From assembly GCA_009760885.1 (NCBI GenBank), contig CM019713.1, forward strand, positions 8,306,266 through 8,370,265: 64,000 bases of DNA, in the 5' to 3' direction. The DNA is from Achatina immaculata. Taxonomy: Eukaryota; Mollusca; Gastropoda; Stylommatophora; Achatinidae. A program made the position numbers and the translations under genes. Under the pieces are notes generated by a model that was not told the origin of the DNA, made no database searches, and saw only the letters and a list, made by a program, of their open reading frames with translations. Below, piece by piece: positions 1-64,000 of this stretch (position 1 is its first letter; every line of letters begins with the position of its first letter).

Positions 1-32
1 TACAAATGTGATTAAAGTTGAGGATCAGCCAG
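1..32 (+). CDS. unc-22: Exon: C-terminal end of an FN3 domain
   Basis: The frame starting at base 2 reads TNVIKVEDQPG, the typical last strand of a twitchin FN3 domain. The donor GT is at 33-34 and the intron is phase 1, matching the next exon. The exon start lies upstream of the window. Confidence 0.8.
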
Positions 33-3000
33 GTATTTTCAGCATTATTTTCATGTTACTTTCCTCAAGTGGTTAAGCTTTGCCTTTATTTTTATGCTGT
101 TCAAGAAGACAGTTTGCAATTCAAATCTTGTTTTAATTTATGTTACCAGTGCATGTTTTTCTTTTCAGTTGTTTAGTTTTTTTTATGTTTTTCTTTCAGT
201 TATTTAGATGAAAACATTTTTTCTTCACTTGAAACTTTCTTACATTTTCAGTCAATAAAAGTGTAATATTTCTGTAGCTATTGAGTTTTTTTTTCCTTTG
301 CTAAATAAATATAAAGCAATATTTTACAATGTTTATATATTTAATGTATGTTAGAAAATAAGAAGAGTGATAGTTCAAAGATAGTTGTATAAATGTGTTA
401 TAAAATGGATCTGTCCACTAATTTTTTTTATAAAATTAATTTGTCATACTTCATATAAAAACACCTTCATGCTTTTGTGTCCATTTTTTAATACTTAAAA
501 ACATCTTCCTTGATTATCAGAATTTCTAAAAAATATTATCTTCTAGAACAGTGTTTCTCACAAAAAAAGGCAAAATTTCTATTTTCTATTGGGCTACTCC
601 AGTTTTCAAGGAGGGGTGACTGTATGACTAAATTTTGTCCTTAGAGGAAGCACAGAGAACATTTAGTGTGCTAAAGGATGTTATAAGCAACACAAAAAAA
701 AAATGCTGAGAAGCCCAACTCTGGAAGGCAGGGTTGACAGGCATGCTCTCACATCAGTCACAGAGAAGCTCTGCTGTAGAAGGCAGGGTTGACAGGCATG
801 CTCTCACATCAGTCACAGAGAAGCTCTGCTGTAGAAGGCAGGGTTGACAGGCATGCTCTCACATCAGTCACAGAGAAGCTCTGCTGTAGAAGGCAGGGTT
901 GACAGGCATGGACAGCATAATAAAACTATTATTCTCTCACATCATTCACAGAAAAGCCTAAACTTGATGCATCAGGAGTTAGGGACATAAATGTGAAAGC
1001 AGGACAAGAGTTCACCATTAAGGTACCATATACTGGTACACCCAAACCCACAGCAAAGTGGACACAGAATGGTGCAGATGTTTCAGATGCCCCAAGAGTT
1101 ACAATGACGGTAATTTCACTTTCAGTTATGTTTAATGTAGATGTACACAGGAAGATAATATTGAAAATGTTGGTAATAACAAGCAGTCAGTGTTTGTTAG
1201 GTAGATCATCCATTGAATTTTGTTGGTCACAAAAGGAAATAGAATTTATAGAATGAAGTTATTAGGTGTCAGATCTTTTAAAAGGTGACTAATCTTAAAC
1301 ATAATGTTTTGTATCTTCAAATTTTGCTTTGGTAACAATATGCAGGAAACTCTCTACTGTAGAGAGTGGAACAACAACACAACCCCTTCAGATCAGAGGA
1401 AGTACCCCCCCTCAGACAAGTGTTTCAGCCCTATTAAACTCCTGACACTCTAAGGGGGGGGGGGGGGGGGGGGTGGTGGGCCCCTCTGGGTCATGACTCC
1501 CAGAGGTTTTGTGAGTTGTTGCTTCTTTTTTTTTTTTCTTCCTGGTCCCGGGATTGAACCTGTGATCTTCCAGTTGGCACTGCACTTTTGAAGTATGTCT
1601 TTAGCGATTTAGCTATGGAGGACTGGTATTGGTTGTGGCAAATGAAATTACTTATATTCCCAATGCTTGTTTCGCATACTCCACAGCCAGCATGAGGCCT
1701 TTTCTGCTGTTTCTGAAAGGCTTCTCAATGCCCTTGCTCTTGCTTGTCCCTTTGCTTACATAGGTAATATACTGATGTTGCTATGAATCCTCTTGCTCCC
1801 ACTTCTACAGCTATCACTTTTGCCCTGATTCCTGCCCCCTTCCTCAGTTGCTTGACCAGATCATTGTACTTCTCCAATTTGAATAAATGCTGTTCCTCTA
1901 TTCTAGTTTCGTATGGGACCGTAAGCTCGATCATTATTAATTCCTGTTTTTCTGTGGGGTACACTACAATGTCCAGTCGCATTCCTGTGTTCTTGATGGC
2001 AGTCGGGTATTCTCTTCTTCCTGGAAGGTCCGCTATCACATCCCAGTCATTTGTACCATCTAGCAGTGAAGGTAAGGGATGTATCTGGTTTCAATATTTG
2101 ATGTCGTACCAGCGCCTATGAAGTATTTAGGTGGGACCTCAACTCTTTTGCTGTTATTTGCTTTATCTTTTGCCCTGTCTATGATGGCAACTAGTTCCTG
2201 TAGCAATCTTTTGTGCCGCCAGGTGTACCATCCTTGCCATAAAGACACTCTACATGCTGCCAGCACATGTTCCAATGTTTGCCTTTTGTTGCAGAGAGGG
2301 CACTTTGTATCTTCTGATACACCTCATTTGTATAGGTTGGAGCCTGTAGGCAGAAGGTCATAAGTAGCTCTGATGATGAAGCTGAGCCTCAAGGGTGCCA
2401 TTTTCCAGATGTCATTCCATGTTAGTGATCTCTGCAGGACTTCCTCCCATGTTGTCCATTGCCCTTGTTGTGATTGTTGGACTGCCATCTGGACCCACTT
2501 GTCATCCTCTGAATTCTTTACTTCACTGATGATCATATCCCTTCTTTCCTTGCAGAAGGCATTTGACCACTATTTGATTTCACTATGACCAAATCCCCTT
2601 CTGTTAGTCTGGGTGTACCCTATTACTTAACAATGCATATTGTTACACTCTTTCACTAAAGACATAAAGTCAGATATTGCTTATCTTGGGAATTTTGGGA
2701 GCAGTAGTTATAGTAAATTTTGTAAAGGTAAGTAAAAACTGTAGTATTGATCAAGATTAGTAGAAAATTCTTCATTAGGGAATATTTGTATAATATTCAT
2801 GGCATAAAGTAACATTTTAATAGTTTTTTTAATAGAATTTTTCTTGCACGACTGATCAGGACACCAGTTCTGTAGTCTGTGGATTGTTTAAAGATAGCCT
2901 TTTTTCAGTATAGTTCTCTCTGTTCTTTTTGCCAAATACCTGATTGCCATTATCTTTTCAAATAGTGCATGATAGATTTTAGTACATTTCTTTCCTCCTG

Positions 3001-6000
3001 CCAATAAGTTCAGCCATTGGCACATCCTGGTGATTTACCATTTTTCAAATTCTTTATATATATGACCTTGAAGTGCATAAACAGAAGGAAAAGGAGTAAA
3101 GAAGAAAAAACAAATGATACTTATGTTCAGTATGGCAGGCATTTCTTTGCTTGTTTCACAATTAATTATTATTCTTCTTACATCCTTCCCATGCCGTTAA
3201 ATGTCACATAGGGCTCGCATGGTAGTTCAGCAAGTTTTCATGTTTTTGGCGAGCTTTTCGACCTCAGCAAGGGATTTTATGCCTACTAAACTGATCTCTC
3301 TTAACAATGTCTTCTTTAGAGTTTCACGTGGTCAGCCACCTTTTCTTTGGCCTTTTGTGTTTCACTTGATAACTTGTTTTAGGATTCTCTGACTGTTTCT
3401 TCTCATCACATGACCAGTATATGTCCATCTCCTTTTCTGATCACCCATGAGATTATTATATTATTATTATTTAACATTATTATTGCTGGTGGGGAAATTT
3501 GCTTCTGATCTTGATACTTTCAAAGCTTCAAGAACAACGCTGCAGATCTTACAGAAACCAGCAGGCTGACTAAAAGTCACAGGAACACCTAGTGACAACA
3601 AGAAAACTGGAGGGACAAAGGGACAGAGGAAAAAACAAAACAAGATGTGTGATGGACTAAAAGAGTTTTACAGAGCAAGGCCCAACATGCATATTATAGA
3701 AGGATCAAAGGATAGATGGTTGTGGAAATAGTGGTGACCAATGCCTGATTGGCATGGATGAGAGAGAGAAGGACTGAACGTCCTTTAAAAAATTGATTAC
3801 ATCAGAAAATAATGTATGACATTTTACAGTATTTCAGAACAAAAACTGTGTCGGAATTGATGACATGTTAAAATTGTTTCTCATTCATGTGGATGTCAAG
3901 TAATTACTGTAGACTGTTTTGCTCTCTTTAGCTCACTGACAATCATGCAATCCTCCACTGTGCCAAGGCAAAGCGTGATGATACTGGCAAGTATCAGTTG
4001 ACACTGAAGAACAGTGAAGGTGCTGAAACACTAAATGTCAATGTCAGTGTGCTAGGTAAGCTGATTTTTATTTTGTTTTGTTTGTTTGCCATCCTTGCCA
4101 TTGGTGACTCCTCTGCTTTCTCAGCCTGCTTGTGTTTGCGTCTGTTTTATGTTCTGTCCATCTGCCTTTTTTTCATGAACTTTCTTTATAGAACAGTGTG
4201 TAGAGAGTTCTGAAAAAACATTTTAAAATAGTGCTTCATTTAAAATATCTTATCAGAGGAACAAGTTTGTGCTCAGTATTAGAGGGAGTCAGTATTCTGG
4301 CAGCAGGACTTATATTTCCTCCTTGTAAGATGCACCAGCTCATAAGGCGCACATATACACTGGCAGGTAATATTTTGAAACAAACCTAAAGACTCTATGC
4401 TTCCCATAGACTTCATAGCCTTTCACTCAACAGGGTTTTGATCCAAGATTGTATGCATTTTCCATCTGAATTTCTTAACTGGACAGGCTGAATATCATCA
4501 ACTTGGACTTAGAACAGTCATGAGTGTCAAGTGTTAGTCTAGTCCTGGTAACCTACACCCGCAAAGCCTACCAAAACCTAGCCATCGAAGTGTAGGATGC
4601 AGGATAATTTTTGGAGAAGTTTTTTTTTTTTAAGGAAACCAGTGCATCTTATATGATGGGAAAGACAGTAACTAGTTTTTTTTTAGTCTTTATTTTCCTT
4701 TCTCTCATAAGCATGTCACAAAGAAGTAACTGCCATTTACTGTGAGCACCACACAAATGAGTTATATAGTTTTAATTTTTCCAAACAACTGAATATGTAT
4801 TAATTGTTTAATAGACAGGCCAGGGATACCACAAGGGCCATTGGAAGCCAGTGATATTGATGGAGAATCGCTCACTCTCACATGGAGACCACCAAAGGAT
4901 GATGGCGGTGAAAAGATTGCCAATTACATAGTGGAAAAGAGAAAGGTAAGTGTCTCTCACCTCTAGCTGACCCAGATGAAGATTATTACCTGGACTCTGA
5001 ATCTTCTGTATGACTTTGCTTCTCCACCATTTTCACTCCAATCTATAGAATTTTTCACGTTTTCTTAAAGAACCATGAGAGTCAAAATTTCAGCTCCCTT
5101 TTGCTTCAGATCACCTGTTACTTATCCCATTATGATTTATTTTAGCATCCTCTGGAATCTGCATGTAATATTTTATAACCTTCAAGACCATTTTTAGCAT
5201 TTGGAGATATATTTGTTAAATCCACTTTGTTTTCATGCAGTTTTTTTTTTTGCATAGTAATTACCTGTATAAATATCACATAATTATTTTCTAAATTTAA
5301 CATAAAACAATTAAAGTCCAGCAAATTAGCTAAAGTTATAGATGATAGGCAAAGACGGCAAAGACTTGAGGACTGTAAAACATCTATACTGGCAGCAAGA
5401 AGCAGCAGTTCGAGTTGAAAATAGAATTGGAAAATACCAACCTATAAAACAAGGGGTGCAACAAGGATGTGTACTATCTCCAGACCTTTTTTCTCTGTAC
5501 AGCGAGAATATTCTAAGAACAATCATCACAGAACCAGGCATAAAAATTGGAGGATACAATATTAACAACCTTCGGTATGCTGATGACACAGTACTGATAG
5601 CTGAGAACCAACAAGACCTGCAAAATCTCTTGGATAAAGTCGCCAGAGAAAGTGAACAGAAAGGCCTTACTTTGAACATCAAAAAGACAGAGACTATGGT
5701 TATATCTAAGAAACAGAATCCACCAGCATGCAGTATTAAATTAAACGGAACCATTCTAAAGCAGGTGCAGAAATTCAAATACCTTGGAGCAGTAATAACT
5801 TCAGATGGGAAATGCAGAACAGAAATTAGGAACAGAATAGGTCAAGCAAAGACTGCATTTCAGAGAATGAGAAACATATTAGCTAACACATCTTTATCAA
5901 TGAATGTTAGAAAACGAGTCCTAAAATGCTATATTGAACCTATCTTGTTATATGGAAGTGAATCATGGACAATAGGCAAGTCTGCACAAAAATCATTGGA

Positions 6001-9000
6001 AGCAGCAGAAATGTGGTTTATTAGAAGAATGTTGCGAATCCCCTGGACAGCAAAAATAGCTAATGAAGAATGTATGAGAAGAGCTGGAGAGACAAAAAAC
6101 CTTGTCAGAAAGATAAGAGAGAGACAATGTACTTTCATAGGACATGCAATGAGAAGAGGGGGCATTGAAAATATTATAACAGGAAAAATAGAAGGAATAA
6201 GATCAAGAGGAAGACCAAGAGAAATGATACTGGACAGTCTGACGGGATGGTGTGAGAGGAGATCACCAACTGAACTGATGGCCTGCATGAAGGATCGGGT
6301 ACTCTGGAGAAGCATAATAGCCAACGCCGGTCGGCACGGCACCTGATGATAATGATGATGATATAGATGATGTCATTGTTATGTATCCTTGAACCTGTGA
6401 GCAGGATGTTCTTAGCAGCACATGTCAGTAGGAGTAGGAACATGCTTGTCATGTTGTGTTGGGAATGCATTACAGTGGCTGTGCTTCTAGACCCAAAAGT
6501 GGACACAGAGAGCAGTCTCTGTGGTAGACTCCACCACTGTAGGGACCACAGAAAGACCAGTCATTAGCCAAGCTCAGCTTGCTACTAGCAGCACCAGTGC
6601 AGAGTTGGGACAGGCATTTATCTTAACTTTAGTTTGGCTGCTGTGACAACTGTACCACCACTCTAGCACAATCATTATTGCTCTCAAAATTGTAGATAAA
6701 TTAGTTTCTTTTTGAGTACAAATACAAAAGGTTTAAATAAGTGTTTCTCACAGGGCATTTATCAGGTACTATGTGTGTTTACTGTGGATTTTTAGAGACA
6801 TTATTCTATTAAGTCATTCAGTCGTGTTCTCCAGGCTGGAACTAACAGGTGGCAGAAGGTGAGCAGCTTTTTGTCCAAGCCAACCTGTCAAGTTAGAAAC
6901 TTGGAGCCCGGCACCAAATATGAATTCAGGGTTGCAGCTGAAAATCCTCTTGGTGTGAGTGACTATTTGGAAACAGAAACTCCAATTCTGGCCAAGCTGG
7001 CCTATGGTTAGTTATCATTAACTGATACTTATTAGTCTGGTCATTGTATTGACATGTTATACTGTGTTGGTCATGTAAAATAAAATAGTTGTACGGCACA
7101 GGTATCCAGAGTTAAATGCTAAAATTCTTTTCATAAGATATTGCTATTTGTGATACAGATTCTGATTTAGACATAATTCAGATGGAAATGCAAAGACTGA
7201 TGAAAAAAAAGGCTATTATTTGCCATTGCTAAAGGGAATAAAGATTATACACTTATACACAAGTGACTGAAACACAGACTTGTAGCCATGAAGTTTTGTA
7301 GCAAAGTATACATTTTTTTATTTAGGTTATGGCATTTAATATTATTTGTATTAGCGTTCATTTTTTTGTATTATAATGGTGAACAGTTTTAACATGAACA
7401 AAATGAAAGATTTTTTAATGGATTTGTCATAATTTACTTTACATTATGATGTTTGTACATTACTTATTCACAGTAATGTGGTCATGTGCAAATTTGCTAC
7501 AACTAATTATTGTTCATTACTTTATTACTGAGTTTCATGTATTTGAATTTGGAAATGTGCTGAATTAGTTAAAAGACATATAATGAATAACTGATAAAAA
7601 AAAAATACCAGCATCACAGGAGATGAATGCTGTAAATCCTAAAACTTATATTAATGATGATTAGATATAAAATTAAAATAATGTAAACAAAATGAATGTT
7701 TGAGGATGTAAAAATCTACAGCTTTTTTCTTTCTTTTTAACTAAGGTAAAGGTAAGGTAAAATTCTCGTTTCCATGTCTTTAAGGCATATTGGGGATGTG
7801 GTGTTAGGCCTGCAGTTCCAAGACCATCAGCACATGAAGGTGTGATTTTAACTAAGAGAGGATAAAAATGAGGTGATAAGACATGTGAATAAAAAATATT
7901 TTCATTTATAAAATAAATTCATTAATCTCCTTCCCTTTTCATAAATCAGTGCCCTCGAGCCATTTCATTATTTCAGTATAAAAATAAATGTGTTATTTCA
8001 CTGATGCATTATGATGAAGTTTATTTTCTTCAGTGATAAGGAGAGTTTTATTATACATTAACAAACATATTTATTATTTCTGGTTCACATATTAATTGAA
8101 GTGCGACATATTTAACACATACAACCAAACCACTTATTCACAAATGATGAAACTTGTACCAAATCTTTCTATTTCATTTGCTGATTATTGACAGTTGAAA
8201 TAATATATAGACCTCATTATAATGACATGTTTAAAGATTTAAATGTCATTGCTTTAAATGATGCATGACATCTTTGAAGCAAACATTATGTAAGTCTGAG
8301 ACCAAACCTTATATAATTTTGTTGAAGAAGTATAGATTTGTAATTATTTGCTTCGGATCTTGGATATCAAATTAACAGAGTTCATTGAAGTGTAAAAGGT
8401 AAAACCCCCATTTCCATGCCATTAATGCATACTGGGGATATGATTTAGATCCATTTTCAGGACCTTTGGTACATGAAAGTGTAAATTGGTTAGTATCATT
8501 CCTGGCTGTATTTACCTTCCAAAATTTCTCTAGTACCAATTTTTAGAGGCTGGGTGAACCTTAGGCCTTTTTGGTGTGTACCAAAAAAATCTAAACAACA
8601 ACCTTCTCATGGATGATCAGAAAAAGAAGATGGACATATTGGTCATGTGCTGAGAAGAAACGATCAGAGAATCCCAAAACAAGCTATCAAGTGGAACACA
8701 CAAGGCCAAAGAAAGAGGTCGACCACGTGAAACTCTAAAAAGGACATTGTTAAAGAGGCCAACTTAGTGAGAATAACATCCCTTGATGAGGCTGAAAAGC
8801 TCACCGAAAACGGGAAATCTTGGCAATCTACCATGCGAGCCCTATGTGACATTTAACGGCACAGGATGGATGTAAGATGCAATAAGAAAAAATGCCACTC
8901 GCTGGGACTTGAACCCTCAGATTAGTAAACTGAGTGCTTACTCAAGTGTACATGATTTGTTTTTTTTCAAACAGATGCTCCACATGCTCCAGGTGCACCT

Positions 9001-11427
9001 AAGTGTGTTGGCACCACAGAAGATTCAATAACTCTGGAATGGACCCCACCGAAGAAGGATGGTGGGTCACCCATCACTGGTTATGTGTTAGAGAAGAAAG
9101 AGAAGGGAGATAATAGGTGGACCAAGTAAGTCACAATCCAGTTCTGAGATAGCTCAGCCAGTGTTTTAGTAAAACAGCTGACAGAAAAGATTCCTTATTT
9201 GAGAGTGACTAACCTCACCAATGAACACCTTGGCATATGTGTCCTTTCTAACTTGTACAACGGTATAATTGTGATTAATCATTCCATATCAGTAATGCTT
9301 ATATCATTTTCATACATCTATTAATTTTATTGGATTTCTGCCTCTTTTTTGTCTCTCTCTCTCTCTCTCTCCCCCCCCCCCCCTTTTTTTAAAAAATTCA
9401 TGTTCATGTTTTTATGTTTGTCACTTCCAAACAATCCACAGTCTCTCTTTGTCTCTCATCTTCCATATTTCAGAATCATGTCTTATGTATCTCTGTTTCT
9501 TTTTCCTACCTTAGCCCACACTAGTTAATCCCTGGTAACGTTATAAAGTATCACAAAATTCCTGATTCATTCCCTTTTTCTGTAAAGCCAAAATGAATGT
9601 TGTAGATTTTCTTATTAAGATTTCAATTTATGGGTATCGCTTACTTAAAAAAAAAAAACAATTTCATAGAAGTTTTGTAAAAACCATAGTTTTATAGATA
9701 TTGCTGTTATAAAAACTGTAATTTTATAGATATGCTTACTATAGTAAAAACCATGTCATTTATTTTTTTATTAAATTTAGTTATTACTAATATTTTTCTT
9801 AAAACCAATAGGGCCAGTTTATCAGAGATTTTGGACACAGAGTGCACAGTGAAAGGACTGCAGGAGGGCAAGGAGTATGAATTCCGTGTGGCAGCTATTA
9901 ATAATGCTGGTATAGGTGACTTCAGTGAGGGTAGTGGTAACATCAAGGCATTGCCTCCACCAGGTTAGTATTTTTCTGTCAGGAGATTGTCTGTTTTTGT
10001 TACATCTTGTTTTCCTTATGTTTGCTTCTTTCAGCTGTCTTCTTCCTCTTCTTCTTCTTCTTCTTTTGTCTTCAGTTTCATAAGTATTTAAAATAGCAGA
10101 TATAATGACAACCAGCTAATTCAGCTACGTTGTCTGTAATACTGCTCAACCAATTAAGCCTTCTTCTTCTTCTCATCTCCCACAACCTGTGGAATGATGT
10201 TATTTGCAGTATCACATGATGATGCTTAAGCACAGCCATTGTGTCACATGAGCGGTGGATTATAGTGTCTTGCCTGAAGACTTAGAGTGGACCAAATAAA
10301 TGAGCTTCTTAGCAGCACTACCCACCACTACAGATACTGTGAAGATCTAGACCTTATCCTGACTTCATTCAGCCTCATACTTCATGCTCATTGTCTGTGT
10401 TTGTTACTGGTTCTTAAATTCCGAGATCCAGTTTTAAACTTATCATACTTTGTAATTTTCAGCGGCCCCAAGAATAAATCGTGACTTGATGCTAACAGCA
10501 AAAGATATCAAAGCTAAAGTTGGAGATGAATTTAAAATTGTTGTGCCCTACACTGGTAATCCAATACCAACTGTTGCATGGACCCAGGTTAGTCATGTGC
10601 TGTTTAGACTATCAGTCATTTGCATGTCCCTTGCAGAACTTTGCCTCCCTAACAGCTCTCCTGTAAGCCTCTCAGTTGTAAGCAAGATGCCCTGCTGCTG
10701 ATGCATCCATTTGCAGATTATCAACGTCTTGCAGCCATCTTTGCCTTGGTCTTCCTCTTTTTCTTTTTCCCATTATGTACCCTTCCAAGACAGTCCCATC
10801 AAGACTCTCATGACGTTTAGTGTGTCCAAAGTATTTTAGTTTTCTTTGTTTAATCCATTTTAATAGCCAGCCTTCTTCAATATTAAGTTCTTTGTAGTAA
10901 GGATATATTTGTTCTTTTTTTGTGCTCATGATATTTGAAGAACTCTTCTGTAGCATTTACATTCAAAGGCATTTATGTGTTTCTCAGCTGTTTTGTTAAG
11001 TGTCCAGGTCTCACAGGCATATGTTGCGATAGTAAAGATGCATGCCCTTAGGCTATAAAGACTTGTAAGTTATGATATCTCTGTTCTGTTAGTTTGGTAG
11101 CAACTAATCATAAAATATGGACTGAAGATTTAAATTGTGACAAATTAAATACATGTTGGTTATTCAGCAATTTTATTTCTCCATGGAATATAGATGCATA
11201 CATTTACTATACATATACCAAAAATTGAAATTTTAACAGCTGTAAACAATCTCTTTCTCTCTCTCACTGTGCCAGACAGGCGTTGGTCATCATTGATATC
11301 TCCAATCATCAGTCCTTTACTCTTTCTTTAAGATGTGTGTTGGACCGAGCTCCATTTCGCTCTTTAAGTTCATTAGGTTTCTTGTTTCTGTGTCTGTCCC
11401 TTTGTCCCTCCAGTTTTCCCATTGTCA

Positions 11428-11458
<31 letters not shown>

Positions 11459-14400
11459 CAGAAACTGAAATGTTAGCAGCTATAAACATTGCTTATGTTA
11501 ACAAATTTTTATCTCATTTTTACATTATCTTTACAGGGTGGCATGCCTATCCATGAAAACAGTCGCGTGAAGTTTGAGATCAGGCCTGATACAATCACCT
11601 TGAAGTGCAGGAGTGCAGAGCTAAAGGATGCTGGGAAATATTCCCTCACTTTGACCAATGAGAAAGGAAGTGACTCCATTGCTGTTAATGTGATTGTGGT
11701 TGGTAAGTTTCTAATGGAGTCAGATGCCGTTTCTAAAGTTTATTAGCACAAGGGTCAGGCACATTTTTGGAAGCTGTGATTTGGCTATAGTTTTTTTATA
11801 TGGACTGAATGAAAATATTTTGGTTTGTGTACATTTTTTGGAAAAGAAAGTAAGTCTGAAAGTAAGTGCATGTGAACAGAAGAAGCAGCTGCATACAGAA
11901 ATAGTTTAATGACATAAGTATTTTAAGGATTCCAATACAGTTATACACATGCAGTTTACTTTTCTAATGTAGCAGTAAAATTTATGTTGATTGAATGTAA
12001 AATCACTGAGGTCCTTTCACATAAGAAATAATGTTTTCAACTGCCTCAAATTCTGGTTAAAAAAAAAAAAAAAACAATATCTGCACCTTTCATTTCCTAC
12101 TAAGATGTCCCCGGGAAACCTGAAGGTCCTTTAGAAGTCAAAGATGTTTCAGCAGACTCTTGCACTCTTACCTGGAATCCCCCAAAGGTAAGATCATAAT
12201 AATAAGGCAGAAAGTTGTAGGGGATGAATTTATGAGGGCATTATCACAAAACAGTCAGTTAATGGAAAATTAAGCTTTAATTAGGGCAAGTGTAACTGAC
12301 AACCTAGACATTTGGCTACTTCTTCTTCTGCATTCACTTTTATATGGTTAGCTTTCTAAAAAGGGACCTGGGTCATCTCTATGAATCCAGCTGTCAGCAG
12401 GAGGATTTGGTTGCAGATGTTGCTGGTGATAACAAAATGGAAGTGCAGTAATCACTCCAAAAAAAAATAATAATGATGTTTGAAAGCCTTAACAAAGTCA
12501 CAGATTTGAAGTAATTCACAAGTTCGGTATTGAATACTTCATCAGAACTATTATAAAACAGCAAAATGTTGGGAAAACTCATGATAATGATTTGTAGAAA
12601 ATGTGTCTGCAGAAAGCATGGGCCTTAAAATATTGTTGTGGATTGTTGTCCTTTCACCTTTTTCAGTACTGTACTTTTTCTTTCAGACTATACCTTTTCT
12701 TCTACATTGCTCTACTTGCTGACATCTTTAGTTATTTTCATTTCCTTTTAGTTTCCTTTATCACTTGTGGTGCTATTTCTTTCTCATCCACATGTATGCA
12801 CTTGTACTCTCAGTTATGGTCACAGTCTATCATAGTTGTTACACATTATTTATAACTTATTTATACATATTGTAAGTTTTATCACACATTTTGTGCTAGT
12901 AGTTGTTATTTGATATTGGATATAGCCTTTATTTCAATGTGTTTTGTAGAGTAGATTTGTTGACTAACTAGATTAGAGAGAGCCTGTTTAGATTTTTAAA
13001 AATTTTTTGTTTGGTTTCAGCCTAAATATTACCTGGTAACTTTATCTACCCAACCTATTTTGCATGATGTGATCTATTTTATTTTCTTTTTCAATAAAGA
13101 TTTGAATTGCCACAATATTTCACAATAATTGTTTGATGCATTGTCATTTTTTTTGGACGTAAGCTCTGTATTTTCTAACATTCTGGTACATATGTGTCTT
13201 TTAGTTTAAATTTTGTATGCAAACAATTTTATTTATTTATGTTTAATGTTTTTGATGTATGCAGCTTCATTGTAGGTGCATGAGGGCATGAAATAAAATG
13301 TTACAAGTTATCAATATGTGAAGAATAATATTGCTATGAGATACATACAGCCTGCCATGAGGTCACATCTATATTGGGTCACAGGACAGACTAGCTGCAC
13401 TCTGAGATAGTGTTTACTCATCATTGGTCTCATCAGATAGAAAGGAAGTTATGAGAAGAGTGCACCACGAAACTTTTGAGACTGCGTTACTTCCAAATCG
13501 ATCCTTAGTTTTTTACAACGCGGACGTTGGAGAAGGGCGTGGACATTTTAGAGAACTGGGGTCCCTGTGTAAAAGTTATTGTATCAACTTAATTCCATGA
13601 TCACCATGTGTGTATCATACATTAAAATAAGTGGAAATGAATGAAGATTCCATAAATGAAGTTATTTGTCATAAAATAAAACAAAGAAAAGAAAAAACTG
13701 GTGTGAAACGATGGATCGATTTTTGGCACTAAAAAAATGTTAGGGCTGAGCAGTAAAATCTACTTTATACTTACCTTAACTGTGTCATAATCCAATATAG
13801 AATACATAGTCATTCAAATTTCAACACAGAAAAATCAATATTTATGAATGTTTGTGACATCCGATAAATCTAACAGATCTACAGGTACGAGAAACACATA
13901 TAATAAGATAGGTCTAGTTGGTCAGTGTGACCATTCTACCACTCAATCTCGAAATAAAATTGAATTTTACCCCCCTATCTATGCATCAAAAATGGCTTCT
14001 TTATCCCCTACGCTTAAAACACTAGTTTAACTTTGTATTCAGAAGAGTTATAACTGGTTAAATGAAAAGTAACATCATGTTTTCAACGAAAAAAGTCTGA
14101 AGCCTTATAGGGCTCTCGGTCTGGAACGGCCCTGCACACAAAGATCCTTCTAGGGATCGCTGGTCGTCTAAGAGTTAATGTCTTCTTCAGCTTCTTCCAT
14201 TTATGCCTGCCACAAGCTAGTTATCTCACTTCATTCCAAGTTTTCCTTTCTCATTCATCATTTCTTTTTCTACATTTCTCATCCAAGAAATTAGAACATA
14301 TCATCTGGATATTTCAGATTAAGCAACAAATATAAAAATAAAATATTCTATGTATACTGGAAATATTAGTATGCACTTTTAATACCACATTAATAATACA

Positions 14401-17400
14401 GCAGTTTGTTCAGTGGTTTTCCTTTCCTTAAAATTTCCATACATCAGCCAAAAGAAAGGGAGAATCTAACTGTATGAAACTGCAAATTGGTTTGTCCATT
14501 TGCATTTGTTTGTTGTTTCCTGAGATACATCATGCAGTGAGATGAGCAAGGGAATGGTGTTGGTACATTGTTTTATTGTTTTCTTTATGGCTTAGGCTTA
14601 ATTAAGCTTACAAGCATGGTGTTTTGAACAGATTTTAATAGCCTTGTCATAGAATTTTTTATAGTATTATCAGTATGGCCTTTTTTTTGGGGGGTGGGTG
14701 GGGGGGGGGGGGGAAGGCAGAAGGAAGGGAGAGAGCTCTGTATGTGTGTGTGTGTGCTAGGTTCATGGAGGATTGTAAAATCTAATAGTTAAAATTATTT
14801 GATGTCTTTTCCCATTGACTTATAGAAACCATACGTCCCAGAATTCTGTTATAAATCTGGAACACAGAAAGCTTAACTTCTTGTTGTTAAACTGTTATTA
14901 TAATTAAAAAACTATACATATTCTTGATATAAAATCATGAAGTTGTTTCCACCTTGTATAATCATAATTTGTTTTTCTTGCTGGAAGATTATAATGTTAT
15001 GGACAGTTACTCTAAAAGATCATTGCACATATGAAAATATTTACTTTGGGTTTTTTTTTTCCTGTACATTATTTTATTACTTTTCAGTTTTTGTATCCTG
15101 ATCTATGGTGTGGTATGCCGTAACAAAAACAATTTTTAACAAATTCATCATCCTTATCACGCACTGTTTTCAGGCAAAAGGTTAATGATAATGAATCTCC
15201 AGCTTCCATGCTCCTTCACTTTGATGGTGCAATCAGCCAAGCTGTATCCTGTTTAGTTTCATTTGTTATCTTCTCATTTACATCTCTGTCTACCTCTCCC
15301 TCATTTCCCTTCCACTTTTCCTTCTAGTATGGTCTTATATTGTTATGAGTTTTGATATGGAAAAAATATTTTGTTTTCTTGATCCTTATTTCTTTGAAAA
15401 GTTCACATTGCACTTGTAGTTGTTCTAATACTTGTGCATTTGTTCTTTTCATTCTCTGTGATAAATGACCTACTTTCATGTAGATTCACATTTCTGCTGC
15501 ATTTATCCTTCTCTCTGATTTTTTTTGTCTTAGAGTCTAGGTTTCTGCTCTGTACAGTAATACAGAATAGATATGACATTTTATAAATCTCATTTTTGTT
15601 TCTATGGGCAGATTTCCGGATAACATTGTCTTCATGGTGAATGTGGTTTTCCTACTCTTTTCTTTTCTCATCTTTGGTCAGTATATCTCTAAGTAGCTAT
15701 AGTTTGTCACTTGCTCCAGTTTATCATTTTTTTATGGTTATATCCATCTGTGACTTTGTTCTTTCCTGCTGAACACCATTACTTTGGTCTTCATAATATT
15801 GTTCTCTAGTCCCCATTCTTGGCTTGTGTTGTTTATCTTATCTAGTAATTTCTGTAGGTTTTGTGGATTCTCTGCCAGAAGGACTGTATCATTTTCATAC
15901 CTTAGGTTGTTGATATTTCTACCCCCTCTGTTCTGTCCTGGTTGTTCATCTGAGTGTCTGAAGATGTTCTTTATGTACAGGTTGAACAGACATGGAGACA
16001 GAACACATCCTTGCCTGACTAACTTTTTTAACAAAGTGGATGTTCTTTTTTTTTTTTTTAACAAATTGGATGTTATTGTGTTTTGTAAGGTAATTACTGC
16101 TGTCTGGGAAATAACTCTGCTTTTGTTTTGATAGTGAACATGGCCCGAGTTCATTACTTGCCCATTTTATAAATGTGAATTATATCTAACTTCACTTGAG
16201 TATTCATACATAGATAAGTAATATCATCATTTGTTTAACAATATTTTTGGCATATAAAATATATCAGAAGATAAGAAGCTTCTGTTAGTAAATATTGTAA
16301 TTATTTTTTTTCCCTGCACTGATCTTAAAAGTGTGTAAGAGGGAAGGTAAATAGATTATATAACTATTATTGATTTTGTGCTAATTTTTAAAAAAAACTT
16401 AAATGTTCTGCTCAATAGATTCATTCTGTCTTAGCCAGTATTTTCATTATACATCAAGATTCTTTGTCTGTTTTTTTTACTGATTTCACCATATATTTTC
16501 TTTGTGTCTCATTTATAATTCAGTTCTTGAACAAGCCAAGATTATCTCAGCATGTTCAGTGTTAATCATTTTTTTTAAAATGGATAATGTAGTTATGACT
16601 AGATAATAGTAGATAAATTATGGTTAATGTAGTCTCTTTCTGTCCTGTGTAGATAATAAAAGATATAGTTATGGTTAATGCAGTCTCTTTATGACTTATT
16701 CTTCATTCAGCCTTTTTTTTGGGCCATGTTTATATTTATAGCTATGTATAAATTATGAAAAATGTAGAAACAGCTTTATTACTTAACGACTACAAAGTTG
16801 TGGTGTTTCGGCATGAGCCTTAATCATACAAAAACATACAGGATGAAGAAATAAAGAGAGGAGATAAAGTATAAATTCACATGAATACTATTTAAAAAAT
16901 AAATAAATAGTGTACTTAGCTGTAAATTGTAAGGTGTAGCTTGTCCGACATTGTGTGTTATATACTTATACACTAATTATTGTATATTTATAGCTGTGTT
17001 AGTTAAAAACAGCAGCTGAACCAATATTAAATATATACAATGCTTTAAAAGAGAGTATCAGATTTATAATATAAATTGATTTAAATAAGATTTTTCATTT
17101 TAAAAAATAATTTCGTGTAAAAGATAAATAGAGATATGACAGCTTTCCAAAGGCATTACATTGAATATTAATTAAAAATCACTTTAAACAATATTGTTGA
17201 TATCAGAAATTATTGTACTTAGTTCTGTTTTGGACTGATAGGTTTTTAGTATGTAGAACTGTGTAGATGCTGTAGAGGTTTTTAAATTTCTTTAATTCTA
17301 TTGCTTGTTAGTTAGTAATGTTTCAGCATGAAGTAATGCATGTTTTGTTTTTCACCTCTACACTGACTAGAGATGTAAGTTTTCCAGGCCATGTGGAAAT

Positions 17401-20400
17401 CAAACATTTTCCATCATTTCTTTTCCACAGGAGGATGGTGGCAGCGCTGTCAGCAACTACATTGTGGAGAAACAGGACAAGGCCACGGGCCGATGGGAAC
17501 CTGTCAGCAAGTTTGTTAGGGGTACAAAGTACGAGGTTCTTGGGTTAACTGAAGGTCATGCCTACAACTTCCGAGTCAGTGCCGAGAATGAGTATGGAGT
17601 TGGAGAACCTTTGGAGACTGTATTTTCCACAGTGGCTCAACACCCATTCAGTGAGTCCTATCAAAGATTTGCAGTTTTTGTGATTGCTTTTCACTTTATA
17701 CATGAATATTATGTATTGAAACATTTCCTATATTTGTTTTGTCTTGATTGTGTGTTATACTGTTGCAGTGCATTTACTGATGTTTAAGAGCAAGATAGTA
17801 TTGAATGATACTGAAAGTAATTTCAAAATCATCATCATCATCAGTCTTTTGTGCTCCCAAAGGAGCATAAGACATCAACAAATGTTCTCTAACCAATCCT
17901 GACTTGAGCAAGTTGGGATACCTCAAACCATGTTTTTCTGGCTTCCTTTAGCTCTTCCTGTATTGTGCATCCCAATGTTCCCAATGTCCTGCCCTTCTTT
18001 CTTTTTCATTGAAATGTCCAAATCTAGGTGGTATAGGGGTGTGTTGTTTTTTTTTCTGATAATAGTATGTGGCCCAGCCATTTCAATCTTTATCTTTTTT
18101 ACCTCTTTAGTAATGTTCTCAGTTATTTCAAAATAATACTACAATGTTTCCTGAGTATATGATTCATTTCGCATTTTTTTCATAAGATTCCTCATGCAAC
18201 TTGAAAATTTACTGCTGACAATCAGTGCCAGCAAATTCTCTTTTCATTGTTCATTCTTTGCTGAGAATTGCAAGTTTTTCGCTGGTTTTAAAAATCAGCC
18301 TTTGTGAAACTCTTGTCTTTAAATAAAAGGAAAAATTGAACTGTTTTTACTGTTGTTTTCTTGATACTTATTGTCATTGATATTAGATGTGTGTTCATTT
18401 CTGCTGAACATTTTACAGCTACACCTGAGTCTCCACTGCATGTGGTTGTTGATGATGTGGATGAAGCCTCAGTGACTTTGAAATGGACAAAACCAAAGAG
18501 TGATGGAGGCAAGAAGCTGGATGGATATGTCATTGAGTACAAGGAGCCTTCATCTAACAGATGGAAAACTTACAATGAAACCCCTATCAAGGAGTCTATG
18601 GGTACAGGTAATTCCTTTTAACAAATATTGAAATTTTGGTGTCTGAAACATCTAAAATACTGTACAAAATTAGGGACAAACAAGATTAATGTTAACATTT
18701 CTTGGATTTTATTACCAAAACTGTACGTAACTGAAACACACATATTGTATCTCAATGGACCAAAAGATAAACTAGCATTGCTTCCTTATACAAGTGGTTA
18801 TCACTGAATATGTAACTATTCTCAGTGAAAGGTCTGGAAAATGACACAGAATATGAATTTCGTGTGAGAGCAAAGAATGCTGCAGGCTTGGGCAACCCCA
18901 GTGAATCTACAGGACCAGTGCACGTGAAGCCTAAATACAGTAAGTGTTTATTTTTTTAAAAATAGTTCTAATGCCATGTGTGGTTTATAGCAGACCCATC
19001 AGTTGCTGTCTTTTTTTGAGATACTATGTACCAATTCATTAGTTGGCCTTTATTCTCACAGTATTTCTATGCAGCTTCAACATTTCTTACTTTGCTTCTC
19101 TTGCAGTAGTTTAGTGAGACTTGTCTTCTTCAGCTTTCCGAGTCATTAAGGCTCATTGCTGCAGATAAGATTTACCTCCATTCCTCTCTATTCCTAATCT
19201 CTCTCCAGTTGGTGACACCAGTTTCCTTTATATCCTCTTCTATGTTGTCTATCAGTCTCTGTCTTGGTGTGTCTCTTGGTCTTGTTTCCTTCATCTCTTG
19301 CACACACATCGTTTTCATTTGTCTATTTTCTGCCATTCTTTCTGTGTGGCCCAACTGGCGGAAACTGTTCAGTATCAAGATGAGTAGAGATTTGGCTGCT
19401 TGTATAAAATATTGCTGTTCATCATTTGATCTTAATTTCTGTCCCCTTGGTTTGCTGTTCAGGTTTGCTGCTAGTAATTTATCATGGATAAAATCTTTAC
19501 TCAAGTTGGAATTTATAAATGTTTGAAATAATCATAGGTTGATGGGATGACTTTGTTGACTTCATGGATAATAATACCTTTGTATTTATAATTGTCAGTC
19601 TATGGTAAGCATAACTGCATAATCATAGTTATGTAAATTTCTATAAGCATTTATGTTCTTTTCTCAAACATCTTCATAGAAGTGGGCCAATCTTTGTGCA
19701 GTTAATTCTGTTTTATTCAACAATTGTGCCAAGTGAGGTTAAAAAAAAAACACATTATGATTTGTCTTAAAGGTAAGCCATCTACTCCTGGAGTTCCAGA
19801 AGCAGCAAGAGTTGGAAAGACATTTGTGGAACTGAAGTGGGATAAGCCAAGAAATGATGGGGGATCCAAGATCACAGGTCTGTTTAACTCTTTCCACCCG
19901 CATTATGTCTAAAAACATTCCTTATGTTCCCTACGATGCAGGCATTTTGGGGAAGGGGTCCCTGTGTAAAAGTTATTGTACCGAATTAATTCCATGATCA
20001 CCACTTGTGTATCACACATTAAAATAAGTAGAAATGAATGAAGATTCCATAAATGAAGTTATTTATCATTTTAAAAAAAACAAAGAAAAGAAAAAAAACA
20101 CAACTGGCGTGAAATGATGGAATGATTTTTGGCGCTAACAAAAATTTTAGGGCTCAGCAATAAAATCTTCTTTATTCTTACCTTAATTGTGTCACAATCC
20201 AATATAGAATACGTAGTCATTCAAATTTAAACACAGAAGAACCAATATTTATGGATGTTTGTGACATCCAGTAAATCTAACAGGTCTACAGCTACGAGAA
20301 ATACATATAGTAAGATAGGTCCAGTCAGTCAGAGTGACTATTCTACCACTCGATCTCGAAAAAACTTGGATTTTACACTCCTATCGTGATATTCAACATG

Positions 20401-23400
20401 GTTCCCTTTATCAGGCGTGCTTAAACACTAGTTTAACTTTGGATTCAGAAGAGCTCTGACTAGTTAATTGAAAAGTTACATCGTGTTTCCAATGAAAGAA
20501 AGTTCGAAACCTTATAGGTCTGTGTCGGTGGGAGCAGCATATACCAGAAAATGCCTTTCAGGGCTGGTGCAAATTGAAACAGTTAATGTATTAAAGGGAT
20601 TATTTGTGTTTTTAAACATATGGAAGATGATTATTTTTATATAATATTCTTTCCTAGATATATACTTAACTTCCATTTATTTTCTTGTATGTTGTTTATA
20701 TTTGTAGAAGACAGCAATATCAGAGTGTCATATATTACTTGGATCATAAAAATAAAATGCTTACTGTTCTTTTGTGATAAATCTTGTGTGCTATCATAGT
20801 CTTGTTTGGCTGTGGTTCATTGGTCCTGATGTCGTTATCTTTCCACCAGTATCAACAGGCAGGTATTTATTTTAACTATGACTGCCCTTGTTCATAAATA
20901 GGTTGTATCTGATTAACTAAAGGATCTACTTGCAGCACACTAATTAGTTATATCTTACATCCTTCCCATTCTGTTAAACATGACAAAGGGCTCGCATATT
21001 ATAGTTCACCAAGTTTTCCTGTTTTCGACAAGCTTTTCAGCCTCATCAAGGGATTTTTTATGTCTGCTAATTTGGCCTCTCTTAACAATGTCCTCTTTAG
21101 AGTTTCACGTGGTCGACCTCTTTTTCTTTGGCCTGTTGTGTTCCACTTGATAGCTTGTTTTGAGATTCTCTGACTGTTTCTTCTCATCATATGACCAATA
21201 TATGTCCATCTCCTTTTTCTGATCACACATGAGACAGGCTGTTGTTCACTCATCTGCCTTATCTCTAGGTTGTTCTTGAATTCATTCCACTTATTATTTA
21301 TATCCACTTATTAATTATACAGCAGTGACCAAAATAATTATGATGATCTGAATGAAAGTTCAAGGTTCAAAATTGAGACTCCGGCGTCATTTCTTTCAGG
21401 ACAGCTCCATATATGCTGCTAATAGTTCCTGTCAAATTTTTAACTTTGAACCAAAATATTTCTACAGTTATTATTTTGTTTGTTACTGCATATTTTAGCA
21501 TTCCTTAAATAGCACTCTATGAACAAAAATGGGACATAGTTAAGCATTATAATGTACACATTTATTTCAGGTTATGTTGTTGAGAAACGAGAAAAGGGCA
21601 TGTCACTCTGGACAAAGGCTAATGAGTATCCAGTCATCGACAACACTTTTACTGTTTCTGGGCTGCCAGAAAATTCAGAGTATGAATTTCGCATTGCTGC
21701 CACCAATGCTGCAGGCACAGGGGAGCCAAGCCTACCATGTGCTCCAATCAAGATCAAAGAGAGGATTGGTAAATCTTTTTTTAATAGAAACTAAAGAGAT
21801 AAATTATGGATATTGTGTTGTTTCTAGTAAAGAGTGCAATTATTTTGTGTGTTTATTATCAGAATTTCAGTTCTTCTGCCTCCTTACAACTGTGAACTTG
21901 AAATGCCTTTGTGAAGATCTTGAAACAAAGACATTATATTATAGGGAGGTAAGGTAAGCTAAGGTAAAGAGGAAAGCTGTCCTATCTTGCCATAAGGACA
22001 GCTACAGGATTTGTTAGTACCCATATTTTCCTTGACTTGTCAGCACAGTAGACAGATTTTGTCAGCCATCATGCCTTATTGCCTTTCTGACCCCGGATCC
22101 AGACAAAGCCAGATAATCTTTTTCTACAGCAAGGTGACTGGAGCATGACCTTGTTCAACTTCCACATATAAATGCAATAATGGCTACATGAGTCAGTACT
22201 GCAAGCGGCCTTACTTGGAGGAAGAAAATTTTACACCTGTAAATGGTTCACTGTCTTTAATGGCAATGTCATAACTTTAGAATAGTCATCCTTATTTCCA
22301 TGGGGTTTCAGAACATCATTAATCTGTGCTTACAACAAGTTGAAAGTCAAAGATGTTCTGACCTTACACCACAAAAGTCACAGTTTTGTATAGAGGTTTA
22401 TGAGAGCATTAAATGTCTAGAGCAGATGTATGTATGTATGTATGTATATGTATATCTGTCTGTCTGTTGTCTAGTACAGCAGTAACTTCTATAAAATTCT
22501 CAGTGACAATATCAGATATTTCATGGACTCAAGGCAAAGCATAAGAGAACAGAATAATTAAGCATAGTCTGAATAAAGAAATAGCAGAACAAATGTTCAA
22601 AAGGCTCCATTTTCCATCGTCCAGTGAACAGAAGGAAAGAATTGTTATTATAAGTCATAAATAAAATATATTTCAAGTATTTTAGCATTCCTGGAAATCC
22701 TTTTCCGTAGCCTTTTGATACCAACTTGCAGCTGCAGTTACTGTGCTTGGCAACAGTGTTTCGTATATGTCATAAATTTATGCCTGCCAATTCAATTCAT
22801 TAAAAGCAGACATTTTAATGCACACACACAAAATTGTAATATTATGTGTCTATGTGTTTGTTTAGCATTATATTTTTTCCAAATTCTTCAGCTGGACATG
22901 CCCCAGAGTTTGTGAAGAAGCTTCACAATGTGAAGGCTCCACTTGGAGGTGATGCCATTTTCAGTGTAGAGGTTTCAGGGTCACCAACTCCAGAAGTTTT
23001 ATGGTAAGGCAGAAGAGTGAAATTTAGGGACATCGCTTTACATTGTCCTTTAGTTGCTTATCTCAGCAGAGTTTGAAACATTTGCATATTTGCTAATTTT
23101 GCAATATTGTAAGTACTTATTTAGCAGTCAATGTAACATTTTGTGTATGCGAAGTATATAACAGAACTACTTTAAAATGTTTCACTTTTTGTTATGGGAA
23201 TGTTTATTGAGAATTAATTTCATGTAATGTTCACATAAAAAACAATAAACATTCAAAAACAGATTTGTAAGTGTACAGTTTTATATGAAACACAGACTTC
23301 AACAGATATTAATACTGTAATAAACTTACCATATTCAGTGTAGTACAAAGATGGATAATTTTATTAATTAAGATGTGATAGCAACCAAAACATTGAATTT

Positions 23401-26400
23401 TTTCTTTTTTTAGTAAGAAAAGTGTTACTAAAGATAGGTGATATTTTCCTCTTATACTGTATATGTGATTTAATTCATACAGTTCCAAGCTGGCTGGATA
23501 GATTTTAAATTTACATGTTTGAGAATGCACTTGTTGCTTATCTCCTTGGAACTGCAAGCAACTGACACTGAAGATGCTGGAGCATAAGTTTGCTATGACT
23601 TGTCTCCCTTCTCATATATCTTTCAGTGTTGAGGGAGTCAAATAGATGTCCTCATAGGGCTCAGTGGTGCTTCATGCAATGGAATTTGTAAGGTTTCTGT
23701 AATTTGCTCCCTCCACATCTTGTATGGGTGGCTTCTTTCTCTATTTTTTATGGTTCTTAGTGTGAATGCAGTTAGTGTAGTGAATTTGGAGTGAATTTGC
23801 AGTGGCTAGCTTGAAGATTAGGAGTAAATTTCTTTTTTTTAAATCGAGTTTCTAGGCAGACTCCGCACACTAAGAAACAGTGATACTTAATTATTAGTCT
23901 TGCTGAACCTTATTATCAGGAACATCAACCAAAAGGTAGAAAAGGGTTTTAGCTAACTATGGGTTGCCAGCCTAGATTTCACATCTTTTCTCAAAGTGAG
24001 TTAGTTAGAATCTATGAATGTGGTAAGTAACTATGAAATTTAACATCTAGTTACATTTTTCTGATTTACCTGACATCAAGATCTTCCTCTTTTATCTGAC
24101 ATAATTTTAAATCCAGGATATTATCATAATTTTACCATTTTAGTAGTTACATCTTTCTCATATGTACATCCTTTTTATCAGTTTGAAAATAGCAAAGATA
24201 GTCAGAAATTTCATATTAATGCAACCGTGTCATACATAAAAATCAAACAGAATGTTTTTTGCGAAGATAGTTTTATTTCAGATACATATTTCAGCTGTTC
24301 ATGTCCCCATAAACTTCAACTTTTGCAATTCAGGAGCTGGTTTACGCTCACATTCAACCATATGACCCAGTCATCTTCACAGATGACTCAGTGCTGCAGG
24401 GCAGAAAGAGTGGATGGGGCTTCATTGTCTGTAGGCGAGGCAGACTAGTACAGCACTGCAAGCAGGGGACTTACTTTACACAACATCGAGCACGTAGGTG
24501 GAGATTGAGGGAGTGAACAAGGCTCTGTCATGGCTAGTTTGGCAGGATAATACACATGGTGTGGTGATGGACTCTCAAGCATTCGTCGCAAGATAGAAAG
24601 GGGTTTGCTATGTCATCTTGCGATAATCCAGTGTCAACAGGTTGATGTGGTTATATTGCCCAGGGCATGGGGGAGTGAGAGGCAGTGAGGTAGCCCATCA
24701 CGTTGACCATAATGTTATTGCAACATATATGATTCCTATAGATAGGACAGATATACTGAAGTTAGTGGCTGAGGACCTGGCACAGAAGGAGGAATGGGTG
24801 TGTGTGGATAATATATATCTACAGAGAATGAAAGACAGAGGTATGAGGAGGGAGGAGGAAGAGCTGGGTATGCTGGCTAGTAGAATTCGAGGTTGCTAGA
24901 ACCAGCAGCTGACTGGCACAATTAGTGTTCATACTCTTCAGTGGTTACTGAAACCGAGAGCAGAGCATGTATAGGTGTGCCCCAAATACAATGATGCTAA
25001 TTCCTAGATTCAAGATTCAACCTTTGTGTTTCCTTTTTCCTAAAACATTTAGGTTCAAGAATGGTATGGAAATAGGTTCTGCTGGAAGAAACCGGATTAG
25101 AGTAGATGGAGATGTTCATACCCTCATTATTGGTGAAATTTATGACAAAGATGCAGGGGAGATTATGTGTGAACTGAAGAACCCTCATGGCAGAGAATCC
25201 TGCACTGCACAATTATCAGTTCTTGGTGAGAGTTCATCACTCTTTGTTGTTTAACTTTGTTTTGTTTTCTTTTTTTTAGCCATGTAAGGAACAAAAGTGA
25301 CAAAAAAGTTGCATGAGTGCTAGATGTTTAAGGTATAAGCGTTGCACTTGCCTGCCACCTCTCCCTCAGATTTACCTTGGAATTTAAGCATCTAAGGAGA
25401 TGAAGTAGTAGCTACATGAAACAGCAAGCAAGATGAAGTCAGGTCTTTTTATTATAATCAGTAATTAAACAGTCATTGTCACTAAAAAAAAATGAAAGAA
25501 GGAAAGAAAGGATAAAGAGAACATCTGTAAATTTACTGTATTGTTTTATGTTTTGTTTTTTTTTCACTCTTTATCTATCATGAGCCATTTAAGCAGCTTT
25601 TGAAAATTTAAAAAAAAAAAAAAAGAAAACTACAGTCATATAGTTTTGTTCCCTAGATGGAAATTCATAATTTAAGTATCATAATTGCTAAAAATAGGCA
25701 TAGCATCAGTTCTCCTTTGAGGTTATTCAGACCAGGCTTTTTTTTCACTTTAATATCCAGTTTCTTTCTTCTAGCTAGATCTTATTTTCATGCTTCTAAA
25801 CTTCAGCACCGCCAAGACTGGAGAAAGAGCTGAGGGACCAGAAAGTTACTGCTGGTGAACAGTTCAAAGTGAAGCTGCCATTTAGTGGTACAGGACCTTT
25901 TGAAGTCAAAGTTAAGAAGGATGGCAAGGAAGTTCTAGAGGATAGCCGTGTCAAGATCTCTCCATTTGATGATTTTGTGACTTTTGTTATCAAAGGTGAG
26001 TTTGGCGTATATGTTGAATGTAGTCATTATTTGAGTATGTATATAAATACTAACATATATAAGTATATTTTTTTAAGCTGAAGGAGATGGATTTCAACAA
26101 CATACAGTCACTGGATATGAATGCTAGATTTTCCAGCCAGAGACAGAGTGAGCCAGCAAGTAGTGGAAATATTCTTCCTCATCAAAACTAAGGAAGTTCC
26201 ATACAACTCCATCAGCTAGACTGTAAAAGCCCAGTACTGTAATATTATATGCCAGGAGAAACCACTGATAACAGCAAAGCTTATTGTGATCTCCATAAAA
26301 ACCACTTGAAACCTACAGTCTGGTAAAAACATCACAGTTTGCTCAGTTCTGGTGTGCTATTACAACATGACTGTGTGGCTTCACATGACATTTTTAACAG

Positions 26401-29400
26401 TTCAACAAATTACAAATTTGTGTTTGGAGTGTCTCCCACATCCTGTTTATTCACCTGACCTTGTGCGATGTGATTTTCATGTTTGGATGCTTCAGGGAGG
26501 TACTAAATGGGAAGAAGTTTTGTATGGGCAAATAGATTAAAAAGGCCATGCATATCTGGCAACAGGGTCAGTGAGAAGAACTTTTTTTTTTTTTCTGAAG
26601 AAATCCAGGCATTGATGAAGCAATAGCAGATCTGGATTGAATGCAATGGGGAGTATGTTGAAGAGTGAAGAGATGTTTTCAATCATGTTTGTACAATTTA
26701 TTCAAGTAAGAAAAATTAGGGTTACTTTTTTACTCGCCCTCCTATACATATATATATATATATATATGCATGTGAAGGAGCTGAGCATGTACATTTATAC
26801 TGAGGATTGTCAAACCATAACTGGACAAGGTCATGCCTTACACCTTACTTCCTTGTAGTGCTCCAATAATAAAAAAGCTTCTCACACAGCAGCCTGATCA
26901 ACAGGGTAGGAATCAATAAGGCCCTTCTAGTAGTAGAGTTTATGGAAAATGCTAGTACCACAGTTTGCTGAGCAGCCATTTTACACATATTCTTGTGTAC
27001 AACCAAGGAATTTAACTCTTTGTATACTGGGGGTGTTTCCCTCAAAAGACCAAGGGGGGTAAATTTCACAATGTGAAGTGGGATGGTTGTCACATTTAAA
27101 ATAATGACAAAGGCATAATCTGATCTGTAGTATGAAGTATTCTACCTTATTTTGAAGAAGAAAAAATGTATTTTGTTTTTCAAATAAAATTTTTTACATT
27201 TTATTAGTATACAACAAAAAAAAAGAGCTACGAACTGAGAAGAAAGAATGGAAAATGAAGTAATAAAATAAATTTTTTGTCACTTACCCATCAAGTTAAA
27301 GCGAGTTTAACCACTGTAGTTGGTTATATAATTCCATAATGAATAAAAATGTACACAAACACCTGTTCTTTAACATATCTTACAAAATTTACATGAAAAT
27401 ATGCACTAGTTATGCATTCACAGCAAACTAAAAACACCAAGTGTGTAGGTAATATTTACATGAAAACAAGTGGGCGGTCGTTGATTAATATTTACCAGAA
27501 AACAGGCCATTGTGTTTTGGTTTTTGTTTTTTTTTAAATTTGAAGCATTCTACAACATTTAATTTTTTTAATTACACAATCTCCAGCATTACTTATTGTG
27601 ATATTACAGCTAGTACTAGCAAAAAGCTGAGAAGTAGTATCACCAGCTACCCTTCTAACACATTTTGCTGCTGGACCAAAAAAAAACACAAAAGATCCTT
27701 TCAATCACTGCCACGTGTGCCGAAAATTCACAATTTCTACTACTACATTCTCTACACCACAGTCTAGACAATTTTAAATTAAATTCTGAGCTTGTAATGC
27801 AGAAATATGCTGCTCTGGACGAAAGAAACTAGCACTGGAAGCCATATTTGTTGATAAACAAAGGCCTATCTACGATAAACTTTGAAAAACTCGCTTTAAA
27901 TGAACAAAGAATCGCTCTGTTTTCTGCTCAAACCACGCGCTTAATGTGGACAACTGAATTCTGGAAGGAAGTCAACTGCTGGTTTTAAGATACTTTGATT
28001 ATTTTCAAAATTAGAGAGCTACAAACCACCATCGCGCCTCGCGTCTATAAGTATATCGTAACAGGGATACAACCACGCAGGACGTGTGTCCAAATACCCA
28101 AAGAGTTAAGATAGCCATATTTGCCCAGTATCATCATCACATATCTTCTTCATCTTTCATCAGTAATGTTGCTGAGAAAATAGGAGCAAAGTTATTCTAG
28201 TTCCACAGCATTTTCAGCAAGAACATACCACACATATATGCACAAGAACATTCACAGAAATCATGAAAGAATGTATGTATTCAGTAGCATGATGTAAAAT
28301 GATTCATGTGATATTTATGTCTTCCATTTGAAAGAAACTGAAAGAGATGACACTGGCAAATACACCATTGAGATCTCTAATGACAGTGGCACAGTGTCTG
28401 CTCCATTCCAGCTCAGAGTTGTTAGTAAGTCCACAGTTTCCACATGGTCTTGCTACATAACATCTACTAACTGATCTTTTTGATATGCAATGTATATACA
28501 TTTGTTTTGTTTAGGTGCTGATTTATACCAAAACTAGTTTTATCTGTTTTCTTTCAGTGTTTTTGTCCAATTTTTCTTTCAGTCATTGTGGAAGAAGTGT
28601 GTACTTATATGCAGTGAGAGAAGAACTTAATCTAGTCTAGAAGATAGATTATGTCTTTGCTCATTCATTCTCTCCACTGTTTTTTTACAACTTAAGAGCA
28701 GCATAATATGTATACTGGACAAACAGATTTTTCAACTTTAAAATGCTGTTATATGCAAACACAAAGTAATGAAAAAAAACACACAGTATACAAAACATTT
28801 AATGAAGACATGTACTGCATTTTATTTTATTTAAGAAAAAAAAAAAGAAATTAAATGACCAGCTTTCTCTACAAAGTTAAATGGAAGGCACCATGGTACT
28901 GAAGAAATGAGCCCATTTGTTTTTTCAAAGTTTTCCTCCATTGACTGGCACCAATATAATGAACACAGTTTTCTGTAGGAAGATCTTTCAGCTGTCTGTC
29001 CACTTTCTGCTTCTGCTTGCACCAGATACTGAAAAGAAAGTGGAGATTCTCTAGGGTTTTGAAAAAAATATGCAACGGTATGTTCTGAGTGAGTGCAGCT
29101 CTGTAAATGTTTAGAGAATAGTTTTGCCAAAGACACAGTCAGAACCTTGGGGATCTGTATGGACTATTATGAGTCCTTGGAATAATTTCAAAACTATTCT
29201 AGTCTTCATCACAGCATAAAGGTTTATGTTTGGTTTATCTCTTCAAGTGCTTCATATATCATCAATGAGCATAGTAATAATAGTTCCAGCAAAAAAGAAC
29301 AAAGACCAAGAAGATTCCACAAGCAAATGATTTCACTGGACAATTCATTTTGGTTTAATAACCCAGTCCAAAGTTATATTTGTGTGTATTTCAGCTCTTT

Positions 29401-32400
29401 TTAACATTATTGATTTGTATTAAATATTATTTGAATGCATTTCTTTATTATTTGATTGATACTTGAAGAAAATCACAAAACTAACATGAACATCAAACTT
29501 TCGCAGGTCCACCTGGTGCTCCAACTGGTCCTCTTTCTGTCTCTGATATCACTAAACACACCTGTAGGTTGGCATGGAAGCCACCTACTGATGATGGAGG
29601 AGGGAAAATCACTAGCTATCTGGTAGAGAGACAGGAAGTTGGCAAGCCATACTGGGTCACAGTTTCATCTCACTGTAAGGTATGGAGGGTCAATGCTTTC
29701 TGAAATTATCATTTTGAAATGAAATTAAAACATGTATGCACAGCAAACATTCACATGTACATATACATTGGTTTGAAACTAAGTATTAAACATATGATTC
29801 AATGCAAGCACATGGACTTAACAGAAATAATGCATGTATGATATAATTGATAATACAGAAACACATAAAAACTTATTGTGAATGGTGTAATGATCATGCC
29901 ACAGTGGTGTAATGATTGTGCCACAGTGACGTAATGATTGTGCCACAGTGGCATAATGATTGTGCCACAGTGGCATAATGATTGTGCCACAGTGGCATAA
30001 TGATTGTGCCACAGTGGCATAATGATTGTGCCACAGTGGTGTAATGACCGTGTCACAGTGGTGTAATGATTGTGTCACAGTGGTGTAATGATCGTGCCAC
30101 AGTGGATAATGGTTAGTGCACTTGCCTGCCAGTCAGAAGGTCCTGGTTTGATTTCACACTTGAGTGGAATTTTTTTCAGACCGACCATAACCGGGTGTCA
30201 ACCCAGCCTCAAAAAATGTGTACCTTGGGTTACTCTAGTAAAACAAAGGCAGCAAGGACAGGTGCTGGCATCCCTACCTGTGGTGGCCTAGAAATGTGAA
30301 GACACTAACACTTCTCACCTCTACAGCATGCAAATGTCACAGGACATAGATTTTAGTGTCTAGCAGAACAGTTTAAAAAAAAGAAAAGTGCAGTGCTTTA
30401 CATTGTGTTTTTAGTATCAGTAGAAGATAAGATAACTAAGGTTATTTCGGGAATTAAATTAATATCCATTGACCAAAAACATTTTACATAGATTTTTCTA
30501 CTCTGATTTTGAACCAGAGCTGTCATTGGCAGCATTAAAAATTACCCAGAAAAGAGGAATATAGAATAATCAGTAGTGTATTGAGATGCCCTAGAAAATC
30601 ACCTGATCAATCAAAAGTTATTAAATATGAAATAACATAAAACAAAGGGACATTTCTGGTAAATGATATACAGAGAAACTGAAGGTTATATAGACTAGAT
30701 ACTATATGAAGATAGCATCTAGTGCACACACACACACAAAAAGCATGGACCTGTAATGGTAATAATAAACCAGTTATGGATAGACTGGAAAGCTACCAGA
30801 TCCATGGAGGGAGACCATCATAACCCCAGTTAGAATTTTATTTTGTTTGTTGAGAGAATGATGAATTCAAGACTTGTAAAACACCTAGAGGAAAACAACC
30901 TGCCTGACAACTCACAATCAGCCTTTAGGAAAAAAAACCCACAGCACTGATGATCAGCTAGTGTATCTGAGCCAAGAAATAGAAAATGCCTTCCAGAAAA
31001 GGAAAAAGTACATTATATCTTTGTAGATCTCACCGAGGCTTATGACAAAGGTCTGGAATGATGGGCTGCTCTTAAAGCTGCTAAAAAACAAAGTCAAAGG
31101 ATGAATGTACTATTGAATAAAAGACTTCCTTTGCTTCCACAAGCCAGAGTAATACTAGATGGTAGTCAGTGAGTCAGCCTACAGCAGGGTATGCGACAAG
31201 GTGGAGTGTTATCTCCCACTATTTTCAACATATTCATCAATGATATCACATAAAACCTCCAAAGACACATTCCCAAAGACCTACATGTTGATGACTTTGC
31301 TGTTTGGAGTACTGCTAGAAAACTAATAACCCTAAAAAAGCAGAATACTGGTGACATTAAACAGCACTGAATCATGGACAGCAAAATGGGGAGTCCAAAT
31401 TAACACCTCCAAAACAACTACATTTTCCTTATTCACCAGGGATGAAAGAGTAAACTTACAAATGCAAGAAAAGACCTACCGTATGAAGATAATCCAGCCT
31501 ATCTTGGACTAAAAAAAACTTACCTGGAGGCCACATATCAGGGACACTATAACAAAAGCAACCAAGAAGCTGTCCATTATAAAAAAAAAACTAGCAGGCA
31601 CAAACTGGGGGGGGGGGGGGGGGTGGCAAACAACAATGTTCTCAAACATGTCTGTACAGGCACAGTTAGGCCAACATAGAATGGTGGCATGGGCCGCAGC
31701 ATCAGAAACCAACAGACTGCCTAACAAAACTACAAAGTGCGGGACTCAGGCTGATCACCGGAGGATTAAAGACTACCCCAATCCCAAAAATGGAGGCCTT
31801 TTCCAACATCCCCTCCCTAGATGTCAGACTGGACGAGAAATTACTTACAGAGAAAAGCTGTTATGCGTGCCCAAACATCCCCTGCACCAAAAAATATATG
31901 ATACCCAAAAACAGAATCAGAAGAAGCAGATTCCTCGACAGGTCCTGCAGACTCCACTCTGTTCACAAAGACCTGCTCCCCACCACTCCTGAAGACATCA
32001 AACCCCTGCCTGTCTGCAAAGAGACCAACCACTGCCAGCCACACGTCCAGATAAACACAAGAATACCTGGGCTAACAGACAGAATGGACTCATGTCTTCA
32101 TGGACAGATCCACAGAAGAGGCCACCAGAAATGGAGGGACTGGCATCTTCATCAGATTCCCAGATGGAAAAACCAGCAAATAAGCACAGCCAACAGGAAG
32201 ATACTCATTAAACTACAGAGCAGAAACAATAGCACTTAAACAAGCCTTGAAATTATGCACAGAAACATGCAACCCAGCAGAGAAGATTGTGTGCTTAACT
32301 GACTGCAGAGCCCGGTAGAAGCAATACAGACATACAAAATGACTCACAAATACAGGAAATTATATCACAACTAAACAAACTACAAAACTCAACTCTAGTC

Positions 32401-35400
32401 CTATAGTGGCTTTCATCACACTGTAGAATAAATGGAAATGACAAAGCAGATGCCCTTTTCAAGACAGGGAGAAAAATGGAATGTAACATATCAAGAAGCA
32501 CAAACCATCATCCACAACAAACTAACCACCAACTGGAAAGCAAAAATGAAAACAGAATCAAAACAAGACCCCATTCATCAACTACAGAGATACCAGAAAA
32601 CCAGTCTTTTGACTAAGAATGGGACACAGACACTGCAGACTTCTAAGCCATCTCTACAGCCTCAAAATATCACATACAGATGAGTGTCCCTGTGGCTTTG
32701 GTATCCAGACACCAGAACACATCCTGCAACCCTGTCCAACCCTCTCAAACCTCCAAGCACAGATCTGGCAAAAAAAAAAAAAACTGAAAGAAAAGCTATG
32801 AGGCTCACACGCAGGCCTTGAGAGGATGGTGGACCTTGTCAGGGCAATGGGCCTGCAGATTTAATATCAGTCTTTCTCAAACACTGAAGAAGAATATATA
32901 ATAGATATAATATTAAAATATTATTATTATATCACTGAAGAAGATATAATATTAAAATTATGTCTAAAATCAAAATAATGGTGTATTCCCTAATAATAGA
33001 CATCATGACATCAAACCAAATCTTTTTGGATAGCAGGAAATCAGAGAAGATTTATAGAATATCTGCAGTGCTACACATCTTAAGAATAATGAAAAAATTG
33101 TCATCATCTTTGTTTTTTAATTACTTGTACTGTAAAAAATAAGTTATTCATAATTTAATATGAAATATGAAAAGTAGAACTGATCACTGTTTAAAATAAT
33201 TAAATGAGTTTGGCATTATATCATAACTGTCATAATATCTCATTGACATCAGTTTTTTGTTGTTTTATTTTGAGAGAGCCTGTTTTACTCCAACCAGAAA
33301 TAAATCACATTAATCACTCAGATATTCTCTACTGCTGGTTCTAGCAATAAAAGTGGACAAAAAAAGTATTGTTCAGTTTTACAAAAGAGATAGAATAAAC
33401 AAAAAAAGTAGGCAAGATCAAGAATGGCAGAAAGTAAGATGAATATGTATAAATGAAGAACATACAACAAATTCCAGTATTTCAGCAAACACTTTTTTCA
33501 AGGATCACATATAAAAAAACAACACAACAGATGTATGAAAAATTAAACACTTAACTTTCTGTTTTATATTTTTGTTAAAAATATAAATATTCTCTGCTGT
33601 GCTATTCAGTCAACATTATATATTCCATGTTGTGGTATTAGTATTTCAAAGTACACAAAGCTGTACTCAGATTCACTCATTTCATTGCAGGACTCTAGCA
33701 TTGATGTGCAGGGGCTATATGAAAACAGCCAGTACCTTTTCAGAGTTGCTGCTGTCACAGAGAATGGTCCTGGTGACTTCTTGCAAGCTGAGAGTGCTAT
33801 TATTGCCAAGATGCCATTCAGTAAGAATTTCGAGGAGGGGGGAAGGGGTTCCATATCTAAATTCATCTCTGAATAATTATCATACTTATTCTTTTTTCCT
33901 TATCAATTCACTTTTATCAATTCGCTTTTCAGTGTACAAAATGATGCAAGAATAATTTTTTGGTGATATTATGAAAACAACATCTGTGTAAAAACTGAAA
34001 CAATTACATGAATGAAACAGATGGCTCAGTGATTCTGATTAACAAAAGTGGCTAGGGTTTTGTTGCCTGCCTGTTTCATTGAGCCACACATTACCAAAAT
34101 GAAAGAGTAGTGGCACAGGGTTCAGGAGCCTTAGAAGTTATTATATCAAGTATGCAAATGGAAATCAAGGCTATGTTGGTGGCAGTGGAAAGGCTAGTAG
34201 CTCATGATGTGGTTAATGGTGTCAGTTGTAACATTCACAGTGTATACTTTGTAAAACAGAGAAGAAATTGCTTTTGAAAAGAATGAGTTACTCTGTTGTG
34301 CCATTAAATTGTGATGACTGCTTTTTACTCACCCTTTTACATCAGTTTCTAGAGTAGCAAACAAAACAAATGCCTAGACACAGGCAATATTCTTACAACA
34401 TAAAAGATAGGATACAGTCTATAAATCAACACTTGACAGAACTAAAAACATTGCTACAGAAGGTTTAATGACAGTCTTTGCAAGAGATGGTCAGTAAGAT
34501 TTCTCTGAAGTAATTAAGAGTCATGGAGTTAAGTCATGTGAAAGGAACACTTAGCAAACTATTTAATGACTATTGAAATGCTGAGATGCTACCACATCAA
34601 AAAATAATCCTGTAAAAGAAGAAGTGATATACTTGTAAAAGCAAGAGGAAAATAATGGTATTAATGATTTTCAAATGGCTTTTGTTGAGGTCAGAAACTG
34701 CTGTTAATCACATATAAAATGAGAAAAAAAAGAAGAGGAGAGAAAACAATTCCACATCTCTTAAAAAAAACAATATGTTTTAATTATCTGCAGAATAGAT
34801 TTGTAAAAAATCATAAAATTCAGATTAAATTCATACCATAACAGACTGATAAACTGCTTCTTTTAAGATAAAAAAGAAAGGAAGGTTAAGAATAGATATT
34901 ACTGATGGCACCTATGTCACTTGCTGTGGGACTCTCCTGCAGATAAAAACAAGACCAAAAAGTGATATGATCAGTACAAGTGCTTGTGTAGTAAAAGTTG
35001 TTTGAAAATACAGAAAAATTGAAAAGGAAGATCATTTTTGTTGAAAATATAAATAGCAATTTCAAGAAATGTTCAGACAAGAAGAAACTTTTCTCAGAGT
35101 CTTTCATCTGTCTTCTTGTTATGTTGATAACAGATCTTCTTCATATTTCAAGCTTTTTTTATCTTTGATAAACCTAGTTCATTATGTCTTCTTAAACCTT
35201 TGTTTTTAAATTTGTATTTTCCATATAATTGTATGTACTTTGCCAGTAGTTATGAATTTCATGCAGATGAACACTTGGAATCCACAAACTTTTATTTTAA
35301 AATGTATTCATACAATCATAATCACATAACAAGAAACTGTTTTACAGACTTTAGTTTAGCAATAGTTCAGTTAAGTAACATTCAGAGTTTTTTTATAGAG

Positions 35401-38400
35401 AACTATGAGGTTTATAGTAGTTGGAATTTGAATGACCGAGTAAAAGTAGATCATGGTCTGCTTTGTCTCCATGGTTAATGTACCTATAATAATCATTTTA
35501 CTTACATTTAAAATAAAAATTTACCTTTAAAACAAATTTGCCTTTAAATTTCGACAGATGCCCCTGATTCACCAGGAGTTCCCAATGTAGAAGAAGTAGG
35601 TGGAGATTTTGTCAGCTTGACTTGGGCCAAACCAAGGTCAGATGGTGGTGGGAGGATCACTGGCTACTGGGTAGAGAAGAGAGAGCATGGGACCGAGAAC
35701 TGGTCACGAGTCAACAGTAATCCATGCATCACGAACATGATCAATATTCCAAATCTTATTGAGGATCGTCATTATGAATTCCGTGTCTTTGCAGAGAATG
35801 AGGCTGGTATGAGTAAGCCATCCATGGCTAGCAACAGTGTTAAGATCAAAGACCCACATGGTGAGTAACCCTATTTTTATAAAACTAGTGCAAACTTGTA
35901 TTATGTCAGTGATGTGTTTCTTTATCATTCCAGTAAAAAAAGAAATGCAGTTCAGAAATAGAAAAAAAAAAAAGAAAAAGCAGAACTATTGCAACAAAAA
36001 CCAAAACTCTGTATGATGTATCTGCATACAAAAATACAGTTTTCTTATTTTCATTGGTCATCTATCTTCACTGTGATGCCAGGCTGAAGCATGATGTGTC
36101 TTGACCAAAATGTACATAACTGTGGCACAATGCTATAACATCATTGTGAGGATGAACACTGAAGAAAAAAAAAGAAAATAATCTGTCCTTGTGTGCTGCA
36201 TTGTATATCTTGCTTGGTTATGTCATCAGTCTAGTATTTAGCCTACACAGTGTCAGCCGCACAGAGCCGCGCCGAGCTGCACAGCGCGGGCTGCTGCTGT
36301 TGCGCAGGCCAACCGTTCTTTTTGCGAAAAAGCGCTCTCGTGTTCCGTGCGTGGGGAGACAGGCTTTCGCTCCCTTCCCAGACGGCGAGAATTAAGGTGT
36401 TTCGATGCAGAAGCAAGTGGTTTATCCATCGAGCAAAGCATGTAAACGGCCAGCCAGCCAGGTTCGTGCTAACGATGTAGTACGGTTTTGTCGACCGATG
36501 GTCTCGAAGTTGGTCCATCTCTCGCAGAGAGTATCGAGTCTGCAGTATGTAACGTGTATTGTTTGTGGGTGGCCAGGCTTTCTTCTCCGCTCGTTAGAAC
36601 AGAGAGAGCCGCCCCCGCCGGTTAAAGGAAATGAAACGCCACCGGGGTCGAAAGGGATCCGCTCTGAGCAGAGCGCTGTCTCCCTTGCCCCGCGTCGGTC
36701 TGTCGGCAGATATCCGACAAAGGTTCGGTGAAGAAAGCTATCTGGTTGATCCTGCCAGTAGTCATATGCTTGTCTCAAAGATTAAGCCATGCATGTCTAA
36801 GTTCACACTGTCTCACGGTGAAACCGCGAATGGCTCATTAAATCAGTCGAGGTTCCTTAGATGACACGATCCTACTTGGATAACTGTGGCGCTGTTGGCG
36901 ATATTCTTCGGCTGTCGTGCGTGGAGCGGTGCTCCTCCTGGCCAACGAAGAAAAGTACAAATGGGGTTGCCGCGCAGCATCACTGCGGAAAAGGTGGTAG
37001 AAAGGATAAAGCGAAGCAAACAGTCAAATCATGGCACCTCTGATCTGGAGGTCAGCCACGTCCTGAGTGCAGTCCTATCGGGTGAAATGCATGAATCGGC
37101 TTGTCCCAGAGGTTAAGACACTGCTGGCGAGACTCTTCGAATGCCGTGCGTGGAGTGAAGCTCCTCCAGGTCAAGGAAGAAAATGCAGAAAAGAAATAAA
37201 GGTTGCTGTGTGGTGCCAATGTGAAAAGGTGGTGGAAAGGATAAAGTGAAGTTTAATCGGTATGTCCAATAGTATCGCTGACATACCATGGCACCTCTGC
37301 TCTAGAGGCCGGCCACGTCCAAAATACACCTACACTGGTGAAGTATGCCTAAACCGGCACACACCAGGGGTGGAACATGATGGCTAGACATGTCATGCCA
37401 CCTCCGCTCTAGAGGTCAGTCACGCCTGATATACACCCATACTGGTGAATTTTGCCTAAACCGGCTCACGCCAGGGGTGAATCTTGAAGGCTATGCATGT
37501 CACAGTACCTCTGCTCGAGAGGTCAGTCACATCCCAAACACGCCCATACTGGGATAATATGCCTAAACTGGCTCAACCCAGGGGGGATTCATTGATATCC
37601 TAAACACGTCGAGGTCTTCCGGTGAGAAAGTCCAGCTCTAGACTAAACTTATATCTTATATCCTTCCCGTGCCGTTAAACGTCACATAGGGCTCGCAGAG
37701 TAGTTCGCCAATTTTTCCTGTCTTCGGCGAGTCTTTCAACCTCATCAAAGGATTTTATGCCTGTTAACTTGGCCTCTCTTAATAATGACCTCTTCAGAGT
37801 TTCACGCGGTGTGCCCCTTTTTCTTCGGCCTGTTGTGTTCCACTTGATAGCTTGTTTTGGGATTCTCTGATCATTTCTTCTCATCAAGTGACCAACATAT
37901 GTCCATCTCCTTTTCCTCATCACCTATGAGACTGGTTGTTGTTCAGTCATCTGTCTTATCTCTGCACTGTTCTTGAATTCATTCCACTTGATGCCAAGTA
38001 TTTTCCTTAGGCATTTGTTTTCAAAAGAGTCTAATTTCTTTTCTATTTCTTTAGTTGTCTTCCAGCTTTCGCATGCATAAATGAGGATGGATATTACATT
38101 TGAATTGAATAGTCTTAACTTGGTTTTTGTGCTTATAACTTTTGAATTCCATATGTTCTCAAGATTCTTGAAGATTGATGCTGCTTTTGCAATTCTGATC
38201 CTAACTTCCTTTCTAGTGTCACCATCCTGGTCTATGTAGCTGCCAAGGTATGCAAATTGATTGACTTCTTCAATATCTGTCCCTTCTATGTGTATTTTTC
38301 CATTTTGATTGATGGGAATTTTCATTATTTTTGTTTTGTCCTTGTTAATTTCAAGTCCTATTTTGCTAGCCAGTGAAGACAGGCTGTCTGTTTTTTCTTG

Positions 38401-41400
38401 CATGGAATTCACATTATTACTGATAAGAGTTATGTCATCAGCAAAATCAAGATCTTCTAGTTGGGTCCCATGTACCCAGTCAATACCTGTGTTACCTGTG
38501 CAGCATTTTTTCATTATGAAGTCTATTGTAATCCCAAAAAGTAAAGGAGACAGTATACATCCTTGTTTCACACCTGTTTCAATCTGGAACCATTCACTCA
38601 TCCCTTCTTCTGTCTTGACTGCACAACCATACCCATTGTATAAGTCCTTAATGATGTTGACAACTTTAGATGGTATTCCATATAGACATAAAATTCTCCA
38701 TAATGAATCTCTGTGTATGCTATCAAATGCCTTTTTAAAATCTATGAAGTTCAGTATTAATGGTTTCTGCTTTTCAATATGTTCTTCAAGTATTATTCTG
38801 AGAGTAAAGATCTGGTCGAGACAGCTTCTCCCTTTTCTAAATCCTGCTTGTTCTTCTCTCATTGCAGTATCCACTATATCTTTGAGTCTATTCAAAATGA
38901 CCTTGCAAAATACTTTTGACACAACTGATATTAAGGTTACTCCTCTCCAGTTGTTACGGTCACTAAGGTTGCCCTTTTTTGGTATTTTAACAATGATTCC
39001 TTTCTTCCAATTAGAAGGGACCTTTTCTTCTTTCCAAATCTTGTTAAACATTCTCTGTAGTTGTCTCATGTTGTCACTATTGACAGCTTTTAGCATCTCG
39101 GCTGTTATTTCATCTTCACCTGCAGCTTTGTTGTTAGCCATTAAATTCACTGCTGTTTCAATTTCATGCAATTTAATTTCATCTAGGTTGACATTTAGTT
39201 GTGGGGCTGGTAAGTCAGTTTCAAGGTTTAACAATTCTTTTGGGTGTGGTCGATTGAGTATTTCATGGAAGTGTTCAGCCCATCTTTGCTTTTGGTCTTT
39301 ATTTGATGTTAATAGTGTTCCAGTTTTGCTAAGGATTGGTCTTTCTTTAGATGTAATAGTACCTGTTAGCCTCTTTCGTATGTTATATAAAGTTTTGCTG
39401 TCTCCTGTTTTTGCTGCTTTTTCTGCCTCTTTCACCATATTGTCTATGTATTCTCTTTTATCCCTTCTAGCTGAACTTTTTACTTTCTTGTCTATGTCTT
39501 TGTATTTTGCTTTTGCCGAATCTCTTTCATGATCTGCTTTTGCATTCAACATGTCTAATTTGACTGCTCGTCTTTCATGTATATACTTCCATGTTTTATC
39601 TGATATCCATGCTTTTCTATTTGGTTTTTCCAATACAGCGCTTACTTTTGCTGCTGTGATTATGGCTGTGCTGTAAGAATTCCATAACTCATCTATACCT
39701 ATCTCCTCAACTTCACTGGGTGTTTTGGAATGATTGGCAAGTTCCTGATTGAAATTAATGTTAGTATTTTCTTCTTGTAGGCTGTGGCTGTTTATCTTTC
39801 TGTGTACTGATTTCTTGTTTTGACTTTTCAATTTTAGTTTTATTTTCCCTATGCACAGGTTGTGATCACTGTTGACATCTGCACCCCTATAAGCCCTTAC
39901 ATCCATGAGAGATGTTCTGTATTGCTTTCTAATACAAAAATGGTCTATCTGGTTTCTAGTTCTATCATCTGGAGATATCCACGTTGTTTTATGTATCTCT
40001 TTGTGTGGGAATATTGTGCCACCAATGACCATGCCCTCTGTTAGACACACTTCAATTAATCTTTCTCCATTCTGATTAACCATGTCAATTCCTTCTTTCC
40101 CCATCACTTTTTCAACGTTGGTATTATCCTTCCCTACCTTAGCATTGAAGTCCCCCATAGCAATTAGGATGTCGTGTTTAGGGACTTTGTTGATGATTTG
40201 TTGTAGTTGGTGATAGAAGTCGTCTTTCACATCATCATCTGCATCATTCGTGGGTGCATAACACTGTATTATTGTCATTCTTCCGTGTCGTAGGTTGTAT
40301 CATGCTCTTATTATACGACTGTTCACCGGTTCCCATTCTACAAGGCTCTTTGCAGCTACATTTGACATAATAATGCCCACTCTGTCTCGGAATTTACCGT
40401 CATTTCTGCCTGAATGTATAATTAACTTACCGTTTTCCGCCGATCTTTTACCTGCTTCTGGCCATCGCATTTCGCTGATGCCCAGTATGTCTAGATGGTA
40501 TCTCTCCATTTCTTTGATGACCTGAGTAGTTTTTGTTGGTGCTGCCATCGTTCTCACATTCCAGAATCCAACCCTGTCACATGTTTGGGGCCGACGAATG
40601 AGCTCTTCGGAGTTGGCATCCCTGATGCTCGGTTGGTTTCTCTGCGAGTTTCCATAACGATGTCTTTTTTTCCCATCTGGAGTTGCCTCTAGACTAAACT
40701 GGTGCAATGAAAACCACGGTGTCATGCAATCCACTTCAGAGACCCACCAAGAATACAGGCTAAAGCCCTGCGATACTCTGAACCCCTTGTGGTCCTCTCG
40801 TAAATCTCATGTGGTCCTTTCGGGGACCACACAGGAGACCACCGGACCTAACGAGGACCACAGGCATAAATTCAGTAGGATCACAGTGCGGCTTTGGTGG
40901 TAGAAGCGAACGAAGAAGAAGAAGAAGAAGAAGCCTACACAGCAACAGGAAACCACTGTTGTAGCTCCCAAGAACAATTATACATATTCAGAGAATAAAA
41001 GAGAGACGATGTACTTTCATAGGACATGCAGTGAGAAGAGGGGGCATTGAAAATAGTATAACAACAGGAAAAATAGAGGGAAGAAGATCAAGAGGAAGAC
41101 CAAGAGAAATGATACTGGACAGTCTGACAGGATGGTGTGAGAGGAGATCACCAACTGGGCTAAAGGCCTGCATGAAGGACCATGTACTCTGGAGAAGCAT
41201 AATAGCCAACGCCAGTCGGCATGGCACCTGATGATGATGATGATGGGCGAAACAGAAGGTTCTTCTTACACTTTCTTTCTGATCAGTCAGTCAGCCTGGT
41301 TCATAAACTGTTATTGTTAATTTCTGGCCATCCAGTCTTTAGGATGTAATAAGGAATTCAATGAGCAGTGACAGCTTATCATGACACATGCCTTCCATTT

Positions 41401-44400
41401 ATCAGATTCAGTAGGGCAGACTATCCTGTCAAGAGTCTAGTGACATTCCATATTCTTGTCAGTTTTTTTATAGATATGTCTTGCTTTGTTTGTCTGTTTT
41501 TTTATGCCAAGTGTTTTCAAAGTGGCAGATTTTTAAAACTTACTGCATGTTTCCTCTATCTGCCAAGTGTGAGAGACAAATATTCAGTAAAGGTAAATCC
41601 TCATTTCCATGCCATTAACTCTTCCCATGCCACAGAAAAAAATGCGGACATTCCCATCTGTGCCACACAAAAAGTGCAGGTCTTGATATGTTTAGGGGGT
41701 ATAGTTGTAAAAGTGAATGTACAAAGTATTTCCACTTTAAAAATATACATATTATGCATGAAAATAGTTGTAAATGTAAGAAGATTTCATAAATGAAGAG
41801 TTTTTTTAGAAAAAAGAAGTAGTGTGATGATTTTAGCTGATAATTGTGTACTGCTTACCATCGGCGATGCCGAGACATACAATGTTTACCATCAGCGATT
41901 TCCAGATCTACTTAAATTTTCATCCAATCTCATCGTGTGGTGGCATTCTCACTAAAACAATGTCTGAAGTAACCTTCTAACTATTTCTTCAGTTATTATG
42001 TCTAGATCTACTTGGGGTATATTCAGGAACGGTGGTCTGGTCATAGGACATGTCTTAAGCCTCCAAAATCACAATAAATATTGAAATTTCTCGGTTAAAA
42101 CATCAATTTCACTTGATTGTTAGCCACGCTTTGGATTGAACTATGAAGGTCCCCAGACATGTGCAGATAAATCGTGTACAATAAAAATTACAATGGTTTT
42201 ACACTGCAACGAAACAAACCTTGCTATAACGAGGATGGCAGACTAACTGGAAGACCTTGCTACAGCGTTGATGGCAGGGAAAGAGTTAAGGCCCATATTT
42301 CCAAGATGATCTGCACATGAAAGTGTGATGTGGTCAGTATCATGCCTGGCCGCATTTATGTCCCCGGATTTCTATGGTACCCACTTTTAGAGCCTGGATA
42401 GACCTTGGGGCCTTTTTGGTGTGGTGGTACCAGAAAAATAATCCAGTATTTCATAATCTGCCTTAATATACAGTATATTTGATTTAAGCAAATGTAATAC
42501 CAAAATATTCACTAAGTGTAGTATCGTTACTATGGACAGTTGTTTTATTTTTTTTTTTTTTTTTGGTACTAGTAAACTGAAAAAGCTGTTGATCCAAAGT
42601 GACATTAATGAGTAACATTCTTTTCTAACAATAAAAATTTGTACGAATTTCAGTTGTGAATTTTTAAGACTGATATTACTGTTGAGCCTAAGATTCACTG
42701 ACTTTATTATCTTATATACAAATTTCTGAAACATGTGATTTTGTGGAACTTACAGTGCACTTTTTTAAAAACAATTTTGATGTCATGAATGATCTGAAAT
42801 GTAAATATATGTCAGATTTAATATTCACTTTTTAAAAAAATCATTGTGAAGGGACAAATATAATGATTTTTTACAAATTTGTTTCTGCAGCTGCCAAGAC
42901 CCCAGAATATATCACAAGTTTGAGGAAGGTCCAAGCAGTGGAAGGCAGATCAGCACAGTTTGAGTGCATTGTGTCAGGGAATCCCAGCCCTGATATTCAG
43001 TGGTAAAGTTTGATGCAGTGATTACATTCATATTTATAATAACAGTGCTTGTCTCTCATAGTAATTATTGGCAATTCAGACCCAGCCTTAGGTGCTTCAG
43101 ACATCTTGGTAGGTACTTGCCTCTTTCTTGGAGTTCAGAAAAGAAAAGCTAGGCTGGCTGCTGCCATCTCTTGTCTGAAGGCTGGCTGCTGCCATCTCTT
43201 GTCTGAAGGCTGGCTGCTGCCATCTCTTGTCTGAAGGCTGGCTGCTGCCATCTCTTGTCTGAAGGCTGGCTGCTGCAATCTCTTGTCTGAAGACTGGCTG
43301 CTGCCATCTCTTGTCTGAAGACTGACTGCTGCCATCTCTTGTCTGAAGGCTGGCTGCTGCCATCTCTTGTCTGAAGGCTGGCTGCTGCCATCTCTTGTCT
43401 GAAGGCTGGCTGCTGCCATCTCTTGTCTGAAGGCTGGCTGCTGCAATCTCTTGTCCGAAGGCTGGCTGCTGCTATCTCTTGTCTGAAGGCTGGCTGCTGC
43501 CATCTCTTGTCTGAAGACTGACTGCTGCCATCTCTTGTCTGAAGGCTGGCTGCTGCCATCTCTTGTCTGAAGGCTGGCTGCTGCCATCTCTTGTCTGAAG
43601 GCTGGCTGCTGCAATCTCTTGTCCGAAGGCTGGCTGCTGCTATCTCTTGTCTGAAGGCTGGCTGCTGCCATCTCTTGTCTGAAGACTGACTGCTGCCAGA
43701 TGTACATACGGACATAAGTTTATACAGACATATATTCATATATAAACATACACATATATGAAAATGCTGTCATTAATATGTCAGAATTCTGGCAAACTTT
43801 CTGTTACAGGTACAAAGGAGTGCGTGAGATTTTTGACAATGACAAGTATGAGATTATCTCAGAAGGCGATAAACAGATCTTAGTGATAAAGAATGTCTAC
43901 GGGGAAGATGCAGATGAGTATTCAATTCGTGCCACTAACAGAGGAGGAAGTCGTGTGTCCAGGGCTGAACTGGAAATCAGATGTAAGAAATCTTTAATAT
44001 GATAAAACTCAACAAACTGTGTTATGATATAACTCAACAAAAACTCAACAAACTGTATTATGATATAACTCAACAAACTATATTATGATATAACTCAACA
44101 AAGTAGATGGTTAGCTTGCAGATATATAACACCTGAAAGTCTAATGTCATAAGATATTTAGCTTCATTGTTTTAAACAAGCAGGATTTACCTAAGTTATA
44201 CATATAAGATCTGAATGTCTGATGTAGTAAGAAATTTAGTTTTACCATTACAACCAGACAACATTCAGAGACTTTACAAAAGCTTGTACTTTTTAACTTG
44301 TGGTTTAAATAAACAATTTAACAATTTAACATATCAGATATAGGGCAGTGCATGAAACATCACACACACAAAAGTATGAATTTTCAGTTCAGATATTTCA

Positions 44401-47400
44401 AATTTTGTGATGAGTATCTTTACTTCATGCATGGTTCAGTTGATGGCAGAATGTGTTTAATATGTCCAACTTGTTACTTGTTGGAGTATAACCTCAAGAT
44501 GATGAACTTTCACGTCTACAACTACTCTGCAACACAGTTCCTCTGTCAATCCTTGGAGAAAAGTCATGAGGGCTGCTGGCAGCTGCATTACGTTTTCCAG
44601 TTTATTGGACTAGACTTTCTCCTTGATATAATCCTACAAGAAAAAAGTCACATGGATTAATATCACAGCTGTACGGTGACCACTGTTCCCTCTAAGCTGC
44701 GTGGCCATGCACAGAAAAAAATCATACAGCGCACAAAATTTTTAAACAGCGCAAGTGAAACTGTTACTTGTACTTTCCAGTTTAGTTCCATGACATTTGC
44801 CATTAGTTTCTGAAGCACTGTAATTTTGTACAGAAACTGAACTTGGCAGAAGCAGTTCTGGTGGATTTAGTGGGACTTCCGAGACAAAGTCACTCTCACT
44901 CTCACAGCCTCAATATTCTCTGCAATATGGACTATGGTGGTACGGGACTGTTTTTCTCTCCAGAATAGGGCCATCAGTTTCAAATTTTGCAGCCAGTCTC
45001 TATGCAGGGAAACCACCATGCATGAAAATCAACACGAAATCATTCCTGTGTCCAAGTTACAGTCTTTGTTTCTGCGTGAACACCACCATTTTCACCTTCT
45101 GTTACAGCATCAACCATCCCTTCTCCGCCATGTTTAACAAACTAATGTAGGTGACATCAACAAGTGCAGTCATCTACCAAACTATATATGAAATAAAGGT
45201 ACTTGTCACAAAGTTTGGAACTTTTGAACCAAAAATTAAAAATTGTGTTAAACATTTTCAGTGTGTGACATTTTGTGCCCCGCCCTGTACATACATGTCT
45301 GTCAAGCAAGAATATTTCTGTATGTCTTCGAACTTCATCTATGCAAAGATGAAGTAATATCTTTCAAGAGTATCAGCATCTGTCTCGGTTCGATATTTCA
45401 AAGCCTTTAAATGGCCAGCTTCAGTTAAAACATTTCATGTCAAGCAGTATTATTTATCTTATCTTCATATCCATCCTCAGATAGGAATTTGATCACACTA
45501 CAGGAAGATGATGAATATTTAGAATGTAATTTTGTTTTACAGCACCTCCAAGGATCAACGTCCCGCCACGATTCCGAGATGTCTGTACATTTGAAAAAGG
45601 AGAGAATGTGGTGTTGAAGATTCCTTTCACTGGTAACCCCAGGCCTACTGTTAAATGGATAAGAGATAATGATGAAGTCAGGGGAGCAAGGTAGGTGTTG
45701 TCAGAAATATATAGATGGCAAAGTAAACCACAATCATAGAGTTCTGTGGTCTGAAAAATAACTGTTCTACTGAGAAATTGATCTGATAACTATTTAATGA
45801 AGAAACAGCTACAGTAAAAAAATCAGTGGCTTTAATCCATACAGTTCTGCCGGAACATTGATAGATAACTCAGCGGCATTATGTCTTTCATTGATTTATA
45901 CAGTAAATTCTAGATTTTGTTCAAAACCAGGTAGGCATTTTTAAAAAAAATTCTCTTTGTTATATTATGTTGACTGACAGTTACAGTCCAGTGCGTCATC
46001 TCAGTTTAATCCTTATCTTACATGAATGAAATGTAGAATTCTGACAGTGTACTCCATGAGTGACTGAACATGCAGATTCATGAAGTTAGAATGACATATT
46101 GTTTGATCCTGAGGCAGAAATTAAGGGCCTGGAGAAGAACTGTCAACTTCAGTCCTAGTAATTGGGCTTGAGATTTTGCATCACTTGAAAGCTGAAGGGA
46201 AAAGGAACAGATGCACATTCTTATTTATGCATTCTTCTTGTTTTTTTTCAAAGGTTATTTTATGCAGACCAAACTATGCCCTAATTTTGGATTCAAAGTT
46301 GTTGATTTACTGAAGTTAGTCTTTTTTTTTTTTTTAGTTTATTGACATAAGATTTTAAACCACCCCTTTATTGTGCTATATAAGCTGTACTGTGCTATTT
46401 TGTAATAAAATTTCATGTTTAATTCTGTTTAGTTTCTCAGATTCAGTTCTAGAATAATAAGTTGTCTTATCATTAACTGAAGCATGTCACTTTTCTTCAC
46501 CATCAAAACAGGTTCCACACAGAGGCCACAGAACGCCATGCTATCCTCACAATTAAAGATGCAAGCAAAATGGATGATGGACCATACAGACTGGTACTGG
46601 AAAATGACTTGGGCTCAGACTCAGCAGTTCTTAAAGTTCAAGTCAATGGTGAGCAATAGACATTAAGTAATGAGCTGAGAAATTCATGGAGAGTACAAGA
46701 TTTATGGTCAACCAACAAAGAGCAGGTGTCATCAGTTACTGTATGCTGAAGGAGATACTGAAGTGGATATCAGAGCATCTGTGGATGTGTCCTCAGTACA
46801 TGGATGATGATCCTTCCTAACTAATAAATATTCGTTGCTACAAAAAACAGTTAACAAGTTAAACTGATGATGTAAAATAAATTAAACATAGGCTGTATTA
46901 GGATCACCATCTATGTAGTCCAGACAAGTCGATCGGTACTCTGATAATCCTTAATACATCACTGGATATGCATGGCTGATAACACCAGTACTGTAATGAT
47001 TTTCAGTTCTTGTGTCCTTAACATGGCATTTGTATCCAGCTTCATGATATTTATTAGCAGAGATATGTTACAGTGTGTCAAAATCTTCTGTTATGCTGGG
47101 TAATAATTCATTCATTCAGCTTTCCAAGCCATTGCGGCTCAGTGCTGCAAACAAGACTTGTCTCCATTCCTCTAAGTTCTTAGTCTTCTCCTGCCAATTG
47201 TCCACTCTGAGGACTGGTAAGTCTTCTTCCAGTCTGTCACATCACTATTGTCTTGGTCTGCCTCTTGGTCTGTTTCTGTACTCTACTCTGCTAGGTAATA
47301 ACCCTAAGTAATTTTCTGCTAAACAGATAGTCATGCCTGTAATCTGAATTGAGAGATATTAAGTATAATCAATCAAACAGAGAGAAAACAAAACCGTTTT

Positions 47401-50400
47401 GAAAATATATAAACAGATAAAATGTGATAATGGTAATTTATGCTTTATTTTTAGTTGTGAAACCTAGAATTATGGCAATATAATCTAACAGCCTGCAAAT
47501 GAAAGCAAGAACATTCTGCATATTTTATGAAGTAATACTGACTTGGTCATTTTGACAACAGTTAAGACAGAAAACAAGTTATGATTTTACAGAGAAAAGC
47601 CTTTAATTGGAAAACATATATCAAAGATATTTAGTCACAGAGCTTACATATGTGGATAATAAAAATGGTTCCAAATGATGAGGTAAAAGTTCATTACAAA
47701 AATTAGTTTAAAATTATACACGATTTCTTCTTCCTCTTTGAGCATTCTCAGAAATTAAGTTGGTTACCTTTGCAAATGCGGCTATCTACCTGAGGCTGTT
47801 GACATTGCCATATAGCTTTACCTGTATTGTTATTGATGATGGTTATGTTTTGCTCCTCATATTCAAGACAGTCTTACTGGTCTGTCATTTTTTTCCAGTG
47901 CCACAGCTGCACTCATCAGTTGTGCCTTTCTTTGGCTTGTTATGCATATAAAGTCTAATTCTGTTATGACCTTTGTGGAGTCTGAAGATGTGTGAGATCA
48001 ACATTTTGGCTGGATGCTTGTGAAAGCAAGTTGTAGATGAAGTTGGAGATCCATAGTAGCCAACCTGCCTTGAAGTCAAAATCATAAGATGATTGTTCTC
48101 ATTTGCTATTGATATAATTTTCCTAATCCATTGTAAATGAAATATCACAGATCGTCCAGACCCACCAAGGTTCCCTGTTGTTGAGAACATCAGAGATGAC
48201 TCAGTTGTTTTGTCCTGGAAGCCACCTCTCAATGATGGGGGGAGCTTCATCACAGAATATGTGATAGAGAGACGAGAACCTCCTAGTGAGAAGTGGATCA
48301 GAGTGGCTTCTACAAGGTAAGTTTATGTGTGTGTATGTTATTTTTTTTACTCTGTAACAGTATACGAGAATATTTGGTGAACAGATCTCATTCATAACCC
48401 TACTGGTCATATCTCAGAGCAGCAGGTTTATGTATGGTTTGCTATATTTTATATATAAACAAAGGTCAGATTCACATTTCCATGCCACTGGCACACTGGG
48501 GAAACAGTGTTAGGCCTGTATTTCCATGACCTTCAACACATGAAAGTGTGATGTGGTCAGTATCACACCTGGCTGCATTTACATTTCTCAATTTCTCTGT
48601 TACTCATTTTTACAGCCTAGGTGGACCCCAAGGCTTTTTTGATGCATGTATCAGAAAAAAATCCCACTGCTGGGACTTGAACCTGGTACCACCGGATTAG
48701 TAAGCCCTAACCACTCAGCTAGCTAGGCTGCCATGTATTGATGTAAATTGTTTCTTGCAATAGTTGTACACAATTAATTAAGGCTTAATCTGTTATGCTT
48801 CTCCCTACCCACCCATGCACACATGCTGCAGATAGAGAGAGAGAGAGAGAGAGAATGAGAGAGTAATTTATGAATTTTTTCAACATTTAACAGTGAAATT
48901 AATGTGTGTAATAAGAGAATTTTCCATTCCTTTACCTGTATCAGTGTTGGTTAAAAAAGCATCTAATACAAAGTGATCACGCTAGGATTTTATTGAAACC
49001 AGTATAATTATACATGTCTTTCACCTTACATGAAGTAATTTCCTAAATACCAGTTCTCTATACAACATTTGGTCCTTTATATTTTTTTTTTTGTAAATGT
49101 AAAATTAAACATACTTTACACATGCCAGCAGAAAGTAAATATTCATGTAGAATTTCTGTTATTAGCTTATTTTCATTGAAATTTAATCTTTACAAAGTCA
49201 AAACTGGTAGATTCTCCTTCATACACATTAATCATCATCATCATACTGGTCTGATTATCCTCTAACAGATTTTGCTAGTTGCTTTTACTTGTTTTTTGAT
49301 AATATAAACCAGTTACAGTAACCAGCGACCAGTTTTTCTTGTTTTTTATAGGAAATTTACTAGTAATTGCCAGTTAATATGATCACTGGATATGTGTAAA
49401 TTAATAAAACTTAAAATAGGTTTCTCATTCACTTTTAGCTCATATTTAAACTAAATGAAAATTAATTCAGTTATGTCTTTATATCACAGTGAATTGTTTC
49501 TTCACTTAGGTTCAACTTCCATAATGTGACAGGACTGTCCCCCAACAAAGAGTACTCGTTCCGTGTGTTCGCAGACAACTTTTATGGCCGCAGTGAGCCT
49601 TGTGAGCCTACAGCTCCAGTCAAGACAGAGGAGCCAGAGTCCGTGCGGAAGAAGAAACAACTAGAAGGTAACGATCTGACTTCATAGAATTTATCAAATT
49701 TTTTTGTTTGGTTCTACACCACATCTGTAAATGACTGGCTTTTCATTAGCTTATTTTGTTCCTGAAAAGCTGTTATCAGTTTGTTTTTGGTTTTCTTTTG
49801 GTGTTTTTTTTTTAAATTCCAAGCGAAAAATCCTAAGAAAATGAAGACAAAAAAAAGGTAACATTTTGTTGGTTGCCTTGAGTAAACAGCTTACTTTTTT
49901 TGAGCATATAATAACACATTCATATAGATCAGCATTCTTGAAGCCTAGATCTCATAAACAATTTTCATATCCCATATAATGTGTTAGGATACTTTATCTG
50001 CAGCAGAGAGCCTTAATGGCTCATTTATGTTAGTAACAAAAGGTAAAATCCCCATTTCCATGCCATTAAGCCTTATTTGGGATATAGTGTTAGCCCCATG
50101 TTTCCAAGACAGTCGGCACATGAAAGTGTGATGTGGTCAGTATCACACTTGGGAGCATTTACCTTCCCAGATTTCTCTTATATACTCATTTTTAGAGGCT
50201 GGGTGAACTCCTGGGCCATTTTTTGATGTGGTGGCACCAAGAAAAAATCCACACTGCTGAGACTTGAACCTGGTGCCACTGGTTTAGTAAACCAAGTGCC
50301 TAACCACCCAGCCAACCAGGACACCTTTATTTTGGCAGTGCAAAGAATAATTCATTTTTTTATTAAATTATTATTATTTATGGCAGTATTAAAATAAAGA

Positions 50401-53400
50401 CCACTCATTTTTGTGTTGCCAAATAATTAATATTCGTTCTAAGTAGGAGACCAATCATTCATAACAGTCTTCTGCAATTTTGTGTGTGTGTGTGAAGATG
50501 ATTTGCAGCACTGGATTAGTTGAAACATATAAACATAAAAAAAACTGGAAAAAAATTTTTAGTAAGAGTGCAGTGTGAGACCTTTCTTATATAAATATTG
50601 GGGGGAAAAAGTATATTATCCTAAAATATAGTTTTACCTTTGAAGTGATACATTTCAGAACTTCTTACTTGGTACAGGTGATTGTAATTACTTGTTACTT
50701 GCTAAGGTGATTGTAATTATTCTTCAGATATTCATTTAGTTTTCTTGTTATTTCAGATGAATTTGGTCGCAGAATCAGAGGCAGATATGATGGTCCAAAG
50801 ATTAATGACTATGACAAATTCTGTAAGTTTGATTTGTAATTACTTTGATCCTGTCTGTTATAACAGTGATATAGAAAGGTTTTATTTGGCTTCAGTTAGT
50901 TACCATAGGCATCATCATCATTTTTTTTATGATTGCAATTGTGGAATCATATTACTCTTTTTTTTCTGTAATGAAATTTTAAAATGTAGATCCTGAATTT
51001 TTAGAGTTTTTACATTTTATTAAAATATTCCTGTTCTATCTTATTTCTCTTGGATTCCACATTCAATTCATCAAGAGTTTCACTTGTGTGGACAATAATA
51101 TATTTTCATAATTGCAATATTGACTGTAGAATTAAACTGAACAACTTCATAAACTTATCACCACTGAGTTCATTTACATCTTCACTCTTAATGTCAGTTG
51201 GAGAAGTTCATAAACAGTTTTACAGCATGCGTATAATTTGGTATAGTGCTCCACTCAGTGATACAGAAGTACAGACATAAAACAAGAAAATGGAGGCAGA
51301 AAACTGAGGCCCTTTTAATGTGAAAACACAGGAAAATAGGCATATGATTTGGATTTCTTTTTTCATTGTTCACTCACACATGGACAACAATCTCTCTCAC
51401 AAATGTGGCAGTTTGTCTCAGGTTTTCAGCATCACCGTAGAGCTTCTCTTGTCTTTGGCCTGAGTGGATTGTGTAGCTGGCAACTCTGGAGGACGTGATG
51501 TGGTGTCTAGTGCTCTTTCCTGCAGGCACATAGGTTGACTAGGCCAATTTTCAGCTTCTGGTGTCTCAGTCTGCAATTTCCTGTTCTTAGAATATTATCA
51601 CTTGGTCATTTCTTGAGAATTTTTATTAATCATATATTTTGGACAAAGAGAATACCCAGACAGCTGAAACTGAAAATGGAAATAATGAATGACATAAGAA
51701 CCTGACAGTGAAAATATTTCAGCTATATTGAGATATATAAAGGTATATTTTTTTTAAAAACATGTTTGAGAGAAAAGTTGAAGGAGAAGAAGCAAAATGA
51801 TAATTGTGTTGCAGATGAATGAACAAAATAGTGCCATGAAAGCAGTCTAAATATCCATTGCAACCAACATTCTGTGTGTGCATTTATAACCTATCCATGG
51901 CACATGATAATGATGATAATGCTGGTGATGGTTATATCCCTGTATAAAAGAAGAATTTCTTAGATCAAACTTTAAAAAAAAAAAAGATAATTTAATATTT
52001 GTAGAAAAAAAAACAAGACAAAACAAAACATTTAACCTGATCACGTTATGAAAATGTGTCTTGCATCCACATTTATTATTATATCATTTCACTAGATGAA
52101 GATATCTGGAAGAAGTATGTCCCACAACCTGTTGAAGTCAAACAGGGAAGTGTATACGATTATTATGACATCCTTGAAGAGTTGGGCAGGTAAGAAATCT
52201 GAAACTTTGATCACTTATCTAAACCATTTACTCAGAATTTGGTTAGAACTAGTGGTGTGCTAGCAGTGAGAGATTAATTGTGAAAGGCAACAGGAATAGT
52301 AATAAGACTTGCCATGGTTTAAACAGTCTAATACAGTACAAGACATTTCAAGCTATGGGAAAGTAAATAATCAAAAGAGGGATTTTATTAACTTTCTAAA
52401 GGGAGGAGTTGTTTTTTTTTTCTTTTTTTACTTGTAGGAAAAGTTTTATATAAATTCTGTCAGTTCTAGGTGTGTTACATAAAATAGTTGAACTGAATTA
52501 TTTTATATCAACAAAAAGAGTGTTTGATGGGATGTTTTTCATAAATATTAAATTTTTTTTTAAATTTCATATTTTTAATTTATTTAAAATACCTGGGAGC
52601 TGCACTAGTGCATTGGATTAGTCACACACTTGCTAATCAGGCTACCTGGTTTTGATTTCCACTCATCACAGTGGTGGTCAAATTGTGGCTCACAAAAAAC
52701 TCCCGGGTTTCACACAGCCTCAAGAAAAAAAATGAGATAGAAGAGAAAAGATTCTGCTAGCAGTGGAATTCATGCTGATGTGACACTAGTTGGCAATTTC
52801 TGGTCGGTTTCCAACTAGGCAGTAGAGCATTTATCATTTGACCTTATACAATGACACTGGTTCATGAATCATACCTTGACCATTACTTTTATTTAAAATA
52901 TCTAAAAAAGAAAAAAGAATTTGCCTAGAAATTTCTCTCATACTGAAAAAAATTATTTCAGGATATAATGTAGGCATTGAATCAGTATTTACACCTATAC
53001 TCATGTTTCCTTCGGCTTATATCTTTCAGTGGTGCTTTCGGTGTTGTTCACCGCTGCGTCGAGAAAGCTACAGGGAGAGTATTTGTGGCAAAGTTTATCA
53101 ATACACCCTACCCCTTGGACAAACACACAGTGAAGAATGAGATCTCCATCATGAATCAGCTACATCACCCCAAACTGATCAACCTGCATGATGCTTTTGA
53201 TGACAAATATGAGATGGTACTCATTCTAGAGTTGTAAGTTCAGGTGTTGTTTTTTTTTTGCTGTACTATGCTATGTAGTCTTATTTGTGACAGTCATAAA
53301 CTAAGAAAGAAGCCAGTATATAAGATCAAGCTGTGGCAAAGGAACAGTCCATGGCAAAGTACAACATAATCCAAAATCCTTTTGTAAGTAAAATAGCATA

Positions 53401-56400
53401 CAAGTAATCATTATATGGGAACTGTCATGGTGATGCACATTTGAATGATGAGACAGATGAACAAATGGAATATGTAAGTCTGTATTAATGCTTAGTAAGT
53501 AATTTGGATATGCTGGCTAGAAAGACAACTGGACATGCAATTAGAGCTAACTTACTTCTCCTGTCTCCTTGGAAATGCAAGCTTGATGTTCTTTACAGCT
53601 GATGCAGTGAGGATGTTGAGGCATAACATCATGTTAGACTGGGAGTGGGTTGTGGTGGCCATTTTTTTTTTCAGTCCCTGAATAGAACTAAAAAATTGGT
53701 GCGCAATGCTTATTTAGCAGACTCCAACACCACAAAGACTATGGCAATCCCTGCCCCATAATCCAGGCAACTCCTGTTACTGAGGGTACCAGGAGAGAGA
53801 TTGGACAGGGTCTTGGTCATCTGTGGTTCACCAACCCTGACGCCATCATGTCGGCTATGCGGGTCCTTGACTGCTATATCAGACAGTGTCTTCACCCCTT
53901 ATGCTAATTGACGAAACAGAGGAACAAGATGAACAAGTTTCATTCAGAGTTACTTTCTAGAATGACTACCATGGAAATAGATAGATCATTGAGAATATGA
54001 GACTGTTTATCACCAGCCACTTTTCATGTTGTACTAAAATACCTGAAGTCATAAGAAAATTTATTGTGGTATAATTATATATGCCCATGTGGTTGCAGGA
54101 CCTGGACGTTGATCTGGGGATTTAAAAATATAGCTACTGCTACCTTCATGCATGTCGTACGAGGTGACTAAAGGGGTTGTGCTCAGGGCTAACAACCTTG
54201 TCGTGTAAGATAATTTATCATGTTACAGAAACAGCAATGAATGGCAGAAACTTATTGCGGGATAGACCTCCTGGGTATGAAGCTCATATGGATAATTCTA
54301 TAAAAACATAACTGAAGATAACATCTGCAAGCACAAGTTATTAAAAAATACCCAAAATTTTATGTGAGATTCGGGGGTGAAGACACCCGATAAGGTAATT
54401 GGCGACCCATAGCTGTTATGCCAGTGTCAGGGTTAGCAACCCATAGCTGACCAAGACCCTGTCTCACCTCTCCGTGGTACCCCCAGTAACAGGCATAGCC
54501 TGGCTAATGGGACAGAGATCACCATAGTCCCCATGGTGGTGGAGTCTGCTAAAGAAGCATTACACACCCCCTGCTTTTTAGCTGTACTGCAGGACTGAAA
54601 AAATAGCTGCCATAACCCACTTCCATGCTGATACGATGCTGTGCCTCAACATCCCTACAGCATCAACTGCAAAGAACAGCAGCTCGCAGTTACGGGGAGT
54701 TCGTACAAGTTTTGTAAGATTCAGATATGTTGTAAATTTATTGTAATTTAAAAAAAAAAAAAAAGTAAAATAAAGTTAATCCTGTCATGCCTTAGAGCCA
54801 CTCAATGATAATTCCTAACAATCTGTAAACTGACATTTCAGAATTTGTACAAAAAATTGTGTGCTTTAGCATTCTTTTGGTTATTTTAATTTAATAAGAA
54901 AGGAAAATAGATTATCAGTTTTCATAACTTTCTTTTTTCTGTGCATGATGAACAATTGCTGTTGACTATACAATTTAAAGTATACAAGATGATAATAATA
55001 CTGCAGAACATTGGCTTTTATTCTGAGAAATATTTACTAACAAGAACTCAACACAATGTGAAAAAGAATGATACTCTAATTTTCCTCATGTGTTAAGGTG
55101 AAATTGATGATTTATAATTTGTTTATTGTTTTAAATTTTTGTTGATATAACCTTGTATTAAAGATTACACAAGTTGCTTTCAATTTTGCAGCCTGTCCGG
55201 AGGGGAACTTTTTGATCGTATTGCGGCAGAAGACTACAAAATGTCAGAGGCTGAAGTGATCAACTACATGCGCCAGGCTTGTGAAGGTCTCAAACACATG
55301 CATGAGCACAGCATTGTACATCTGGACATCAAGGTATATTTGTCAGCAGAAACTTTTTCTCTATAATTTCTTCTCTTATGGAAGAGTTTGGAGGACAGTG
55401 TTTACATGCGTTTAAAAATATACCTAAATTGGAGTAGTATAGTAACACATAATAGAAATGCCTAGAGAAAGATCTAAAGATTCTATTTAAAAAAAAACTA
55501 ACATGTATGAACATTATCTACACCATATTTTAATTGAATGCTTATGGAGGTGCCACAAGTTTTTCTGTGAATGTTATTATAAACTGTTTGACAGTTACTT
55601 ACAAAATTAACATTTGGTTGGCAGGAAACTCTGTTGTAGAGACGAAAATAACACAATTCTTCAGATTATCACAGAAGTTACCCCCCTCTCCCAATAATAC
55701 ATTTCAGCCCTTTAAACTTCTGACACTCTAAGAGGTGTAGGCCCCTCTAGGTCATGACTCCCAGAGGTCTGTGGTTGTCATTTGTTGTTATTATTACTAT
55801 TTCCATTATTAGTTACATCTGAAAGCTGCTACCTTCATCTCATCTTCTTGTGCCCATGGAAGTTTGTCTGCAATAGGTCACCAGCTTGTTCTGACCTCGC
55901 TTTTGAAATGCACCAAGACAGGCTGAATCTAGTCCATCTCTTTATTGTCCATCCATCAATATCATTATTGTTCTCTTACCTTGTTTTTTTTTTTTTTAAT
56001 CATTCAACTTTTCTTTCAAGTTGTGGTTTTCATTATCATATATTAATCCTTTTGATATGGCCAAAATAGTTGTCTAGTTCTTATGGTTTTCATTATTTCA
56101 CTTTTCATTTTCAACTGATTTAGTATTTCTTTATCTTTTATGCTGGTGGAATACATCCCATTTTTCTGCATACTCACACTTCAGGGGCCTCATTTTTCTT
56201 TTCTGTTTTGTTACTTACTGTAATACACAATGGAGGAGTATAGGATATCCAAACCATTTAACAGCTTTACCCTAGACCTGAAAATATGAGCATTCAAAAT
56301 GTTACCAAAGAAAGCATGTTTGTCTCTCTAGTCAAACAAATCATGAGCAGAACAATTGATAGTTTCAGATATCTGAACATCATAAAGTTAATGGCAGAAA

Positions 56401-59400
56401 ATCCAGGAGAAAATAGAGTCTTGGAGTGGAGCATCTATAGATATAAGTTTAAATGGTAAAACATGTGAGCAATTATAAAAATTAATAAAACTAGAGTGGA
56501 TGACAAGAGATGATGGAAATTGTTGAAATGAAATTCAGAGAATAGAAATACTTGAACATCATATAAGCTGAATGAGGGCAATCCTTACATCAAAATAACT
56601 AAATCAGGAATTAAAGTTTCATGAGGAATGTTAGAGAAGATGCAGACAAAGAATATTACAATGCCATAACAATTGGAGGTTATGAATACCAGAGATTAGA
56701 CATGCTGATGACACAGTATTACTGTCCAAAACACAAAAAGGAATTGAAAAACTAATTATGTCAGTCTGTAAGAACAGCGAAGAGCAGAACCTCTATCTTA
56801 ATGCAAAGAAAACTAAAGTGAGTGACAACTGACAAAACAAATAAGGCAGCTGAAATATGTATCAATGAGGAAAAATTGGAAGAAGTGGAGAGTTTTGAAT
56901 ATCTTGGATCATTCATTCATTCATTCATTTGCATGTCCCTTGCGGAACTTTGCCTCCCAAACAGCACTCCTGTAGGCCTCTCGGTTGTGAGCAAGATGAC
57001 CTGCTGCTGTTGCATCCATTTCCAGATCGTCAAAGATGTCTTGCAGCCATCTTCGTCTTGGTCTTCTTCTTTTTCTTTTTCCCATTATGTATCCTTCCAA
57101 TACGGTCTTCTCTAAATTATCATGACGTTTAATGTGTCCAAAATATTTCAGTTTTCTCTCTTTAATCCTCTTCACTAGCCAGCCTTCTTCAATTGTGTTT
57201 CAATTCTTGGATCAGTACTAACTAATAATGGAGATACAATGAGGGAAATTAAAAGGAGGACATCTGTCGCTCTTCAGAAAGTAAAACAACTAAAGCTGTG
57301 GAAAGGACCAGACAACTACAAAAATAAGATTTTTAAGGGCATGCATCTTTCCCATCGCAACATATGCCTGTGAGACCTGGACACTTAACAAAACAGCTGA
57401 GAAACACATAAATGCCTTTGAATGTAATTGCTACAGAAGAGTCCTTCAAATATCATGGACACAAAAAAGAACAAATATATCCATACTACAAGAACTTAAT
57501 ATTGAAGAAGGCTGGCTAGTAAACAGGATTAAAGAGAGAAAACTTAAATATTTTGGACACATTAAACGTCATGATAATCTAGAGAAGAACGTCTTGGAAT
57601 GGTACATAATGGGAAAAATAAAGAGAGGAAGATCAAGGCAAAGATGGTTGCAAGATATTGTTGATGATCTGCAAATGGATGCATCAGCAGTAGGGCATCT
57701 TGCTTACAACCAAGAGGCCTACAGGAGTGCTATTAGGGAGGCAAAGTTCCACAAGGGACATGCAAATGACTGACTGACTGACTGTATTGCATATACTAAG
57801 CACTTTTTTCTGTTGCAATAAGGTTGAAAAAATAGGAAATTGGAAAAAAATTAATGTAAATGTGGACATTCATAATATTTGGATGATGCACATTGACAGA
57901 CAGGATGACAGACGTTAAAGTTTTAGAATAGCTTAAATTAGGAAAGAGTAATAATGAAAAAACTTTGAAAGTATTTTGCCCTTAGTGGTTCTTAACATTT
58001 CTGAAAACTGTAGTAGAAATAAAGCAAAAACATAACAGTGGTACATTTCATTGAACAACATTTAAAGACAGAAGGCAGTTTCTTCGCTTACCTGATTGCA
58101 AGAGACAGCAATCTCTTAATGTGAACTGAATATTATTTTATTACTATGGTGATATCATTATTATTATTATTATTATTCTTGAAATTTAAAAAAATCTTTC
58201 TGTCTGTTACCCTGCTGATTTGCATTGGCAGGCATGCTTTTCAACAGTTCCGTGTTTCAAGTGTTGAGTATAAGCCATGCTGGTGTTCACAGTATGCCAT
58301 CTTGTTAATCATTCCAGCATTTTCACTCTCTCTATCTACCTTGATCTGAAGAAAAAAAAATAAGCAAATTATAATACAAATTATTTGTTTTCAGTAACAA
58401 ATTTAACTTTACAGATCCTTAACTAGTCTCGAACTTTTGAGCCTTGAATATTCCTTAATCTCTATCTCTGCTAGCCGGAAAACATCATGTGTGAGACAAA
58501 GAAATCCTCAAATGTGAAGATTATTGACTTTGGCCTGGCAACAAAGCTGAACCCAGATGAGATTGTCAAGGTTACCACAGCAACTGCAGAGTTTGCTGCT
58601 CCTGAGATAGTTGACAGAGAGCCAGTTGGTTTCTACACAGATATGTGGGCTATTGGTGTCTTAGCTTATGTGTTGTAAGTATATATGCATTTTTTGTGCT
58701 GATAATAGGTATTTTAGCCTGTGTATTGTAAACATATATATGGGTTTCTATGCTGATATGTGGGTTGTGGGTGTCTTAGTTTATGTGTTGTTAATATATA
58801 TGGTTCTCTATATTTATAGTGGATTATTAGTGTCTTAGCCTATGTTTCATAAGTATATATGGGTTTTAGTGCTAATAATGGGCAGTTGTTGACTTAGCCT
58901 ATGTGTTTTAAGTATATATGGGTTTGAGCCCTATGTGACATTTAACATGGGAAGGATGTAAGATGTATACATAATGTTTCCATGCTTATGTATTGGCTAA
59001 TGATATCTTAGTCTTAGTGTTGTAAGTGCATTTAGTCCAGACCTTTAGTGTCTTAGTTTGTGTGTTACTGTTACCTATCGATTTCTACACTGATTTATGT
59101 GCTGTGAGTGTCTTAGTCACCTCAGTGTAAAATGTAAATATCTGTAAGTTTTTACACTAATATATGATGTCATAGTCAGTGTTATGAAAGTAGCTATGAA
59201 CTTCATGAATTAGTGAATATATGAGCTGCTACTAACTGTATATACATTTATGTTAAGTTAAATCAAATACTTCTACATGGGAATTACCTACACATCTGTG
59301 AAGCTCATAATTTTCTTTTCCCTATAAATTAATTTACAAAGGTTTATATTCTTCATTATCTGAAACTTTTTAAGAGCATTGTTGATTATTTATTTTTGTT

Positions 59401-62400
59401 TGTTTATGTACTGTGATGTCATATTTTTCTGTGATTCATTTGTCTCAGTTTCTCCCTTACAGAAAATTATTTTCTTATTCTCCTTGACATTAAAGTGCAC
59501 TTTATGGTCATATGTTTTTAAATAAAAATATGGAATCATTGTTTTCTTTCCAAATAGTCACTTTTAATTTTACAGTGATTATGATATTTTTATGAGATTT
59601 TTATTAATCCAGTTTTTCTGTATCCATGAGAGTTACTGAGTTTTTATAATTATAATATGTTAGTACACTGGCTGTTTTTTATATTTCTTATTGTTAGCAT
59701 TATATTTGTTTTTGTATTTTTATATTAATACTATATTAATATAATTTTTTTCATAATTAAATAGTGAGGCTTTTCATATCTTGTTCTGGCCATTGTGGAT
59801 AGATCTTTATAAATATCCATACAAAAGTGACTAACTCTGAACAGTGTACTTATTGTTTTAAATATACCCTTTAATTTCATTGGATTTTTTTTCTTATGAG
59901 TATCAGATCAAAATTAATTCCTTTTCTTTTTTTAAATGTAAGACTCAGTGGGCTGTCACCGTTTGCTGGAGAAGATGATCTGGAAACTTTACAGAATGTC
60001 AAACGCTGTGATTGGGATTTTGATGAGGATGGCTTTTCTACTGTGTCACCAGAGGCAAAAGATTTCATCAAAAACTTGCTACAGAAGGACCCAAAGTGGG
60101 TTGAAGACTTGAAATTTGTGTAGATTTTCATTTATTTTTTTGTTTTTGTTTTGTTTCTTTTTTTTCAATTTGGCCAGTACACAAAAATGTCAAAAATAAT
60201 TGTTACTTGTATCAGTCATTAACCACTGCTTCAGGTTTATTGTGTCATATTTTGTATCTTATAGATTATTGTTATTAACAAGGAGGGAAAAATATTATTT
60301 TATAAAAAAATCCATACAGTTTATGTGAAAAAATAACTATTTTAAATAAAAAAGTCTTGAATGATGTTAAGGGGGAGCGGATAATCTAAAGACCAGATAT
60401 GCAAGAATGACTACTATTGATAATCAGTAGACTTGTCTTATTTTATCTTTTCCTGTCTTGTCTTGTCTTGTCTTGTCTTGTTTTCTGTTTCCCTGAAACT
60501 GTCAGCTGGTTTTCTTTGCAGCCAAAGTTGTGAAGGAGTTGAAGCCCAGTGTCATGTTGGCTTTGGAGCAGGTCATGGCAGCAGTTTTTTCAGTCCCTAA
60601 GCGCAGTTAAGAAGCAGGAGGGCGTGCAATACTTCTTTAGCAGACTCCACTGCCACAGAGACTGTGGCAATCAGTGCCCCATTAGCCAGGCTAGGCCTCT
60701 GTCAGTGGAGAGGTGGGATAGGGTCTTGCACAGCTATGGTTTGCTTACCCTGATGCTATGGGCCACTGATTGCCAAAACGGACAGCTTCTTTGCTGCTTG
60801 ACAGTTGGTAAATACATGTGTAATGTAACAAATAAAAAAATAACCTTCATTCATACACATTATGTAACACTTCATATATTGCATTTATCTGACAAACTAA
60901 AAGTTAAAAACCATTATGAAAATATATAAAGCATTCATAAATATTGAGCAAATTATTTGACCACTGCAGTGTGTGATGTCATTTCTAGCAGACTATTCAA
61001 GGTCTTTAGTTACACTCCTGTCTGATTCCAAACCGGTGCCAAAAAAATACAACTGCTAAATTTTGAGTCGTATGTTTTGTAATAAACCATTAAGAATATT
61101 TATTGTGATAATGGTTAAAGCCAAACTTCCACTGGTACATAATAATGTTGCCACCATCTTCTGGCTATTTATGTTTTTGTAACTAACTACAGAGATTATT
61201 ATAGTTATGCAGTTCTAACATTTTTTAAAACATCTGTACATGAAGTATTTGTTTTTTTTTAATGTATAAACTAGGAAAAAAAGTAGGAGCAGCTTTATTA
61301 CTTTACAATTACAAAGTTGTGATGTTTCGGCGTGAGCCTTAATCATACAGAAACATGCAGGATGAAGAAATAGAGAGAGGAGATAAAGTATAAATTCACA
61401 TGAATGCTATTTTTAAAAAAAATAATGAATAGGACACTTAGCTGTAACCATAAGAAGATGTGGCTTGTTGTGTGTCAGAAATGAGCATGGTAGGCTGTAG
61501 AGACTGTTTAAATGGAGACCTGTGATGTGTGTCAGTGTGTCGTAAGTGGGGTGGTGGGTGGGGAAACCGTGGAGGGGAGAGAGAGTGATACAGTGTTAAC
61601 ATAGCCAGGAGAAGGTGAATTAGATGATTATAGTTAGGGTAGAGGGGTTGTAATGTGATGCTGTGAGGAGGTTCTGAACTATGTGTAACAAGTGAGAAGG
61701 GAGTGGAGCTTAGTAGAGAGGGATTATAATCGTTGAAGAGGAGAATGTTAGGTATAGCTGAATAGCGAGTTTAACCTGTGTGATTCCAGCATCCCATAAT
61801 CCTGAATGTAGTAGTTCTTAAGCGCTAGGCAGCTTGTGTCATCTGCATGACATTGTTTGATGGCTGTTACCAGAAAATAAGATTTGCCTCTGTGGTTGGG
61901 GCCATTGAAATGATTTGAGACTGGTTTCAAAGCATGCTGGGTGATATTATACAGATGTTTCTGCATACGGTCCCCTAATCTGAGGCCAGTCTCACCAGTA
62001 TATGTTATCCTGCATCTTTTGCATACGATAACATACATTACAGGACTAGCATGTGAATTCCTCATGAAGAGTGAGGATAGTTTTGGGAAAGGTTATTGTT
62101 TTCATTTCCCAGACTACAGGGCAGGTAACACGGTGGGGGCGTTTACATTTTCTGGTGCCAACATATGTAAAGCTCAGCTTCAAGTGGCTGTGGACGAGGA
62201 TCTCATTAAGGTTTGGGTCACATTTGTATGCCAACAGGGGTAGATCAGAGAAAAGTTTGCAAGTGTCGGGGTTGAACTGAATTAGTGGCAGATGATGATG
62301 ATAAAGAATTTTCTTAACCATCTGACCATGCGGGTGGAAAAGCAGTACTAACTTAACTCTGTCTGATGGAGTAACAGGTCGAAACAGCATAACTTTGTAA

Positions 62401-63193: not shown

Positions 63194-63300
63194 GTAAGTA
63201 TTGTATGATATCAGTGTTTTAGCTCATAAGCCTACAAGTAGAAGTCTTTCTTTTGATTTGTCATCCAGCATGAGAAAAACAAACATCAACTTGTGTTCTT

Positions 63301-63560
63301 ATATCATCAACATCCTTCCCGTGCTGTCATGCATCACATGCATGTCCTGCCATGAGTCACTGTTCTTGGCAAGCTTCTCAGTCTTAACACAGGATTTGAT
63401 ACCAGCCATCTTGGATTCTCTTGTCAGTGTTCTCTTTTTGGGTATCTTGGAGTCTGCCTCTTTTTTCCCAGAAGTTTTCCATTTGACAACTTGTTTTGTG
63501 ATACTCTGATTGTTGTCATCACCTTCTGTACTTGATCACTGCTGAGACTGTTTGCTGCAT
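63301..63560 (-). mobile_element. Diverged LINE A-related 3' fragment, minus strand
   Basis: CATCCTTCCCGTGCTGTCAT and later GTTTTCCATTTGACAACTTG follow the order of the family A 3' end (compare 3176 and 20945) but are much more diverged. The remaining sequence to 64000 shows nothing else. Confidence 0.6.
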
Positions 63561-64000
63561 GCTCATTTCTCTTATCTCTACTTCAGGACTTGTGTTAATC
63601 CTCACATATTTGCATGGAGCTCCTGGTCTGGTTAAGAAAAGGCAGCCACACACGATGCTGACCATGTTACTCTAATAAGTCAGTCAGTTTAAGGAAAATA
63701 TGGACACAACACCATATCCCAAAGTGCTTCTTTGGGCATCATAGGACAGCCTTTACCTTTTACTTTTACTTCACATCACTTTCATATAAGGCCCTATGAA
63801 TTTCTGAAAAAAAAACATTCAAAAAATGAACAAGAATATGAACAAGAGAAGATAATGAGTGAAAAAAAAAACAAATTAGAAGACTTTTATTTTTATAGGT
63901 TGACAGTCTGAATATTGTTTTGTGACTTGAATTTGCAACTGTAATCATTTGATTATGGTCAAATAATATATACCAGCATATGAATTCTTCACATCTGTAG

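What the first reader, a model, noticed from the sequence alone, without database searches (positions are those of the whole stretch)
36251..40932. Retroelement whose 5' end is pre-rRNA (5' ETS plus first 151 nt of 18S)
Seen: a 10-bp target duplication (GCCTACACAG, 36241 and 40933), a GC-rich leader, a precise 18S 5' end that stops after TAACTGTGG, about 1 kb of non-rRNA repeat sequence, and a (GAA)n 3' tail. Known: SINEs with 5S, tRNA, 7SL or 28S-derived parts exist, and R-type elements sit in rDNA and are co-transcribed by Pol I; I know of no family headed by 5' ETS-18S. Inference, three options: (1) a novel SINE-like family using a Pol I promoter or transcript; (2) a non-autonomous element inserted in 18S at nt 151/152 whose Pol I read-through RNA was retrotransposed elsewhere; (3) a one-off template-switch chimera.
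Basis: partly seen in the sequence, partly recalled or inferred. Interest (0 to 1): 0.92.

Follow-up and report, generated by a model that had tools for sequence, protein, structure and literature searches.

The report
SINE-like element launched from 18S genes
A non-coding mobile element scattered through this animal genome carries the beginning of ribosomal RNA at its front, most likely because it repeatedly landed inside ribosomal RNA genes, was transcribed along with them, and was then copied back into other places in the genome.

Summary
The feature is one copy of a dispersed family with a 487-nt leader, 18S nt 1-151, a ~1.3 kb body, a (GAA)n tail and target duplications; this copy is interrupted by an antisense RTE-like LINE. 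A one-off chimera is excluded: all 40 scored hits carry the head/body junction. The body is a retroelement of its own with a fixed 5' end; it also occurs headless and behind an unrelated head. It is fused to 18S at many positions (22, 151, 223 ... 1588, ~1665); leader sequence precedes 18S in all 14 of these fusions read upstream. The breakpoints look like DNA insertion sites: an endonuclease-type TT lies 10-14 nt upstream in 6 of 8 first sites and 10 of 10 later ones (13 of 13 with truncated inserts), against 23-28% background. Three copies carry nested heads. Best reading: non-site-specific insertion into 18S genes, read-through transcription (presumably Pol I), then retrotransposition. No intact rDNA unit was seen, so ETS identity, Pol I origin and resident sources remain inferred. 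No matching report was found in the CC-licensed PMC papers searched.

The parts
36241..36250 (.). left target-site duplication GCCTACACAG (possibly 11 bp, AGCCTACACAG, preceded by TTT)
   Evidence: sequence; exact duplications of 8-16 bp in 29 of 38 copies with both ends
36251..36738 (+). leader, inferred 5' ETS; family 5' ends fall mostly at 36252 (GTCAGCC, position 1) or 36315 (GTTCTTTT, position 64)
   Evidence: directly abuts 18S nt 1; 5' ends; not compared with a working rDNA unit
36739..36889 (+). 18S rRNA nt 1-151 (152 if the shared C is counted)
   Evidence: Rfam SSU alignment of sister copy L002
36890..37647 (+). body, first part: two tandem ~230-bp units, then a 107-bp minisatellite at 37280-37584
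37634..37647 (.). left duplication of the inner LINE, CTCTAGACTAAACT
37648..40686 (-). RTE-like LINE inserted antisense into this copy (secondary insertion, not part of the family)
   Evidence: 784-aa ORF 37924-40278 with RVT_1, DUF6451 and Exo_endo_phos_2; absent from the sister copies aligned
40687..40700 (.). right duplication of the inner LINE
40701..40909 (+). body, 3' part
   Evidence: aligns in sister copies
40910..40932 (+). (GAA)n 3' tail
   Evidence: shared by copies
40933..40942 (.). right target-site duplication GCCTACACAG

Best explanation
This is one copy of a dispersed family without a long reading frame whose front is a 487-nt leader (likely the 5' ETS) plus the first 151 nt of 18S, and it was most likely made by a (GAA)n-tailed retroelement that inserted by target-primed reverse transcription into 18S genes, was read through by RNA polymerase I, and was reverse-transcribed back into the genome as a leader-18S-body RNA. 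Shown: the family, its TSDs and tails; the constant 5' end of the body; headless body copies with TSDs; many 18S breakpoints; endonuclease-type sites 10-14 nt upstream of most breakpoints; nested heads; few shared variants in the head compared with most of the body. Inferred: that the leader is the 5' ETS and its position 1 (or 64) is the Pol I start or a processing site; that source copies sat, or still sit, in rDNA; that an unidentified LINE supplies the enzyme through the (GAA)n tail; and that two sites (k = 151 and ~893) were amplified because their source persisted there.
For: (1) Dispersed family: 40 of 40 scored hits (of 2614 first-look candidates) carry the head/body junction. (2) Exact TSDs of at least 8 bp in 29 of 38 copies; T at -2 in 32 of 34 training sites. 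(3) The body is a module: 6 of 8 headless copies checked have 9-14 bp TSDs and start within 0-3 nt of the same border; of 40 upstream flanks read, 18 carry an unrelated head X, 3 carry 18S, 17 have no head that I recognised and 2 lie inside the body. (4) Breakpoints at 18S nt 22, 151, 223, 285, 333, 384, 437, 544 (first set) and 669, 709, 719, 806, 878, ~893, 996, 1239, 1353, 1588 (second set). (5) A site matrix trained only on dispersed TSDs scores the breakpoints above random 18S positions: first set 0 of 100,000 draws (1e-5 without site 151), 0 of 20,000 on retraining with the peak at shift 0, p = 5e-4 with worst-case microhomology; second set p = 1e-4 at shift 0 and 0 of 20,000 at +1 and +2, where it peaks. 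TT 10-14 nt upstream: 6 of 8 (background 22.6%), then 10 of 10, and 13 of 13 with truncated inserts (background 27.9%). (6) Nested heads in 3 of 24 copies read: L137 = 18S to 719, then leader position 1 to 18S 223, then body; L133 = 18S to 893, then leader 1-163, then body; L136 = 18S to ~997, then truncated head X, then body. (7) Singletons per site are similar in leader 64-449 (0.285) and body (0.22-0.27), but variants shared by 3 or more copies are rare in the leader (13 of 386) and 18S (1 of 151) compared with body 711-1038 (45 of 323). (8) 5' ends at position 1 and near 64 occur in mixed clades of the body tree.
Against: No intact rDNA unit, with or without an insert, was recognised; of 194 exact hits to 18S ~586-616, the first 24 listed were read: 23 lead to the body or another insert of the family, and L130 stops at nt 621 without the body. 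Breakpoints 285 and 437 do not fit the site rule, and 669, 719, 806, 996, 1588 and 1647 have only ordinary matrix scores at shift 0. Breakpoint positions carry 1-2 nt uncertainty, since BLAST ends were used in the second set. Body segments 1039-1640 have shared-variant rates (0.066 and 0.047) closer to the leader (0.034) than the rest of the body, and 18S has fewer singletons too (0.166), as expected from its lying inside the search query. The 40 copies were picked by similarity to the head/junction region. 18S distances follow body distances only weakly (r 0.16-0.29). Six of 14 fusions read upstream do not start at position 1 or 64. No transcription data.
Confidence: 0.8

Rival explanations
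1. Template jumping: the reverse transcriptase reaches the 5' end of the body RNA (perhaps stopping at a hairpin at the border) and jumps onto broken pre-rRNA, making leader-18S-body chimeras at RNA level.
For: Variable 18S 3' ends joined to a fixed body 5' end; 28S and other RNA/LINE-1 chimeras are documented (PMC13174262, passages) and R2 template jumps (PMC3414825, abstract and outline); a stable hairpin ends head X at the border (z -2.79); breakpoints 285 and 437 lack the insertion-site signal.
Against: Most breakpoints sit 10-14 nt downstream of endonuclease-type DNA sites, which RNA ends have no reason to do; some inserts are 5'-truncated bodies, a complete headed element (L137) or truncated head X (L136); among 40 flanks I recognised no head from another abundant RNA (by eye; the flanks were not searched against RNA families); the identical junction in many copies needs a transcribed source.
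Confidence: 0.12
2. Self-driven SINE-like family: dispersed headed copies carry enough Pol I promoter in the leader (position 64 being the start and 1-63 the core promoter) to be transcribed anywhere, so rDNA was needed only once.
For: One junction (151) is abundant; leader and body distances are correlated (Mantel r 0.60-0.74, 0 of 999); starts at 1 and near 64.
Against: Copies beginning near 64 would lose the promoter yet make up about a third of those examined (13 of 39); leader and 18S are kept uniform at source level while decaying like the body in copies (leader 64-449), as expected of sources in rDNA; many separate junctions show repeated capture.
Confidence: 0.2
3. A single long ancestral leader-18S-body fusion that later lost different stretches of 18S by deletion.
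For: All types share leader and body.
Against: One deletion edge would nearly always have to be the exact body start, the other would have to lie ~12 nt from an endonuclease-type site, and nested heads would need further events.
Confidence: 0.03

Closest known systems
SINEs with rRNA-derived heads: 5S (SINE3), 28S (Longo et al. 2015, seen only as a reference inside PMC13174262), lepidopteran rRNA-derived SINEs (PMC8010984 and PMC3272025, search listing only)
   Same: non-coding, dispersed, TSDs, LINE-type tail, rRNA-derived 5' part
   Different: head is a leader inferred to be 5' ETS plus 18S of many lengths; total about 1.9 kb or more against 100-700 bp for SINEs (range from PMC10886601, passages); no Pol III head found in this form
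R2/R1 elements and R2 SIDEs (PMC3414825, abstract and outline)
   Same: element depends on co-transcription with rDNA (here inferred); a short non-autonomous form borrows another element's enzyme
   Different: not site-specific; no R2-like ribozyme recognised (Rfam); copies leave rDNA and carry pre-rRNA with them instead of cutting it off
LINE-1/RNA chimeras (PMC13174262, passages)
   Same: rRNA piece fused upstream of a retroelement
   Different: those are scattered events (18 with 28S rRNA in that paper); here the fusions lie at DNA insertion-type sites and some junctions were amplified
L1 5' transduction (recalled)
   Same: upstream sequence is carried along by a transcript that starts outside the element
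   Different: the carried piece here comes from the same multicopy gene each time and most often starts at one of two points

Membership tests
SINE | non-coding, dispersed, TSDs, LINE-like 3' tail | tested here: met
   no ORF over 136 aa touching copy L030; TSDs 29 of 38; (GAA)n tails
SINE | internal Pol III promoter in the head | tested here: not met
   no tRNA by ARAGORN in L002, L007, L030 and no RNA family but SSU rRNA by Rfam in L002 and L007; a cryptic promoter is not excluded
SINE | 3' end shared with a partner LINE | tested here: inconclusive
   none among held sequences; the genome search with the tail did not complete
R2/R-type rDNA element | insertion at one fixed rDNA site | tested here: not met
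   18 tested 18S breakpoints with an intact insert start and dispersed TSD copies
R2/R-type rDNA element | copies physically present in rDNA units | tested here: inconclusive
   no intact rDNA unit recognised among the loci read
R2/R-type rDNA element | 5' HDV-like ribozyme | tested here: inconclusive
   no Rfam ribozyme hit; a crossing-helix idea was weighed by eye and is unsupported
one-off template-switch chimera | single copy | tested here: not met
   40 of 40 scored hits share the head/body junction

The most novel reading that the evidence does not exclude
rDNA as a launch pad: a non-site-specific SINE-like element uses random landings in 18S genes to gain Pol I transcription, and the read-through RNAs seed the genome with pre-rRNA-headed copies. 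Sources at favoured sites (nt 151, ~893) persist in the array, are kept uniform by rDNA homogenisation, and founded large families, giving Pol I-born retroelements unbound by the Pol III length limit.
Probability: 0.6. Interest if true: 0.92.

Novelty: new variant of a known kind. Interest (0 to 1): 0.86.

Why it matters
Retroelement heads are usually traced to small Pol III RNAs. This family points to another supply of template, Pol I read-through of copies sitting in ribosomal genes, and to a concrete way in which a SINE-like element can gain a new head again and again. Because the heads look like snapshots of the pre-rRNA leader taken at different times, the copies could also form a fossil record of that leader and, if the leader is the 5' ETS, of where its transcripts began (positions 1 and 64). 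It would also explain dispersed 18S pieces (194 exact hits to one 31-base stretch here) that could mislead rDNA copy-number and amplicon surveys.

Tried and rejected
One-off chimera: rejected. 'Only nt 151': rejected after more junctions appeared. HDV-like ribozyme at the body start: considered because two helices could cross; one pair is not kept in older copies (by eye), and folding gave a plain hairpin; not claimed. Unplaced contigs as a source of rDNA: 20 of the 145 contigs sampled for 1.5 kb each; no Rfam hit, and one (C37) reads N. Species naming: not achieved; the inner LINE's named hits include Littorina and Batillaria beside fish, lancelet and Schistosoma, so a mollusc is only a guess. 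Partner LINE: not found. Rows left out of the breakpoint tests: L066/L067 (breakpoint unclear), L105 (same breakpoint as L068), L136 and L124 (seen but not in the test sets), L130 (no body). Copies at 891-893 were counted as one site. L063's body is interrupted soon after the junction. L001 and L021 were left out of the copy alignment (no uninterrupted tail in the locus); one AT-repeat site was left out of the site matrix, and only 28 sites were used.
Full report
WHAT IS THERE. The window is part of a 1.65 Gb assembly in 145 contigs (G000:C3:8306266-8370265). The stretch 36251-40932 is flanked by GCCTACACAG. It holds a 487/488-nt leader, 18S nt 1-151, repeat sequence and a (GAA)n tail. Inside it, 37648-40686 is an antisense LINE with its own 14-bp duplication and a 784-aa reverse-transcriptase ORF; the 120 listed relatives are 43-59% identical, and the label RTE-like is mine, from the domain set and recall. 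The six sister copies aligned lack it, so it is a later insertion.

A FAMILY. A 261-base query across the 18S/body junction gave 2614 first-look candidates, of which 40 were scored; all 40, the window's own copy included, match at 95-100% identity and cover at least 253 bases. I fetched all 40. Thirty-eight have both ends in the locus; 29 of these have exact duplications of 8 bp or more. Counting the window copy, the 5' ends of 39 aligned copies are: 17 at position 1 (GTCAGCC), 4 at position 1 with internal differences, 13 at 61-65 (GTTCTTTT), 5 elsewhere. The two start classes are mixed on a tree of the body, so the same lineages produced both. No ORF touching copy L030 exceeds 136 aa; no tRNA was found in L002, L007 and L030, and no RNA family other than SSU rRNA in L002 and L007.

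HEAD AND BODY EVOLVE DIFFERENTLY. Singletons, which mostly arise after insertion, are as common in leader 64-449 (110 in 386 sites) as in the body (for example 79 in 323). Variants shared by 3 or more copies, which reflect differences between source copies, are rare in the leader (13 of 386) and 18S (1 of 151) but common in segments 639-710 (10 of 71), 711-1038 (45 of 323) and 1641-1915 (34 of 273); segments 1039-1640 are intermediate (34 of 601). The 18S part lies inside the search query and also has fewer singletons (25 of 151), so its low diversity is partly selection by the search; leader 64-449 lies outside the query. Leader distances follow body distances (Mantel r 0.60-0.74, none of 999 permutations as high), 18S distances only weakly (r 0.16-0.29; 10 to 117 of 999). 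This is what source copies inside an rDNA array, homogenised in the ribosomal part, would produce, but it does not prove it.

THE BODY IS A MODULE. Searching with the body alone gave 5700 candidates, and with an older body (L061) 5942; 40 were scored each time. I read the upstream flank of 20 of the 40 scored places from each. The border is the same: (C)GCTG[T/C]TGGCGA, or in several older copies the matching start of the second tandem unit. Upstream lies an unrelated head X in 18 of 40, 18S in 3 of 40, no head that I recognised in 17 of 40, and other body sequence in 2 of 40. For 8 headless copies I fetched the 3' side; 6 have 9-14 bp duplications, 2 gave none. So the body moves on its own with a defined 5' end. 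Head X ends in a strong hairpin at the border; it resembles a tRNA-type head by eye only (untested).

MANY 18S BREAKPOINTS. Copies with longer 18S appeared (7 hits, all family copies). A 31-base pattern from the middle of 18S then gave 194 exact hits; the 100 listed lie on contigs C1-C12. I read the first 24 listed: 4 loci with both flanks and 20 on the downstream side only. In 23 of 24, 18S runs into the body or another insert of the family; L130 stops at nt 621 without it. Breakpoints with an intact insert start: 22, 151, 223, 285, 333, 384, 437, 544, 669, 709, 719, 806, 878, ~893 (nine of the 24, ends at 891-893), 996, 1239, 1353, 1588; with a truncated body: 668, 1014, 1647 and about 1665 (L124). 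Copy L124 carries most of 18S (SSU 1507 bits, though the match runs into the body). In 14 fusions other than the 151 type whose upstream side was read, leader sequence precedes 18S in all 14; it begins at position 1 in 5 (L065, L120, L121, L124, L126) and near 64 in 3 (L064, L068, L069); the other 6 start elsewhere, are diverged there, or were fetched only in part (L063, L066, L067, L122, L123, L125).

INSERTION SITES, NOT BROKEN RNA. If the body had inserted into an 18S gene, its left target duplication would be the last ~12 nt of 18S and would start at an endonuclease-type site. From 34 dispersed insertions the site is T at -2 (32 of 34), T at -1 (25 of 34) and A or G at +1 (31 of 34), with a modal duplication of 12 bp. 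On the first 8 breakpoints, where the pattern was first noticed, the mean matrix score exceeds all 100,000 random draws; TT lies 10-14 nt upstream in 6 of 8 against 22.6% (binomial 0.0025); the signal peaks at shift 0 and survives worst-case microhomology (p = 5e-4). Breakpoints 285 and 437 do not fit. The second set was mapped afterwards: TT in 10 of 10 (13 of 13 with three truncated inserts) against 27.9% (2.9e-6 and 6.2e-8), matrix p = 1e-4 at shift 0 and 0 of 20,000 at +1 and +2, where it peaks, so the BLAST-derived ends are probably 1-2 nt short; single sites such as 719 and 1588 score no better than about a third of all positions. Three of the 24 copies have nested heads: L137 (18S to 719, then leader from position 1 to 18S 223, then body), L133 (18S to 893, then leader 1-163, then body) and L136 (18S to ~997, then truncated head X, then body). 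These read as an already headed element, a leader-headed element and an X-headed element inserted into 18S and carried out again.

MECHANISM. A (GAA)n-tailed non-autonomous element inserts at T-rich sites, including sites in 18S genes. A copy in 18S would be transcribed from the rDNA start; the RNA runs leader, 18S to the insertion, body. An enzyme that primes at the (GAA)n tail (partner LINE not identified) copies it to new places. Positions 1 and 64 would be the RNA's 5' ends (start or early processing). Insertions at ~893 and above all at 151 gave many copies, probably because their source persisted. Transcription by Pol I, the rDNA residence and the identity of the leader as 5' ETS are inferred: I saw no intact rDNA unit.

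WHAT IS KNOWN. Paper searches in the CC-licensed PMC library, of which I saw the listings, showed no element with a 5' ETS-18S head; most subscription papers and bioRxiv preprints are not in it. The nearest kinds are rRNA-headed SINEs, R2 and its short deleted forms (PMC3414825, abstract and outline) and LINE-1/RNA chimeras (PMC13174262, passages). It works like a SINE that borrows rDNA transcription as R2 does, but fails the fixed-site test of R elements and the Pol III-head test of ordinary SINEs.

Noticed in passing
window 20948-21292, 3176-3452, 8591-8878: Three more pieces of the inner RTE-like LINE's 3' end, 82-85% identical.
   Followed up: partly
window 5342-6346 (+) and about 41010-41245: A second LINE type: RVT_1 ORF whose end resembles the stretch just right of the element, with a (GAT)n tail; resemblance by eye.
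   Followed up: no
window 43151-43698: 28-bp minisatellite, 19.6 copies, open on the minus strand.
   Followed up: no
L066/L067 (C16:27455064 and 27456924): Two near-identical old headed copies 1.86 kb apart in the same orientation, with a partly repeated 18S piece before the body; possibly a tandem duplication.
   Followed up: partly
L130 (C1:61457188-61458518): 18S stops at nt 621 and runs into non-body sequence.
   Followed up: no
L122 (C6:17509170-17509900): An old leader copy interrupted by about 200 bp beginning with an A run, just before 18S.
   Followed up: no
L002 and L008: Two copies inserted at the same spot of what looks like the RTE-like LINE's reverse-transcriptase ORF (by eye); L016 seems to sit inside another copy of its own family.
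   Followed up: no
L118 from about 820, L071 and others: Head X, about 210 nt, with a possible tRNA-like A/B box region (by eye) and a strong hairpin at the body border.
   Followed up: partly
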